Shown here piece after piece: positions 1 through 54,219 of a stretch of 54,219 nucleotides of DNA. The translations under genes and the position numbers were made by a program. The notes under the pieces are model-generated. The model saw nothing but the letters and a program-made list of their open reading frames with translations. It had not been told where the DNA came from and did not search any database. How positions within the stretch are numbered: position 1 is the first letter of the stretch; every line of letters starts with the position of its first letter. The stretch spans positions 1 to 54,219 of the IMG/VR virus record IMGVR_UViG_3300037493_001441; one strand, given 5' to 3'. The stretch comes from a virus.

Positions 1-75
1 ATTGCACTGACAGGGGTATGTGAGTTAATCCCATGCAGCGTGAAAGCGCGGGAGTCTATTGATGGCTTCAAATAA
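1..75 (+). CDS. 3' end of DUF6948-like phage protein (continues from the right end)
   Basis: This is the last 24 codons plus stop of the gene that is complete at 53764-54135. It appears here only because the window ends overlap. Its stop codon overlaps the start of the Gly-X repeat gene at position 62 in another frame. Confidence 0.9.
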   Translation: MALTGVCELIPCSVKARESIDGFK

Positions 76-126
76 AATTTTTACCGATGGCGATGGCTAT
101 GGCTATGGCGATGGCTCTGGCTATGG
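1..126. repeat. Terminal direct repeat, left copy
   Basis: These bases are identical to 54061-54186, so the two ends of the window overlap. This is what a circular assembly or a terminally redundant phage genome gives. After base 126 the copies diverge because the right copy skips 108 bases of the hexanucleotide repeat that begins here. Confidence 0.95.
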
Positions 127-328
127 TGCTGGCTATGGCGATGGCTATGGCTATGGTGCTGGCTATGGCGATGGCTCTGGCTATGGCTATGGCTATGGCT
201 ATGGCTATGGCTATGGCGATGGCTCTGGCTATGGCGATGGCTCTGGCGATGGTGCTGGCTATGGCGATGGCTCTGGCGATGGCGATGGCTCTGGCTATGG
301 CTATGGCTATGGCTCTGGCCCTAGTTGA
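62..328 (+). CDS. Gly-X dipeptide-repeat low-complexity protein
   Basis: Of 88 residues, about the first nine (MASNKIFTD) are ordinary. Almost all the rest alternates Gly with Tyr, Asp, Ser or Ala. The start is ATG 62, with GGGAG about 8 bases upstream; it overlaps the end of the previous gene by 14 bases. There is no signal peptide and no hydrophobic segment. A strict GX alternation with Tyr and Asp predicts a disordered, possibly condensate- or adhesion-prone chain. I recall similar small proteins next to DUF6948 genes in other phages, but no function is known to me. The copy at the right end lacks 36 codons in frame. Confidence 0.75.
   Translation: MASNKIFTDGDGYGYGDGSGYGAGYGDGYGYGAGYGDGSGYGYGYGYGYGYGDGSGYGDGSGDGAGYGDGSGDGDGSGYGYGYGSGPS
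89..318 (+). repeat. Hexanucleotide tandem repeat array (GGCTAT / GGCGAT / GGCTCT / GGTGCT)
   Basis: This is a run of 6-base units, each a Gly codon followed by TAT, GAT, TCT or GCT. The units are shuffled and not identical, which suggests repeated slippage or recombination. The other forward frame reads as an uninterrupted Met-Ala-Leu string, so the array contains no stop in at least two frames. Confidence 0.95.
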
Positions 329-351
329 ACGCGCATTGATTGGAGAACAGC

Positions 352-597
352 ATGGCAGGAAGTGATTACAGACGTTGCGATGTATGCGGAGGGAAGGCTT
401 TCTATGACGCCAACCTCAACTACGAAACAGGAGACAAAGTAGATGGCAAATGGGTTTACTCAGAAACTCCATTCCGTGTCGCTGGAGAAGGGCAAGGAGC
501 ATACGGCAACGGGCTTGATTACGTTAGCGACTGGGCTGTTATCTGCACTGACTGCGCGTTCAGCTTCAAGGTCAACAATTTGTTGTACCGGGACTAG
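352..597 (+). CDS. Small zinc-ribbon-like hypothetical protein
   Basis: 81 residues with two CxxC pairs, CDVC near residue 9 and CTDC near residue 68, the usual layout of a single zinc ribbon. The start is ATG 352, preceded by GGAG at 342-345, in preference to the in-frame TTG at 340. It is cytoplasmic, with no membrane segment. It lies between the Gly-X repeat gene and NinB in the rightward early operon. Function unknown; a nucleic-acid-binding role is only a guess. Confidence 0.75.
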   Translation: MAGSDYRRCDVCGGKAFYDANLNYETGDKVDGKWVYSETPFRVAGEGQGAYGNGLDYVSDWAVICTDCAFSFKVNNLLYRD

Positions 598-600
598 CCG

Positions 601-1023
601 GTGAGCGCTGGCACGTTGACCCTTGAGCTGCACAACCGGGCGCAAGCCTGGGCGGTGATCCGCGAACAGCTCTACCCGTTCATTGCCCACTGGCTGCAGG
701 CGGGCAAGAAGCTGGTGCTGGTGGTTTCGCTGCGCAAGCGCACCAAACCGCAAAACCGCCGGTACTGGGGCCGTGGCGCGCTGGCGCAGATCGCCGAGCA
801 AGTTGCAGTGGGCGGACGCCTATTTTCAACAGCCACTTGGCACGAGCAATTCAAGCGCCAGTTCATCGGCGTCATTGAGCTGCCCAACGGGCAAGTGCTG
901 GGTATGAGCAGCAAGGATCTGACGACCGCCGACTTCTGCAAGTTTTGCGACGAAGTGGAGTCCTACGCAGCCACTGATCTTGGCGTGGTGTTCATGGATC
1001 TACCACCGAAAGAGGCACCATGA
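601..1023 (+). CDS. ninB: NinB-like recombination protein, copy 1
   Basis: 140 residues matching the NinB (Orf) family, which in lambda binds single-stranded DNA and RecO/RecR/RecF-pathway intermediates. The family signature is visible in QNRRYWG near residue 50, a WHE..KRQFIG stretch near residue 80, and the C-terminal FC.FC...E.YA motif. The GTG start at 601 lies 3 bases after the preceding stop; the ribosome site is weak, so translation may depend on coupling. A second NinB is encoded at 41861-42274, clearly related by eye over its whole length. Confidence 0.85.
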   Translation: MSAGTLTLELHNRAQAWAVIREQLYPFIAHWLQAGKKLVLVVSLRKRTKPQNRRYWGRGALAQIAEQVAVGGRLFSTATWHEQFKRQFIGVIELPNGQVLGMSSKDLTTADFCKFCDEVESYAATDLGVVFMDLPPKEAP

Positions 1024-1460
1024 CCACGATAGCCTGGGACGGCAAGACACTGGCGGCTGACAAGCGCGCAGTCAACAACGGCTACAGCGGTGGCACGGTG
1101 ACGAAGATTCACCACTGGACCGGCGGGCTGTGTGCCTTTTCTGGCGATCTGGATGTGGGGATGCAGATGGTGCAGTGGCTGCGCGATGGCGCAAACCCGG
1201 CCAAGTACCCCGCCCAGCAGGAGAAGAATGCCTGCGTCTTCTTGGTCATCATGCGGGACGGGCGAACCTGCCGCTATGAATCGACGCCGGTCGCGCTGTG
1301 GTTTGAGAACGAGCAGCAGGCCATGGGCAGTGGCCGTGATTACGCGCTGGCCGCGATGCACCTTGGCAAGACGGCGCGCGAGGCCGTTGAAGTGGCCATC
1401 GCCCTTGATTGCGGATCCGGCAACGGCATCGACACCTTGACACCGGAGAGCTGGGTATGA
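1020..1460 (+). CDS. HslV/proteasome-beta-like Ntn hydrolase
   Basis: 146 residues beginning Met-Thr-Thr-Ile. Removal of Met would expose a Thr nucleophile, as in HslV. Asp14 (AADK) and Lys29 (TVTKIH) sit near the places of the HslV catalytic Asp17 and Lys33. A GSGRDYALAA stretch followed by AREAVEVA resembles the HslV GSG.YA.AA...AREI.E.A helix region. The family is threonine peptidases acting as multimeric rings; whether this one is active or needs an unfoldase is unknown. ATG 1020 overlaps the NinB stop (ATGA). It may alternatively be an inactive scaffold of the same fold. Confidence 0.65.
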   Translation: MTTIAWDGKTLAADKRAVNNGYSGGTVTKIHHWTGGLCAFSGDLDVGMQMVQWLRDGANPAKYPAQQEKNACVFLVIMRDGRTCRYESTPVALWFENEQQAMGSGRDYALAAMHLGKTAREAVEVAIALDCGSGNGIDTLTPESWV

Positions 1461-1551
1461 AGGGACTCAGCTAATTGTCACTACGATGTGTATCGCTATC
1501 GGTGCACTCCTTGGCGCTATGGCATCTGATTTTGAAGGACCAACATCATGA
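1457..1551 (+). pseudogene. Frameshifted small membrane peptide
   Basis: ATG 1457 overlaps the previous stop as ATGA but meets TAA after five codons. A -1 shift after codon 4 continues as a 31-residue hydrophobic peptide (QLIVTT then MCIAIGALLGAMAS) ending in an ATGA overlap with ATG 1548. The coupling at both ends suggests a real small membrane gene, broken by a one-base indel or read through a frameshift. ATG 1486 could also start a 21-residue remnant. Confidence 0.4.
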
Positions 1552-1571
1552 CTAAAGAAGAAGGAGCAAGC

Positions 1572-2129
1572 ATGAAAGACTTAACGAACCTGTCAGACGA
1601 AGATTTGCGCGCTGCAACTGACACGGCATACCTTGATACGCTTTCGGCGGCAACCACCGAAAAAGATTCAAAGTGGCACCGAAAGACGATGCTCTGGAGA
1701 ACTATCGAGCACTATAGGTTAGCCGATAGCACTGAGGAGCACATCGAGCAGAAGGAGGTGCTGGATAACTACATTGACGACATACTGGACAATATGGAAG
1801 GATTCCCAGCACCTACGCAACGTGAGCAATGGGCCGCTGACGCACTGCGTAGGCAGCATCAAATCATCTTGACGCTGGAAGCAGCGCAAGCAGGTATCAA
1901 AACAGTTACTCGAAATATTCGAGTAACTGAGCCAGTGACAGCAGACAAGCTACTTGCAATCACAACAGCTTACGAGCAAGGTGTCGGCTACGGTAGGCAA
2001 CGCTACAAAGCACCAAACCCATACGCATTATGGTCTGATGAGAATGGTGCGTGGGAACTTGGGTATCAAGAAGGTATTGATATGGAGGCGACCACACCCC
2101 AACCCGACCAAGGCGCACGGGCACTATAG
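1572..2129 (+). CDS. Hypothetical protein with Rmf/CrpP-like C-terminus
   Basis: 185 residues. The C-terminal 40 residues carry YEQGVGYGR...NPYALW...AWELGYQEG. This is the pattern of the ribosome modulation factor/CrpP-like tail found in many phage proteins; in Rmf the fold contacts ribosomes, but here the role is unknown. The middle is helical and acidic. ATG 1572 is chosen because AAGGAG sits 7-8 bases upstream; ATG 1548, eight codons earlier, is possible. The N-terminal DLTNLSDEDL also opens the ejection protein at 4280-6286, probably a common helix-cap motif. Confidence 0.7.
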   Translation: MKDLTNLSDEDLRAATDTAYLDTLSAATTEKDSKWHRKTMLWRTIEHYRLADSTEEHIEQKEVLDNYIDDILDNMEGFPAPTQREQWAADALRRQHQIILTLEAAQAGIKTVTRNIRVTEPVTADKLLAITTAYEQGVGYGRQRYKAPNPYALWSDENGAWELGYQEGIDMEATTPQPDQGARAL

Positions 2130-2186
2130 GTCAAATCGTTATGACATTTTCAACGTCATTATTTGGGCAATCGTTTTGGAGGTTAC

Positions 2187-2432
2187 ATGGTTAATTACAT
2201 CGTAATGTGCAGCAAGAAATCTATCGCAACCACTGATTGGTTTGCTCCTATGTCCTATGGCAGGGACAGTGAGCCAGCGCCAGACCAGCTACTCATGCGA
2301 GGCAGGGCGACCCTGTTTGACAGTCAGCGGGAGGCATTCGACGCACTAGATGAATCGCTACGCAAGTCAAAACTTGGTGGTGGGGCTTGGGTTGAGAAAC
2401 ATACCTACAGCGTGGTGGAATGCAGCAAATGA
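2187..2432 (+). CDS. Hypothetical phage protein
   Basis: 81 residues, no recognised domain. ATG 2187 follows GGAGG at 2177-2181; the longer reading from 2163 has no such site. It is soluble and of mixed composition. Its stop overlaps ATG 2429 of the next gene, so the two are translationally coupled. Confidence 0.7.
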   Translation: MVNYIVMCSKKSIATTDWFAPMSYGRDSEPAPDQLLMRGRATLFDSQREAFDALDESLRKSKLGGGAWVEKHTYSVVECSK

Positions 2433-2896
2433 CAAAAGCAAAAAGCGGAAGGTACGACCTGCATATCCCTGCTGAAGACCAACGCTTCGACGTGGTCCAG
2501 GGGTCTGGGGATGCCGACATTAAAGAGCTTGCTTCACAGAAGCATGCAGCAGACAACTACCGCCTACTGCTGGATGAGGCTGACCACGAATACGCGGCAA
2601 TGAAAGCAGAGCGTGATGCTGCGCTTACCGAGATAGCTAGGCTGCAATGGAATGAAAAAGCTGCGGCGGTATTACAAGCTAAGAGCAACGCAGATGATGC
2701 CGAGATAGCTAGGCTCGAAGCCGAGCGTGATGCTGCACTTGAATTATTGTCTGAGGCGCTTTACGCACTGGAGTATGGTGTAGACATGACAAAGCCAGAG
2801 GGTATGTCATGGTGCGATTGCCCATCATGTACTGTTATCCCAAAGATTCGTAAATTGATGAAAAATATACATGTGGTGCGGGATGTGGCGAGATAG
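2429..2896 (+). CDS. Coiled-coil hypothetical protein with C-terminal Cys cluster
   Basis: 155 residues. Residues about 45-105 form heptad-like helices with two near-copies of the segment AERDAAL(T/E) and EIARL, an internal duplication. A CDCPSC motif follows near residue 130 and may bind zinc. The start is taken at ATG 2429 (ATGA with the previous stop); ATG 2420 is the alternative. This arrangement of helices followed by a short Cys motif is common in phage accessory genes of unknown role. Confidence 0.7.
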   Translation: MTKAKSGRYDLHIPAEDQRFDVVQGSGDADIKELASQKHAADNYRLLLDEADHEYAAMKAERDAALTEIARLQWNEKAAAVLQAKSNADDAEIARLEAERDAALELLSEALYALEYGVDMTKPEGMSWCDCPSCTVIPKIRKLMKNIHVVRDVAR

Positions 2897-2906
2897 AGAC
2901 AATGAA

Positions 2907-3311
2907 ATGCCAAAACTAATACTTAAAAAATGCACCCAGTGTCTTCTTGAGAAGGCGCGTAACTCGAACTTCACCTTTAGCTCTACCACAGGCTACTCAG
3001 ATGTGTGTCGTACATGCAAGTCTACAGACCCAAGGAAGAAAGTCTGCACTCAGTGCGGCGAACTCAAGTCGCTGCGGGAGTATTACGTCAAGGGCGCAGC
3101 GCATCGCTTATCAGCGGAGTGCAAGGTGTGCAGCAATAAGCGTAAGCATAAGCCGAAGGTAGTTGAGGTTGCACCACCAGAAATAGCAGACCCTGCGGTT
3201 AACGCATTCCATTGGAGAACCTTCGTGCAACCGTTCAAACCAGCTAAGGATCTGTGGGTGCATCCACGCCCTGGCCAAGCTATTAATACACGCTTCAGGC
3301 AATATGGCTAG
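2907..3311 (+). CDS. Double zinc-finger phage protein
   Basis: 134 residues with two tandem treble-clef-like units. The first has CTQC near residue 9 and CRTC near residue 35; the second has CTQC near residue 46 and CKVC near residue 71, followed by a Lys/Arg-rich stretch. It is probably nucleic-acid binding. HNH relatives often share such fingers, but no HNH catalytic His pair is seen. ATG 2907 follows GAGA. It is the penultimate gene of the rightward arm. Confidence 0.75.
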   Translation: MPKLILKKCTQCLLEKARNSNFTFSSTTGYSDVCRTCKSTDPRKKVCTQCGELKSLREYYVKGAAHRLSAECKVCSNKRKHKPKVVEVAPPEIADPAVNAFHWRTFVQPFKPAKDLWVHPRPGQAINTRFRQYG

Positions 3312-3420
3312 AACCGAATCTCAGGGGGAGCCTGTTGAGGCTGCGCTGTTTGGGTCAATGGGCCAGCGGGTTGGCTCGACGCAGGCATCGCTTCAGCAGG
3401 TACTCCTGGCCTATTACTAG
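3304..3420 (+). CDS. Small hypothetical protein ending the rightward arm
   Basis: 38 residues (MARTESQGEP to VLLAYY), overlapping the previous stop by 8 bases. It ends 10 bases before the stop of the leftward late operon, so the two arms converge here with almost no intergenic space. No domain is recognised; its size makes it uncertain. Confidence 0.45.
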   Translation: MARTESQGEPVEAALFGSMGQRVGSTQASLQQVLLAYY

Positions 3421-3430
3421 GGTCTATTCT

Positions 3431-4276
3431 TCATCGCGACAGGCCGTCATTAGCCTCGTCCAGCACTCCGCTAGTCAACAGGAACTTGGACAGCGCCCCC
3501 ATCTCATCCGGGCTGAGTGATCGCATACTCGAAGGTTCTTTTGCAAACTGCTTCTGGTACCATTTGCTTAGGAGCAGGTTGCGAACGGGGGAGCGGAGCA
3601 GGGGCAACCCGCCAGCTAGTAATCCTGATGCATTCCCAGTACTGCCATGCCCAATCATCGCAGCCACAGGCACTGCCATGGCTTCAAGCGCTGAAACTCC
3701 CGGGGTAGGAGACCCCGCCCCAGGTTTGGTGACCTGTGGGAAGGCTGCTGCAAAGTCTCCAATCAGCTTCTGGTATCCGGAAACGGGTTTACCCGCCTTG
3801 ACACGTTGCCCAAACACATGAGCGTTCACGTCCCCGGTGGCTGTGTTTAGTGCTTTCTCAAGCGTATGCGACTGGGCAATCTCTTGACGAGCCGCTTGCA
3901 AGTTCGGAACCACATTGCTGGGGCCAAACTGAAGCAGGTGTTCATCTATCAGACCCTCAAGCGCCCGCGCTCCGCCCAGCTGGGCTTGCCCCAGTTTCTG
4001 CGCAGACTGATCACCGCCGTAGGGAATATTTGCACCCTTGTTGCCAGTCTCACGCAGCTGCTTTATCAGGTTCTTAATGTCCGGCCCTGTAAAGCTCACC
4101 GGCTGCAACTCAGTAGCCAACGCACTCACTGCCGGGTAGCGGAGAGATCTGATCGGGCTGTTGGGGTTGCCGCTGAGCAGCGCTGCAAGCCCCGCCAGTG
4201 GCTCGGCAAACCCCCCGGACGCCATGGCCATTGCAGGCTCAGCGTACCGAGCCGTCTTCGTCAATGCTCCAGCCAT
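3431..4276 (-). CDS. Putative internal virion/ejection protein
   Basis: 281 residues, Ala/Gly-rich, with helical stretches and weakly hydrophobic segments (residues about 10-35 and 195-225) typical of ejected podovirus proteins. The extreme C-terminus (LGALSKFL..SGVL-like) resembles the end of the adjacent 668-residue protein, suggesting a shared virion-docking tail. It is the last gene of the late operon, 3 bases after its neighbour. Function is inferred from position and composition only. Confidence 0.6.
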   Translation of the reverse strand: MAGALTKTARYAEPAMAMASGGFAEPLAGLAALLSGNPNSPIRSLRYPAVSALATELQPVSFTGPDIKNLIKQLRETGNKGANIPYGGDQSAQKLGQAQLGGARALEGLIDEHLLQFGPSNVVPNLQAARQEIAQSHTLEKALNTATGDVNAHVFGQRVKAGKPVSGYQKLIGDFAAAFPQVTKPGAGSPTPGVSALEAMAVPVAAMIGHGSTGNASGLLAGGLPLLRSPVRNLLLSKWYQKQFAKEPSSMRSLSPDEMGALSKFLLTSGVLDEANDGLSR

Positions 4277-4279
4277 GAT

Positions 4280-6286
4280 CTAGTTTCCTTCGTTGAGTAA
4301 GCCACTGCCAACCAGGTAGCGCGTGAGCGCTCCGAGGTCCGCCCTGTTTGGGTCTGTTCTCTGCGCCGCCCAGTTCACCACCCTTGGATCTGTCATGGCC
4401 CTGGAAGCTGCTCTGGAGGCGCCCATGGTGCCGATGGCCATAGTCGGTATGGCTGGGCTCATCAACCCGAAAGGTGCCGCAAGTGTGCCAACACCAGCCC
4501 CAAATATCAGGTCCCGAGCGTGTGCGTTCGCAGCCGTGCCGCTGGAGTTGAACCAGTGCCGTGAGTTGTCCTTCATCATGCTTGCGGCCTTGGCGACCGC
4601 GCTCACCTCCGCCATGACCGCCTCGGAGTTGGGGAAGCCGCTGAACAGCTCCTCGCGCGCCTTGGGGGTCATCTTGTTCCAGTTGGTCAGGAACGTCTGC
4701 GGACTGAACCTGTCGCCGAGGTCGTTCTGGTTTCCGCTGGTGGCGCGCCCCAGGCGGTCGATGATGGTGCCTGCGACACTACCGCGGGTCTCAGGTGTGA
4801 CCGACTTCTTGACCGCCTGCAGCGTGGAGACGTTCTCCTTGGCCGTGTTCTGCAAGGAGTTGAACGCCTGCGCCGGGTCTGAAGTAGTCCTGAACGGGTC
4901 TGTGCGCTCTATGCGGGCCATGCCAGAACGATAGAAGTCGTTTGCGCGGTCCAGCGCACCGCTTGCGCTTGTCGGACGTGTGACTGCAGGCTGTGGCCCC
5001 TTTGCCAGGTCAGACTGACGCGCGGCCTCTTTCATATCGTCGGATAAGGCCCCGTACATCTTACTGATTTCACCGTGCTCTGGGGTCCCGACGACGTCCT
5101 TGGATGCCAATTCCGCTCCAATTCTTGTGCGTATGCCCTTGACAACGCCATATGGCACACCGTTTGGCGGCACCGGCGGGTGGTACAGCCCCGAGCCGTC
5201 TGTGTAGCCGGGAGCGCCACCTTGGTCTGACCGGAGTGTCCTATTCCACTCCGCGATGCGCGGCTGAATCAGCGTTGCTGACGTGGCTGGCGCCCCGGGG
5301 TTGGGGGTCGACATTTGGCTAGACCTGTTGACGGCGTTGGTGACCTGTACCGGGGTGTCAGTGCCAATCGCGCCCTCCGCCATATCGTTCAAGCGCTGGT
5401 AGCCAGGGGCCACCGTGCGGTCATAGAACGAGCCGAGGTCGCGCTTGATCCCCTGCCCCGCGGCCGTGGAGCCACGGTTGTTGGATGCGTTGTCCGCGGC
5501 CCTCGTGGCGGTCGCCTGCATACCGTTGATTGCCGAGTCTCGCGCACGGGCGAAGATGCCCATTGATCCTGGAATGGTCTGCAGCACGGTCTCTAAGCCG
5601 CCCAGCACCCCGTTGCCGGATGCCAGGCCGAGCGTTGGGTTATCCACACCGCCTCTGCGCAGGTCCTCAATGCGCTGGATCATCTCCTGCCTACCGGCCT
5701 CGCCACCGCGGATCATCCCGCGTGCCGCCATCGGAGCAAGGTTTGCCGCACCCATCGGACTCATCCCAGCGGCAATGGCCAGCGCAGGGTTGCCAGAGGC
5801 CTCATAGGCAGCTTTCCCGGCTAAGCCGGATGCAACCCCCATAGCCGCTTGCCCCGGTGTTGTGGCGCCCGCTAATGAGCCACCAGCGGCCTGCAAATAG
5901 CCTCCCTCGTATTCTGGGTTCTGCGCCTGCACCATGGCCTTTGGCATGTTGCGGATGAGGTTCTCACCACTCAGCGGAACGTCAGCGCGGTTGCCGACCT
6001 GCAGCATCTCCGGCGGGGTTTTGCCGGCCATCAGGAACGGTGTGCCCAGTGCCGCCTTGCCCAGGTCCACCACATTGCGCGCGGTGTCCATTGGGAGGCC
6101 CGCAAGCCGCGCCAGGCCCTGGTTAAAGCCTGTGCCTATGGCATTGGGTGCGTCCATCGCGGAGCCCTCCTGCGCGGGCTTCTGGCCCCCTCCTGAGAGG
6201 TGCGCAAGGCCAGCGTCTGAGACCTTCGACAGGTCGCCGGCCGCAAGCGCCGCCAGGTCGGCGTCTGAGAGATTGGTCAAGTCCAT
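4280..6286 (-). CDS. Large putative internal virion/ejection protein
   Basis: 668 residues, rich in Ala, Gly, Pro and Met. An N-terminal acidic helix repeats LSDADLAAL / VSDAGLAHL. Gly/Ala-rich amphipathic segments follow at about 130-190, then a central helical part with a Pro-rich linker, and hydrophobic stretches near 590-640. This architecture fits podovirus ejection proteins that cross the cell envelope with the DNA. Its ATG shares one base with the TAA of the upstream gene (TAATG). No enzymatic motif is recognised. Confidence 0.65.
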   Translation of the reverse strand: MDLTNLSDADLAALAAGDLSKVSDAGLAHLSGGGQKPAQEGSAMDAPNAIGTGFNQGLARLAGLPMDTARNVVDLGKAALGTPFLMAGKTPPEMLQVGNRADVPLSGENLIRNMPKAMVQAQNPEYEGGYLQAAGGSLAGATTPGQAAMGVASGLAGKAAYEASGNPALAIAAGMSPMGAANLAPMAARGMIRGGEAGRQEMIQRIEDLRRGGVDNPTLGLASGNGVLGGLETVLQTIPGSMGIFARARDSAINGMQATATRAADNASNNRGSTAAGQGIKRDLGSFYDRTVAPGYQRLNDMAEGAIGTDTPVQVTNAVNRSSQMSTPNPGAPATSATLIQPRIAEWNRTLRSDQGGAPGYTDGSGLYHPPVPPNGVPYGVVKGIRTRIGAELASKDVVGTPEHGEISKMYGALSDDMKEAARQSDLAKGPQPAVTRPTSASGALDRANDFYRSGMARIERTDPFRTTSDPAQAFNSLQNTAKENVSTLQAVKKSVTPETRGSVAGTIIDRLGRATSGNQNDLGDRFSPQTFLTNWNKMTPKAREELFSGFPNSEAVMAEVSAVAKAASMMKDNSRHWFNSSGTAANAHARDLIFGAGVGTLAAPFGLMSPAIPTMAIGTMGASRAASRAMTDPRVVNWAAQRTDPNRADLGALTRYLVGSGLLNEGN

Positions 6287-7581
6287 TATGAGCCTTTCTT
6301 GGCAGCTGCACGACGAGCCATCTCAGCCGCCACTGCGTCAGCCGTCGGTAGGGATGGAGATGCGTTCAACGCTGGCGGTACATTTCGCTGTGCAGAAGTA
6401 TCCAGCGGATCATGACCGTAATTCGCCCGTACTCCGTCGATCTTCAACTGCTGCAACTCAGCCCCGCGCTTGTTGATGCTCTTAATTTCTGCAAGGCGCT
6501 GCTTCACCAGACCAGTGTCAGTGATATTCTGGAACAGCTCATTCCAAGCGCGCATTGCGTCTCCGTCAGTTTGCACCCCCGTGTTCAGGCGCAAAGACTC
6601 ATTACGCAGTCTTTCAAGCGTTGACGTGAAGCTGCCGAAGTTCCTAGACTCTTCGGTGCTAGAACCCATAGCGTTCATCCCCTTGTTTATCAGGTTAGAC
6701 ACCGGGCCGAACTTCAGTTTGCCGTCCTTAATCTGCTGCTCAATGGCACCCAAATCAGAGTTGATAGAGGAGGAGATGCCGATTGCGTCCAGCGCGTCCT
6801 GCTGCATTTTCAAAGCGCCGGGAGGCAACGGCTTCTGGACATCCTTCGGAGGCGCTAGATCACGCTTCAAGTCCGCAGCATTACCTGCCAGTTGTTCACG
6901 CAAAGCTAGGTCAGCCGCCGCCCGCGCATCCATAGAGGCTTGGTTCTGTGCAGCCAAGTCCATGCGTCCTTGTTGGGCCAGTGCTGCAGCTTGCGCATGA
7001 GCAGCCTGAGCCTGTTGTTGGACTTCGAGACGATACGCATTCTGTTCTTCACGAGCCTGCTGCTGAGCCACTTGCTGCATGATGAGGGGAGTATACTGTG
7101 CTCGCAACTTCTGCTGGTTCTGCTTCTGCTCATACAGCGCGTTGGAGACGTTGGACATGGTCTCACCAAACGAGCCCGTGACGGTGGGCTTGCTGAACGC
7201 TGCCGCCATGGCCAGGTAGCGCGAGCGGGAGTCGTCCTCTGGCACATACTTGTTGAGCATTGCCTGGAAGTCCGGCTCGGCACGTTCGCTGCGGGTCAGC
7301 GCGCCCTGCTCGGGGGTTTGCGGTACTGCGGCATCTCTGCGCTGCGGTGGAGCGATGCCCGCCACATCCGACAAGGTCAACGGCCCAGTGGTGCCGGTGT
7401 AACGAGCTGCATCGTCCGCAAATACCGGGCCCAGTGTAGCCCGTGGCACCTCTGCGCTGGGACTCATGGCAAACGAGAATGGGGTCGCGTCGCCGGCCGC
7501 AGAACCGTTCTTCCCCATGTCGGCCATGATCAGCTCTCGAATACGCTTTGGGAGCTGATCAAATTGAGGTGTTGTTGCCAT
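6286..7581 (-). CDS. Putative internal virion protein, Gln/Ala coiled coil
   Basis: 431 residues. A disordered Pro-rich N-terminus is followed by a Gln/Ala-rich coiled coil (about 150-235) and a helical C-terminal half. The conserved-looking segment SFTSTLERLRNESLRLNTGVQTDGDAMRAW is typical of phage proteins near tail/ejection genes. ATG 7581 is preferred over GTG one codon earlier. It lies in the block of internal proteins downstream of the tail hub. Confidence 0.65.
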   Translation of the reverse strand: MATTPQFDQLPKRIRELIMADMGKNGSAAGDATPFSFAMSPSAEVPRATLGPVFADDAARYTGTTGPLTLSDVAGIAPPQRRDAAVPQTPEQGALTRSERAEPDFQAMLNKYVPEDDSRSRYLAMAAAFSKPTVTGSFGETMSNVSNALYEQKQNQQKLRAQYTPLIMQQVAQQQAREEQNAYRLEVQQQAQAAHAQAAALAQQGRMDLAAQNQASMDARAAADLALREQLAGNAADLKRDLAPPKDVQKPLPPGALKMQQDALDAIGISSSINSDLGAIEQQIKDGKLKFGPVSNLINKGMNAMGSSTEESRNFGSFTSTLERLRNESLRLNTGVQTDGDAMRAWNELFQNITDTGLVKQRLAEIKSINKRGAELQQLKIDGVRANYGHDPLDTSAQRNVPPALNASPSLPTADAVAAEMARRAAAKKGS

Positions 7582-7590
7582 CACATACCC

Positions 7591-8700
7591 TTAGTTAAGT
7601 ATCGAACCTGCGGTAAGCAGACCAGAACCAATGCCCTGCAGCGTGTTGGGCGCAGTGACACTCGTGTCGCTACCAGATTCATAAATTGACTTTGGCAGTT
7701 GGACCCCGTTGATTACGCCGGTAGCGTTAGACAGTTGAGTCCACGGGTCGGTGCGCGCCAACATAGCATTGTTATATGCTGTGGTTAGTCCGCCCTGCTG
7801 GAGTTGCTGCTGCTGGTTGCCAATGTTGAGCAGTCCCTGTGTATCGGTGTTGGCCATGGTCTGGTAAGACTGCCCAAGCGCGCCAATGTTGTCGGACGCG
7901 GTGTTCAGGGCATTCAGCGATGCCGTGGCCCCACTCAACGCAGTGTTGGCCTGGAGTTGCCCCTGATTCTGCACACGATTGGCGTCTGCACTCAGCGCGC
8001 CCTGCATCATGTTGCCGCCCGCAAGCGCTGCACTGCTCTGCATCTGGCCCTGCTGCTGTGCACGGTTGGCGTCGTTGGCGAAGATGCCAGCGGCGCCCGT
8101 GTAACCGGCCTGCAGCGCATTGGACTGCTGCCCTGTGATGTCGTTCGCGGCATTGACACCTGCACGACCCAGGATGTCCGCGTTGCGGGTGGAGCCGAAC
8201 TGGCCAGAGCCGATCATGCTGGAGTTGACCCCCGGCATGATGGAGTCCTCCCAGTTGCGCTTGCCCAGGCGGGCGATGTTGTCCACCACCTGAGTGGTGT
8301 AAGGGCTCATGTACTTGGAGACGTTGTCCGTCCACCCCTGCGCGTTACCGCTGACCGCGTCCTGCGCACCTTGTGCCCATGGCTGAATGGCGTTGGAGGT
8401 GGTCATAGCCGGTGCACCAACAGCGCCCTGCGCATAGTCCACAAATTTGGCTGCCGTTGGGGCAATCTGCCCACTCAATTGCTGCGCTTGTTGCAGCGGT
8501 TGCTGCCACACACCCTGACCGGCCCGCAGTTGATCAAATGCAGCGGTCTGGTCGGAGTTGAAGCCCGCCACACTCTGCGCCGGTAATGGCTGCGCGTTGT
8601 TCCCCTGCGCGATGTTCATCGCCTGGGTGCCCAGGTTCTGGGTGTACTGCTGATACCACTCCGGCAGATCCGTCTGACTGACTGCGTTACTTGTTGCCAT
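7591..8700 (-). CDS. Putative internal virion protein, Gln/Ala/Asn-rich
   Basis: 369 residues, very rich in Gln, Ala and Asn. A central helical repeat region (about 190-310) has recurring ANRAQQQGQ / ANRVQNQGQ units. The segment SPYTTQVVDN near residue 130 is one I associate with podovirus virion proteins. No membrane segment. It probably forms part of the internal core or is ejected; the assignment is by composition and neighbours. Confidence 0.65.
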   Translation of the reverse strand: MATSNAVSQTDLPEWYQQYTQNLGTQAMNIAQGNNAQPLPAQSVAGFNSDQTAAFDQLRAGQGVWQQPLQQAQQLSGQIAPTAAKFVDYAQGAVGAPAMTTSNAIQPWAQGAQDAVSGNAQGWTDNVSKYMSPYTTQVVDNIARLGKRNWEDSIMPGVNSSMIGSGQFGSTRNADILGRAGVNAANDITGQQSNALQAGYTGAAGIFANDANRAQQQGQMQSSAALAGGNMMQGALSADANRVQNQGQLQANTALSGATASLNALNTASDNIGALGQSYQTMANTDTQGLLNIGNQQQQLQQGGLTTAYNNAMLARTDPWTQLSNATGVINGVQLPKSIYESGSDTSVTAPNTLQGIGSGLLTAGSILN

Positions 8701-8703
8701 GTC

Positions 8704-9609
8704 TTAGGCTCCTTGCATGTAGCTGAGTGGACCCTGCGCCTGGGGTGGTATGTCTTGTGTGGGTGCGCTGCGCTTCTGCTCGCGCAGCTTGGCGCGCAGT
8801 TCATCGAGCTTGGCGATACCTGCCTGCGTGTTGCCGTCACCGAGCGCGGATACCGTCTCGGCGTCCAACACATACTCGCCGGGTGACAGTCGTGCTTCAA
8901 TGAGATCTGACTGACCACCATCATCGCCCCGCACCGCGCCAGAGAATGCCTGGCTCAGAGCCCCTGGAGCCTCTTGCATCTCGGCCGGCCAGACCTCGCC
9001 GCCCTCTGCGTAGGTCTGGCCCTTTGCGATGGGCTGCTGCATGTCAGCGGCGTAGACCCGCTGCAGCGCGCTGCCGGTCTGCATGGGCCGCTGCATCATG
9101 GCCAGCGTCTCGGGTGTGAAGGACTGAGCGCCACGGCTGGGCATCCCCGCACGGAGGTCGGCAATAGACTTAGTGCCCTCGGGCTTGTTTGTTAAAGCGC
9201 CAATGGTTCCAATACCCGCTCCGGCTAGTCCCAGAATCTTAGACCAGTCATAGCTGCCATCAGGGTTCTTCAGCTTCAGGCCGGTGGCGAACTTGTCCCA
9301 GGTTGAACCGTCGTCGGCGGGGATATCACTGCCGGGGGAGATGTTTCCCAGACCTCGTGTCGGGTCCCCCTTGGCCATGTCTCTCAGCCGGTTTGTCTCT
9401 GCGTCGTTCTGGTTATCGTCTGTTATGTTACCTCTACCAGATGGGTCATCATACCCATAGGCATTGCGCCCCTCATGGCTGTAGTTCGGCCCAGCGTCTT
9501 GATTATTATTACCCTCATTGGAGTAGTTCGAGCTGGGGTCGTCTTCCCAATACCCGTCGACCGGGTTGCCGTCTTCATCGTAGGATGTTGCCACGAATTT
9601 TGCTGCCAT
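8704..9609 (-). CDS. Virion-associated protein with SPGEYVLDAETVSALG C-terminal domain
   Basis: 301 residues. The N-terminal third is Asp/Asn-rich and disordered (SNYSNEG...PNYSHEG repeats). The C-terminal 100 residues carry YAEGGEV, LSPGEYVLDAETVSALGDG and KLDELRAKLR, a conserved block common in podovirus structural operons. ATG 9609 is chosen because GAGG lies upstream and translation from 9648 would run through the previous gene's end. Role unknown; probably an ejection or tail-associated component. Confidence 0.7.
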   Translation of the reverse strand: MAAKFVATSYDEDGNPVDGYWEDDPSSNYSNEGNNNQDAGPNYSHEGRNAYGYDDPSGRGNITDDNQNDAETNRLRDMAKGDPTRGLGNISPGSDIPADDGSTWDKFATGLKLKNPDGSYDWSKILGLAGAGIGTIGALTNKPEGTKSIADLRAGMPSRGAQSFTPETLAMMQRPMQTGSALQRVYAADMQQPIAKGQTYAEGGEVWPAEMQEAPGALSQAFSGAVRGDDGGQSDLIEARLSPGEYVLDAETVSALGDGNTQAGIAKLDELRAKLREQKRSAPTQDIPPQAQGPLSYMQGA

Positions 9610-9614
9610 TGCTG

Positions 9615-9857
9615 CTACCTCACTGAGCCAATAAATTGTTCCGCCCAATCTGACCAGGTATCAAACCCGTCAGCCCCGGGAATATTCATAGCCGCAAGCT
9701 CAGGCACATAAAACAGCGCACATACCCACGTCTTCCACGAATCGTCATTATAAGGGGCACTGACCCCGAACTGGGCAAATTGTTCTGCCACCAATGCGCC
9801 CCACTCACTGAATTTTAACCCCTCGGGCAGAGGAAGGAAAGCGGCTACTTTGATCAC
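9615..9857 (-). CDS. Small Trp-rich structural-operon protein
   Basis: 80 residues with paired motifs (a Pro...F..W..L segment followed by ...W..W.C.LF), resembling small tail-adjacent proteins of podoviruses. Its start overlaps the stop of the hub gene by 4 bases. Function unknown. Confidence 0.65.
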   Translation of the reverse strand: MIKVAAFLPLPEGLKFSEWGALVAEQFAQFGVSAPYNDDSWKTWVCALFYVPELAAMNIPGADGFDTWSDWAEQFIGSVR

Positions 9858-11815
9858 TTGGTAGACCTTTCGTCACCTGGTTCAATACTGACCTGCACTT
9901 GCCCTTGCTCGTAGAACCCGCCCAGTGAGTTGCTGGTGAATTTTAGCTTCATAATCCGCGCCTGATCGCCCATATTCTGGAATGAATCTTCGGGAGCCAG
10001 CGTGTAGCTGTTGAGCACAGTATCCGCGTCTTCAGCGAATGATCGCCCGATGACATCACACTGAATATCGCCTATCTGATTCATGTCAGGCTCAAGGCGC
10101 AAAATCCGCGTCATACAGTCAACCATCTTGGGCACATCCTCAAATGGCCCGCCAACAGCAAATCCAAAGTTCTGAGACGTAAAGGAACTCTCAATGGGGG
10201 ATGTCTCCTGCCCTACTGTCTTGTCCCAGCCGTACTCATGTTGGTACTGGGTCACCAGTGTTTGGCTGACGGGGGTAGTCTGTACCTTAGCAGTAGCACT
10301 TGCAAGCCCAGTGAGTACGTCATTGATGACGAAAGTGCCTGTTATATTGTTCACATTTATAGAGTTGGTCAGCACGCGCACTGCAGTCCCTGTAGCACCT
10401 GACAGTGATCCTGTGACCAAGTTATTCTCAACAAATGCTGTGGTCATAGAGGTGAATGCCAGGATTGCACCACTCGCTACGCCGGTTGTATTGGTATTCA
10501 AGGTAATGGTCGTGGGGGTATGGGAAGACACCAGCGATCCGGTGACTACGCCCGTTCCTGACGCCTTCATCCCATCCACAATCCCTGTAGTTGACACAAA
10601 TGTCAGAACAGGGGAGCCCGCCAGCGTTGCAGCTGACGTTGTCAGGTTTAAGCCTGTGGCCAGCAGCGTTGTGCTCAGGGAGTCTTCGTGCCCAGCAAAC
10701 ACAGGATACCTAAACACCCCTGCCGGTGCACCTGCGGTGCGCTCCTTCACAGCATCGTACCATGTATTCTCGCGGTAGTTGAAGATAACTGCGTTGCCGC
10801 ACTCAGTGTCAGTGCCGCGTGGATAGAACCACCATATTTCGCCCCAGCGTGAAACCTTGACTCCGAAGACCTTGTTCTGGTAGGTGTAGTTCAGGTTGTC
10901 AAAGAAGTAGTTGCAGTTCATCTGGTTGGGCAGCTCTTGCACCACGCCGTTGTAGAACAAGAAGCGGTCGGTTCCCGGCCAGAAAAACTTGCCTTCGTGC
11001 TCCACCACTGCGTTCTTAGACATAATGGTTGTCGGGTTAGACAGCGTATCGTATTGCCATATCCGGGTGTCATTGGTAAACGAAACCCGAATCAAGCTGT
11101 CTAGGCTCCAAAACAGTCCTGACGGAGCCTGCGTGCCCCCACGCACAGGCGTACCGTAGATTATCTTTTGTGCCCCAATGTTATTGGTAGATGCGTAGTT
11201 TGCACCTCCGGTTGCCCAGCCGGTCCCGGCGCTGTAGTCATTGGCGTTGCTGTTGCGAATTAGACCGTTAGACCCATACACAAACAAAAATGGCGGGAGC
11301 ACGCAAACGCCGCCGGAGGTGCGGATTGGGCCAGTACCATCTGCAACCTGCACCAACGGATCATTAGAGGAGATGTCCCCTGCGTAAACGTATCCTTCCG
11401 CGTCGCTGGCAATGTCTTCAACGTCAGGCGAGCTCGCAGCTATGACCGCAGAGTACGTACCCCCGGTACTAGAATACATTGAGGTGTAGGACCAGTTGAG
11501 CAGCGGGTCTGTTACAAACCCTGTCGGGGTGCGGTCTTCGATATTGCCTGAAGATCCATCATTAGCAAACTTAACACGCTGAATACCCCATTGGCTAAAC
11601 AGGTGGGTGGAGTTGACACCACCTCGAGCGTCCATCATGACAGCGCGCACAGGGGCGTTGGCATGCTGTGTCATAGAACGGTAGCCGCCTATCTTCCGAG
11701 GCCGTCTGCGCTGCCACCGCACCCACACCCCATCGTTGTAGAACGGACTATCTAGGTCAGTGCCGTCACGACGGACGCCCGGTAGAGACTGGAACAGGTA
11801 GACTGGATCTGCCAT
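9854..11815 (-). CDS. P22 gp10-like tail hub/stabilisation protein
   Basis: 653 residues, mostly beta. It opens MADPVYLFQSLPGVRRDGT followed by a Trp-rich WVRWQRRRPRKIGGY. It then has repeated blade-like strands including LFWSLDSLIRVSF and a GEIWWFYPRG segment, as expected for a beta-propeller hub that closes the portal and supports fibres. Residues about 430-540 are a Thr/Ser-rich inserted repeat domain (TSAATLAGSPVLTF-like strands). ATG 11815 is chosen because earlier starts lie inside the upstream adaptor gene. Homology to gp10 is by architecture, not alignment. Confidence 0.7.
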   Translation of the reverse strand: MADPVYLFQSLPGVRRDGTDLDSPFYNDGVWVRWQRRRPRKIGGYRSMTQHANAPVRAVMMDARGGVNSTHLFSQWGIQRVKFANDGSSGNIEDRTPTGFVTDPLLNWSYTSMYSSTGGTYSAVIAASSPDVEDIASDAEGYVYAGDISSNDPLVQVADGTGPIRTSGGVCVLPPFLFVYGSNGLIRNSNANDYSAGTGWATGGANYASTNNIGAQKIIYGTPVRGGTQAPSGLFWSLDSLIRVSFTNDTRIWQYDTLSNPTTIMSKNAVVEHEGKFFWPGTDRFLFYNGVVQELPNQMNCNYFFDNLNYTYQNKVFGVKVSRWGEIWWFYPRGTDTECGNAVIFNYRENTWYDAVKERTAGAPAGVFRYPVFAGHEDSLSTTLLATGLNLTTSAATLAGSPVLTFVSTTGIVDGMKASGTGVVTGSLVSSHTPTTITLNTNTTGVASGAILAFTSMTTAFVENNLVTGSLSGATGTAVRVLTNSINVNNITGTFVINDVLTGLASATAKVQTTPVSQTLVTQYQHEYGWDKTVGQETSPIESSFTSQNFGFAVGGPFEDVPKMVDCMTRILRLEPDMNQIGDIQCDVIGRSFAEDADTVLNSYTLAPEDSFQNMGDQARIMKLKFTSNSLGGFYEQGQVQVSIEPGDERSTK

Positions 11816-11816
11816 T

Positions 11817-12440
11817 TTACGGCCTTGTGAATACGATTGTGCGGTCTGCTTGGCGCTCTGAATTCTCTTGCTTAAGCCCACCACTGGCCGACTGGTACAT
11901 CTCTTCCCATACTGCTTGTCTTGCTGGGTTCTTTGTGTAGCGGCAGGCTTCCACCATGACAGCAGCAAGTAGTGCCTGTGGGGTGTTGAGCGTCATCCAG
12001 TTGGAGTCATTCGATGAGTTCAAGGGCTGCAGACGAGCATAGTACACAAGCTCAAAAGCGAACGCGGATGACGGCGCGGGGCCAAGTAGGAAGTTTGTAG
12101 CGTTGTAGTCTGCGTAGAACTTGGGTGCGTCTTGCAACGACTCGTTGGGCCAGTAGTTGCGCACATACTCCAAAGTCCGTAGGAACAATGGGTTGCGGTT
12201 GCCTGAGGCGTCAGTGTAGTAGAAGGAGATGGTCTCCTTCCAGTAGCTGGGCTTGGCCATGGTTGAGGTGGTCGGCAGCGTGCCTGACACCACGGCCTGG
12301 AAGCCCTGCTGCTTCATCTCCGTGGCAATACGGTTCTCGGCCAGGGCGATGAAGGTAGGCAGTTGTGCTGCGAACGCCGTATCAGTACGCTCGGCGTACT
12401 GCGGCACCAGCGTCAGCAATTGGGTGTAGGTGAAGTTCAT
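11817..12440 (-). CDS. Head-tail adaptor (SU10/gp4-like)
   Basis: 207 residues. The helix ENRIATEMKQQGFQ near residue 35, the YWKETISFYY strand pair and the C-terminal LLAAVMVEACRYTKNPA...W...Y helix match the phage adaptor family that sits below the portal. It immediately precedes the hub gene, the usual order. Together with the protein at 19882-20892, the phage seems to carry two connector-type proteins. Confidence 0.75.
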   Translation of the reverse strand: MNFTYTQLLTLVPQYAERTDTAFAAQLPTFIALAENRIATEMKQQGFQAVVSGTLPTTSTMAKPSYWKETISFYYTDASGNRNPLFLRTLEYVRNYWPNESLQDAPKFYADYNATNFLLGPAPSSAFAFELVYYARLQPLNSSNDSNWMTLNTPQALLAAVMVEACRYTKNPARQAVWEEMYQSASGGLKQENSERQADRTIVFTRP

Positions 12441-12443
12441 CGT

Positions 12444-13355
12444 CTACCCCTTAATAGCCTGTGTGAGCGCGCCGGGTTTATCCTGAAAATTGAACTGCGG
12501 TGCGGGAGTAGTCATGCGCTGCTGTTGACCCCTATACAGGGCATCAAGTACGGGGGTGTTGAATGCCCCGGCCTGCGGCTGGCTCCATCCTGTGAATTGC
12601 GAGTTGGCAATGCCGCCCGTGCCGGCCGTCTGCCCGGGCTGATAAAGTCCTGCTTGCGTTAATGGGCCTTGAGGCCGTGCGGGTCCCCATCCACTAAGAC
12701 TCGAGATATAGTCAATGGGTGGTGCAAGAATGGGAGTAACTGCGGGAACCGCGATTGCGGCCACTCGTGCGTCATGCGCAGCCTGTGACGCCGGTGTATC
12801 CCCCCCACCCCAAGAGTTTGGACTAGACGCTGCGACCTGCTGTTGCTGCTCAAATTGCGGTTGTGTGAGCGTGGTCGCACCCGCATTTAGCCATGCTGAT
12901 AGCGGGTCATTGCTTGCAGACGCCATCTTGGTTTCATACTGCTGGTATGTATCTGTCGGCATATCCGTCCAGTGGTTATATACCGACCCGGTGCCTCTGT
13001 TTGACCCGTCATTCTGGGTGACCGTATTTGTCGAAACAACTGGCTCTGCCGCTGCTGCTAGATTCTGTGCCAGACCCGGCGCGTGGCCCGTATCAGTCTG
13101 CGTCCCGTTAGCGTCCCAAGTCACCATGTTGCCAGTTGACGGGCTGATGAAATAGTTGTTGTCCTGCAGGGAGTTGTACGCGACTACCGGAGCGGCAGTA
13201 GGCGCTTCAGCCCCACCACCGAACGATGTCTGTTGCTGCGCTACAGGGAGTTGATAGCCGTCATACGTCAGCCCCATATCAGTCTGCGCCCCCGTCTCAT
13301 CCCACGTTACAGCATTACCCGTTGTCGGCGATTTGAAGAATCCAATTGCAGCCAT
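12444..13355 (-). CDS. Hypothetical virion protein with duplicated N-terminal motif
   Basis: 303 residues, low complexity with many Gln, Thr, Pro and Ala. The N-terminus carries two copies of a 20-residue unit (FKSPTTGNAVTWDETGAQT and FISPSTGNMVTWDANGTQT), about 70 residues apart, probably small beta hairpins. The rest looks disordered. It lies between the spanins and the adaptor. Function unknown. Confidence 0.65.
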   Translation of the reverse strand: MAAIGFFKSPTTGNAVTWDETGAQTDMGLTYDGYQLPVAQQQTSFGGGAEAPTAAPVVAYNSLQDNNYFISPSTGNMVTWDANGTQTDTGHAPGLAQNLAAAAEPVVSTNTVTQNDGSNRGTGSVYNHWTDMPTDTYQQYETKMASASNDPLSAWLNAGATTLTQPQFEQQQQVAASSPNSWGGGDTPASQAAHDARVAAIAVPAVTPILAPPIDYISSLSGWGPARPQGPLTQAGLYQPGQTAGTGGIANSQFTGWSQPQAGAFNTPVLDALYRGQQQRMTTPAPQFNFQDKPGALTQAIKG

Positions 13356-13372
13356 GATTTATTCCCTTTGAT

Positions 13373-13858
13373 TTATTTAGTAGGCCAAGCATCAATCATC
13401 ATTTTGAGGTCGGATACATGTCCATCAGCCGCCGTTGAAACTCGGACAAGGTCTGTCGTGCAGAGGTCGAGTAGCTCGTATCCGGTATCGGCGTACTGAT
13501 ACTGGGTAGTGGTGGTAGGACCGGATAGACGATAGGAGGTACGGGTGGCTGCGGTGGACAAACGCAGGCTTGCAAGAGCAGCGTTAGCACTACTAATGTC
13601 AGCAAGCAAAGCAGTTTCGCGGCGTTGTGCGGCAAATTGGGCATCGAGTACCTTTCGTGTGAGTGATTCAGAGACTTCTGCTGACTTGGCGTTTGCAGTA
13701 GCGATTGACGTTTCGAGTTGAGCAACTTTTGTTTTGCCGACCTGTACGTCCAACACAAGACCAGTCTTATCCCAATGGAGTTTTACAGTCGTGACCATCA
13801 ACACTGCTATCAGAGCGGCGTAGGCAGACTTGGGGATGAGGTCAAGAAAGGTAAACAT
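13373..13858 (-). CDS. Inner-membrane spanin (Rz-like)
   Basis: 161 residues. One N-terminal membrane segment (about 9-25, AYAALIAVLMVTTV), then a long periplasmic coiled coil (about 45-110). This is the i-spanin layout that spans the periplasm and fuses with the outer-membrane partner after lysozyme action. The Rz1-like lipoprotein is nested inside it in another frame. It follows the lysozyme gene by 3 bases. Confidence 0.8.
   Translation of the reverse strand: MFTFLDLIPKSAYAALIAVLMVTTVKLHWDKTGLVLDVQVGKTKVAQLETSIATANAKSAEVSESLTRKVLDAQFAAQRRETALLADISSANAALASLRLSTAATRTSYRLSGPTTTTQYQYADTGYELLDLCTTDLVRVSTAADGHVSDLKMMIDAWPTK
13399..13644 (-). CDS. Outer-membrane spanin lipoprotein (Rz1-like), nested
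   Basis: 81 residues from ATG 13644, wholly inside the Rz-like gene in another frame. A signal peptide ends in the lipobox LLQAC (Cys27). The mature protein starts CVCPPQPPVPPIVYP and is Pro-rich, as o-spanins are. The longer in-frame extension up to 13758 is rejected because it would bury the signal peptide. Confidence 0.85.
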   Translation of the reverse strand: MPNLPHNAAKLLCLLTLVVLTLLLQACVCPPQPPVPPIVYPVLPPLPSISTPIPDTSYSTSARQTLSEFQRRLMDMYPTSK

Positions 13859-13861
13859 CGT

Positions 13862-14329
13862 TCACACTTGCTCCGTATCACTCAAAAACATAGCTTTTTC
13901 GTCGGAGCGTCGACGCGCAAGACCGGGCAGATGCTTACCTCCTGCCATGTCCCACTTTGCAAACTCGTCAGCCGCACCGAGATAGTCATGGCTGTTTAGA
14001 CGCTTGAGCATCGTTGATCCGCGCATGGCTCCAACGCCGCAGTTAAATGCAAAGTCCACCAGCGAATTAAACTGGCCCTGCGTTAGCGGAACGGCGGCAT
14101 ACTCACGCACACCACGCTCTGCAAACTCAATGTCTTTCTTGAGCAGTGCCTCGGCTTGTGCCTCATTGATCATCATACCCTCAACAACATCAGCGCCTGT
14201 ATGCCCATAGCCAATCGTTAAAACATTTGCAGGGCAGCGATATGCATCAAGGCGTAATCCTTCGGCCTTCATCATCATTTGTAGGCCCGAGTACGACATA
14301 CTCATTGCCCCATTCAAACAGTCTGTCAT
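13862..14329 (-). CDS. Endolysin, GH24 lysozyme
   Basis: 155 residues. Glu23 (KAEG), position 32 and Thr38 (TIGYGHT) match the T4-lysozyme Glu-8x-Asp-5x-Thr triad in spacing. The Asp position is Cys here (YRCP), a variant common in phage lysozymes of this type and known to be tolerated in T4 lysozyme. There is no cleavable signal, so a holin is needed for export. The start overlaps the upstream stop as ATGA. Confidence 0.9.
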   Translation of the reverse strand: MTDCLNGAMSMSYSGLQMMMKAEGLRLDAYRCPANVLTIGYGHTGADVVEGMMINEAQAEALLKKDIEFAERGVREYAAVPLTQGQFNSLVDFAFNCGVGAMRGSTMLKRLNSHDYLGAADEFAKWDMAGGKHLPGLARRRSDEKAMFLSDTEQV

Positions 14330-14565
14330 TCAGGTTTCTCCTTATCCATTTGCTGCTGCTTTTGATTGAGGGCCTTGCTGCCAAGTTCGTGCAGGACAAC
14401 AACCCCGCCGTATGTCAACCAAAGCCACTCCGTACCAGCACCGCGCCACGTCACAACCACGAAGGCAAACGTCATTGCTGCCTTGCCGATATTGCTCCAC
14501 AGCTTTGTCTCCCGCAGCCTGCCCGTCTTGTCGTCCGTCACCAAGTCTGATAGCTTCCATCTCAT
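14326..14565 (-). CDS. Small membrane protein of the lysis cassette (holin candidate)
   Basis: 79 residues with two short hydrophobic stretches (about 24-40 and 45-60) and a charged, Gln/Lys-rich C-terminus. ATG 14565 forms ATGA with the upstream stop, and its own stop forms ATGA with the lysozyme start. Size, charge distribution and position directly upstream of the endolysin fit a class II-like holin; the neighbouring membrane genes are competitors. Confidence 0.6.
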   Translation of the reverse strand: MRWKLSDLVTDDKTGRLRETKLWSNIGKAAMTFAFVVVTWRGAGTEWLWLTYGGVVVLHELGSKALNQKQQQMDKEKPE

Positions 14566-14855
14566 TTCAGATGCCACGATACTTGAGCAATAAAGCCAGA
14601 CGCAAGCATTCCCAACGCACCAACAGCCAGCCAGGCGATAATCTTTTTAGTGATTCCGCGCTTGTAACCGTCCATGATCTCTGCATCTTTTATCATCGTG
14701 AGGTGTGCTTTGCGATGACCATCAAAGTCTGGCTTGTGCAGATCATTTAGGACAAATGCACTTGTCATATCAGTCAACTTTGCGGAAATGTCTTTGAGTA
14801 GTGCAAGCACTTCATCGTCACTGGCACGGCAATTATTCGTTGGAGTTTCTGGCAC
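14562..14855 (-). CDS. Lysis-cassette protein with C-terminal membrane anchor
   Basis: 97 residues. A soluble helical N-terminal two-thirds (LLKDISAKLTDM...) is followed by one membrane segment near 72-90 (IIAWLAVGALGMLASGFIA). It may be an antiholin, a pinholin partner or a class III holin. It overlaps its upstream neighbour by 23 bases. Confidence 0.6.
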   Translation of the reverse strand: MPETPTNNCRASDDEVLALLKDISAKLTDMTSAFVLNDLHKPDFDGHRKAHLTMIKDAEIMDGYKRGITKKIIAWLAVGALGMLASGFIAQVSWHLK

Positions 14856-15279
14856 GGCGCATCCCTTCGGCTAGGATGTACGGGCGTACCCAAATCCATG
14901 TTGCAAATAAGGCACTGGTGACTTCTGCGCTAATAGCCGCAGGCGGTGGGTATACAGCAATTAGCATGGACACCACGACAAAGACCCAAAGTGCGGCGTT
15001 GTATCCTGCAAAGTACCGGGCGAATCTGGAGTGGTAGTCCTCTTGGGCAACGATGGTGCTCTGCATCACACCACTAATCAGAAACAAAACTGCCCACGCT
15101 TCCTCGCGCATGACATGCTGCATCAGCAAATAGGTCGGTCGGCTAAAAGTGTCTCCATCCCACAGCAGCATGAGCGCCCATATAAACTCTGACAGTGCCA
15201 AGGACAATCGGACAGCGGTTAGGTTTGTGTCAAATAGGGCATGGCTGATTGCCCCCCAATAGCGATCTTGGCGTGTCAT
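14833..15279 (-). CDS. Multi-pass membrane protein
   Basis: 148 residues with about four hydrophobic segments (near 24-40, 61-76, 92-110 and 115-132). It is placed in the lysis cassette between two other membrane genes. No family is recognised with certainty. It could take part in lysis timing or superinfection exclusion. Confidence 0.6.
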   Translation of the reverse strand: MTRQDRYWGAISHALFDTNLTAVRLSLALSEFIWALMLLWDGDTFSRPTYLLMQHVMREEAWAVLFLISGVMQSTIVAQEDYHSRFARYFAGYNAALWVFVVVSMLIAVYPPPAAISAEVTSALFATWIWVRPYILAEGMRRARNSNE

Positions 15280-15569
15280 GTAGCAGCCCGAATAATCTTG
15301 ACGTTGCTGTAAACAACAACTGCATAAATCAGCGATATGACTACTAGAGCAACATCACCCACTTCAGCGTGATAGAAATACAGGGCTGCAACGAACGGGG
15401 CTTTCATCGCTACGATGCCGGGTATTAATCCAAGCCGTTTGAATATTGCTGCGGCAAACACATTACACTCTGCTCCCTTATTGCCGTTTATTGCAGTGTA
15501 GGTAGTAAATGCGTCCAGCATTTGCAGCGTCAGGACGATGACTAATAGGGTGATGTGTAGGTCGGTCAT
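15276..15569 (-). CDS. Three-helix membrane protein
   Basis: 97 residues. ATG 15569 follows GGAGG. Hydrophobic segments lie at about 5-22, 48-62 and 70-90, and the loop carries NGNKGAECN. It resembles the small DUF5658-type membrane proteins seen in phages. It is coupled by ATGA overlaps on both sides. Confidence 0.65.
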   Translation of the reverse strand: MTDLHITLLVIVLTLQMLDAFTTYTAINGNKGAECNVFAAAIFKRLGLIPGIVAMKAPFVAALYFYHAEVGDVALVVISLIYAVVVYSNVKIIRAAT

Positions 15570-15883
15570 CTCATGTCCTCCGGTAGGTTGAACTTGGCGT
15601 GTTCGTATGCCCACTGGCAGTGACCTGTTTGCCCGAGCAGACTGAACCCTTTGTCAATCCATTTCTCTGAACGTCCGTAGAACTTCCCGTACTTTGTGCC
15701 CCTGTGTGCTGCGCTGCTGAAAGACTCGCTTGGATAGCTTCGCCCCAGAGTAAGGAAGGAAAATACGAAGCAATCAAAAGCGAAGAGAACATTCACAATC
15801 CGATCACGAATGGGGTTGGAGTCAGTAGGCGCACTGCGGCAAGTGCAGTTACGCCCCTGATAGCAAGTGGCCTTGTCGCACAT
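15566..15883 (-). CDS. Hypothetical phage protein with N-terminal Cys motif
   Basis: 105 residues. The first 16 residues hold four Cys (CDKATC..GRNCTC). A weakly hydrophobic segment (VNVLFAFDCFVFSFL) follows at about 30-44, then a soluble tail. It is the first gene of the lysis membrane cluster and is followed by a coupled gene. Function unknown. Confidence 0.6.
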   Translation of the reverse strand: MCDKATCYQGRNCTCRSAPTDSNPIRDRIVNVLFAFDCFVFSFLTLGRSYPSESFSSAAHRGTKYGKFYGRSEKWIDKGFSLLGQTGHCQWAYEHAKFNLPEDMR

Positions 15884-15913
15884 TTACAGGCCCTCCTTAA
15901 AGGAGAAAAACCC

Positions 15914-15933
15914 GGTTGCAATAGGTGGCAACC
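15914..15933. other. Inverted repeat in the gap before the homing endonuclease
   Basis: GGTTGC and GCAACC arms enclose an 8-base loop. It lies between divergently read genes (15883 leftward, 16016 rightward). There is no T-run, so it is not a clear terminator; it could be an operator or the remains of an insertion boundary. Confidence 0.4.
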
Positions 15934-16015
15934 CTAAGATAAAATGACGAAGCCCCGAAGTGCTGAGAACACGACGAGGCTTCTGACCAAACCATTGTTT
16001 TAAAGGAACAACAGC

Positions 16016-16516
16016 ATGGCTACTGGCGATCTTAGCGTAAATCGTCTGCGCGAACTTTTCCACTACGACGAAACCACTGGCATATTTACCAGAATAGCGA
16101 ATCGCGGCAAGGGCAGGATTGGCAATGTGCTTAACTGCCTTGATAAAGAGGGCTACATTCAAGTAATGATAGACCGCAAGAAGTACAAGGCTCACAGGCT
16201 TGTGTGGCTTTACGTTTATGGCGAATGGCCTACGAACCACATTGACCATATCAACGGGGAGCCCGCTGACAATAGACTTGCAAATCTCAGAGAAGCCACC
16301 GACGCATTTAACCAACAAAACAGGCACTCCAAGAACGGCAAGCTTGGTACGTACTTCTCCGCAAGGCAAAACAAGTGGGTGGCGCGTATTGGCTTGAATT
16401 GGAAGATGGTTAGCCTCGGGTGCTTCGACACACAGGAGGCCGCGCACCATGCTTATTTGGAAGCAAAAGCTAGGTTGCATACTTTTAACCCTGAGCCTAG
16501 AGTATTTACAAAGTAG
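16016..16516 (+). CDS. HNH homing endonuclease with AP2 DNA-binding domain, copy 1
   Basis: 166 residues. An HNH core at about 60-95 shows HRLVWLYVYG, HIDHINGEPADNRLANLR and NQQN; an AP2-like domain follows at about 100-155. It reads rightward inside an otherwise leftward late operon, between the tail-fibre helper and the lysis genes, with AAAGGA upstream. It overlaps its convergent neighbour by 11 bases. This placement is typical of a free-standing mobile endonuclease. A second gene of the same family is at 49187-49645. Confidence 0.85.
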   Translation: MATGDLSVNRLRELFHYDETTGIFTRIANRGKGRIGNVLNCLDKEGYIQVMIDRKKYKAHRLVWLYVYGEWPTNHIDHINGEPADNRLANLREATDAFNQQNRHSKNGKLGTYFSARQNKWVARIGLNWKMVSLGCFDTQEAAHHAYLEAKARLHTFNPEPRVFTK

Positions 16517-17123
16517 CAGCTAAAGCGAACAGATCGTCGATCTGGCTTTCAGTCATTCCAAGCAGTGCGCCCAACTGAGGCACAAGGCCGCTGTTACGTT
16601 CTACCGTGTTGCCGTACTCCCACTCTATGACAGCAGCGCTCTTCTGTGGCTCTGGCATGGATGCAATGGCGGTGCTTACGTCTGCGTACTTGCCGACTTG
16701 GAGCAGGGCCAAACGCGCTTGACGCATGGTGACTACACCAGTTGCGGTAACAGGCGCAGGAACCAAAGCAGTCAGTCGTGCAATCTCAGCTTGTAGCGGT
16801 GCGGTAGCTGCTGCCACTGCTGCGTCTTTGTCTGTGATGGCTTGGGCTAGTGCGGCTTCGGCTGTTGCTTTGGCTGTGAGTGCGTCTGTCTTTTGCGTCT
16901 GTGCCGTGGCGTTAAATGCTTGCACGATTTCAAGCAGTGAAGCGCCTGTAGGTGCAATCTCAGCAGCTACTTGACCGAGGTTTGAATAGCTGCGGGCTGA
17001 TCGCTCCTCTTTGAACTTCACACCGTCTTTGAACGTGGTGTTAACGTGCGTGACGTTGATAACGTCCAAGGCTGGAACGATGGTTAGCTCCGCGAGAACA
17101 GAGGTTTCGGTATATGTGGGCAT
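16506..17123 (-). CDS. Tail-fibre-associated protein
   Basis: 205 residues. The N-terminus is beta-like, the middle an Ala-rich coiled coil (about 65-120), and the C-terminal 70 residues carry MRQARLALLQ...VSTAIASMPEP...W.Y.N.VERNS...LGMTESQIDDLF. That block is frequent in proteins encoded just downstream of tail fibres. It may be a fibre chaperone or minor fibre subunit. Confidence 0.7.
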   Translation of the reverse strand: MPTYTETSVLAELTIVPALDVINVTHVNTTFKDGVKFKEERSARSYSNLGQVAAEIAPTGASLLEIVQAFNATAQTQKTDALTAKATAEAALAQAITDKDAAVAAATAPLQAEIARLTALVPAPVTATGVVTMRQARLALLQVGKYADVSTAIASMPEPQKSAAVIEWEYGNTVERNSGLVPQLGALLGMTESQIDDLFALAATL

Positions 17124-17141
17124 GGTTTAGATTCCTTTTGA

Positions 17142-19649
17142 TTAGTAACGACGAATGGTTGCGTAATAGATATTTACTCCGATCAATCCTCTTGCTTGGA
17201 GTGCGTTCCCACTTTGTTGAAAGGTCGCCTGTCCGTAGCCACTGCCGACAACTGGGCCAGCTATGGTGTTCAGTGCCCCGCCAGTTACCGTAGTAAATGA
17301 AGCCGTCCCTGCTGAATTCACGACAAACGCAATGCGGTACGCGCTTTGGTTAACAGAGTTCTCTGATGTGCGGACAAAAACCTCTCCGTGGCAATCGTTT
17401 CCCAATGTGGAAGCGTCGAGGATAGTTATGTACGCGCCACCGGAAGCATTGAGTGAACCGCCGTACTGAGCAAACATCTTCTCCCCAGCAACAGTGAGCG
17501 AGCTATCTGCCGCAAGGGTCATCGCCTGCGTGAAGCTGATCGGGTTGCCTGCTGTGCCGGGAGCTGCTGCTTCCCAATAGTGAGCACCGCTGATTTGGTA
17601 GTATTTCGATGCGGCTACAGGTGAGCCACCTGTGCCATTTTTGTATATCCAATTTGTGCCATTGAACCAAGCATTTGCGCCGACTTGGACTTGGGATAGC
17701 GCATCCGTTCTTCCAGTTATAAACGACCCACCATTGCCTAATTCAATAGGCTTAAACAAGCTACCCCAAGCACTAGGCGGAACCCCCAGACCGAGGTTGC
17801 CTGCGGAGTCGAGGGTGGCTCGTCTTACTCCGTTTGTGTAGAAAGTTTGGATACCACCCCACCCAGTAAAGCCTGCGCTGTGGCGGTACTCTCCGCCCTC
17901 CCCTTCAAACTTCGATGATGCGTACTCTGTAGTAGCGTCCGCTGCAATCCCCATCACATAGCCGCGCCACGCTGTGTTCGTGCTAGACGAAACACGCATT
18001 ACAGTCTCAGCAGAGGAAACTGTTGACACACTGCCAGTGACGGCGAGTCCGGAGGAGGTGAAGTCGGCACGCTCTGTACCTGCAAGGTCGTAAACCCTTA
18101 GGCCGCCATTTGTTGCAGCACGCATACGCAATGTGTTGCGAACATACATTTCAGCGGCGTTAGGGTCAGAGTAATTCGCACGCCATTCCACGCTGTATGT
18201 CGGGTCAGTTGACGAAGCCGCCTTGACACTACCGGATAGCGCAAGACTAAGTACCTGCCCTCCTGCGGTAACAGTGGTAAACGATGCGGGGATTGCTGTA
18301 CTATTGAGCCAAGCAGCAAGCGTAGCCTTCACGTTCGCCCATGTCAGTTTCTTCAAGCCGAAGGTTGCGGCACTGTCGGACAGGGGGAGTTCGTCTGCGT
18401 CTACGGGGGTTGGTTTGCTAGTGGCTGCGTGGGTTTGGGGAGCTATGGTGTTGGTAAGGTTGGTGGCGTCCATCGTGATGCCGGAGGATGTGAACTTACC
18501 GATCGCCACCCCATTAATAGACACTCCGATCTCATGTGTACCGCTTGCATAGAACCCGGTAACAGACTCTGCAATAGCCACCGGGGGTGCTGTTACTGTA
18601 CCGGCAGCGAAGATGATGGATGAGATGCCGCTTGACAGTGACGTGTTGGCATTGACGATATTGACGCCGTCGCAGAACAGAATAGCAGCCTGGCTCTGCA
18701 CAACGGCTATTGACGTGCCTCCCCCGGAGCAGCCAAATGTCAGTGTGTAGGTTCCGGTAGTTGCGTTGTTTACGTAATAAACCTGAACCACGGCGGGCAG
18801 GGTGATAGTGGCATTGCTGACTAGCGCGCCGGTGTACTTCTGTACAACGTTGCTGGCCTCAGTCAACGTGAGCACAGTCGTGCCGCCTGTGGTTGCTTTG
18901 GTCAGCTGGGTGAAGTTGAATGCAGTATTGCGACCGCGTCCAACGGTGTACCAGTCTGTTGCGCCCATGTGCACAAAGCATGACTCCTGCACAGACAAAG
19001 TAATCGTGGCAGATGCATCAATGAGCACCCCACCCACAGGCGCCAGCGTGAGCGTGCCCGTTCCTTGATTGCGAACCTCGATGGCAAAGTCACTAGTCGA
19101 GCCAACCGTGGTCGGTAACGTGAGCGTTCCGCTGCCCCCTGTCCATACAAACACCTTGGAGCGGTCAGCTGCAACCACTGTGGTGTTACCCGAGATATCC
19201 GTAGCAACTGCTGCAGTATTGATAGTGCTGGTGATCGCTTTGAGCCCGTAACCGGACAGAGCTGCTGCATCCAGGTTTGATGAGCCCACTCCGAAGATCG
19301 TGACGCGCCAAGTTCCAGCGGATGTGCTAGCATCGCTCAGGTAAATATACTTGACTTGGCCGGGAGCCACTGTTGCGATGACAGACCCGGTGAATCCGAG
19401 TACCGTGAAAGTGTTGGCGCCAGAGTTGTCAAATAGAACGTCTTGACCACCCCCCGTCAGCGTTGCATCAGGCATGCTGATGGTAAGCGCTGGGACGGAG
19501 GCGTTGACCTTCATGATTCTGGACATGACCTGCCCAGTTGTGGCAAAAGCGGGCCAGTACGTCAGGATGCTCGCAGCGATGGTGATTTCGCTGAACTGGA
19601 CGTCAGAGGGTTGAACTGTGGATCCGCCAAAAACGTCTGTGTATGGCAT
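17142..19649 (-). CDS. Tail fibre protein
   Basis: 835 residues, almost all beta and rich in Thr, Ser, Ala and Gly. The N-terminal ~150 residues probably attach to the hub; a repetitive beta shaft follows. The C-terminal region (about 590-720) has the NLGLGVPPSAWG and YYQISGAHYWEAAAPG motifs common in receptor-binding fibres. No chaperone (intramolecular peptidase) domain is visible; the neighbouring 205-residue gene may supply assembly help. Confidence 0.8.
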   Translation of the reverse strand: MPYTDVFGGSTVQPSDVQFSEITIAASILTYWPAFATTGQVMSRIMKVNASVPALTISMPDATLTGGGQDVLFDNSGANTFTVLGFTGSVIATVAPGQVKYIYLSDASTSAGTWRVTIFGVGSSNLDAAALSGYGLKAITSTINTAAVATDISGNTTVVAADRSKVFVWTGGSGTLTLPTTVGSTSDFAIEVRNQGTGTLTLAPVGGVLIDASATITLSVQESCFVHMGATDWYTVGRGRNTAFNFTQLTKATTGGTTVLTLTEASNVVQKYTGALVSNATITLPAVVQVYYVNNATTGTYTLTFGCSGGGTSIAVVQSQAAILFCDGVNIVNANTSLSSGISSIIFAAGTVTAPPVAIAESVTGFYASGTHEIGVSINGVAIGKFTSSGITMDATNLTNTIAPQTHAATSKPTPVDADELPLSDSAATFGLKKLTWANVKATLAAWLNSTAIPASFTTVTAGGQVLSLALSGSVKAASSTDPTYSVEWRANYSDPNAAEMYVRNTLRMRAATNGGLRVYDLAGTERADFTSSGLAVTGSVSTVSSAETVMRVSSSTNTAWRGYVMGIAADATTEYASSKFEGEGGEYRHSAGFTGWGGIQTFYTNGVRRATLDSAGNLGLGVPPSAWGSLFKPIELGNGGSFITGRTDALSQVQVGANAWFNGTNWIYKNGTGGSPVAASKYYQISGAHYWEAAAPGTAGNPISFTQAMTLAADSSLTVAGEKMFAQYGGSLNASGGAYITILDASTLGNDCHGEVFVRTSENSVNQSAYRIAFVVNSAGTASFTTVTGGALNTIAGPVVGSGYGQATFQQSGNALQARGLIGVNIYYATIRRY

Positions 19650-19657
19650 TTGTTTTC

Positions 19658-19885
19658 CTATGCTGTCAATGGCTCATCTGGCCGTGGGTACCGTATAGTA
19701 ATGTCCTCAGCCCTGCGGGCAGGTAGACGCCATGGGTCAAGATTGTCTGAGCATGTTGGACACACACGCAACCCAGGCGCATTGCCATCAGCCACAAGTG
19801 TACTGTAAGGCACTTTGACGTGGCAGCGGTCGCATACTGCGATTGCTCGCGATGCCTGGCCGCTAGTGTCTAAATATAAGCTCAC
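19658..19885 (-). CDS. Zinc-ribbon phage structural-operon protein
   Basis: 75 residues with CDRC (about residue 18) and CPTC (about residue 42), then a Pro/Arg-rich tail. The GTG start forms a GTGA overlap with the adaptor gene upstream. Similar small zinc proteins are common between connector and fibre genes in podoviruses; role unknown. Confidence 0.75.
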   Translation of the reverse strand: MSLYLDTSGQASRAIAVCDRCHVKVPYSTLVADGNAPGLRVCPTCSDNLDPWRLPARRAEDITIRYPRPDEPLTA

Positions 19886-20892
19886 GAGGTGTACCCCGCA
19901 ATGTTAGGAGATAGTCTGATAGGCGACCCGTCAGACTCACCATCCTCAGCCTGCGCCAAGTGCTCTGCACTCTTCTGCTCCAAGTACTCAAGTCGTCCCT
20001 GCGGCAATTCACCTGCGGGCAGCTCAACAGCACAACGGCATGCCAATAGCAAGATGATTGACTCCACCCAGCGCTGGGGTACGTCTAGCGTGTTGGTCAG
20101 AGCGCCGACGTCTTGAATGTGCTTCTGGCCCCAAACTACAATCTGATCAACAGAGCTTTGAGAAGCAGGCCAGATCCAGATACGTGGAGCAGTCTGCTTA
20201 TCGAACCAGTACTGCAGGCTCTTAGAACCAGCAGGGACAGAGAATGTCTTGTTGGGAAGCGCCACATAGTCGTCATTGGACAACTTGGCCATCGGAATTT
20301 CATATGGGGATGTGCTGAATGTCAAAGTGCCGACTGTAGGCAGTGTGCCCGAGGTGTCTCGCGCGCGCCAGTATCTGACGGTTGGGGCATTGTCCGCATC
20401 CACACATATCCAAGTATTGGCAGCAACTGCTACCCCATTCGGGAAATCAGACTGTTGCAACCATGTAACACCGTCAGCGCTGGACTCAAACACCAAGGTG
20501 GGTGTAGTTGCCCCTGTGAAGGTGATTGCGGCGTTGTAGACGGCAGTTTCACCATCGACACCAAGGTCCAGCCCTTGCCAGCCTGCACCACTGATAGTTG
20601 ACCCCGTGACGGCAGTAACTGTACGATACAGCGCGGTCATGATGTCCACTGTCCCGGTTTGGAGGGGGAATTGGACTTGATTGGCTTGGACGCCGAGCAC
20701 TTGCTTCTGCAAGCACCATAACGACAATCCCCGATTGGAGAGGTCACTAAGTAAGAAGTACAAGTTCTCCCGAGCGCTCAATTGCAACTCGGAAGAAATT
20801 GTAGAGGCTAGTTTCCCGCACCTCCGATAAGCATGCTCGATCAGCGTTGTGACGTTGATCGCGGTCTGACCGATGGTGCCGGAAGTAGCCAT
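19882..20892 (-). CDS. Portal-proximal adaptor / packaged-DNA stabilisation protein (gp4-like)
   Basis: 336 residues. An N-terminal helical domain (LIEHAYRRCGKLASTISSELQLSARENLYFLLSDLSNRG) and a C-terminal helical domain (WVESIILLLACRCAVELP...LEQKSAEHLAQAEDG) are split by a beta-rich insertion (about 75-200). The helical halves match the gp4/gp6-type connector that seals the portal. The inserted beta domain is larger than in P22 gp4 and may be a surface decoration. Confidence 0.75.
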   Translation of the reverse strand: MATSGTIGQTAINVTTLIEHAYRRCGKLASTISSELQLSARENLYFLLSDLSNRGLSLWCLQKQVLGVQANQVQFPLQTGTVDIMTALYRTVTAVTGSTISGAGWQGLDLGVDGETAVYNAAITFTGATTPTLVFESSADGVTWLQQSDFPNGVAVAANTWICVDADNAPTVRYWRARDTSGTLPTVGTLTFSTSPYEIPMAKLSNDDYVALPNKTFSVPAGSKSLQYWFDKQTAPRIWIWPASQSSVDQIVVWGQKHIQDVGALTNTLDVPQRWVESIILLLACRCAVELPAGELPQGRLEYLEQKSAEHLAQAEDGESDGSPIRLSPNIAGYTS

Positions 20893-20904
20893 TTCTGGCT
20901 ACCT

Positions 20905-21636
20905 TTAGACTTGATCGACGCCAGCTACACCGATGCGCGTGGCGTTGGGGCCGCAGGCAATTGCAGGTAGTGCGATGGTCATAACCAGGCGCTTAGTGCC
21001 ATTGCATGCGCCGGAAGGCGTATAGCAACCACGAACGTCAGTAGTAGACACAGTAGCAGGACTGGTCGTATCAGCAGCAACAAAAGTACCGGCATCAGCT
21101 GCCAGTGTGGCATTGTACTTGACTGAGGTCACGTAGCCTACGTCAGTCACGCGCACCGGCAGGCCCAGCTTGTCGTTGAAACCAACAGTCAGCCCGTTTG
21201 TTCCGGCAGTAGCGTTAGCGTTGGTGACGCTAACCACCGTCTTGAACGCCTTGGTGGTGGCCACCGTGCTGGTGCTGGGAGCTGCAATGGTTGCGCTCAT
21301 AGACTGGCCGTATTGGTCGTACCCTAGAATAGTATACGTGGCAGTGTTAGCGCCCGTGGCAGTAACAGTCACGCAGCGAGGCGTATCTAGCACAAACTCA
21401 GTTGTACCATCTGCGCGTACACGGGAAGTTACGCCAGTGCCGGCAGCCAGAGTGAATGCTGCGCCAGAGCCAGGGTTGGCAGAAGTTGCCAGTCCAGCAG
21501 TTTGCAAGGTAACGGGGGCTACATCGAAAATGTAGACACGACCCATAGGGCCGACGCCTTGTGTCATTGGGGAAGGGCCGTCAGAGACGGAGGGGATCAG
21601 GGCAGTGCCCAGGTAGAGATCGTCTGAAATTTGCAT
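20905..21636 (-). CDS. Capsid-neighbouring beta structural protein
   Basis: 243 residues, Thr/Ala/Val-rich beta protein. ATG 21636 follows AAGGAG. It lies between the capsid gene and the connector gene. It is probably a head decoration or minor head protein; no domain is firmly recognised. Confidence 0.65.
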   Translation of the reverse strand: MQISDDLYLGTALIPSVSDGPSPMTQGVGPMGRVYIFDVAPVTLQTAGLATSANPGSGAAFTLAAGTGVTSRVRADGTTEFVLDTPRCVTVTATGANTATYTILGYDQYGQSMSATIAAPSTSTVATTKAFKTVVSVTNANATAGTNGLTVGFNDKLGLPVRVTDVGYVTSVKYNATLAADAGTFVAADTTSPATVSTTDVRGCYTPSGACNGTKRLVMTIALPAIACGPNATRIGVAGVDQV

Positions 21637-21737
21637 TTGAATCTCCTTGTGGCTTGAACCACTCAGGTTAAGAAAATCCCCCAGCAGCCGTAAGTCCGCC
21701 GGGGGAAAGACGCTAATCAGGCGTCGGAGGTTACAGA

Positions 21738-22769
21738 TTAGGCGCCAGCGGTGCCAAAGATTGCACGGGGATCAGTCCAGCCTTCGATGTAACGCTCAGT
21801 TGCCTTGTAGCGCACGGAGTCAGTTTCGAAGTCACCTTCCATGGACTTAGCCAGCTTGCGGCGAACCATCAGCTTCAGACCTTCAGGTGCGTCAGTTGTG
21901 ACGAACCAAGCGGTAGAAGAAGTCAGGCGCGACATAACCGCTGCGTCACCGTCAACGGTGTTGGACAAACTCTTGATGGGGTTGATGTCGTTGTTGGCAG
22001 TACCTGCGCGCAGGACCGACTTCAACAGCACTTCCGCCTGGAACACATTGTCCGGGGAAACCACCAGCTTCTTGCCTTGCAAGCGGATCTTCTTACCGTT
22101 GTTGTCCACAGCCTTGCGAATCTGGATCAGGATCTGTTCCATCGAAGTCTGCGACAAAGCGGCTGGAGTTGCCAGGACGTTGGAGAACGTACCGCCCACG
22201 ATGGGGTGATCGCTTACAACCAGCGCCTTGCCGTCACCGCCCAGGTAGGAGGTGTTAAACGCACGATTCAACACGTTGGCGCAACGCAGTTCCTTGGTTT
22301 CAATCAGAGACTGAGCCAAGTGCTTGCTGAATGTTGCGCCGATATTGATATGGTCGCCGTCTTCAACCAGGATCTTCGTCAAGGCAAAAGCCAAGCCAAA
22401 TACCTTGTAGGTGTAGCGCTTGTTGAACAACACGCCGCCTTGTTGGTAGGTGACTGGCATGCCGTCAGGCAGCTCAGGGGCAGCGCCGAAGCCATAACCC
22501 ACAGGCTCTTCAAAGTAGGCACGCTCAATGGTAGCGGCAACTTCTTGGAACACCTGTTTCCACTCGTCTTTGCGCTGGTCATAGACACCGTCAAAGTACT
22601 GGTTCAGGATGGGTTCGACAATCGGACGGAAGTCGGTGGAACGCATAGGCGCGGCGCAAAGCACCATGCCCGAGCGGTGCATGTAGCCGAACAGCGCACT
22701 GTGCAGCTTTTCGCCAAGACCGGCGAACAGACCTACCGCAAAGGAGGCCAAAAGGTTGATGTACTTCAT
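21738..22769 (-). CDS. Major capsid protein (HK97 fold, Mu gpT-like motif)
   Basis: 343 residues. The segment LNRAFNTSYLGGDGKALVVSDHPIVGG near 165-190 is the Mu gpT/HK97-type capsid motif. The PILNQYFDGVYDQRKDEW helix near 50-70 and the ATERYIEGWTDPR end also fit. ATG 22769 has AAGGAG eight bases upstream. The first 25 residues are unusually hydrophobic for a capsid subunit (MKYINLLASFAVGLFAG) and may be a removable or scaffold-contacting segment. The gene follows the decoration protein and scaffold, the usual head order. Confidence 0.85.
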   Translation of the reverse strand: MKYINLLASFAVGLFAGLGEKLHSALFGYMHRSGMVLCAAPMRSTDFRPIVEPILNQYFDGVYDQRKDEWKQVFQEVAATIERAYFEEPVGYGFGAAPELPDGMPVTYQQGGVLFNKRYTYKVFGLAFALTKILVEDGDHINIGATFSKHLAQSLIETKELRCANVLNRAFNTSYLGGDGKALVVSDHPIVGGTFSNVLATPAALSQTSMEQILIQIRKAVDNNGKKIRLQGKKLVVSPDNVFQAEVLLKSVLRAGTANNDINPIKSLSNTVDGDAAVMSRLTSSTAWFVTTDAPEGLKLMVRRKLAKSMEGDFETDSVRYKATERYIEGWTDPRAIFGTAGA

Positions 22770-22781
22770 TTTGGTTGCTCC

Positions 22782-23354
22782 TTAGATTGCGGTTGTGGCA
22801 GCACGCAACTGGCTCTGAGCCAAGGTGACGCGCAACACGGGGTAAGTGTCGGTGATAGCGTTGTCAGGAGCCAGACCAGCACCAATGATGCGGAATTGCT
22901 TCTGTGAGCCGTTACCTGCGAGAGTGCCGGTGGCCAAGGACACGATGGACAGACCGGTGGAAGTCGAACCAGCAGCGTAGGTGCTGATGTCTGCCTCGTC
23001 GCCGATAGCCGCTGTGGTCAGAGCGCTCACGCCTTGGATTTCGTACACGATCTCAGGATCAGTGTACACCCATGCGGTGATGGTCGTACCAGACAGAGTC
23101 GATTGCGATGCAGGGTAGTAGTTGCTGTAGGTAGGCTTGCCAGTGGCATCCACATACTCGCAGCCAGCGAAAACGCCAAGCAGTGCGGAGGCAGCAGCGC
23201 CAACAGTCACAGTTCCATTGGTGTTCAAGATGACGGGGTCACCCTTGAAGATGGAGGTGTTGTAAGTCGGGTTGATGAGGTAGGCCGACGCGCGGTCCAA
23301 ACCACTGGGATGATAAACGGGGGTTAGACCGTTAGGGGAAGCAGTTGCACTCAT
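22782..23354 (-). CDS. Head decoration/minor capsid protein
   Basis: 190 residues, beta-rich. ATG 23354 with AAGGAG upstream is preferred over GTG 23363. It contains STSIFKGDPVILNTNGTVTVG and LLGVFAGCEYVDATGKP, a pattern I know from proteins encoded directly before podovirus capsids. Probably a capsid-surface subunit. Confidence 0.7.
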   Translation of the reverse strand: MSATASPNGLTPVYHPSGLDRASAYLINPTYNTSIFKGDPVILNTNGTVTVGAAASALLGVFAGCEYVDATGKPTYSNYYPASQSTLSGTTITAWVYTDPEIVYEIQGVSALTTAAIGDEADISTYAAGSTSTGLSIVSLATGTLAGNGSQKQFRIIGAGLAPDNAITDTYPVLRVTLAQSQLRAATTAI

Positions 23355-23363
23355 GTTGAGCAC

Positions 23364-23542
23364 TCCTTATGAAAAGATGAAGATACGACAATGACCTTGC
23401 GGTCCTGACGGGTCAACAAATCAACTTTGGGAGCAAGTGCTCAACCGGCGCGATTATCAGACTCGGGCAATAAAGACTGGGCGGGCGCTTTGACAGCGGA
23501 TTTCCCAGTATTTATTTACCTGAGTTGAATTATAGGGCACTT
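23364..23542. other. 179-base intergenic region before the capsid block
   Basis: No gene is seen. It holds the recurrent AATTATAGGGC motif at 23528-23538 (reverse strand GCCCTATAATT) and the AAGGAG site of the decoration gene. It is a probable transcription start for the capsid block. Confidence 0.5.
23528..23538 (-). promoter_or_regulatory. Candidate late promoter motif, copy A
   Basis: The reverse strand reads GCCCTATAATT, a perfect -10 hexamer with fixed flanks. It is identical to the copies at 26683 and 34535. No recognisable -35 lies at the right distance here, suggesting activator dependence. Confidence 0.5.
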
Positions 23543-24100
23543 TTAAGTGAACGTGGGGGTTTTGCGGCGCTGCATGGCCATTTCTTTTTCCATTGCCTCA
23601 ACACCATCGTCGCGATCATTGAGCCGTTCGCCTTGATCGTTGAACTTGCCCACAATGCCTTCTTCCTCTTCCAGTGGCTTTTTGTGGTGATAGAACGCCA
23701 TTATCTGCTGGTAGCGTGTGCTTGCGATCTTGAACAACACCATCTCGTTGCAGGTGATGTGGCCGTCGTAGCCCGCCAGTGATTGACCGTTAGACGCATC
23801 AAATCCAGGCATCTCAGATTGGCGTACAGGCTGGTAGCCAAGGCGTTGGCGCTTCTGGATGCTATCATACTGGCTAGAGGTTGTCAGCCACACCAAGTGA
23901 TACCCAGCCAAAGCCGGTGGGTTGGGGAGCGCGGTCTGAGTGAACTCAGCTTCCATGAACTTCTCGAAGTCGTCGTCCGAGGTCAGTCCTGAAGTGCCGC
24001 GCTCATCGTCTTCTGCACCTCGGTCGCCACGGATGTCCAGTGCGCCACCAATTTTGGTGCGGTCGTCGCCGTCGGATTTGTCTAGTTTCAGTGTTGCCAT
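23543..24100 (-). CDS. Hypothetical head-operon protein
   Basis: 185 residues, charged and soluble. It starts with a disordered Asp/Arg/Gly-rich 55 residues; the middle holds PALAGYHLVWLTTSSQYDSIQ...RQRLGYQPV, and the end is a charged helix. It lies between scaffold and decoration genes. I recall similar sequences in podovirus head operons but no assigned role. Confidence 0.7.
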   Translation of the reverse strand: MATLKLDKSDGDDRTKIGGALDIRGDRGAEDDERGTSGLTSDDDFEKFMEAEFTQTALPNPPALAGYHLVWLTTSSQYDSIQKRQRLGYQPVRQSEMPGFDASNGQSLAGYDGHITCNEMVLFKIASTRYQQIMAFYHHKKPLEEEEGIVGKFNDQGERLNDRDDGVEAMEKEMAMQRRKTPTFT

Positions 24101-24111
24101 GATTTAATTCC

Positions 24112-24393
24112 TTATTTGCGTTTAATAGGCCAAGCGGTGAGTTGCACCTTCTTGACCGGGAATGGTTCGCCCGCTGTGAGGCAGGCGTCAATGAACCGCT
24201 GTTGCTTGTAGCCGGGAGCGCCGAATGTGACGACTGCGTGTTCCATTCGGTTCCTGCCACTGGGCTTGTTGTGCCAAGTTGCCTTGACGACCAGCTTTGG
24301 ACTCAGGTACTTGACGGCGGTTTTGGAGTCCGATGCGACCAGCGCGCCGAGCACTGCGGCAAATACTTTTGGGTCAATTTGTGCTTTCATCAT
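24112..24393 (-). CDS. Hypothetical head-operon protein
   Basis: 93 residues, basic (many Lys), with VVKATWHNKPSGRNRMEHAVVTFGAPG and a C-terminal RFIDACLTAGEPFPVKKVQL. Its first base position is the last of the scaffold stop. No domain recognised. Confidence 0.65.
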   Translation of the reverse strand: MMKAQIDPKVFAAVLGALVASDSKTAVKYLSPKLVVKATWHNKPSGRNRMEHAVVTFGAPGYKQQRFIDACLTAGEPFPVKKVQLTAWPIKRK

Positions 24394-25319
24394 CAGCCCC
24401 TTGAGTTTGATTTGTCGTAGTCACGATAGCTCTTGATCATCTTTGCCCGAGCAGCAGTGTCTTCCCACATACCTGCAGACTTGATGGCCGCTACGCGTTC
24501 TGCGGAGAGGGTGAATGTGCCAGTTCCGCCACTGGGTTGTGTACTACCGCCGGAAACCGGACTGCGCTGCGAGGTTGCGCGAGGAGCGGCCTTTGCCGCC
24601 CGGTGAGGCAGGTACTTCTCTTTGCGCTTTTCCAACTCGGACCAGTATGCGTCGGTGGTAGCGTCCCAGCCTTCAGCGGTCAGGCTGTTGTCCAGGGCGG
24701 TCAGCACCTTGCTGTCCGGGTCGCTAGAGGTTGGACCGCCGTACCACTGGTTCTTGCCCAGGAACTGCTGACTCTTGCTGATCAGCCGGGTGTCGAGCGG
24801 TTTAGGCTGGTTCATTGCCCGGGTTGCGTTAGCCTTGAATTCAGTGAGTTGCTGGGCACGCGTACGCGCTGCAATCATGTATTCAGTGGCTTCGGCCAGT
24901 GTTTTGCCGTCGTTCTTGGTGGCCGCATCTGCGAGGATGGACTTGAAGTGCTCAGCAGCCTGATTAGCCTGCGTAATGGCTGTGTCCACCTGCGCTAGCT
25001 GGCTTCCGGCGTTGACGTCCTGAATAGCGCTAACTTGCTGCTGCAGAGCACGGTTTTGTTCCGTGATGGCTTGCAGGTTGCGTTCCAGCAGTTCCACTCG
25101 TTCACGGTTACGCTGACCACGCGACTTGCGTTCTTGACGACGTCGGGCGCGGATTTCTTCTCGGGCTTCATCAGTTTCGGCTTCATCAAGTTCACTGTCA
25201 ACCTTGGCAGTCTTTTCGTCTTCTTCGTGTTCGTCGGCCTCAATAGGGTCAACTTCATCGACTTCGGGCTCGGTGCCGGTCTTCAGTTCTTCGTCTTCGA
25301 CTTGGTTTTCTGTGGTCAT
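24393..25319 (-). CDS. Capsid scaffold protein
   Basis: 308 residues. A strongly acidic N-terminus (about 1-50) leads into an Arg/Glu coiled coil (about 52-110), then a helical C-terminal part ending in a basic region. This is the usual scaffold composition: acidic, coiled coil, and located before the capsid gene. Its ATG overlaps the stop of the GroES-like gene as ATGA, so chaperonin partner and scaffold are made together. Confidence 0.75.
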   Translation of the reverse strand: MTTENQVEDEELKTGTEPEVDEVDPIEADEHEEDEKTAKVDSELDEAETDEAREEIRARRRQERKSRGQRNRERVELLERNLQAITEQNRALQQQVSAIQDVNAGSQLAQVDTAITQANQAAEHFKSILADAATKNDGKTLAEATEYMIAARTRAQQLTEFKANATRAMNQPKPLDTRLISKSQQFLGKNQWYGGPTSSDPDSKVLTALDNSLTAEGWDATTDAYWSELEKRKEKYLPHRAAKAAPRATSQRSPVSGGSTQPSGGTGTFTLSAERVAAIKSAGMWEDTAARAKMIKSYRDYDKSNSRG

Positions 25320-25762
25320 GTCAAATGGCTCCTTACTTTGGTGACGTCGCCTGTGTAGGCGCCGATGAGGTCTGCGTCGCTGAGGATCGCAAGCATGACG
25401 GGTTCAAGACCGTCTTTCAAATCCACAGTCCAGCGGTCACCGCCCCAGCGTGGGACTTTGACATAATCACCAGGCTTGGCCCAGACACCTTCGGGCCACT
25501 CTTCACCGCTACTACGCTTCTTGAACGCCAGCGGGCCAACGGAGATGAGCTTAGCGACCTGTCCATTGTATGCCTCCTCTTCTTTGGTACCAGTGGACAG
25601 AATGATGCCGCTGCTGGTCTTGTTGACGATGCGGCGAATCTGAACCACGACTCGGTGGCCGAAGGGTGTAAACTCAGGGTCAATCTTGGGGAACATCTCC
25701 TCGACTGATTTGTCGCTGACGTCCAGCCCTTTCCCGTATGGGTTGATAACTTCTCCAGCCAT
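25316..25762 (-). CDS. GroES-like co-chaperonin
   Basis: 148 residues; the GroES-like barrel covers about 30-135. GHRVVVQIRR corresponds to the first strand of GroES, NKTSSGIILSTGTKE to the mobile loop with the GroEL-binding tripeptide as Ile-Ile-Leu (53-55), then GQVAKLISVGP and VWAKPGDYVKVPRWGG. About 30 extra N-terminal and 12 extra C-terminal residues, plus an insertion near 78-92, make it longer than bacterial GroES (97). By analogy with T4 gp31 it may let host GroEL fold the capsid protein; the scaffold is its coupled downstream neighbour. Confidence 0.85.
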   Translation of the reverse strand: MAGEVINPYGKGLDVSDKSVEEMFPKIDPEFTPFGHRVVVQIRRIVNKTSSGIILSTGTKEEEAYNGQVAKLISVGPLAFKKRSSGEEWPEGVWAKPGDYVKVPRWGGDRWTVDLKDGLEPVMLAILSDADLIGAYTGDVTKVRSHLT

Positions 25763-25819
25763 AAGTTTTCTTTCAAAACTCGCACAGATATGGCCGCTGT
25801 GCGCTCGGTACGGGACGAA

Positions 25820-25999
25820 CTATTCGTCCTTTTCTTGTCCTGACATTGCATCCTTCACAATGTCAATCAACTCAGCCAGTTCTACGTAGGCACCCAAGCG
25901 TTTCTGAAACGCAGGCCAGTCGCTAGGCGGAAAATCAAATACTTCGAGCGCCATCTTTGCACGGCGCTCAATTAACTCACGATACAGCTTTTCGAGCAC
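25820..25999 (-). CDS. Small helical hypothetical protein
   Basis: 59 residues from GTG 25999 (LEKLYRELIERRAKMALEVF...), helical and acidic, with FPPSDWPAFQKRLGAYVELAELI. AGAAG-like bases lie upstream and the start overlaps the previous short gene by 23 bases. It precedes the GroES-like gene. The ATG 16 codons inside is an alternative start. Confidence 0.6.
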   Translation of the reverse strand: MLEKLYRELIERRAKMALEVFDFPPSDWPAFQKRLGAYVELAELIDIVKDAMSGQEKDE

Positions 26000-26078
26000 G
26001 ATAGGCTTCTTGCTGCATGCTATAGATCAACTTGGCCACAGCCCATGCCGTCCACGTAGGCGTTGCCGGAGGCGTCAT
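25977..26078 (-). CDS. Very small hypothetical protein
   Basis: 33 residues (MTPPATPTWTAWAVAKLIYS then MQQEAYRARKAVS), coupled to the upstream stop by ATGA. It has a short amphipathic or membrane-associated helix. Its size limits confidence. Confidence 0.45.
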   Translation of the reverse strand: MTPPATPTWTAWAVAKLIYSMQQEAYRARKAVS

Positions 26079-26257
26079 TTGCACCCGCACTTGACTTTGC
26101 CACCAGCTTTGTAGCCGGGGACGCCATTGTTGCGTTTGGCTTTGGTGAGAGGGTTCATGGGTTGGCCCTTGATTGCAGGCATGACGCCAGAGATACGGGG
26201 GGCTTTTACGACCACGCCGCCCTTGGCGTAGCAAGCTTGCTTAGACTGACTGCCCAT
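26075..26257 (-). CDS. Small basic Gly/Lys protein
   Basis: 60 residues, very basic, with GGVVVKAPRISGVMPAIKG and a terminal YKAGGKVKCGCK. ATG 26257 follows GGAGG. Small KAGG-type basic proteins recur in podovirus head operons, perhaps as DNA- or capsid-binding peptides; function unknown. Confidence 0.65.
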   Translation of the reverse strand: MGSQSKQACYAKGGVVVKAPRISGVMPAIKGQPMNPLTKAKRNNGVPGYKAGGKVKCGCK

Positions 26258-26259
26258 AA

Positions 26260-26511
26260 TTACCTCCGGGATTTAGTTTTTGCAGCAGGCTTTTTGGCGG
26301 CCATTTTTGCTATTGGTTTCTTGACTGCGCCGCCGCGCTTGAAAGCGATCTCGGAGACCGCTTTCTTGGCCGCGTCACGCTCGGCTTGTTCCTTTGCGGA
26401 TTGCCGTGCTGCGGCTTGCTCGGCTGCTTGTCGGGCAGCTTCGCGCTTCAATTGCTCAGAAGACGCATTCTTGCGGTCTGTGCCTGTGATTGTGTCCCAA
26501 AGACTGGCCAT
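26260..26511 (-). CDS. Lys/Ala-rich basic protein
   Basis: 83 residues. The first 55 are a charged Ala/Glu/Gln helix; the last 30 are histone-like (AVKKPIAKMAAKKPAAKTK). It may bind packaged DNA or the capsid interior. It directly precedes the small basic Gly/Lys gene and overlaps the membrane-protein gene upstream. Confidence 0.65.
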   Translation of the reverse strand: MASLWDTITGTDRKNASSEQLKREAARQAAEQAAARQSAKEQAERDAAKKAVSEIAFKRGGAVKKPIAKMAAKKPAAKTKSRR

Positions 26512-26642
26512 GAGTTTGCGCTCCTAGTGATAATCCATGCAAAGAGTAGCCCTGCCACAACCACAACGCTCATGTTGACAAAACACATATAGTCATAGCC
26601 CAGCAGTGTGAACCATGCAAATACAGTAGAGAATCGTAACAT
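26448..26642 (-). CDS. Small membrane protein
   Basis: 64 residues with two hydrophobic stretches (about 5-20 and 22-40). ATG 26642 has GGAG about 9 bases upstream. It overlaps the next gene by 64 bases in a different frame. It is first after the promoter motif at 26683. The large overlap leaves some doubt. Confidence 0.5.
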   Translation of the reverse strand: MLRFSTVFAWFTLLGYDYMCFVNMSVVVVAGLLFAWIITRSANSWPVFGTQSQAQTARMRLLSN

Positions 26643-26682
26643 GTTGGCGCTCCAGTCAAAGCAATCGCAGCTTTATTCAGGC

Positions 26683-26711
26683 AATTATAGGGCCAATTTG
26701 TGAAAGGCCAA
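26683..26711 (-). promoter_or_regulatory. Candidate late promoter, copy B
   Basis: The reverse strand reads TTGGCC, 16 bases, then TATAAT, within the shared GCCCTATAATT motif. This copy is the only one of the three with a passable -35. It lies in an 86-base gap ahead of the small basic, GroES-like and scaffold genes. Confidence 0.55.
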
Positions 26712-26728
26712 CAAGATAATTGATTGCG

Positions 26729-27475
26729 CTACAACGCGTATGCCAGAAGCATGAGTTCACTGGCTTCATCGCTAAGGGGTGGGTGCTTTTCTTCAACCAT
26801 GTCTAAGGCAAAAAGCAGCATCAATTCATCTTCAGCCTGTGACTTGCGCTTGTACTTTTGCGCAATCTCGTTGAAGTCGAGGACAACTTGTTGGGTTTCT
26901 TGCGCCAGCAATAGGATGTCAGCAATGAACTGCTGCGCAGCAACTGCATCCGACATGGACCCGGTAAGCTGCTCAATTTGCTGTTCTGCCTTGACCGCAG
27001 CGGTCTCTATGCGTTCCAGCTGCTCGGCATCTTCCTTGCGCTTCTTGGCTGATATGCGCTTGGCCTTGGCTACAACTTCGAGATCGACCGGCTCAGTCTT
27101 CTTCTTTTTCTTCTCCGGCTTGGCGAACGCCTTGGTGTAGTACTCAATGAGCCACAGCCGGGATACCCCGGACTTGGTGGTGACAGCAGGCTGCGCTGCG
27201 GCGTCAAAGCAGATCCAAGAAACCTTGACGTTGCCAGGTACAAACCCGCTGGCGCTACCCGTTGGGGCAGTCAAAGGTACAGTACTCAGCGGGCCAGATC
27301 TAGTTGCCGACCCAAATGCAGAACCAGTTGGCGCGCCAAGCGCAACAAGCGCAACCGGTCCCGCGCCTACAGAACTACCAGTCGCACCGCCTGTTGGCGG
27401 CTCAAGCTGAATTGCGGCAATGGACCCGCTTGCAGATGCATCGCCACCACCTTGTAGGGCTAGTAGCAGTGACAT
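26729..27475 (-). CDS. Structural-operon protein with PTG repeats and a basic helical domain
   Basis: 248 residues. The N-terminus holds three imperfect copies of a ~20-residue unit (PPTGGATGS, APTGSAFGS, APTGSASG). A stretch WICFDAAAQPAV follows, then a Lys-rich segment (PEKKKKKTEP) and long charged helices. Probably a virion component; no family recognised. Confidence 0.65.
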   Translation of the reverse strand: MSLLLALQGGGDASASGSIAAIQLEPPTGGATGSSVGAGPVALVALGAPTGSAFGSATRSGPLSTVPLTAPTGSASGFVPGNVKVSWICFDAAAQPAVTTKSGVSRLWLIEYYTKAFAKPEKKKKKTEPVDLEVVAKAKRISAKKRKEDAEQLERIETAAVKAEQQIEQLTGSMSDAVAAQQFIADILLLAQETQQVVLDFNEIAQKYKRKSQAEDELMLLFALDMVEEKHPPLSDEASELMLLAYAL

Positions 27476-27485
27476 GGACTATCCC

Positions 27486-28871
27486 TTAAACGATTTCTTT
27501 CCAGTTGATACTGGCGGCTACCGTAGCGGCCACCGTGGCCGTGCCTGTCAGCGTACCAACACACAGATACAGATTCGCTGGGCCTGTGATGGCAGCAGTG
27601 CCTGCTGCGTTGTAGCCGATCGCATTCATGTTGTCGTTAAGCGTAGACAGATCGAACGTGTACTGCCCAACCACGTTTGGGATCACCGCATTCCAGATTG
27701 CGGTTCCCGTAATCGCTGTTGCTGCGGTTGCTGCGTTGTCCACTACTGTTGTTGCTCCAGCGACTGTTACAGCAAACGTAGCGCCAGTTGCGGGAGTGCC
27801 GTTCATCAGGAGGGCACATTGCAAAGACGTAGCGCCAGTGGACGCCACGGCCACCACGATAGTGACCATGTGCGGGAGGATTCTGGCGCGTTTCGTCAGG
27901 TCATTGGTTGTTGCAGCCTTGATTCCAAGCACGGGGTAAAGACCCGCAGCAGTACCTCCAACTTTGGCAGTTGCACCAGAAGTGCCGCCAAAATACTTCC
28001 AGCCGCGCATATCGCTCACGTCGCCCTCTTGCAGCACCACGCAGTTAATCAAGGTCAGGTTATTGATGACCGACGCGCCGTAGTTGTAGCACTCTGCGCG
28101 GACAGGTAGTGTTCCGGTTCTGCTCCACGACTCAGCCAGTGCATTGACAGAAATCATCTTGTGGCACCAGATCAGCCCCGCAGCAGTCTCGAATCCAAAT
28201 CGAATAGTTCCGACTCCCAGCCACTGGAACTCAATGACCAAGTGCTGTGCCTTTGTAAAGTTCAGAGTTACGCCGCTTGCGCCTGTTCCGTTGAGCTTGT
28301 CTTGGTTCCAGCCCGCTTGAAGCACACGCTCTTCTGTTCCAGTTGCACCCTGAGTCATGTAGCGGCGAACAACGGAGATCGTACCGGAGTCGTTCTCAAG
28401 GTAAAGGCCATCCCCAGCAGTTGACGGGAATGTACCTTGGTCCGTAAACATACCAACACGCTGCCGCAGGTTGGCTGAGTTGGGGCTAATCATGTTGAAC
28501 GTGAAGCGCAGCAGCGTACTGATACCCGGTGCGTAACGAACGTGGTTGTAAGACTGAATCCAACGACCAGTGCCCGTAGCCACTGTGGTGGTCAGGTTCA
28601 CGCCGTACAGGTTGGTAGTCAGTGCCTCAGTGCCAGCACCGTAAGCCGTTGACTCCCAGATGGTCGTGGCAAGAGTTGGGGTCTGTGCGCCAAAGCTGTA
28701 TTCAAACGCAATGCGCGGCTCTGACACGCGAAGCCTGCCAAAGCTGTCGGTAATCGCGTCATCGTCGTTAAACGTGATGGTGTTTGCCGAGGTAGATGTC
28801 AGTTGTACAGGAATTGGGTTTGCGTCAGTTGCAATCGTTGTCCCATTAATCCCGATTAGCGATGCACTCAT
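27486..28871 (-). CDS. Head-associated structural protein, GRLRVSE family, paralogue 2
   Basis: 461 residues from ATG 28871 (AAGGGG upstream). Beta-rich. Motifs: FGRLRVSEP near 45, VRYAPG near 110, VLQAGWNQDKLNGTGASGVTL near 185, FQWLGVGTIRFGF near 210, and a final NWKEIV. It has the same order and the same length as the protein at 29990-31375. Such FGRLRVS proteins occur as virion proteins in many aquatic phages; they may be capsid fibres or surface subunits. Confidence 0.7.
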   Translation of the reverse strand: MSASLIGINGTTIATDANPIPVQLTSTSANTITFNDDDAITDSFGRLRVSEPRIAFEYSFGAQTPTLATTIWESTAYGAGTEALTTNLYGVNLTTTVATGTGRWIQSYNHVRYAPGISTLLRFTFNMISPNSANLRQRVGMFTDQGTFPSTAGDGLYLENDSGTISVVRRYMTQGATGTEERVLQAGWNQDKLNGTGASGVTLNFTKAQHLVIEFQWLGVGTIRFGFETAAGLIWCHKMISVNALAESWSRTGTLPVRAECYNYGASVINNLTLINCVVLQEGDVSDMRGWKYFGGTSGATAKVGGTAAGLYPVLGIKAATTNDLTKRARILPHMVTIVVAVASTGATSLQCALLMNGTPATGATFAVTVAGATTVVDNAATAATAITGTAIWNAVIPNVVGQYTFDLSTLNDNMNAIGYNAAGTAAITGPANLYLCVGTLTGTATVAATVAASINWKEIV

Positions 28872-28879
28872 ATTTCCCC

Positions 28880-29149
28880 TTATGCCGATGCGTAGGCAAT
28901 GTTGTAGATTCCATGGGCAAGCCCAGTGTTGCACTTGACATAGACGGTAAAGCCAACGCCAGCATTCACGCTGTGGGCTATCACCGTCAGGTCTTCAATC
29001 AAATGGTTGTCAATCTCGTTTGTCGCAGTGACAGCAGGCAGCAACCAAGCCTCGACAAGCTGACCACCTGCGATGGAAGGCAAAGACACAGCAACCGACA
29101 CATCAGTCTTGCCAGTTCCAAAGTCAACAGTTGTTGTTCCGGTTGCCAT
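28880..29149 (-). CDS. Small beta structural protein
   Basis: 89 residues, beta-like (TTVDFGTGKTDVSVAVSL then WLLPAVTATNEIDNHLIEDL and a GFTVYVKC strand). It lies within the head-associated block, in tandem with two other small beta proteins. Probably a decoration subunit. Confidence 0.65.
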   Translation of the reverse strand: MATGTTTVDFGTGKTDVSVAVSLPSIAGGQLVEAWLLPAVTATNEIDNHLIEDLTVIAHSVNAGVGFTVYVKCNTGLAHGIYNIAYASA

Positions 29150-29568
29150 CAGCGGTTGACGTATAGCGGGGTTGTTACAGTAGCGGTAAACGTGCCGTTT
29201 GTGGACGCAGTATCACCCCCAAAATCTACGAACGCGACCAGCTCGTCAGTCGCTGCGCTTCCGATTACCTTGTAAATCCACATGCCAGCAGCGCTCAGTG
29301 TGGCGCTTGTCCAAGCAGCTGGGTTGCCAAACGTAACTGCCACGCGGTTGTTTGTCGCATCCACTGCAGACACGACACAGGTTACGTCTGCACCCCCAGA
29401 GACATAGGTGCCAGAATCTGGACACTCGGTGACTATGTCAGAGCGGAAGCTGAACGTGTCAAACTCAGCTTCAGACGGGACTGCATTAACAAGCATGGCT
29501 TTGTAGGTGCCCGTAAAGTAGGCATCAGCAAGGCGCTTCGTCAAAATGAGTGCGTTGGTTGAGGCCAT
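29149..29568 (-). CDS. Beta structural protein
   Basis: 139 residues. It contains RLADAYFTGTYKAMLVN, SFRSDIVTECPDSGTYVSGG and AAGMWIYKVIGSA...ELVAFVDFGGD, a pattern common in small phage virion proteins. Its ATG is joined to the neighbouring stop as TGATG on the downstream side. Role unknown. Confidence 0.7.
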   Translation of the reverse strand: MASTNALILTKRLADAYFTGTYKAMLVNAVPSEAEFDTFSFRSDIVTECPDSGTYVSGGADVTCVVSAVDATNNRVAVTFGNPAAWTSATLSAAGMWIYKVIGSAATDELVAFVDFGGDTASTNGTFTATVTTPLYVNR

Positions 29569-29990
29569 TAAGCGGATTCAAGTTCAACTGAAAAGTAGCC
29601 AGACGTAACAGCGGCAATCTCGCCCGGTGTGAGGGTGATCGTGTACTCGCTGTCTATTGGCGTGAGGGCCTGGGTCTGGCTGCGGATGGTGGTCGTGCCG
29701 TTAACCAGGCGAATAATTAAGCTGTTGCCAGTCGTGCTGGACGCCCGGTACTTCAACTTCTGGTACTCGGTGCCTGGATAGGTGGTCGGGTTCAGGCTTA
29801 GGTTGCAAGTAGAGCCCACGCTGGTCGTGCTGATGTAGTCGGAGTCGTCAGGCACAACCTCGTCCAGCATCAGGCACAGGTAGTCCCCAGAGCTTGGAAC
29901 CCAACCCGCATTGCTTGTGTCGCCCAGCGGTCGCCCGATGGTGGACGTCAGGGCGTGCGTGGTGTTGTGGAAGTCGAGATCGTGGAGCAT
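29568..29990 (-). CDS. Beta structural protein
   Basis: 140 residues, beta-rich, with YPGTEYQKLKYRASSTTGNSLIIRLVNG and an ending ITLTPGEIAAVTSGYFSVELESA. It is flanked by one-base junctions with its neighbours, so it is made with the 461-residue proteins. Probably head-surface related. Confidence 0.65.
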   Translation of the reverse strand: MLHDLDFHNTTHALTSTIGRPLGDTSNAGWVPSSGDYLCLMLDEVVPDDSDYISTTSVGSTCNLSLNPTTYPGTEYQKLKYRASSTTGNSLIIRLVNGTTTIRSQTQALTPIDSEYTITLTPGEIAAVTSGYFSVELESA

Positions 29991-31375
29991 TAGATCACCT
30001 GCTCATGCCAGTTGGCCAGTGCAGTTATGTTTGACGTTCCAGTGAAGGAAGTGCAAACAATGCTGACATTGATTTGGTTTGCTGTGAGCGCATCAATCTG
30101 GCTGAGTACCAACGGATTGCGGATGTCAGTGTCCCGGCTAGTGACTCCTGCATTGGATCCGGAGCCAGAGATTACGAACCCGCTGATGATGGTCACACCG
30201 TTCGCTATTGCAGTGGCTGTGGTGTCGTACTCAGCAGTTGAATTGGTATCGACGCTGGCAAACGCTGCACCCGTCAACGTGCCGCCAACCACAACCTCGT
30301 ACATTGAGTCGTTTGTTGTTGCGCGTAGTGTAAACGTCAAGTCTTCTATGTGCGCGCGGTTGGTACGGCTGTTGTAGGTTGCCTTGGGGCGAATAGACAG
30401 GACTGGGCGGCGAGTTGTTACAGCCGTTGTTGTGATAGTTGGAGGTGCGGAGAATGGGAAGCCACGAACCTCTGTCCCACCTTCAGACTGCACTGAGCAG
30501 CAGACAAACTGAATAGTCGCGCCTGTGCTCGCTCCGGTGTTCCGAGTCTCCATCCGCACAGGAAGATTGAATGACTGAGTGTACGGCACAGCTAGGCTAT
30601 TGGCATTCAGGAACTGGTGCACCGGGTAGAGCACGCCGTTAATGTCGAAGCCAACAACCACACGCCCAACGCCGAGCCACTGAGCCTGAATAAACAGAAT
30701 CTGCGTCTTGGTCAGGTCTAGCGTGATACCGGAAACACCTGTTCCGTCCATCTTGTCTATGTTCCAAGACGCTTGCACTACGCGGTTGTCTACGACTGAG
30801 CCACTGGTGGACGTCCGGCGCACCATTGCAAGCACACCATTAGTGACTTCAAAGAATACGCCGTTAGCGGAGTCAAAGTACCCAACGCGAGAGTCGTTGT
30901 TGGCGACGGTGCCAGGACTGAAGATGCCAGTCAGCAGCACAAGATGTGACTTGCCAGGAACGTAGCGCACGTACTGGCGGGACTGCAGGACAGCGTAGTG
31001 GCCTGATGTCCCGCTCACGGTGATCGGAGTCATCCGGGTGTTTGCATCAGTCGGGCCAACTGAGTTGGAGCCGTTGGTGACACTGCCGTTACTACTTGGC
31101 GTCGAAAGAGTGCCGTTAGCAGTGGCATCCCATGTCGTGCGCGTGTCCAGTCCGTACTCTTGCTGTGAGTCGAACAGCGTTATTGCCTCGGAGACGCGCA
31201 GACGCCCGAATGCGTCCAGTTGCACAGTGTCAGCAAGCGCTATAGGCAGTGTCTCACCGGCGTACGCCTCCACCCGCTGACGGTAGACTTCAGTCCCCGA
31301 CAGTGTGAGTGTCCCGTTATCGACCTTCTTACCGGTCGAGTCCGGGGCAATCTGGATGTAGGCGTCAGCCGACAC
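29990..31375 (-). CDS. Head-associated structural protein, GRLRVSE family, paralogue 1
   Basis: 461 residues. Motifs in the order of paralogue 2: FGRLRVSEAITLFDSQQEYG near 57, VRYVPG near 137, VVQASWNIDKMDGTGVSGITL near 200, AQWLGVGRVVVGFDINGVLYP, LPVRMETRN and a final NWHEQVI. The duplication with three small beta genes between the copies suggests local amplification of a virion surface module. Confidence 0.7.
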   Translation of the reverse strand: MSADAYIQIAPDSTGKKVDNGTLTLSGTEVYRQRVEAYAGETLPIALADTVQLDAFGRLRVSEAITLFDSQQEYGLDTRTTWDATANGTLSTPSSNGSVTNGSNSVGPTDANTRMTPITVSGTSGHYAVLQSRQYVRYVPGKSHLVLLTGIFSPGTVANNDSRVGYFDSANGVFFEVTNGVLAMVRRTSTSGSVVDNRVVQASWNIDKMDGTGVSGITLDLTKTQILFIQAQWLGVGRVVVGFDINGVLYPVHQFLNANSLAVPYTQSFNLPVRMETRNTGASTGATIQFVCCSVQSEGGTEVRGFPFSAPPTITTTAVTTRRPVLSIRPKATYNSRTNRAHIEDLTFTLRATTNDSMYEVVVGGTLTGAAFASVDTNSTAEYDTTATAIANGVTIISGFVISGSGSNAGVTSRDTDIRNPLVLSQIDALTANQINVSIVCTSFTGTSNITALANWHEQVI

Positions 31376-31690
31376 TTAGATGCCCGCTTGAAGCACCACG
31401 CACACTGTGCTACCTGCACCGGCGGTCTGGTTAATCCGAACACCAGTCACTGGGGCGGTGAACGCTACATCTTTGGTTGCGCTGCCGGTGAGAGTAGAGG
31501 AGTCAATCCAGGTTGCGGTAGCCGGGTTAAACGTCGAGGCGTACACATCATCAAACGTGTACTGGGCCTTGAACGTCACAGCACCAGTCACAAGGACTGC
31601 AACGCTGAAGTTGACGGGTGTCACGTTGTTGTTGATCGCCGCAACCGCTGAAACGGAAATGCCCGAGGTGGATAGAACTATGCGCTTCAT
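31376..31690 (-). CDS. Small beta structural protein
   Basis: 104 residues, beta (VNFSVAVLVTGAVTFKAQYTFDDVY then GVRINQTAGAGSTVCVVLQAG). It directly follows the portal, overlapping it by 4 bases. It resembles small phage decoration or fibre-base proteins; the role is uncertain. Confidence 0.65.
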   Translation of the reverse strand: MKRIVLSTSGISVSAVAAINNNVTPVNFSVAVLVTGAVTFKAQYTFDDVYASTFNPATATWIDSSTLTGSATKDVAFTAPVTGVRINQTAGAGSTVCVVLQAGI

Positions 31691-34509
31691 TTCGTGGTTC
31701 CTTTAATGATTGACTCGACGCCGATGTTGTTGCCCATCTCGTCCTTGATGTACCGCGCAACCCGAGGGGCGCTGTGCGCTGCGTGTAACCCCGACAACCC
31801 CTGCGCAAGCTGCTCCATCATTGCTGAGGAGTTTGCCTGCATGTCGGCAATTATAGGTTGAATAATCCCGGCAACGTCCGGAACTTGTGGGGCAGCACTC
31901 TGTTGAATGAGCGTCTGTAGTACCAAGAACTGCGCATCGTTGTCAGCTTTTAGTTGCATACGGTACGTCTCAGCCCGAGCAGCCTCAGTTTCTCGCTGTT
32001 GCAACTGCGCTGCGTTGAACTCAGCAAGTTGACGCTGCGTTTCAAGCGCGTGCTGCTCGATACTGGTGGCCATGGCAGTAGCACGGTCGTTGGCGTCTTG
32101 TTTGGTCTCTTCTTGCCACTTCTTGAACATGCGCTCTTCCTCGTCGTTGGCCATTTTGGCTTCCAACGCACGTTGCTGCTCTGCTGCCTTGAACTGCAGA
32201 GCTTTCTCTTCGTCTTGTGACCGCTGAAGCGCCTGATTCTTGGCCAACTCCATTTGAGCAGCGTTGTTGGCCTGAGCAATGGCGGCTTGGCCAGCAATTT
32301 GAGCCTGCACCGTAGGGTCCACAGGGGGCTTAGGCGCAAACTGCGCAGCGAGTTGTTGCGCCTGCTGCATGGCAGGCATAATCATAGGACCGAGTAACTG
32401 GGCCATGACTTGATCAGCAAACGCAGCGCCTTTCGCCTCTGCCTGCACCTGTGTCAAATCCCCGCCCAAGACTGGAGACAAGGTCAACAGGGCGTCTGCA
32501 GCACCTCTGGTGTGCTTCTTGTAGAATGACATCATGTGGTCCTTGATGTGCACCATCAAGGGTCCAAACGCCTGCGCACCTATCAGCGGGTTCGCACCGA
32601 ACATCGGGCTGACCAGGAAGTGAAGGTGTGTTTCCAGGTGGGCAACGTCATCTTGCTCAGAGTAGACCTTGAGAGGTGCTGGTTCAGGTGAGCACACCAG
32701 GTAGGTCTCATCCAACGGACCCATGCGCTTTGGGTCTTTGGGTAGATTGGCAAGATCGTCGGGCGAAGGTATTTGCAGCAAGCGAAGCGAGCGCTGCAGT
32801 AGCCTATCGGGTTTGAAGAACTGTACAAATGCCGGGTTGGCTGCAAGCTGCATGACAGCCTGCAACTGGGCGTAACGCTGGGCTTCGCTGAATATGTTGG
32901 GGTCGGACACCGGAATGATGTCAAGCGGACCTTGGAAGTCCTGCCGAGTGACCACTAAGGAGCCTAGCTCCTCAACCGTCTCATCGTCTGTCATGTTTTC
33001 TGCATCCAAGCGGTGCAGAATCTCTAACTCTTTCTTCAGCGATGCGTGGCAACGTGCGTGAATGGCTGAGAAGTTGACCGAGCCATGCTCAATCAGCGCC
33101 AATGCGGTACCCACAGGCATATTGTTGCCGGCTTGGCTTATGGCCTCACTCGCTGTGCTGATGACGCCTTCGGCTTGCTGTGTCAACCACTCCAATAGGT
33201 TGAAAAGCACGGGTGATGGCCCTGCAAACGGGAAGGGCATGACCATCTTGCGGATGTCATCCACACCCGCCGGAGCGTCGATCTCAGCCAGCTCGGTGGC
33301 GTTGACCTGAATACTCTGCCCTGCAGTGCGCCCGCCCTTGAGCTTCAGTCCTCCGGGGAAGTTCTGAATCATCGCGCTGTCCATCAGTGCGCGTAGCGAG
33401 CCCGTACCAGCAGCTGACAGCGATCCAATGAGGTGGAATAGACCTACACCAGGACCACCCCGCCAAGGAATGAAGGTGTATTCCACCATCCAGTGCTTCT
33501 TGGCGAATTTGTCATCATCGTGTGCCCAATTGCGGTACAGACCCAACACCTTCTGCGTGTCGTTCTCAATGTGTATGATGTACGGGGCGATGCGGCCCTT
33601 GGTCAGCGGGTCGTCCTCGAGCGCCAAGTCCACATAGGCCATGTAGATCTCACGCAAGCCCTCGTCGTTGTAGGCGCTGTCGTCTTCCTCAACGCCCTCA
33701 ACCTTGTCGCTGGCCACTTTGGACTGTGATTTGTCAGACCAGCCTGGGGTGGGCGCAGAAATGTTCAGGTCGCGGTACAAACCGGACGCAATGCGCTTGT
33801 CATATTCGTCACGCGCTACCCACTGGCGATGAGTGACCCGGTAGCTGGTGTAGAAATCAGACTGGGAGTATGGCAGGAAGACGTCATCAATAAAGACAGT
33901 CTCTGTGCGTGGACGTCCGAGTTCTGCATCCCACCACCAGCGCTTGTACTGCGAGCCGCCCAGCGGCAGTTGGCTCAGAAGACGCTCAAACTCCGCGCGC
34001 TGTTCACCAATACGGGTGGTGAGCTGCCAATTCATGTAGGTCTTCTTGCGCTCAGCCTTGTCCAGCTTGGCGTCGTCGGACTCACCGATGATCTGCGTCT
34101 TGCATGGGCCGGTGGACGGGAAGAGCTCCTTGATTGCGCGAGAGGCAAAGTCCACGCAGCCCTTGGCGAGCATGGGGTGAACGGCCTTGCTAGAGCCCTC
34201 AAACGTGGCCCCGCCGGGAGCATCCTTACCTAGCCCAGTGCGCTTGATGCCTTCAGCTTGTTGCTTGTCTCGGGGCTCGCGGGAGGTGCGGTCGGACTCA
34301 ATGAGTTCGGCCTGATCGGTGCCCAGGGATGTGATGAATGTGGAAGGGAATGACTCGGCTAAGTTCTCGCCGAAGTCGGGGTCTTCAGGGTCGAGGTCAT
34401 CGTCATCTTCGCCCGTCATGTTGATGAGCGCGGACCCGTCTTCCTGCTCCTCAACCTCAAACGTCGGATCTACGTCGGTGATATCGTCGTCGATGGGTGA
34501 AAGGGCCAT
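31687..34509 (-). CDS. Portal protein
   Basis: 940 residues. An acidic disordered N-terminus (about 1-70) precedes a canonical portal body, with SKAVHPMLAKGCVDFASRAIKELFP, FIPWRGGPGVGLFHLIGSLSAAGTGSLRALMD and LEWLTQQAEGVISTASEAISQAGNNMPVGTALALIEHG. From about 690 to 860 a long Gln/Ala/Glu coiled coil probably forms an internal barrel or tail. Podovirus portals are commonly 500-750 residues, so the extension is large. It carries DNA packaging with the terminase and anchors the tail. Confidence 0.85.
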   Translation of the reverse strand: MALSPIDDDITDVDPTFEVEEQEDGSALINMTGEDDDDLDPEDPDFGENLAESFPSTFITSLGTDQAELIESDRTSREPRDKQQAEGIKRTGLGKDAPGGATFEGSSKAVHPMLAKGCVDFASRAIKELFPSTGPCKTQIIGESDDAKLDKAERKKTYMNWQLTTRIGEQRAEFERLLSQLPLGGSQYKRWWWDAELGRPRTETVFIDDVFLPYSQSDFYTSYRVTHRQWVARDEYDKRIASGLYRDLNISAPTPGWSDKSQSKVASDKVEGVEEDDSAYNDEGLREIYMAYVDLALEDDPLTKGRIAPYIIHIENDTQKVLGLYRNWAHDDDKFAKKHWMVEYTFIPWRGGPGVGLFHLIGSLSAAGTGSLRALMDSAMIQNFPGGLKLKGGRTAGQSIQVNATELAEIDAPAGVDDIRKMVMPFPFAGPSPVLFNLLEWLTQQAEGVISTASEAISQAGNNMPVGTALALIEHGSVNFSAIHARCHASLKKELEILHRLDAENMTDDETVEELGSLVVTRQDFQGPLDIIPVSDPNIFSEAQRYAQLQAVMQLAANPAFVQFFKPDRLLQRSLRLLQIPSPDDLANLPKDPKRMGPLDETYLVCSPEPAPLKVYSEQDDVAHLETHLHFLVSPMFGANPLIGAQAFGPLMVHIKDHMMSFYKKHTRGAADALLTLSPVLGGDLTQVQAEAKGAAFADQVMAQLLGPMIMPAMQQAQQLAAQFAPKPPVDPTVQAQIAGQAAIAQANNAAQMELAKNQALQRSQDEEKALQFKAAEQQRALEAKMANDEEERMFKKWQEETKQDANDRATAMATSIEQHALETQRQLAEFNAAQLQQRETEAARAETYRMQLKADNDAQFLVLQTLIQQSAAPQVPDVAGIIQPIIADMQANSSAMMEQLAQGLSGLHAAHSAPRVARYIKDEMGNNIGVESIIKGTTK

Positions 34510-34534
34510 AGTTTAATCCAATCGCAATTCGGGG

Positions 34535-34545
34535 AATTATAGGGC
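34535..34545 (-). promoter_or_regulatory. Candidate late promoter motif, copy C
   Basis: The reverse strand reads GCCCTATAATT, identical to the copies at 23528 and 26683. It lies in the 35-base gap ahead of the portal; the motif starts at the last base of the upstream stop codon. No -35 is seen at 15-19 bases. Confidence 0.5.
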
Positions 34546-36017
34546 TATCCGCCAACAGCGGTTTGTTTCATTTTTCTTGAACCCACCGCATTGCCCATCT
34601 GCGACAGTGCGCCTACTGCTTGTGAGGCTGTAGGTTTGCGGTTCTGGGCCAAGTTGACTACCAGGTTAGCAACCTGCGGAGGCAGCCCTGTGAGGTCTGT
34701 CAGTTCTCCAGAGGCGTACTGGGTCGCCAGGCTATCTAGGGTTGCTTTCGGGTCTCGGCCCCGGAGCGTAGACTGGGTGAGGCTGTTAGCGGCAGTGCCT
34801 GCAAAGTTGTTGCCGGTGGCGCCCTTAGCCAGACCGCCCATGTAGGTGCCGGCAGAGCTGACCAGCCCATTGACTAGCCCGTCCTGCAGCCCCTTGCCGA
34901 AGCCTTGGCCGTTGATAGCGCCTTGCACCCCGCCAAGCACCGTATTGCCTGCGACCTGCCCGGTGTAGCCTCCGCCCACAGCATCACCGACGTAGCTGCT
35001 GATAGGGGATAGGAGAGCGGACGTCGCCCCGGTCTTCAAGGAGTCGCCAATGTTCTTGCCCCGTACCAGGCTCATTCCGGTGTTCAGCGCGCCAGTGTTC
35101 AGTGCGGTATCCGCGTAGCCTGGGGCCATACCCATGTACCCTGCGAGGCCGGTTGCGGTTGGCGCTACCGCTGCTCCGCCTCCGAGAACGGTACCAGAGC
35201 CGATACCTGCGGAACCACCTGTACCTGCGGCTGCTCCAGCGCCCAGTGCGCCGTTGAGTGCGCCTACGCCGTAGTACATAGCTGCAGCTGTTGCGATAGG
35301 ACGCCCAACTGCTTTCCACGCCTCATCCCAGCCGTTGCCCCGGTTCGACTCAGGGTGAGGGTTGACGTTGTCGTAGGCATCGAAGTATGGGTGCGTGTTG
35401 CTGTAGCGTCCGCCTCCCCACTGGATAGCTGTTTCAGGCTGACCGTCGTATCCGCCGTCCCATCCGCCCATCTTCACTGTAGTTTTTGCGTTTGGACCAA
35501 GGTAAGTGTCATAGTAACCGCCTACGTCCTGTCCTGCTACCTCAGAGGCCGCATTGCCGCCCTTGTCGTTGGCTACAAATGTGGGGCCGTACTTCTTCAG
35601 GAAATCATCCCGAGTCATTGAGTGAGCCGTGGTGTATGCGGTCTGCTCCTTTGCCGCCCTTGCGCGCTCTGCATCGTATGGATCCGCGTTGTCCCATCCA
35701 CCCGGCGTCACTAGCTCATTGGGAGTACCGGCATCCACCACCACATCAGGAGCGCCATCTAGTTCCAAAGGGACAACTACGCCTCCAGTGTGTCCGTAAG
35801 TACTTGCAGTGTTTGGATTATCCGATGCCCAGACGAACCCCTTAGTATTGGGCTTAGCTTTAGAGACCTGCGACTTGGCTCTGTCCATAGCCTTCAAACC
35901 AGAGATAACCTCAAGATCATTAGTAGCTAGCCTGGGTATACCCCGATAGTAAGTAGGCTGAGAAGTTAATTCAGCCACCTTAGCAGCTATCTGCGCAATC
36001 AGTTTAGGACTAGCCAT
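34545..36017 (-). CDS. Putative ejected protein with ADP-ribosyltransferase-like N-terminus
   Basis: 490 residues. Residues 22-95 show TYYRG (Arg25), GFVWASDNPNTASTYG (60-75) and VVVPLELDG, the pattern YRG...F.S..P..A..Y...V.P..L seen in phage polyvalent ART-like domains. The catalytic Glu is not obvious. The C-terminal half is Gly/Ala-rich with repeated amphipathic segments, as in ejection proteins. It sits between terminase and portal, an unusual place for such a protein, overlapping the terminase by 8 bases. It might act in the host on injection; an inactive structural fold is the alternative. Confidence 0.5.
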   Translation of the reverse strand: MASPKLIAQIAAKVAELTSQPTYYRGIPRLATNDLEVISGLKAMDRAKSQVSKAKPNTKGFVWASDNPNTASTYGHTGGVVVPLELDGAPDVVVDAGTPNELVTPGGWDNADPYDAERARAAKEQTAYTTAHSMTRDDFLKKYGPTFVANDKGGNAASEVAGQDVGGYYDTYLGPNAKTTVKMGGWDGGYDGQPETAIQWGGGRYSNTHPYFDAYDNVNPHPESNRGNGWDEAWKAVGRPIATAAAMYYGVGALNGALGAGAAAGTGGSAGIGSGTVLGGGAAVAPTATGLAGYMGMAPGYADTALNTGALNTGMSLVRGKNIGDSLKTGATSALLSPISSYVGDAVGGGYTGQVAGNTVLGGVQGAINGQGFGKGLQDGLVNGLVSSAGTYMGGLAKGATGNNFAGTAANSLTQSTLRGRDPKATLDSLATQYASGELTDLTGLPPQVANLVVNLAQNRKPTASQAVGALSQMGNAVGSRKMKQTAVGG

Positions 36018-37581
36018 ACGGGTTCACTCTCGCTTTCTGATGTACTGTGTAGTCAATGTCATCCGGGTCCTCATCCGGCACCACAGCTACTTCCAGATGA
36101 CCGGCGTCCCGTAGGTAGATGGTTGCCTGAGTGAAGCAATCCACCATCTCATCGTGCTCCCCCGAAGGGAACTGCTCCAACTGATTCAAGAAGGGCTGCA
36201 CCCACGTGCGAACCTTGCCTTTGTTCTTGTTGGACTCCAGCACCCAGAATATGTCTGCTTCAAGCAGCGGACTAGCCATGTGGGCGCGTGCGACCTTATC
36301 AGCCTTCCCAGGATTATAAGGCACTGCCGGTATGTTGGACAGTCTCAAGTCCTGAAGCAGCGACTGACCCGAGCCTTTGGCCTCAACCAGCACGATGTCG
36401 GACCTGCGTGAGGGCTTCATGACGTTGTTCTTCTCACCACCGTACCGAGCCTGCCAGTCATCCATCACGCGCTTCTTCAGGGCTGGGTAGCCCAAGTGCT
36501 CATTCCAGCAGTCTAGTAGCAGGACATTGCGCCGGTTCTGGTGCTCAAACACGCCCCAGACGCAACAGCCGGTCGGGTCACCCGACGTCTTCTCAGTGAA
36601 CGCTGTGTCGTATGACTGCACGATGAAGAACAGGTCAGGCAGCTGCTTGTCTGATGGCCAGAGCCTGAAGTGCGCTGTCTTGAGGATACCGCCACCGGCA
36701 GGCGACGGACGCTGCTGTAGCTGACCTGATGAGCCGTAGTCACCCAACAGCTGCTTCAGTTCAGCCACTGAGTCATCATCATACATCTCAGGCCAGAGCA
36801 GCTCACCCTCCTTGGTGCGTGGATCGTATGGGCCCAAGAACGTCTTGCGTTTGACCCCTTCGTACTCCATTGGGATGCACAGATGAGTGTAGCCAGACAA
36901 GTCTGCGAGTATGTGACCGGTAACGTCGCGCTCGTTCAGCCTTTGCATAACGACAACGGTTGCAGCGCCGCGTGATTGGCCCCGTGTAGACAGCGTCCTG
37001 TCGAACCATTCCAGGGCCGTCTCCCGCTCAGCCTCACTCTCGGCCTGTTTGGCGTTGTGCGGGTCATCCACGATCTTCCTGTCTGGGTGCTCACCTGTGG
37101 CCCGGCCTCCGACTGACGTGGCCATGCGCCATCCGCCAGTGACCAGCTCATACTTGGTCTTCTGATCTGAGCCCACCTTGATCTTGACGTCTGCCCAGCG
37201 CTCCTGGTACCACTCTGACGTGATGATGTCCCGAGTCTTGGACGCATCCCGGATGGCGAGGTCTGAGCCGTAGCTAGCGCTCATCACTCGCAGCGCAGGG
37301 TTGTTGACCCACTCCCACGCAGGCCAAGCCACTGAGGTCAGGATAGACTTCATGCAGCCAGGAGGTATGTTGATCACGAGGTTCTTGATGTCGCCACGGC
37401 TGATGGCCATCAAGTGGTCAGCGATCACGTGCAGGTGCCAGTTGTCGCAAAACGTCTGCCCAGGCTCAATAATGTCGAAGCTCTGGCGTGTGAAGGACAT
37501 CAAGTCCGATTGCGCTAGCCGTCTATCCCTCTCACGCTTGATGAGGTCCAGCATGACCGCTGGCGAGAGGGGTGCGTTCAT
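36010..37581 (-). CDS. terL: Terminase large subunit
   Basis: 523 residues. The ATPase domain has LVINIPPGCMKS (about 68-79, P-loop), RATGEHPDRKIVDDPHNAK (Walker B) and VVVMQRLNERDVTG (coupling motif). The nuclease domain has IVQSYDTAF, VEAKGSG and EHDEMVDCFTQA with the expected acidic residues. Length is usual. It translocates DNA into the procapsid and cuts concatemers. ATG 37581 is chosen over TTG one codon earlier. Confidence 0.93.
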   Translation of the reverse strand: MNAPLSPAVMLDLIKRERDRRLAQSDLMSFTRQSFDIIEPGQTFCDNWHLHVIADHLMAISRGDIKNLVINIPPGCMKSILTSVAWPAWEWVNNPALRVMSASYGSDLAIRDASKTRDIITSEWYQERWADVKIKVGSDQKTKYELVTGGWRMATSVGGRATGEHPDRKIVDDPHNAKQAESEAERETALEWFDRTLSTRGQSRGAATVVVMQRLNERDVTGHILADLSGYTHLCIPMEYEGVKRKTFLGPYDPRTKEGELLWPEMYDDDSVAELKQLLGDYGSSGQLQQRPSPAGGGILKTAHFRLWPSDKQLPDLFFIVQSYDTAFTEKTSGDPTGCCVWGVFEHQNRRNVLLLDCWNEHLGYPALKKRVMDDWQARYGGEKNNVMKPSRRSDIVLVEAKGSGQSLLQDLRLSNIPAVPYNPGKADKVARAHMASPLLEADIFWVLESNKNKGKVRTWVQPFLNQLEQFPSGEHDEMVDCFTQATIYLRDAGHLEVAVVPDEDPDDIDYTVHQKARVNPYG

Positions 37582-38024
37582 CAACCCACAACCTTCTTGA
37601 GCAGCTTCTCCATTGTGGCTAGGTCCTCAGTGGATAAACCCTTCAGACTTGATGTCAAGTTAATTGGATTATCCGCATCACCCTTCAGGGTTACAGCTTG
37701 CAGCTTAGTATGCAGGTACGGAGCCACCTTCTCAGCGCTCTCCGCAGCCATCCTGCTAGACTTCCTGATGCGCTCACGGAGCTCAGCCTTGGTGTCTGAC
37801 TCCTTGGTCATCTTGTTGTAGTCTGTAAGCATGGTGCGAGTCTCATCGTACTGAAACTTCATGTCGCCCAAGAGTACTTCAAGAGGTGTGATGTCGATGT
37901 CTTTGATACGCTCAGCCATCGCATCAACAATCTTGTGCCTGACTGATTGTTTCACCACGGTAACCCGAGTGGGCGAGCCCGGTGGCCGACCTGCGCCGGG
38001 ACGCACCCCGCCATAAGTTGCCAT
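37581..38024 (-). CDS. terS: Terminase small subunit
   Basis: 147 residues with the GAGRPPGSPTR N-terminal motif typical of small terminases, a helical core and a Lys-rich C-terminus. It overlaps the large subunit by one base. AGGAG precedes its start. It recognises the packaging site, possibly in the adjacent gap with tandem TTACTTGAT repeats. Confidence 0.75.
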   Translation of the reverse strand: MATYGGVRPGAGRPPGSPTRVTVVKQSVRHKIVDAMAERIKDIDITPLEVLLGDMKFQYDETRTMLTDYNKMTKESDTKAELRERIRKSSRMAAESAEKVAPYLHTKLQAVTLKGDADNPINLTSSLKGLSTEDLATMEKLLKKVVG

Positions 38025-38040
38025 AAGCGCTCCTAATGAT

Positions 38041-38058
38041 TTACTTGATTTACTTGAT
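38041..38058. repeat. Tandem TTACTTGAT direct repeat upstream of terS
   Basis: Two perfect 9-base copies (38041-38049 and 38050-38058) lie just upstream of the small terminase start. A TATAAT-like site lies at 38066-38071 on the reverse strand. It may be a regulator or terminase binding site. Confidence 0.45.
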
Positions 38059-38065
38059 TGATCGG

Positions 38066-38071
38066 ATTATA
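38066..38071 (-). promoter_or_regulatory. Candidate -10 element for the terminase operon
   Basis: The reverse strand reads CGCTATAATCC, sharing CTATAAT with the late motif family but not the full 11 bases. No -35 is evident. It lies in the 123-base gap between the accessory gene and terS. Confidence 0.35.
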
Positions 38072-38147
38072 GCGTCACTCACGCACCCGATAGCGCATCA
38101 AGTTATTCCGTTTTATGAGTATAGTCCTTAATCATGAATTCAACACG

Positions 38148-38684
38148 TTATTCCGTAGAGCCGTTTTTGTACACGTTGGGTGCTGGATGCGCGAACAGGG
38201 CGCGAGTTTCATAATGCCAATCGTTCAGCATGGGGACGCGCAAATAATCAGCATGGTTTTCCTTGGAACAGTCTGTCCACGGCTCCCAATACTCTACCCA
38301 GTCAGCGCGGGTTCTGTACTGCCACGCCACAGGCTCCGAGGCACCCTTCAACCTCTCAACCTCTGCGCGTAGTGAGTCGGCCTCGTCTTGACAAGCTTGT
38401 GCGTACGCATCTTTCTTCGCAAGCAGGGCGGCTACGGTGTCTGCGGTGTAGAAATTCTCAGGTGGACCAACCTCATCCCCGCAAACATCCTCATGCTTAT
38501 AGATGTAATCAGCTTCCGGCATCCCGGCCTTTACTTGGTCGATGTAGTGGGTGATGGCGGCGTTGCAGAGGGTGTGGTAGCGATTGTCTGCCTCATCATC
38601 CAGCATGTATCCGCGCTGCCAATCTAGCTTTGCCGCGCGCGCGCGCGCCAGTTCGATTGCTTCTTCTCTTGTGATGTGTGTCAT
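38148..38684 (-). CDS. Accessory phage protein
   Basis: 178 residues. It has an N-terminal helix (TREEAIELARARAAKLDWQRG), a coiled middle (YAQACQDEADSLRAEVERL) and a C-terminal EPVAWQYRTR...W....YETRALFAHPAP block shared by many phage accessory proteins (Ea8.5-like ends). No known role. A 15-base alternating CG run encodes the ARARA part. Confidence 0.7.
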   Translation of the reverse strand: MTHITREEAIELARARAAKLDWQRGYMLDDEADNRYHTLCNAAITHYIDQVKAGMPEADYIYKHEDVCGDEVGPPENFYTADTVAALLAKKDAYAQACQDEADSLRAEVERLKGASEPVAWQYRTRADWVEYWEPWTDCSKENHADYLRVPMLNDWHYETRALFAHPAPNVYKNGSTE

Positions 38685-38914
38685 AGCTTTGCCTCAATAT
38701 CAGGCACTATTGCTGCTGGTTGGTTTACCGTCATTGGGCCGTGGTCTAGCAGGGCTTGTAGGACTAGGCGGAGGCGGGGTTTCATTTGCGCGTTGTCGTA
38801 CTTGATTCGCCACTCGGCTATATCCTCGCAGTCGTGCGGCTCGATAAATCGGCTTTGCGCCATGCCGCAGACATTGCGGGGTTTGAACTTTTGGCCTATG
38901 TTAAAGAGTGTCAT
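38681..38914 (-). CDS. Hypothetical protein
   Basis: 77 residues from ATG 38914, which overlaps the upstream HTH stop as ATGA. It has FNIGQKFKPRNVCG and a C-terminal helix. No domain recognised. Coupling with the regulator suggests a shared operon. Confidence 0.6.
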   Translation of the reverse strand: MTLFNIGQKFKPRNVCGMAQSRFIEPHDCEDIAEWRIKYDNAQMKPRLRLVLQALLDHGPMTVNQPAAIVPDIEAKL

Positions 38915-39162
38915 AATTGGGTGGTCTTGGGTGTGGAGAGTGCCGACGGGAAAAGTCTCCCACTCCATGCCAGCGCGTTCAGGACGGCGGCTCTATCCTG
39001 CACCAGAGTGAGCAAATCAGCCATAACGCCAGATGGGACTGCGTTTTGCCCCGTCGCCCAGCGTCTAACCGTCCTATCCGATACCCCAAGGGATCGGGCT
39101 AGCTCTGACTGCCAGCGAGGTCCATATAGGGCTTCACCAGCCTCTATAAGTAGTTCGTTCAT
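38911..39162 (-). CDS. HTH DNA-binding regulator
   Basis: 83 residues with a helix-turn-helix at about 17-36 (QSELARSLGVSDRTVRRWATG), as in small phage transcription regulators. ATG 39162 follows AAGGGG. The rest is a short helical tail. It may regulate the nearby divergent promoters. Confidence 0.75.
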   Translation of the reverse strand: MNELLIEAGEALYGPRWQSELARSLGVSDRTVRRWATGQNAVPSGVMADLLTLVQDRAAVLNALAWSGRLFPSALSTPKTTQL

Positions 39163-39239
39163 ATTTTCCCCTTACAATTGTTTTGCCACTCTGATTTATT
39201 TCGGACCGTAGACGGGGTTTCGGCCCCGTCGGTGGCACC

Positions 39240-39725
39240 TTATGCCAGAGCTGCACACTGTCTCGTTGCCACTGTCTGACTACCGTACTTTGTGCGAATA
39301 TCGTCCATTGTTGATTTTCCACGCCCGCCTTGTTGGTCAACAGGCCGAAAGTACCACATGAACTTCTTACTTGCCCAATAGTACCCAACGGCTTTCAGAA
39401 CCTCTTTGTGCGTTTTGGTGTCACCTGACACCCAGACCCACAATCCGCACACCTCAATAATCAATCCAGGCAGAGTCACAATGGCGTTGATAGCATCATT
39501 CAAGCGGTCAGCGTAGCCTTGATCCGTATTGATTGATGGTAACGAGCCATAGTTGGATTGAAGTATGTTATAGGCCTCATTCACAGTCTGCATCATTTCA
39601 GTGCTACCGCCTTTGTCTGGGTGATATTTCTGAGCAGCACGACGGTACGCTTGTTTTACGGTAGCTTCGTCTGCAATACTTCCCGGTTCCATACCCAGAA
39701 TATCAGCGGCTTGAGAGATTTTCAT
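39240..39725 (-). CDS. J-domain (DnaJ-like) protein with C-terminal phage domain
   Basis: 161 residues. A J-domain covers about 1-60: ADILGM...VKQAYRRAAQKYHPDKGG with the HPD tripeptide that stimulates Hsp70/DnaK ATPase. The second domain has LNDAINAIVTLPGLIIEVCGLWVWVSGDT and WASKKFMWYFRP, a widespread phage/plasmid domain of unknown function. It is cytoplasmic. It could recruit host DnaK to a phage target. A strong promoter-like sequence lies upstream. Confidence 0.85.
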   Translation of the reverse strand: MKISQAADILGMEPGSIADEATVKQAYRRAAQKYHPDKGGSTEMMQTVNEAYNILQSNYGSLPSINTDQGYADRLNDAINAIVTLPGLIIEVCGLWVWVSGDTKTHKEVLKAVGYYWASKKFMWYFRPVDQQGGRGKSTMDDIRTKYGSQTVATRQCAALA

Positions 39726-39782
39726 GATCTTGGCCTTTCTTTGCCAGTTTCGGACTTGCCTTATTGCCCGTCCATGTGATTG

Positions 39783-39811
39783 ATTATAGTCCTACTATTC
39801 GGACAAATCAA
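39783..39811 (-). promoter_or_regulatory. Sigma70-type promoter for the J-domain operon
   Basis: The reverse strand has TTGATT, 17 bases, TATAAT. The spacer contains GTCC and GGAC as an inverted repeat around 8 bases, a possible operator. It lies 58 bases upstream of ATG 39725. Confidence 0.65.
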
Positions 39812-40323
39812 CATTTATTTTGTAGGGGTTTATACCTAGTTCCAGCAAATCTTATAAACTTGTCACGGGCTTCTGCCATTCAATAGCATGAATTATCACC
39901 CGAAGGCCCCCCTTCCCCATTGACTGAGGTTAGAAGGAATCACCACCCTTGCGGGTACATCAATGATTGGAGTCGTTGTTACCCTCTCCAATACCCTGGG
40001 CGTTGATGTTCGGCCAGCCCATCAGCTCACATGCAGGTAGTTGCCCGGTGCCCTTACGGCGTGTCTGATTAACGGTACGTGAGAACTGCCCCGCTTGGCC
40101 CGTGAACTTATGCCATTGGGTGACTCAGACCCTAGAACGCAAAAAAGCCTTTACTGCTGCGCTCTGGTGTCGGGGGCCACCACTCGTTAGAGATAAACGC
40201 ATGAGTAAAGGCTCATGTTGATTATCGAAGAGACCCCCGTCACTTGACCAGCAAATGATAACACTAATCCATGTCCTTTCATACAGCATAGGGAAAGTAC
40301 CTAGAAAATACTTCAAATAAACC
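39812..40323. other. 512-base non-coding, highly structured region between divergent promoters
   Basis: No convincing gene is seen. Inverted repeats crowd 39902-40217: GAAGG/CCTTC (39902-39915), ACCC/GGGT (39945-39956), ATTGGAG/CTCCAAT (39966-39992) nested in CATCAA/TTGATG (39959-40008), and AGCCTTTACT/AGTAAAGGCT (40146-40213). It may be a non-coding RNA, a leader, or an origin; no tRNA fold was recognised. Confidence 0.55.
40141..40217 (-). terminator. Attenuator- or terminator-like structure
   Basis: Read leftward, the 10-base arms AGCCTTTACT and AGTAAAGGCT are followed by TTTTTT (40146-40141), like a rho-independent terminator with a 48-base loop. One arm overlaps a competing perfect hairpin CATGAG/CTCATG (40200-40217). 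Two alternative folds sharing one arm resemble an attenuator. Confidence 0.45.
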
Positions 40324-40351
40324 TTGAAACGCACAGTTTGCGTGTTATAAT
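40324..40351 (+). promoter_or_regulatory. Sigma70-type promoter with internal operator-like palindrome
   Basis: TTGAAA, 16 bases, TATAAT. The spacer holds the inverted repeat ACGCA/TGCGT around 5 bases (40329-40343), well placed for repression. It lies 31 bases before ATG 40382 and drives the short rightward cassette. Confidence 0.75.
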
Positions 40352-40381
40352 TCATTCATCGCAACACAACGGAGAAACAAA

Positions 40382-40657
40382 ATGGCAACACTAACAATCA
40401 CTGGCGCAATTCGCGAATGCAATTGCAACCATTGCGGACGGCCTCTAAAGCTTGGTGTCCGAACCGACGAGGTTGGGACTATTGGAGCCGATTGTTTTGT
40501 AAAGCTGACAACCCGCGATACAAAGCGGTTCAACGGAAACGGTCGCCCAAGTGCAGACATTGTTAAAAATTACGCCCTTATCGCGAACAAAGGGCTTGCA
40601 TACGCAGCACAATGCTACGGCTACAGCGCCCGCCACTTCATTTTTGCCGCAGCCTAA
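40382..40657 (+). CDS. Small Cys-motif phage protein
   Basis: 91 residues. CNCNHCGRPLKLG near 13-25 and IGADCFVKLT near 34 form a zinc-binding-like pattern that I know from small phage proteins. Directly behind the strong promoter, with GGAG upstream of ATG. Role unknown. Confidence 0.75.
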   Translation: MATLTITGAIRECNCNHCGRPLKLGVRTDEVGTIGADCFVKLTTRDTKRFNGNGRPSADIVKNYALIANKGLAYAAQCYGYSARHFIFAAA

Positions 40658-40693
40658 CAATCCTACCCGCTACGGCGGGATTGAAAGAACATC

Positions 40694-40885
40694 ATGACAA
40701 CAGCAGAAAATATCGCAATCATCGGCGAAGCAGACTCTTCGCAATTTCGCCCGGCGTTGGCGCGCGCGCAAGGCGAAAGCATCTTCATAGAGGATGATGA
40801 TTATGAGGGGTACGCCGTGATGACTCTGCGGTTTGCAGACGGTTCACGGCTGCGTGTTTGCGCAGGGCACATGGAGGCAATTTGA
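40694..40885 (+). CDS. Small hypothetical protein
   Basis: 63 residues, acidic, with FRPALARAQGESIFIEDDDYEGYAVMTLRFADGSRL. The stop overlaps a possible TTG start of the next gene. No domain recognised. Confidence 0.6.
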   Translation: MTTAENIAIIGEADSSQFRPALARAQGESIFIEDDDYEGYAVMTLRFADGSRLRVCAGHMEAI

Positions 40886-40890
40886 AATTT

Positions 40891-41076
40891 ATGAACCCAT
40901 CCGACCTTGACCGCGCTATCACATGCGCAACCTACCAAATTGATATTTTGAAACTCACGCTGGGCCTTGCTGGCCCCGTAGAGGCCATGATACTGATGCC
41001 ACTCATAGCTAATGCTCAATCCAGTCTAAACACATTACAACAGCTTAAATCAGCCCTGCGTGAGGTGCAATCGTGA
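40891..41076 (+). CDS. Small helical protein
   Basis: 61 residues, two helices (LDRAITCATYQIDILKLTLGL and LIANAQSSLNTLQQLKSAL). ATG 40891 is 13 bases from GGAGG; TTG 40882 is 4 bases from it and overlaps the previous stop, so the true start is uncertain. Its stop overlaps the following GTG start. Confidence 0.55.
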   Translation: MNPSDLDRAITCATYQIDILKLTLGLAGPVEAMILMPLIANAQSSLNTLQQLKSALREVQS

Positions 41077-41261
41077 CCCCCACACCAGAGCAAGTTAAAG
41101 CATCCCGCGCCGCAGCGGGACTTACTCAACGCGCCGCCGCAGCCCATGTTGGCTCGATGTGGCGCACATGGCAAGACTGGGAGTTGGGTAAGCGCAACAT
41201 GCCATCGGCAAAATGGGAGCTATGGTTGATAAAAACTAAACAGCCACCGCCGCCTGAATAG
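41073..41261 (+). CDS. Cro/XRE-like HTH regulator
   Basis: 62 residues. HTH at about 6-40 (VKASRAAAGLTQRAAAAHVG then MWRTWQDWELGKRNMP), the XRE pattern with a GLTQ.AAA helix. The GTG start forms GTGA with the upstream stop. It ends 26 bases inside the convergent neighbour. It may control the promoter at 40324. Confidence 0.75.
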   Translation: MTPTPEQVKASRAAAGLTQRAAAAHVGSMWRTWQDWELGKRNMPSAKWELWLIKTKQPPPPE

Positions 41262-41589
41262 CTTTTAGCGCCTGTTTTGGCGACATATTGGGGAAGCGCA
41301 GCAGGATCACGTCCATGGCCGCATTCACCGGCTTGGTGTAGCTCTTGCGCCAGCAGTTGTATCCCGTTGCCTCTGCCATTACTCGGATGCCTTCTGTAAG
41401 CGTTGTGGCTTCCGTCTTGTTCTGGATAACTGGCTGGATTGCCTTTGCCATGATTAGAATTGAGTGGAAACCGTCGCCGACCGGCTCGCCGTAGTCGAGC
41501 ATATGGAACCAAATCTTGTAATCCTTGACGGATTCGCGCTGCACCTTTTGTGCTGGTGTCGGCAGGAACGGGTTTGTGTACTTTCTCAT
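41236..41589 (-). CDS. Hypothetical protein
   Basis: 117 residues, helical, with KAIQPVIQNKTEATTLTEGIRVMAEATGYNCW. It is the last gene of the leftward replication/recombination operon and is ATGA-coupled to the Ref-like gene. No domain recognised. Confidence 0.6.
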   Translation of the reverse strand: MRKYTNPFLPTPAQKVQRESVKDYKIWFHMLDYGEPVGDGFHSILIMAKAIQPVIQNKTEATTLTEGIRVMAEATGYNCWRKSYTKPVNAAMDVILLRFPNMSPKQALKAIQAAVAV

Positions 41590-41864
41590 TGCGTGCGCTC
41601 CATGACTAATTCAAGCAAATCCTTTTGCGATACATCGAAATGACGTTCCCATGCTTTCGTTCCCATGTTGTGTATTCCTTCCTTGCCGCGATGGTGATTG
41701 ACGCAAAGTGGAATCAATGTGGTGTAGTTGCCCTTACCCCACCCACCAGTTCTTAGGTGGTGTAATTCGACGTTACCGCCTGGGTGCTGACCATAGATGC
41801 GCTCACAAATCATGCAGGCCATGTCAACTAACTTTGCTTTGTGCTTGATTTCATCTTTGGTCAT
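41586..41864 (-). CDS. Ref-like HNH-type nuclease
   Basis: 92 residues: a CxxC pair (CMICER), HHLRTGGWGKG near 35, IPLCVNHHRG near 52, and GIHNMGTKAWERHF. This matches the Ref family (P1 recombination enhancement function, a RecA-directed endonuclease), here as the nuclease domain alone. Coupled to the NinB and following genes by ATGA. Confidence 0.75.
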   Translation of the reverse strand: MTKDEIKHKAKLVDMACMICERIYGQHPGGNVELHHLRTGGWGKGNYTTLIPLCVNHHRGKEGIHNMGTKAWERHFDVSQKDLLELVMERTQ

Positions 41865-42274
41865 TGGTTGCGCTCCAAGTCAATGAATCGCACGCCCAAC
41901 TCCTGCGCGGCGTATGCCTCTACCTGGGTGCAGAAATCGCAGAATTCAGCGGTAGTCAGGCCGGTGCTGCTTTTTCCAATCACTTCTCCATTCGGAAGTT
42001 CTTCCACGCCAATGAATTGACGTTTGAAGCATTCGTGCCATGTTTCTGCGCTGTACAGCCTGCCGTCGACCGTCGCCTGTTCCGCGACCTGCGCCAGCAC
42101 GCCGCAGCCCCAATAGCGCCTGTTCTGAGCTGGTGTGCGCTTCTTCAGCCGTGCCGTAATCGTCAGCGTCTTATTTGCTTGCAGCCAGTGGCCCAGAAAC
42201 TGGTATAGCTGCTCTTTGATGATGGCAAACGCCTGCTGCCGGTTGAATAGCTCAAGTGTGATAGTGCTGATCAT
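41861..42274 (-). CDS. ninB: NinB-like recombination protein, copy 2
   Basis: 137 residues. TPAQNRRYWG, WHECFKRQFIG, LPNG and FCDFCTQVEAYA correspond one-for-one to copy 1 at 601-1023. It is in the leftward operon between RusA and the Ref-like nuclease, a classic nin-region arrangement. Having two NinB genes in separate operons on opposite strands is unusual. Confidence 0.85.
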   Translation of the reverse strand: MISTITLELFNRQQAFAIIKEQLYQFLGHWLQANKTLTITARLKKRTPAQNRRYWGCGVLAQVAEQATVDGRLYSAETWHECFKRQFIGVEELPNGEVIGKSSTGLTTAEFCDFCTQVEAYAAQELGVRFIDLERNQ

Positions 42275-42651
42275 GGCATTTCCTGATAGCTAACCACATG
42301 CACGTTCACGGCAACCACCAGCGATCCAATCTTGTCGCCGCCGTGCGCCCAATCGACTAGAAGCGGTTTGAAACGCTTGTCATTAACACCCAATGCTTCA
42401 GCCATCCCATCGAGGATGTGCTTTGCCGCAGCAAGCATGTTGTCGGTGTCCCTGTGGCGCTTGTCAGGCGTGAGAAATAGCAGAGATAGCGGAATGTTTC
42501 CCTCTGGCTCTACAAACTTACCGGCCTTCTTTGTCAACCAATACGCCTCGTCCTTTTGCAGTTCTTTGATCTTGTTAGTTGCTGCCCAGAAGCGGCCATT
42601 CTTGCGATTTGGGAACATCGTCGCGGCAGGGAATGGGAGTTTTACGATCAT
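42271..42651 (-). CDS. rusA: RusA-like Holliday junction resolvase
   Basis: 126 residues. The RusA core is visible in PDKRHRDTDNMLAAAKHILDGMAEALGVND (about 60-90), with the Asp residues expected to bind metal. Lengths of RusA family members are about 120. It resolves branched DNA made in recombination and replication. Coupled to NinB by ATGA. Confidence 0.85.
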   Translation of the reverse strand: MIVKLPFPAATMFPNRKNGRFWAATNKIKELQKDEAYWLTKKAGKFVEPEGNIPLSLLFLTPDKRHRDTDNMLAAAKHILDGMAEALGVNDKRFKPLLVDWAHGGDKIGSLVVAVNVHVVSYQEMP

Positions 42652-42755
42652 TTCAGCGCGTCCCTCACGCCAGCCATCAAATCAAGCCACGGCAATTCGG
42701 CGTGGTAGTGCGCGAGTGCTTCCCTGGCGTAATCTGGCTGCGTTTGTTTCATCAT
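42648..42755 (-). CDS. Very small helical protein
   Basis: 35 residues (MMKQTQPDYAREALAHYHAE then LPWLDLMAGVRDALK), ATGA-coupled to RusA. No clear ribosome site. The conserved-looking overlap supports it, but it is short. Confidence 0.5.
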   Translation of the reverse strand: MMKQTQPDYAREALAHYHAELPWLDLMAGVRDALK

Positions 42756-42777
42756 GAGAATGTGCAAAATAATGCGT

Positions 42778-42987
42778 TCACGCAACGACTCGCTCGCGTT
42801 CAATCAAGCGCTCCCGGTGGTGATCGGCCATGTTGGTAATCACATCGTGTGTTCCGACCATCAGCACGATGTAGTCATGCGATGTGTCTTTCAAGAAACA
42901 CTCTTGGTTCTTCGCAAGCGTGGTTTCAATCGGTTGAACATGGAAGCTGTTCGACTTCTTCGACCATTCCAAAACGTACTGTTTCAT
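42778..42987 (-). CDS. Small hypothetical protein
   Basis: 69 residues, with NSFHVQPIETTLAKNQECFL and HDYIVLMVGTHDVITNMADHH. AAGGTG lies upstream of ATG 42987. No recognised domain. Confidence 0.65.
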   Translation of the reverse strand: MKQYVLEWSKKSNSFHVQPIETTLAKNQECFLKDTSHDYIVLMVGTHDVITNMADHHRERLIERERVVA

Positions 42988-42996
42988 TGCGTCACC

Positions 42997-43188
42997 TTAA
43001 GTATTCTTTTCAACCAATTCTTTTACCTCTGCGTTCAGGTAGCTGGCGATCCACTCTTTGTGGTCTTCCCATTGCTCACCGTGAATCACCTCGAGGCGCT
43101 GTACTTGCGCTGCAAACCAATTACGTGAACGAACCAGCATGTGCTTTGGAATGTCCGATTCATTCAGTAGGCTTTGAGTGTTTGTCAT
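42997..43188 (-). CDS. Small hypothetical protein
   Basis: 63 residues from ATG 43188, which overlaps the HNH stop as ATGA. Helical, charged (QRLEVIHGEQWEDHKEWIA). No domain recognised. Confidence 0.65.
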   Translation of the reverse strand: MTNTQSLLNESDIPKHMLVRSRNWFAAQVQRLEVIHGEQWEDHKEWIASYLNAEVKELVEKNT

Positions 43189-43673
43189 TCTTCGTGCATC
43201 CTGTCGTGACACTCTTTACAAAGAGACATCAGTTCAAATGCAAACTCTTTCATAAAATGCTCATAGGTTCTGTGATGCACTTCTTTCGCTGGTTCCGTTA
43301 GGCATCCTTGGCACGTATGTTTGTCACGCGCAAGCACTATCCCCCTGAGTGCCTTCCATTCGGGGCTAGACATGTATCGCTCATAATTTCCCCACCACAA
43401 TGCGCTCTCTGCTTCCTTTGCTTCCCACCTTAGCGCGGTAGCTTTTTCCCGTGCGGTTTTTTTCAACTCTTCATCAAACACCCGCGCAGAGCCGACTTGC
43501 TTAACTGGGTTTCCAACAGATTCGCCGCAATCAAGACACTGATGAACGTATTGCTTTGACCCACCACGAATAACGCGCTCCCGCACTTCAGTTCGTGAGC
43601 AACTGCATTCCTCCTGCGTTGCATTTGCAGCCGCCTGCATTGCAGCCATATCAACAATCTTTTGAAAGTTCAT
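43185..43673 (-). CDS. HNH endonuclease
   Basis: 162 residues. The C-terminal HNH core is YMSSPEWKALRGIVLARDKHTCQGC...EVHHRTYEHF...LMSLCKECHDRMH. The N-terminal half has CSCS and CLDCGES, a second metal site, plus a helical linker. It is ATGA-coupled to DnaB, so it is more likely a phage DNA-processing or repair nuclease than a mobile gene, though that is inference. Confidence 0.8.
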   Translation of the reverse strand: MNFQKIVDMAAMQAAANATQEECSCSRTEVRERVIRGGSKQYVHQCLDCGESVGNPVKQVGSARVFDEELKKTAREKATALRWEAKEAESALWWGNYERYMSSPEWKALRGIVLARDKHTCQGCLTEPAKEVHHRTYEHFMKEFAFELMSLCKECHDRMHEE

Positions 43674-45001
43674 ACCATTCCCCTACCTTTCGGTTCTGGT
43701 TTCGACTTCGATGGAATCTCGCCAGACCATTGCCCAAAGCGGGTTTGATCGGCAACATAGAACAGGTGAACGTCACCCGTGCGGCCTTGCCGGTTCTTGG
43801 CAAGGCGCAGAAGTCCGTATGCATTCCAATCCTGTCCAATGTCTGGATCAGCCTGAATTGGCCGGTGAATGAAGGCCACAACATCAGCGTCTTGCTCAAT
43901 GGCTCCCGAGTCGCGCAGTTCGTGAAGGGCTGGCGGCGTGTTTCCCTTGTCGGCGGCTCCTCGGTTCACCTGAGCGAGACAAATCACCACGATCTCAAGC
44001 TCTTTGGCGAGAGTTTTCAAGCCCCGGCTGATTTCTTCGATTTGGTAAGCGCGAGATACCTTGCTGTCAGTCCCGGACATCAGACCGATGTAGTCCACCA
44101 CCAGAACGTCCAAGCCTCTAACCCGCTTCAACGCCCTCGCCTTGGCACGGACTTGCAAGATGTTCAATCCACCCTTATCCGACACATAGAACTTTCGCGT
44201 CTTAGCGCGTTCAATGGCATCGACAACCCTGTCGTACTCCAACCCGCGTTTAGGCCGCTTCACGTTCGATATAGACACGTTCCCGAGGATTGCCGTCTGT
44301 CTGTCCCTTACGTCAGCGTGCGGCATCTCCATCGAAAGGAATCCAACGCTGTAAGTTTGGGAAATATGCAGCCCCATCGTCATCCCAATTGCAGTTTTTC
44401 CCATCGCTGGCCGTGCGCCGATCACAACGAGGTTTCCGCGCTGGAAGCCACCATCAAGCATTTCGTCAAGGTCTGACAGCCCGGTAGTAATCCCGTGTGA
44501 CTCGCCTTTTTCACGGGCTTCGATCAAGTCCAAGTGCTGCATCGCCGCTGTATGCGCGTCCACCCATTCGTCCACAGCGTCATTTGTTGCCAGCTTGGCA
44601 AGCTCTGCCTGTGCAAGATCAATCCGTGTGTCAATGTCGCCAGCCTCAAAAGCCAGCGTTGCGATGGCTTGCGATGCGCGGTAAAGCTGACGCTCCTTTG
44701 CTTTGGCAATGATTAGCTTTGCAACAGACCCGATGCCCCTGGCGCTTGGTGCGTGAGTCTGCGAGATTTCATGGACCCGTTGCAGCGTTTCAGCACCGTC
44801 CAGTTCGTCAAACACCGTCACCGCGTCCACCGAGTTGTCACCACGGGCCAAAGCCTTCAGCATGATTCGGTAGATCAGCCCGTTAACCTCGTCGGAAAAG
44901 TGTTCCGGCTGGAGCGTGTCGGACACGGATTCGATTGCTGGCAACCATCCGAAAGCGATGGCTAAAAGCGTGTATTCGGCTTGGATTGCGGTGTCGTTCA
45001 T
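43670..45001 (-). CDS. DnaB-type replicative helicase
   Basis: 443 residues. N-terminal DnaB-like helical domain (about 1-110), then the RecA-like motor: VIGARPAMGKT (193-203, Walker A), VLVVDYIGLMSG (Walker B), ICLAQVNRG (sensor), LRDSGAIEQDADVVAFIHRP and KNRQGRTG. Length is close to bacterial DnaB (471). It would unwind the replication fork; no phage primase is recognised, so host DnaG may be used. Confidence 0.93.
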   Translation of the reverse strand: MNDTAIQAEYTLLAIAFGWLPAIESVSDTLQPEHFSDEVNGLIYRIMLKALARGDNSVDAVTVFDELDGAETLQRVHEISQTHAPSARGIGSVAKLIIAKAKERQLYRASQAIATLAFEAGDIDTRIDLAQAELAKLATNDAVDEWVDAHTAAMQHLDLIEAREKGESHGITTGLSDLDEMLDGGFQRGNLVVIGARPAMGKTAIGMTMGLHISQTYSVGFLSMEMPHADVRDRQTAILGNVSISNVKRPKRGLEYDRVVDAIERAKTRKFYVSDKGGLNILQVRAKARALKRVRGLDVLVVDYIGLMSGTDSKVSRAYQIEEISRGLKTLAKELEIVVICLAQVNRGAADKGNTPPALHELRDSGAIEQDADVVAFIHRPIQADPDIGQDWNAYGLLRLAKNRQGRTGDVHLFYVADQTRFGQWSGEIPSKSKPEPKGRGMV

Positions 45002-45288
45002 ACCGCTTCTGCCTGCTTAAAAATGGATTTGTTTTTGTGAATCTTTTTAGTAAAGTGGCTCACTGGCTGAAAGCAGTAAAACGACCGAATCTTTGCGTTT
45101 GGCTCGGAGAAAAAGATTTCTGCAACGCGCCATTCGATAAACGCCGGATACCGGGCCTTGTGTTCCCGCAGTTTCAGAATGAATCGCTGCGCCATCCAGC
45201 GTTCTTCTGGCTTTTCACAAGACCTGACGATTGCCCATTCCCACTCTGGAAACTCTGACGAAAGATCGTTGATCGCATGGATGTTCAT
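44998..45288 (-). CDS. Hypothetical replication-operon protein
   Basis: 96 residues between the initiator-like protein and DnaB, coupled on both sides by ATGA. It has FPEWEWAIVRSCEKPEERWMAQRFI and a Lys-rich C-terminus. Its position suggests a loader or modulator, but nothing in the sequence proves it. Confidence 0.6.
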   Translation of the reverse strand: MNIHAINDLSSEFPEWEWAIVRSCEKPEERWMAQRFILKLREHKARYPAFIEWRVAEIFFSEPNAKIRSFYCFQPVSHFTKKIHKNKSIFKQAEAV

Positions 45289-46313
45289 GCTGCAATCTCC
45301 TTGGCTTTGTTTTCGTAGGAACCTTGAATCACTTTTTCAAAGTTCGATTTGTTGACCAGCCAAATCAAATCGCAGGCCCATTCGGTTTGTCGGCCAGTCA
45401 GAAAATCAGAGTCGGCAACGTAGGCAAAGAATCGACCAAACCACTCAACACCCTCAGCCTCTGTGGTCGCCATGCGTTCGCCCTTGCGCTTGCCTTTTTC
45501 GTGGCAGGCCGTCATCAGCCAAGCCCAACGCGATTTCAGGGTTGGCGCGTTTTTTCCATCGCGCCACAGGCTGCGGGTTGGTTGTGCAAGTCCGGGGAGT
45601 TTGTCAGCAAAGGCATCAAGGATTTTTTCGTGTGGGCAGTCGATAACCGAAGGTTTCGACAAAGAAGGTATTACTCTCTTCTTATCTGTATCTGTTCTGT
45701 TCTGTGGAGTTACAGTAACCGTTACAGGTCGTGACTCCATCCAAGAAAGCCACAACTTTTCGGTTGCTTTGTTGTTGAATGAATAGCCTGCTTCCGCAGG
45801 CGTACGCCCTGCTTTTCCGCTGTTGCATGTCTTGCAAGCAGTAGCTAGGTTTTCAATGCTGTCATCCCCACCTTTACAGGTAGGCAGAACATGGTCAATG
45901 CAAAGGTTTTCATCTGATCCGCAGTAGACACATGCGTGACCATCACGTTGGTTAACGGTTACAGCGTGTTTTGTGTAACCGTTACTTGTTAGACCGAGTG
46001 CTTTCCTGTTCGCCCGGTACTTCTGAACCCTTGACACACTGTTGTCAGCAGTGAACTGCCGCTTTTCCCAATTCAGCAGATTCCAATCGGAATCAATGAA
46101 CCCTTTTTTTATGAAAAGTTCTTTTGTTTCCTCTGTTGTAGCAAGATCAATGCGAAGGGAAAAAGCAACCTCTTCATCAGTTCTTCCCTCAAGCTGGTCA
46201 GAGCAACGCATACACATAACCATGATGTAACGGCGCTGCATAGACTCAGAAAGCATCTGCACCTTGGGATCGTGCGAGAACTCGGAGTACATGCGAAACC
46301 AAGGATTTGACAT
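45285..46313 (-). CDS. Replication initiator/loader-like protein with an internal HNH domain
   Basis: 342 residues. The N-terminus (NPWFRMYSEFSHDPKVQML to RVQKYRANRKA, about 1-106) is the winged-helix-like start common to phage replication proteins. Residues about 111-180 are a full HNH domain: RDGHACVYCGS, LCIDHVLPTCKGG, NLATACKTCN. The C-terminal part (PHEKILDAFADKLPGL...LKSRWAWLMTACH) is typical of phage replication proteins. The HNH domain sits in frame where homologues have a flexible linker, a fusion or nuclease insertion. Confidence 0.75.
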   Translation of the reverse strand: MSNPWFRMYSEFSHDPKVQMLSESMQRRYIMVMCMRCSDQLEGRTDEEVAFSLRIDLATTEETKELFIKKGFIDSDWNLLNWEKRQFTADNSVSRVQKYRANRKALGLTSNGYTKHAVTVNQRDGHACVYCGSDENLCIDHVLPTCKGGDDSIENLATACKTCNSGKAGRTPAEAGYSFNNKATEKLWLSWMESRPVTVTVTPQNRTDTDKKRVIPSLSKPSVIDCPHEKILDAFADKLPGLAQPTRSLWRDGKNAPTLKSRWAWLMTACHEKGKRKGERMATTEAEGVEWFGRFFAYVADSDFLTGRQTEWACDLIWLVNKSNFEKVIQGSYENKAKEIAA

Positions 46314-46315
46314 GT

Positions 46316-46507
46316 TTACTTCACCAGCTTGTAGGATTTGTAGCGCTTGCCGTTAGCCTCAACCCACTTATCAATGACCGTGTAGCCGCCTTGTCGCAGT
46401 TCTGATACGCGAGTAGCTAGCTTCATCGTTCCGCAGTCTGTGAGCGCTTGTAGGCCCGTTGTCCAGCCTTTGCGCAGGCGTTTGATGATTGATTGCTGTT
46501 GCGTCAT
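46316..46507 (-). CDS. HTH protein
   Basis: 63 residues: QQSIIKRLRKGWTTGLQALTDCGTMKLATRVSELRQGGYTVI. This fits the HTH_39-type helix-turn-helix domain of phage proteins. It leads directly into the initiator-like gene. Confidence 0.75.
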   Translation of the reverse strand: MTQQQSIIKRLRKGWTTGLQALTDCGTMKLATRVSELRQGGYTVIDKWVEANGKRYKSYKLVK

Positions 46508-46662
46508 ATCGAAGCCTTTGATAATTTCAACTGCTTAACCAAATCAGTTTTTACGCAGCTTGGTTGCTCTTGATTCACGCGAGTCATGTTGTTGCGCATC
46601 TGCTTTTCAGACTGCTGGCGAATCTGGATGCCTTTGGCGGGGATGGTGAAGGCGTTTGACAT
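46504..46662 (-). CDS. Small hypothetical protein
   Basis: 52 residues (MSNAFTIPAKGIQIRQQSEK then QMRNNMTRVNQEQPSCVKTD...), coupled to the HTH gene by ATGA. First gene of the leftward replication operon; no domain recognised. Confidence 0.55.
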   Translation of the reverse strand: MSNAFTIPAKGIQIRQQSEKQMRNNMTRVNQEQPSCVKTDLVKQLKLSKASI

Positions 46663-46766
46663 TTTTTTAGCACGGTTGCGCACAGGTTAAAGAACTGACG
46701 GCAGGTGCTGTGCTATCACTTTTCGACGCGGGGATCAATCCACGTCTAGCCGGGTTCATGTGAACT

Positions 46767-46794
46767 ATTGTAGTAATAGTTTCGATATTTGCAA
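46767..46794 (-). promoter_or_regulatory. Candidate promoter for the replication operon
   Basis: The reverse strand reads TTGCAA, 16 bases, TACAAT, about 105 bases before ATG 46662. It fits sigma70 fairly well (4/6 and 5/6). Confidence 0.45.
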
Positions 46795-46803
46795 TGTTTT
46801 TCT

Positions 46804-46953
46804 TCACTTTATGCTCTTTCGCAACTGAACAATCGCCCAGTTTATGAGCTGCTTTGTTGTGACTACCGCCACAGTTTTTGTCTTGAGGTGCTGAATCTCG
46901 AGATCATCGCCTTTGATCGTGATCTTGAGATCGGGCAGTGTTATTACTTGCAT
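46804..46953 (-). CDS. Small hypothetical protein
   Basis: 49 residues (MQVITLPDLKITIKGDDLEI, then a Lys/Thr-rich strand and a helix WAIVQLRKSIK). ATG 46953 is preferred to the TTG at 47019; the ribosome site is weak. It lies between divergent operons, where small regulators are common, but no DNA-binding motif is seen. Confidence 0.4.
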   Translation of the reverse strand: MQVITLPDLKITIKGDDLEIQHLKTKTVAVVTTKQLINWAIVQLRKSIK

Positions 46954-47218
46954 AGGATACTTTCGTTGTAGTCCAATTCTCGTTATCAAATCCAGCTTTC
47001 GTCTAATTGATTCTCTCAATTAACAATTTAAATTCGATACATTTTTTTGCTTTGACCATAGCAAGTTTACGAACGAAACTACATCCATGCCATCACAAAA
47101 CGAGTGGTGGAGCAATCACCGCTTGAAGCTGAGATGAACGAGGGACGGTAAGAAAAAGTCAGTCCCGATTTGAAAGTGCATTCAGCGAGTGTGCTTTCAC
47201 ATTAACAAGGAGAACGAC
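46954..47218. other. Intergenic region between divergent operons
   Basis: 265 bases, AT-rich in 47000-47070. It should hold the start of the rightward early operon; no convincing sigma70 pair was found. AAGGAG at 47207-47212 serves the next gene. Confidence 0.4.
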
Positions 47219-47578
47219 ATGGGACACATAGACACATCGAATCTGCATCCAGTTTTTCAGCAAGCACTCGCACCATTCATTCAATCGAAAGCAAGCAAGG
47301 CGGCTCGCAAGTCAACCGACACATTCCATTACTGCCTGAACGGTGTTGATCTGGTTTGCGAGCTGGACTACGAACGCGCATCAGGTGACGGTTGGAACGA
47401 GCCTCGCGAACCCGAGTGCGCTGATCTGTGCGAAGCGTTCTGCGGCGATACAGACATTATCGAAATTCTCAGCGACGGACAGCGCAAGCAAATTGAGACT
47501 GCTTACCTTGAGCAAGACAGGAGCGACGACGGTTGCGATGAACCCGACTTTGCGCCAGACGAAACAAGTTTTGGATAA
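47219..47578 (+). CDS. Hypothetical early protein
   Basis: 119 residues from ATG 47219 with AAGGAG. Acidic, with LCEAFCGDTDIIEILSDGQRKQIETAYLEQDR, a pattern I have seen in plasmid/phage accessory proteins. No assigned function. First gene of the rightward early arm. Confidence 0.7.
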   Translation: MGHIDTSNLHPVFQQALAPFIQSKASKAARKSTDTFHYCLNGVDLVCELDYERASGDGWNEPREPECADLCEAFCGDTDIIEILSDGQRKQIETAYLEQDRSDDGCDEPDFAPDETSFG

Positions 47579-47588
47579 GGGGAACGAT

Positions 47589-47747
47589 ATGAAAAAAGGC
47601 TACATAGAAGATGACCACGGCTACTCCGGCAGCTTTAGCTGGTGGCGCTGCGCTAATCCTTGCTTCTGGACAGTCTTGTCCTACGGGCAATTCACCCGCA
47701 GCGGCATTGCGGTTTGCGATGACTTTGGGACGCTGGTGGAAGTATGA
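47589..47747 (+). CDS. Small aromatic protein
   Basis: 52 residues, many aromatic residues (GYSGSFSWWRCANPCFWTVL). ATG 47589 follows GGGGAACG-like bases. Ends in an ATGA overlap with the next gene. Confidence 0.55.
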   Translation: MKKGYIEDDHGYSGSFSWWRCANPCFWTVLSYGQFTRSGIAVCDDFGTLVEV

Positions 47748-47917
47748 CCTACGCGCACATCAAGCTGTCCATGCACGTTTATGCCGACGCATGGGACAAC
47801 AAAGGCGAGTTGACTGTCGTGATGAATGGCCGAACTGTAACGCAAGAGCTAACTCGCGAACAGATTGCGGCAATCAAACAGATCATTGCTGATGAAGGTA
47901 TCGAGGTCCGAGCATGA
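47744..47917 (+). CDS. Small hypothetical protein
   Basis: 57 residues, with HIKLSMHVYADAW and TREQIAAIKQIIADEG. Part of the coupled ladder; ATGA at both ends. Confidence 0.6.
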   Translation: MTYAHIKLSMHVYADAWDNKGELTVVMNGRTVTQELTREQIAAIKQIIADEGIEVRA

Positions 47918-48105
47918 ACTGGCTACAGCAAATCGGTGCCGTGTTCAGGGCACCAACCGCCGAAGTTCTTGCAGTGCAGGAACTAGCAGACGCAAAACGA
48001 AGCCTGCTATCTGCACTAAGCGCGCAAGAGTATGCCAGCGCATTAGTTACATATAACACCGCCCGGGTTGCAAGGCTCGGTAAACACGTTAAGGATGTCG
48101 CATGA
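47914..48105 (+). CDS. Small hypothetical protein
   Basis: 63 residues, helical (VLAVQELADAKRSLLSALSA), then a basic end. ATGA-coupled on both sides. Such helical proteins are common in phage early operons. Confidence 0.65.
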   Translation: MNWLQQIGAVFRAPTAEVLAVQELADAKRSLLSALSAQEYASALVTYNTARVARLGKHVKDVA

Positions 48106-48209
48106 TACACGTTAACCTTTATCTGCGACATCTGTTTGATGTGATGTTGGCAACGGCAATCGCAGTCGGATTGGCTTGGTGGATTATCGAATGGGCTTGT
48201 CAAACATGA
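48102..48209 (+). CDS. Very small membrane protein
   Basis: 35 residues with one membrane segment (VMLATAIAVGLAWWIIEWA). ATGA-coupled on both sides. Confidence 0.6.
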   Translation: MIHVNLYLRHLFDVMLATAIAVGLAWWIIEWACQT

Positions 48210-48325
48210 AAGCACTACTACACCCAATCATTTTTTACCGCTATCTGAAGTTTCACAAGAGCGGAGACCGCCCGTTTATCACGGTGATAAATATGGCAAT
48301 CGACAGTACACGGTGGTTTGCATGA
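48206..48325 (+). CDS. Very small basic protein
   Basis: 39 residues (MKALLHPIIFYRYLKFHKSG then DRPFITVINMAIDSTRWFA). ATGA-coupled on both sides; role unknown. Confidence 0.5.
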   Translation: MKALLHPIIFYRYLKFHKSGDRPFITVINMAIDSTRWFA

Positions 48326-48528
48326 ACTACATCGACGGAATTGTGGACGCGCCGTTTGACACGGCAGAGAGTCAAGATGAGGCAGCAGCGCACCACGAAT
48401 ACTCGCTAAATGTGCTTTACCTAATCGGTAACGAGTACGGCGTGTCAGATAGCCATATGAAGCTGTTGTGTGGGTTGGCTTGCATCCGTTTTGCAGAACT
48501 TCAAAAGCACAAAGGAGAGACAGTATGA
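48322..48528 (+). CDS. Small hypothetical protein
   Basis: 68 residues from ATG 48322, acidic, with ESQDEAAAHHEYSLNVLYLIG. Its stop overlaps the ATPase start. Last of the small-gene ladder before the recombination module. Confidence 0.6.
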   Translation: MNYIDGIVDAPFDTAESQDEAAAHHEYSLNVLYLIGNEYGVSDSHMKLLCGLACIRFAELQKHKGETV

Positions 48529-49190
48529 GTATTGCTTGTATGGTGTTGGGGCAAAGCGGCACCGGCAAAACAACCAGCCTTCGCAATCTAAACCCAGCCG
48601 AAGTGCTGTTGATTCAGGCCGTGAAAAAGCCACTCCCGTTCCGCGCAAAGGGATGGGGACCATGCACCAAGGGAACCCCGGACGGGTCAACCATCGTCAC
48701 GGACAACGCGCAAACCATCGTGGGAGCAATGCAGCGTACCCACAAGCCAATCATCATCATTGATGACTTCCAGTACATCCTTGCTAACGAATTCATGCGC
48801 CGGGTGCTGGACAACGAAACCGGCAATGCAGCCTTTGCCAAGTACAACGAAATCGCCCGTAACGCCTGGGACATTCTGATGTGTGCCGGGAAGCTGGCAG
48901 ACAGTACCCGCGTCTACATCCTTGCCCATACCCAGCAGGACGAATCCGGCCATGTCAAGGCTAAGACGATTGGCAAATTGCTGGATGAAAAGATCACGAT
49001 TGAAGGTCTGTTGACCATCGTTATGCGTACCGCTGTCATCAATGGGCAGTACCTGTTCAGCACGCAAAACAACGGGCTAGACACGGTTAAGACACCTATG
49101 CAGATGTTTGATTCCGAGCATATCGAAAACGATCTTGCCAAGGTAGATCAGACCATTTGCGATTACTACCAGATTGGAGTTGTAGCGTGA
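48525..49190 (+). CDS. Sak4-like P-loop recombination ATPase
   Basis: 221 residues. Walker A GQSGTGKT (9-16), Walker B PIIIIDDFQY (75-84), RecA-like core and VYILAHTQQD sensor. This is the AAA_24/Sak4-type phage ATPase that pairs with a phage SSB to load strands for annealing. AAGGAG precedes ATG 48525. The pairing with SSB-like (49664) and Gp157-like (51176) genes supports the assignment. Confidence 0.8.
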   Translation: MSIACMVLGQSGTGKTTSLRNLNPAEVLLIQAVKKPLPFRAKGWGPCTKGTPDGSTIVTDNAQTIVGAMQRTHKPIIIIDDFQYILANEFMRRVLDNETGNAAFAKYNEIARNAWDILMCAGKLADSTRVYILAHTQQDESGHVKAKTIGKLLDEKITIEGLLTIVMRTAVINGQYLFSTQNNGLDTVKTPMQMFDSEHIENDLAKVDQTICDYYQIGVVA

Positions 49191-49645
49191 TTACATACAA
49201 CGATTTACGAGCGCATTTAGCGTTTGATCCTGAAACAGGATTATTTACGCTGCGTAACACAGCAAGAAGATGGAAAGCAGGAACTCAAGCTGGATGTATC
49301 AATGGGCAAGGCTACATACAAATCAGGATAGCTGGAAGGCTGTATTACGCCCATCGTTTGGCTTGGCTATACATGCACGGAACATGGCCTTCAGAAGTTA
49401 TTGATCACATAAACGGCATTAAGTCTGACAACCGTTTAAAGAATCTGCGCGATGTTTCAACGCAGAAAAACGCTCAAAACTTCACCAAGCCAAACGCAAA
49501 TAACTCAACTGGCTATTTAGGCGTTTCGATGCGAGGAAATAAGTTTCTAGCTTTTCGATCCGGTAAATATTTGGGGATGACAAATACACCCGAACAGGCG
49601 CACCTGCTGTATCAGGCTGCAAAACAACTCACTCAACCCGCTTAA
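49187..49645 (+). CDS. HNH homing endonuclease with AP2 DNA-binding domain, copy 2
   Basis: 152 residues from GTG 49187 (GTGA with the ATPase stop). HNH core YAHRLAWLYMHGTWPSEVIDHINGIKSDN and NRLKNLRDVS...NAQN, then AP2-like STGYLGVSM...FLAFRSGKYLGM. It separates the ATPase and SSB-like genes of one module, the typical landing site of a homing gene. Same family as 16016-16516. Confidence 0.85.
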   Translation: MITYNDLRAHLAFDPETGLFTLRNTARRWKAGTQAGCINGQGYIQIRIAGRLYYAHRLAWLYMHGTWPSEVIDHINGIKSDNRLKNLRDVSTQKNAQNFTKPNANNSTGYLGVSMRGNKFLAFRSGKYLGMTNTPEQAHLLYQAAKQLTQPA

Positions 49646-49663
49646 CTCAAAGGAAAAAGCACC

Positions 49664-50365
49664 ATGTATCAACTCGACGTAAACGAAGCCCGTAAAGCTG
49701 ACACGCAAGGAAACCAAATCAAAGAGATTGGCAAGTACATCGGCCAGATCACGCAGGCAGAGGACATTACCGCCAAGACCGGAACCAAAGGTATTGCCCT
49801 GAGCTTCACCAGCAATGCAGGCCAAAAGACCAAGGTCAGCATCTACACGATGAAGGCTGATGGATCGAAGATCGGAGGGTTCTCCATGCTCAATGCATTG
49901 ATGACCTGTTTGCAGCTTCGCTCCATTGCGCCAAAGGCCGGGACCGTCACCCGCTATGACTACGACACCAAGGCAGAAGTAAAGGAGCAAGGAAGTGTAT
50001 TCCCCGACCTATGCAAGCCTGTCGGTATCTTGCTGGAGACAGAGGACTTTGCAAAGAATGACTGCGGCACCGGAACCCGAATGGTTCTGCGTGGCGTGTT
50101 CCAGGCAAACACCGAACTGACGGCCAGCGAGATTCTGGACCGCAAGACAACGCCAGAAGCCTTGCCAAAGATTGTAGCTGCACTGCGCCACCACCCAATA
50201 AAAGCAGCACGGGCCATGCCTGAGCGTACACACGGCGGTGGACACATGCCGGATGACCAGTTCTTTGCTGACCCTGACGACTCTGAAATCCCATTTGCCA
50301 CTGCGTCAATGCACTACGACTTGACTACCAGCAAGCAACGCAAGCTGGCACGTTACGACTATTAA
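49664..50365 (+). CDS. Single-stranded DNA-binding-like protein
   Basis: 233 residues. An OB-fold-like N-terminal part: IGKYIGQITQAEDITAKTGTKGIALSFTSNAG then VSIYTMKADGSKIGGFSMLNALMTCL. The C-terminus is acidic (DDQFFADPDDSEIPF). This matches the DUF669-like SSB group found next to Sak4. AAGGA precedes ATG. An acidic tail ending in hydrophobic residues often contacts partners. Confidence 0.75.
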   Translation: MYQLDVNEARKADTQGNQIKEIGKYIGQITQAEDITAKTGTKGIALSFTSNAGQKTKVSIYTMKADGSKIGGFSMLNALMTCLQLRSIAPKAGTVTRYDYDTKAEVKEQGSVFPDLCKPVGILLETEDFAKNDCGTGTRMVLRGVFQANTELTASEILDRKTTPEALPKIVAALRHHPIKAARAMPERTHGGGHMPDDQFFADPDDSEIPFATASMHYDLTTSKQRKLARYDY

Positions 50366-50446
50366 TTTACGGGGAGGCAATCAAGTGTGATGTCCACTTG
50401 AGTCCTGCAAGACAGCCTCCCCCCCCCACCTATTTGAAGGCAAATT
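50366..50446 (+). promoter_or_regulatory. Strongly folded leader ahead of the alpha-CTD-like gene
   Basis: GGGGAGGC (50371-50378) pairs with GCCTCCCC (50415-50422). Inside, TCAAGTG (50381-50387) pairs with CACTTGA (50395-50401), and a weak GTC/GAC hairpin follows, giving a three-way-junction shape. Nine Cs follow at 50419-50427. There is no U-run, so this is not a plain terminator. It may be a cis-regulatory element. Confidence 0.6.
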
Positions 50447-50785
50447 ATGGAAATCACTTTTAGGCTCGAAAGTCTGTCAGAAGTCGGGCAATTACGCGAC
50501 TGGCTCAATGCACTAAACGCTGTGGATATGCGATCTAACGTACTCACAAACTCGCCAATTAGCGGGCTTTACCTGACTGTGCGATCTGAGAATTGCCTTG
50601 TTTCAGAAGGCATTAAAACCATTGGGCAACTGATTACGTGGAGTGGTGGCGCTTTGTACAAACTGCCAAATTTAGGAAGTAAATCACTGAATGAAATCAA
50701 GGATGCGCTCACTAGATTAGGTCTGACGCTGGCGTCAACTGAAAGCGCAACCTGCGAATACACACCAACTGAAAGCACATCATGA
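50447..50785 (+). CDS. Free-standing RNA polymerase alpha-C-terminal-domain-like protein
   Basis: 112 residues. Residues 41-95 align without gaps to E. coli RpoA 260-314 (offset 219). LYLTVRSENCL, TIGQL, LPNLGSKSLNEIKDAL and GLTL match ELTVRSANCL, YIGDL, TPNLGKKSLTEIKDVL and GLSL. DNA-contact residues R265, N268, G296, K298, S299 and E302 are kept as R46, N49, G77, K79, S80 and E83. The 261 determinant (D258, D259, E261) is S, G, Y and the 287 determinant (T285, E286, V287, E288) is S, G, G, A. The first 40 residues are unrelated. GAAGG precedes ATG. Confidence 0.85.
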   Translation: MEITFRLESLSEVGQLRDWLNALNAVDMRSNVLTNSPISGLYLTVRSENCLVSEGIKTIGQLITWSGGALYKLPNLGSKSLNEIKDALTRLGLTLASTESATCEYTPTESTS

Positions 50786-50997
50786 ACAAAAAATCATTTC
50801 ACGCACCAGAAGGCCATAAGCGCCTAACTATCAATTTGCGCGATGACTTGCATAAAAAATTGAAACTCGTTGCCGTAGAAACGGAATGCACGGCAACCGA
50901 TTTGATTCAACGATTCATTGAAGAAATGCTAAATCAATCGGTAGCTAGTTGGCTTGTCATAAAGAAGGATGGCATAAAGAAGGATGAAAAATCATGA
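50782..50997 (+). CDS. Ribbon-helix-helix DNA-binding protein
   Basis: 71 residues. KRLTINLRDDLHKKLKLVAVETECTATDLIQRFIEEML is a ribbon-helix-helix pattern (strand, then two helices), followed by a Lys-rich end. Coupled to the alpha-CTD-like gene by ATGA, so the two may act as a transcription-control pair. Confidence 0.75.
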   Translation: MNKKSFHAPEGHKRLTINLRDDLHKKLKLVAVETECTATDLIQRFIEEMLNQSVASWLVIKKDGIKKDEKS

Positions 50998-51179
50998 AAC
51001 TAGCAACGCTGAAATTCAATGGAAATAGCGGCGAGGGAAGCGTTGGATTGTCCACTGCTTTCCTTAAATCAGATTGGGTGGTTCAGGCTGATTCATTGCA
51101 GGACTGGATCGTGGACTTGCAAGACTTATACGCGCAATTATTAGAAACGCATCAACCTATTCGCAAGGAAAAAAAATGA
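50994..51179 (+). CDS. Small hypothetical protein
   Basis: 61 residues, with FLKSDWVVQADSLQDWIVDLQDLYAQLL. Coupled both sides by ATGA. No domain recognised. Confidence 0.65.
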   Translation: MKLATLKFNGNSGEGSVGLSTAFLKSDWVVQADSLQDWIVDLQDLYAQLLETHQPIRKEKK

Positions 51180-51673
51180 AGATTAGTTTATATTCCGCAG
51201 CCGCTGACATTCAGAACCGCATTGCTCTGTGCGTTGACGATGATGGAGTGATCGACACCGACAAGATGGATCTGATTGACTGCACTTTCAAAGACAAAGC
51301 AATCGCAACCGTCGCAGTCTACAAAGGCAAGGGACACACGATTGAAACGCTGGAAAGCTATCTGCTTGAGATTCAGACGCAGATTAAGCGTGAGAAAGCG
51401 AACCAGGCGCGATTGAAGGACTACTTGCAAGCCTGTATGTCAATCACTGGCACGATAAGCATCAAGAGCGATGACGGGCTATTGCAAGCCACGCTATCAG
51501 TCGGACGCGATGAGTCGGTGGAGATTGATGACGGCGCTAAGTTTCCGCCTGAGCTGTGCAACAAGCCCAAAGAACCAGATCCAAGCAAGACGCTTATCAA
51601 GGCTGCGATTCTGGCCGGTGAAGCGATTGCAGGGGCTCGGATCGTGCGCAAAGACCGCTTGCAGATCAAGTAA
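51176..51673 (+). CDS. Siphovirus Gp157-like protein
   Basis: 165 residues. A central coiled coil (TLESYLLEIQTQIKREKANQARLKDYLQACM) is followed by an end with SVEIDDGAKFPPEL, KTLIKAAILAGEAIAGARIV and LQIK. This is the Gp157 (PF05565) layout, a family found with Sak4/SSB recombination genes. Its biochemical role is not settled. Confidence 0.8.
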   Translation: MKISLYSAAADIQNRIALCVDDDGVIDTDKMDLIDCTFKDKAIATVAVYKGKGHTIETLESYLLEIQTQIKREKANQARLKDYLQACMSITGTISIKSDDGLLQATLSVGRDESVEIDDGAKFPPELCNKPKEPDPSKTLIKAAILAGEAIAGARIVRKDRLQIK

Positions 51674-51718
51674 CGAATTCCAACAACCCTTATTTGTACA
51701 AATAGAGAGATAGACAAA

Positions 51719-51835
51719 TTGAAAGCACAAGACCTGTTTCTAGGAGTCGTAGGACTACTGATCCTTGCGGTGTTTGGGTCGATCTACTGCGTCATTTCAT
51801 GGATATTTACAGGCGAGGCATTTCCAAATGACTGA
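51719..51835 (+). CDS. Very small membrane protein
   Basis: 38 residues from TTG 51719, one membrane segment (VVGLLILAVFGSIYCVI). AGAGAG lies upstream. It overlaps the next gene by 8 bases. Confidence 0.5.
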   Translation: MKAQDLFLGVVGLLILAVFGSIYCVISWIFTGEAFPND

Positions 51836-52040
51836 AGAATATGTGAAATGGAAGCGTGAAGCCGAGAGTGCAAAACATATCAAGCAACAGCTGGATGCCG
51901 ATCGGTATCGGTTCTTGCGCGATAACTTTGCTACAAAGTCTGCTAATAGCGTCGATGATTTCATCAAGTTGGAGCCGATGACGGGCGACTACTTTGATGC
52001 ACATATTGACATACTTATGAAGGAGTTTAGAAATGTGTAA
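51828..52040 (+). CDS. Small helical protein
   Basis: 70 residues, with EYVKWKREAESAKHIKQQLDADRYRFLRD, an acidic/basic helix commonly seen in phage early proteins. Overlaps both neighbours by 8 bases. Confidence 0.65.
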   Translation: MTEEYVKWKREAESAKHIKQQLDADRYRFLRDNFATKSANSVDDFIKLEPMTGDYFDAHIDILMKEFRNV

Positions 52041-52191
52041 CGGTATTTGTAATCAAGGCCGAAGTTGTGATTGCAACGAACCTTACTCCACGATCCAGCG
52101 TATCGCTGACGTGATCTTCAACTTCCTGACGGCCATCGGTGCCGTTGCATTCGCTGGCATCGTCGGGTACTTTTGGGCGAGGTTCTTATGA
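52033..52191 (+). CDS. Small membrane protein with Cys-rich N-terminus
   Basis: 52 residues. CNGICNQGRSCDC at the start, then one membrane segment (about 28-47, VIFNFLTAIGAVAFAGIVGY). Coupled on both sides. Role unknown. Confidence 0.6.
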   Translation: MCNGICNQGRSCDCNEPYSTIQRIADVIFNFLTAIGAVAFAGIVGYFWARFL

Positions 52192-52508
52192 AAACCAAAG
52201 TAAGCGAAGCGTCCGGCCCTGTGCTGGACTGGATGGTGGCGAAGGCGAACCAAACGGCAGGGTTGGTGAAGTCCGACCCGATGCTGGATTGTATGAGCTA
52301 CTTCACCCCATCAACCAACTGGTCACAAGGTGGCCCGATCTTGCAAAACCACATCAGTGAACTCATCGACTGTTCGGATGAAGGTTGGGAAGCCTGCTGC
52401 AACGGAACCTACGGGGCCACAGGGGATACCGCATTGATCGCAGTATGCAGAGCCTACGTTGCCTCCAAGCTGGGCGAGGAAGTCGAGGTGCCCGATGAAC
52501 TTATCTGA
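52188..52508 (+). CDS. NinX/DUF2591-like protein
   Basis: 106 residues: VSEASGPVLDWMVAKAN..., STNWSQGGPILQ and ALIAVCRAYVASKLGEEVEVPDEL. This matches the DUF2591 (NinX) family of phages. The function is not established. Confidence 0.85.
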   Translation: MKTKVSEASGPVLDWMVAKANQTAGLVKSDPMLDCMSYFTPSTNWSQGGPILQNHISELIDCSDEGWEACCNGTYGATGDTALIAVCRAYVASKLGEEVEVPDELI

Positions 52509-52797
52509 CCCAGAAATCTCAAGACAACTCGCTCTCGCTATTGGGTGGAGCCAAGCAGAAGTATTTTCAATGTTGGGGTGCCTTGTTCGCTTCGAAGAAA
52601 AAGATGCACAAGGTTGGATTTCATTCGACTACCGCTACTGGAGCGTCATCGGCCCGATAGCGGAGGCGTTTGATCTGTTCCCGTATCGCACACATGAACT
52701 CGAATGGACAACACACGTTGAAGACTACGAGACGTATAGCACCCCGCAGAAAGCCATCGCAATGGCAGTAATAGGAGCGAAGAAATGGACCTACTAA
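52495..52797 (+). CDS. Hypothetical phage protein
   Basis: 100 residues, with FDYRYWSVIGPIAEAFDLFPYR and a C-terminal PQKAIAMAVIGAKK. This is a common phage ORFan-like family often found beside NinX. ATG 52495 overlaps the NinX gene by 14 bases. Confidence 0.7.
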   Translation: MNLSDPEISRQLALAIGWSQAEVFSMLGCLVRFEEKDAQGWISFDYRYWSVIGPIAEAFDLFPYRTHELEWTTHVEDYETYSTPQKAIAMAVIGAKKWTY

Positions 52798-53198
52798 CTG
52801 ACGACGAAATCCGCGCTATCCAAGCACGGCACCCTACAGACAACAACCCGATGGACTTCGCCCGTGCCATCATCGCCGCCACTATCGACAAGCTGGCAGC
52901 GGGTGTGAGCGTGGAGCCTGTACACCACATCATGTCCGACGGTGTGGCAATCGGGTACTACTCGCTCGACCAACTCCAAACCGCAATCGCAGCAGCGCAT
53001 CTAGCAGGACGCAAATCAGTCCACGACTCTTGTGTTGATCTGTGGAAGGATGATTTTCTCGCAGCAGCACTGGAAGAAGCGGCGAAGGTTGTCGAAGCAG
53101 ACGCAGTGAAGAACCCGATCACTGCCTACCAACTGCAATACAACCTGTCGTTGCAACACACCGCGAAGGACATACGCGCACTAAAGGGGACACCATGA
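52785..53198 (+). CDS. Hypothetical phage protein
   Basis: 137 residues. It has MDFARAIIAATIDKLAAG and a C-terminal helix. GGAG precedes ATG 52785, which overlaps the previous stop by 13 bases. No domain recognised. Confidence 0.65.
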   Translation: MDLLTDDEIRAIQARHPTDNNPMDFARAIIAATIDKLAAGVSVEPVHHIMSDGVAIGYYSLDQLQTAIAAAHLAGRKSVHDSCVDLWKDDFLAAALEEAAKVVEADAVKNPITAYQLQYNLSLQHTAKDIRALKGTP

Positions 53199-53767
53199 CA
53201 CAACGAGGAAGCATCGCACTGGCGCGGAGCCTGTGCTATCAGATCGCCGGTGCAGCAGATGAGCGAGATGACTTGAGTGGCGCTGGCTACGGCAGTGTAG
53301 ACATCGCTGAGATATTGAGCGCGGAAGTCTTGAGACTGCAAGCAGCGCAAGCACAGGCGGCAGTGGAGCCAGCAGATCGTATTCCCGACGCCGGGGAAAC
53401 GATGCCAGTGGTGTACATCAGGCGTGACCAGTTGCAGAAGGCTCAAACACAAGCGTTGTTGTGTGAGGTTACTCCTGAGGCGCGGCAGGACAGAATTGCG
53501 ATCTACACATCACCACCGGACGCTCTGAAGTTTCGCCCGGATTGGAGTGGCGTTGAAGTGCTGGCAGAAGAACTGCGGGAAGCTCAGGAGGTTATGCGGC
53601 TGGCGCTGGAGGCTTTGCATAACTCGCTGCCAGTAGGCACAGACCCAGTGGCAATCTGCGCACGTCATGATGCGGCAATAGCGGCGCTTGAGGAGTTGGC
53701 GAGCCATTTAACTGACTCGATACGCGCATTGATCGACACAAATTTAACCACTGGAGAAATTAAATGA
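53195..53767 (+). CDS. Hypothetical helical phage protein
   Basis: 190 residues, Ala/Glu/Gln-rich helices (EVLRLQAAQAQAAVEP, VLAEELREAQEVMRLALEAL, IAALEELASHL), ATGA-coupled to both neighbours. It belongs to the phage hypothetical class with no known role. Confidence 0.65.
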   Translation: MTQRGSIALARSLCYQIAGAADERDDLSGAGYGSVDIAEILSAEVLRLQAAQAQAAVEPADRIPDAGETMPVVYIRRDQLQKAQTQALLCEVTPEARQDRIAIYTSPPDALKFRPDWSGVEVLAEELREAQEVMRLALEALHNSLPVGTDPVAICARHDAAIAALEELASHLTDSIRALIDTNLTTGEIK

Positions 53768-54135
53768 ACTTAGATGACCTGACTATCGGACAAGCAAAAG
53801 AACTAGCTATGCTTTTCACCCAAGCAGGCACTGCGCCTGCGACAAACCCTGTCCATCCGTTTGTCGGAAAGTACGTCATTGCACGTTGCTATTCCGCAGG
53901 TGTACATGCTGGTGAAGTCGTGATCGTAGACGGTGAAAACGTCATCCTCAAAGACTCCCGCCGCTTGTGGAGTTGGAAAGCAAAAGACGGGATAGCACTT
54001 TCCGGTGTCGCGCAGAACGGATTGCAGTCCGAAGGAAAAGTTGACACGCTAAATCCAGAGATTGCACTGACAGGGGTATGTGAGTTAATCCCATGCAGCG
54101 TGAAAGCGCGGGAGTCTATTGATGGCTTCAAATAA
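53764..54135 (+). CDS. DUF6948-like phage protein
   Basis: 123 residues. GKYVIARCYSAGVHAGEVVIVDGENVILKDSRRLWSWKAKDG and ALTGVCELIPC match the DUF6948 family of phage/mobile-element proteins, of unknown function. It precedes the Gly-X repeat gene, an order I recall in other phages. Its 3' part is also the start of the window. Confidence 0.8.
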   Translation: MNLDDLTIGQAKELAMLFTQAGTAPATNPVHPFVGKYVIARCYSAGVHAGEVVIVDGENVILKDSRRLWSWKAKDGIALSGVAQNGLQSEGKVDTLNPEIALTGVCELIPCSVKARESIDGFK

Positions 54136-54186
54136 AATTTTTACCGATGGCGATGGCTATGGCTATGGCGATGGCTCTGGCTATGG
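54061..54186. repeat. Terminal direct repeat, right copy
   Basis: Identical to 1-126. Beyond 54186 the sequence continues within the same repeat array but 108 bases ahead of the left copy (54171-54219 equals 219-267). Confidence 0.95.
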
Positions 54187-54219
54187 CGATGGCTCTGGCG
54201 ATGGTGCTGGCTATGGCGA
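54122..54219 (+). CDS. Gly-X repeat protein, 5' part (right copy, open at the end)
   Basis: Same start and first 17 or so codons as the gene at 62-328, then a 36-codon in-frame shortening. The reading frame stays open to the window end. It is the same locus seen twice, either as a real variant or an assembly effect in the tandem repeat. Confidence 0.85.
   Translation, partial: MASNKIFTDGDGYGYGDGSGYGDGSGDGAGYG

Follow-up and report, generated by a model that had tools for sequence, protein, structure and literature searches.

The window, by which we mean the whole 54,219-nucleotide stretch of viral DNA analyzed here, contains a gap at positions 39812–40323 that lies between a leftward DnaJ-like gene and a divergent rightward gene. 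The preliminary description of this DNA had placed divergent promoters at the two edges of the gap, and both can be recognized as promoter-like sites:

39783–39811, minus strand: leftward promoter of the DnaJ-like gene 39240–39725, with a TATAAT box
40324–40351, plus strand: divergent rightward promoter of gene 40382–40657, part of a cassette that recurs in other phages

Both promoters look real, because the rightward promoter with its leader (TATAATTCATTCATCGCAACACA) is found again in other phages and the DnaJ relatives at two other phage loci (L002 and L003) also have a TATAAT box. The TATAATTCATTCATCGCAACACA cassette occurs once in the window (40346–40368), and in roughly ten phage contigs it takes the -10/leader position ahead of genes that are unrelated, the carriers besides the window being L014, L017, L054, L065, L066, L067, L068, L069, and L072. 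Within the DnaJ promoter, the -35 and -10 flank a short dyad, GTCC-N8-GGAC, which could be an operator.

The gap was also described as non-coding and free of tRNA genes, and our analyses agreed with this on both counts. There was no hexamer signal for coding, and the one long open reading frame (40125–40355, minus strand) had no relative, so a coding gene in the gap was rejected. A possible leader peptide spotted by eye within the element described below, MSLYSCVYL, was discarded as it had no Shine-Dalgarno sequence. No convincing direct DNA homologs of the gap were found in phage and plasmid collections; a match of 26 nt to phiCbK, in its tRNA-island DNA, was attributed to chance. Elsewhere in the window, the first 126 bases recur at 54061–54186, running into a degenerate ATGGCT/CGATGG tandem repeat, and the contig is therefore probably a closed circle that was broken at the repeat. 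The gene at 45285–46313 encodes a replication-initiator-like protein with a DnaD-like start and a replication-initiation-like end; its middle matches HNH endonucleases, and it looks as if an HNH domain had been inserted.

The number of inverted repeats in the gap, originally given as at least five, did not exceed the chance expectation (arms of at least 7 with a loop of up to 60: 4 observed versus 1.4 expected, p = 0.055; arms of at least 8: 1 versus 0.33), and the whole 531 nt folded only slightly better than shuffled sequences (z of −1.39 on the minus strand and −0.83 on the plus strand). The sole outstanding piece of the gap was 40141–40220 on the minus strand, with a z of about −5. A genome-wide fold scan ranked this piece within roughly the top dozen structured sites, several of the others being inside genes, and folding energy alone was thus insufficient evidence for it. 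The 10-base arms (40204–40213 and 40146–40155) and the perfect CATGAG/CTCATG hairpin (40200–40217) reported for this piece are present as described. Taken together with the relatives introduced below, the element can be modeled as an RNA with the following parts, all on the minus strand:

40255–40282: probable RNA promoter, ATGAAA-16-TATCAT with TG before the -10; a -10-like box is equally spaced from P0 in the other members
40141–40249 (~110 nt): RNA core, comprising P0, the P1–P4 three-way junction, and a U-run, from the covariance-model match, covariation, and the folds of all members
40223–40248: P0, the 5′ hairpin; its loop 7-mer CGGGGGU (40239–40233) is complementary to the P4 loop
40204–40213: P1 5′ arm, AGCCUUUACU; across the family, both partners vary in 6 of 10 P1 pairs
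40146–40155: P1 3′ arm, AGUAAAGGCU, from the inverted-repeat count and covariation
40195–40200: P2 5′ arm, GCGUUU; both partners vary in 4 of 6 pairs
40159–40164: P2 3′ arm, GAGCGC, from covariation
40183–40192: P3, a small variable hairpin (CUC-UAAC-GAG) from the predicted fold, differing in sequence and present in all members
40165–40182: P4 hairpin, UGGUG...CACCA, with loop 7-mer GCCCCCG (40177–40171); both partners vary in 4 of 5 pairs
40141–40146: U6 run right after P1, terminator-like; 4–6 U in all members
39830–40140: possible diverged 3′ domain, in which resemblance to the relatives is limited to the first ~25 nt

BLAST with the element identified no relatives, and none were found around relatives of DnaJ, DnaB, and TerL. 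Scanning of IMG/VR with a gapped pattern of the arms and T-run (GCCTTTAC-N25..55-GTAAAGGCTTTT) gave matches in L096, L100, L101, and L103, each of 71 nt versus the 70 of the window. These four share GCCTTTACTCATGCGTT...CGCAGYAGTAAAGGCTTTT with the window and have different inner hairpins; L097 was a more distant match. Three further loci pulled in by the pattern (L098, L099, and L102) did not have the inner parts and were not counted, the weak hit in L102 being a bare hairpin. A covariance model trained on the four matches only, with the window excluded, was used to search 0.98 Mb of loci and recovered the window at 40142–40214 with 70.6 bits and an E-value of 9e-15. The same model identified L097 (6e-10), L002/L003 (1.5e-8), and L065 (4.5e-6), the last two matches coming from loci that had been fetched for other reasons. 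In L065 the sequence of P1 has been rewritten and its pairing retained.

Eight members were thus available: the window and seven uncultured phages (L096, L097, L100, L101, L103, L003, and L065). Near-copies among the records are L100 and L101, both of which were counted, and L002, which closely resembles L003. A search of 65 other records gave no further member, and the model gave no match next to the DnaJ relatives L004, L005, and L091. There were 0 matches in 399 Pseudomonadota genomes, a weak result as that search had no positive control. The family is probably larger than eight members, since the viral scan relied on an exact-arm pattern.

Covariation analysis in related phages, which had been proposed as a check, supported the paired helices. 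In the eight-member alignment 96.9% of cells were paired, versus 82.7% in shuffles, and 14 of the 21 core pairs (74 nt) changed on both sides yet stayed paired, versus 3.5 in shuffles. With the partners displaced by 1–3 columns, no more than about 51% paired. Fitting of the alignment to the covariance model biases it towards the structure; we consider this a minor worry given the size of the contrast and the rewritten P1 of L065. Read on the sense strand, the alignment had 9 G.U versus 1 A.C cells, indicating that the minus strand pairs better, as expected of an RNA. Members fold as P0 followed by P1 closing P2, P3, and P4, with the qualifications that L097 has no clear P4 stem and that P0 of the window folds less cleanly than P0 of its relatives. 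Lack of the arms in related phages had been named in the preliminary description as a ground for refuting its reading, and the relatives do keep them.

A cmscan of the window, L096, L097, L100, L101, and L103 against Rfam 15 gave no family match, and permissive limits yielded chance hits only. Based on these sequence comparisons, 40249–40141 on the minus strand is almost certainly a member of a real and new phage-borne RNA family. It appears new by Rfam 15 and by a literature search that covered open-access work and not all literature.

In each of the seven members that allowed a judgment, the RNA and the late genes share a strand. In the window it heads the DnaJ...TerL operon, separating the leftward replication and late operons. 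It precedes TerS-TerL-portal in L100 and is upstream of TerS, a Terminase_2 protein, in L101. In L003 it lies between TerL and a P22-type portal, in L065 after TerL, and in L097 in the late operon between replication genes and NinB...TerL. In L103 it is 12 kb from TerL, within the late operon, between head closure and tail-fibre/ejection genes. The terminases of the carriers are of different families (TerL of the window is phrog_38), and the RNA therefore seems to be passed as a unit between different types of phage. The TerL relatives L075 and L076 do not have the RNA and its carriers have ordinary terminases, which indicates that packaging in general can do without it.

Three observations concern neighboring or comparable regions. 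A J-domain gene adjoins the RNA in two phages, co-directionally in the window (39240–39725) and divergently in L003 (2790–3284); the DnaJ-like gene of L002 is at 615–1106. The gap upstream of the terminase genes in L075 (4656–5128) contains numerous GGTTACAA/TTGTAACC repeats together with an AT-rich run and is a likely replication origin. In L006, the long region upstream of a relative of gene 40382 (5330–6030) is noncoding-looking and rich in inverted repeats, with no resemblance to the new RNA.

An origin was among the functions suggested initially, and more broadly the element could be a cos, pac, or origin site whose hairpins matter in the DNA. Such a DNA element would suit the position upstream of terminase genes in the window, L100, and L101, as well as the quasi-palindrome of the window, which folds on both strands. 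However, conservation follows RNA pairing with G.U wobbles and the excess of G.U over A.C cells favors one strand as RNA, the stretch has neither iterons nor a DnaA box, and the element is away from terS in L003 and L103, in the latter 12 kb from TerL. We consider a DNA element improbable, and the suggestion of an origin was not upheld.

We infer that the RNA is transcribed, with a probable 5′ end near 40248. All eight members have, about 6 nt upstream of P0, a -10-like hexamer whose second base is A and whose sixth is T (TATAAT twice, TATCAT, TATAGT, CACAAT, and GAGAAT; only AAACTT in L100/L101). As the hexamers were picked by alignment, we regard this box as suggestive only. At the other end, P1 is a G+C-containing stem directly followed by the U-run, which is the form of an intrinsic terminator. 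Past the U-run, conservation goes on for ~100–280 nt in L100, L101, L103, L065, and L097, such that the RNA of these phages may reach a length of about 400 nt; in the window and L003, similarity to this 3′ domain is limited to the ~25 nt that follow P1. The strong stem, the U6 run, and the location between leftward replication and late operons would fit a mere intrinsic terminator that insulates the late operon of the window and does nothing further. We think this very improbable, as it leaves unexplained the conserved inner helices, the match between the P0 and P4 loops described below, and identical 15-base arms in unrelated phages.

The main rival to the function that we propose is a cis-acting leader of the late genes, of the put-type or Q-dependent kind, in which the fold would decide between a stop at the U-run and read-through, with a P0–P4 kiss taking part in the switch. 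This is related to the attenuator that had been suggested from the window, where the terminator and antiterminator folds are indeed near-isoenergetic. A leader of this kind would be consistent with P1 and the U-run being terminator-like in all members, with the element having its own -10 box, and with its position on the late-gene strand upstream of the terminase in the window, L100, and L101. The relatives, however, speak against it. The best structure without P1 is 3–18 kcal/mol worse across the family, and the CATGAG hairpin is not conserved, being present in L096 and absent from L100, L101, and L103. In addition, only 4 U follow P1 in L100, L101, and L065, the L103 element lies within the late operon or at its distal end, and conserved sequence runs past the U-run in five members. 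A balance of terminator and antiterminator is attractive in the window alone and was not borne out across the family. We therefore see no support for attenuation as the main function and judge a cis-acting leader to be rather unlikely.

Every member has a hairpin region upstream of P1 that includes seven consecutive bases able to pair with the P4 loop. The P0/P4 loops are CCGGAAU/AUUCCGG in L100 and L101, GUCGCAA/UUGCGAC in L103 and L003, CUCGAAC/GUUCGAG in L096, GUAGGAA/UUCCUAC in L097, UUCGCAC/GUGCGAA in L065, and CGGGGGU/GCCCCCG in the window, the last with one G.U. These are six distinct loop pairs, in which pairing is 7/7 in all eight members, while cross-combinations of distinct loops give 1–6 pairs; 6 of the 7 loop positions vary between phages. 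Compared with shuffled upstream sequence, the complement was significant at p < 0.001 in six members, with p = 0.029 in L097 and 0.046 in the window. Both loops being on one RNA, the sequence is compatible with an intra- as well as an intermolecular kiss. We lean towards the view that the kiss, within or between molecules, is an essential feature of the RNA.

The C4 RNA of phage P1 and the CI RNA of phage P4 are antisense RNAs, short and phage-encoded, with stem-loops and phage-specific complementary segments. An immunity RNA of this type, in which the P4 loop would pair with its own transcript or that of an incoming phage and stop expression, would set the immunity type by its loop letters. 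The new RNA is also short, with stem-loops and phage-specific complementary segments upstream, and the divergence of its loops resembles specificity. On the other hand, its complement is always a hairpin belonging to the RNA itself, the 400 nt downstream contained no significant complement in seven members and hence no conserved target, there is no match to Rfam C4 (RF01695), and the neighbors are late genes and not immunity genes. The third, downstream segment of the CI type is absent. There is, in our estimation, only a small chance that the RNA belongs to this class.

Our preferred reading, which we put forward tentatively by analogy, is of a late RNA that self-associates by kissing loops and works like the phi29 pRNA without being a member of that family. 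A leftward noncoding RNA would start near 40248 with P0, continue into a P1-closed three-way junction of P2, P3, and P4, and end at the U-run, being transcribed late from its own promoter. The P0 and P4 loops would kiss between molecules, and the resulting dimer, chain, or ring would act in trans late in infection. Its most plausible task would be in the filling or assembly of heads, much as is the case for pRNA and its paired right- and left-hand loops. In the main sub-variant, an intramolecular kiss would merely hold a single RNA in shape. A trans-acting late role in assembly or packaging is possible rather than probable, and the varying position of the RNA within the late operon counts against our reading, as do the ordinary terminases of the carriers, the lack of the RNA in L075 and L076, the place of P0 outside the junction, and, in the window, the G.U in the loop match and the less clean P0. 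The earlier term "regulatory RNA" applies to the extent that a conserved, covarying, leftward RNA is there, and to that extent only.

Several known RNAs resemble parts of this arrangement. RNAI and RNAII of ColE1 form kissing hairpins with fully complementary 7-nt loops on sense and antisense RNAs; the hairpin loops of the new RNA are alike in length and complementarity, with the difference that both are in one RNA. GOLLD and ROOL are also phage-borne structured RNAs, and their molecules are joined by kissing loops that hold cages together (PMC12286853). The new RNA is smaller than these, has other helices and no Rfam match, and there are no tRNA genes in the window.

The closest comparison is with phi29 pRNA, whose right- and left-hand loops covary and whose three-way junction is kept while the sequence drifts (PMC12670572). 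Packaging RNA has been described as unique to phi29-like phages (PMC11476376). The new RNA does not match Rfam Phage_pRNA, its loop pair is of 7 bases versus 3–4 in pRNA, and it has a U-run, to which several members add more conserved sequence on the 3′ side. Both pRNA loops are arms of the junction, whereas P0 is 5′ of P1 and outside the junction in all members. The new RNA also occurs in phages with TerL-type terminases, and the phrog_38 TerL of the window is not a phi29-type packaging ATPase. Nevertheless, both are phage-encoded with a core of roughly 110–120 nt (PMC12670572; PMC11476376), both have a mutually complementary, covarying loop pair (7/7 in the eight members here), and both have a three-way junction, indicated here by covariation for P1, P2, and P4 and by folding for P3. 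It is conceivable, if unlikely, that an RNA which self-assembles for packaging or head assembly was invented a second time, unrelated to pRNA, by phages that have ordinary terminases, and that its loop pairs diverged such that the RNA of each phage recognizes its own kind only. At the least, the findings add a structured RNA family that is absent from Rfam 15. If that reading is true, RNA parts of phage assembly would be more common than thought, and the logic of pRNA, a three-way junction with covarying partner loops, would exist separately in phages with ordinary terminases.
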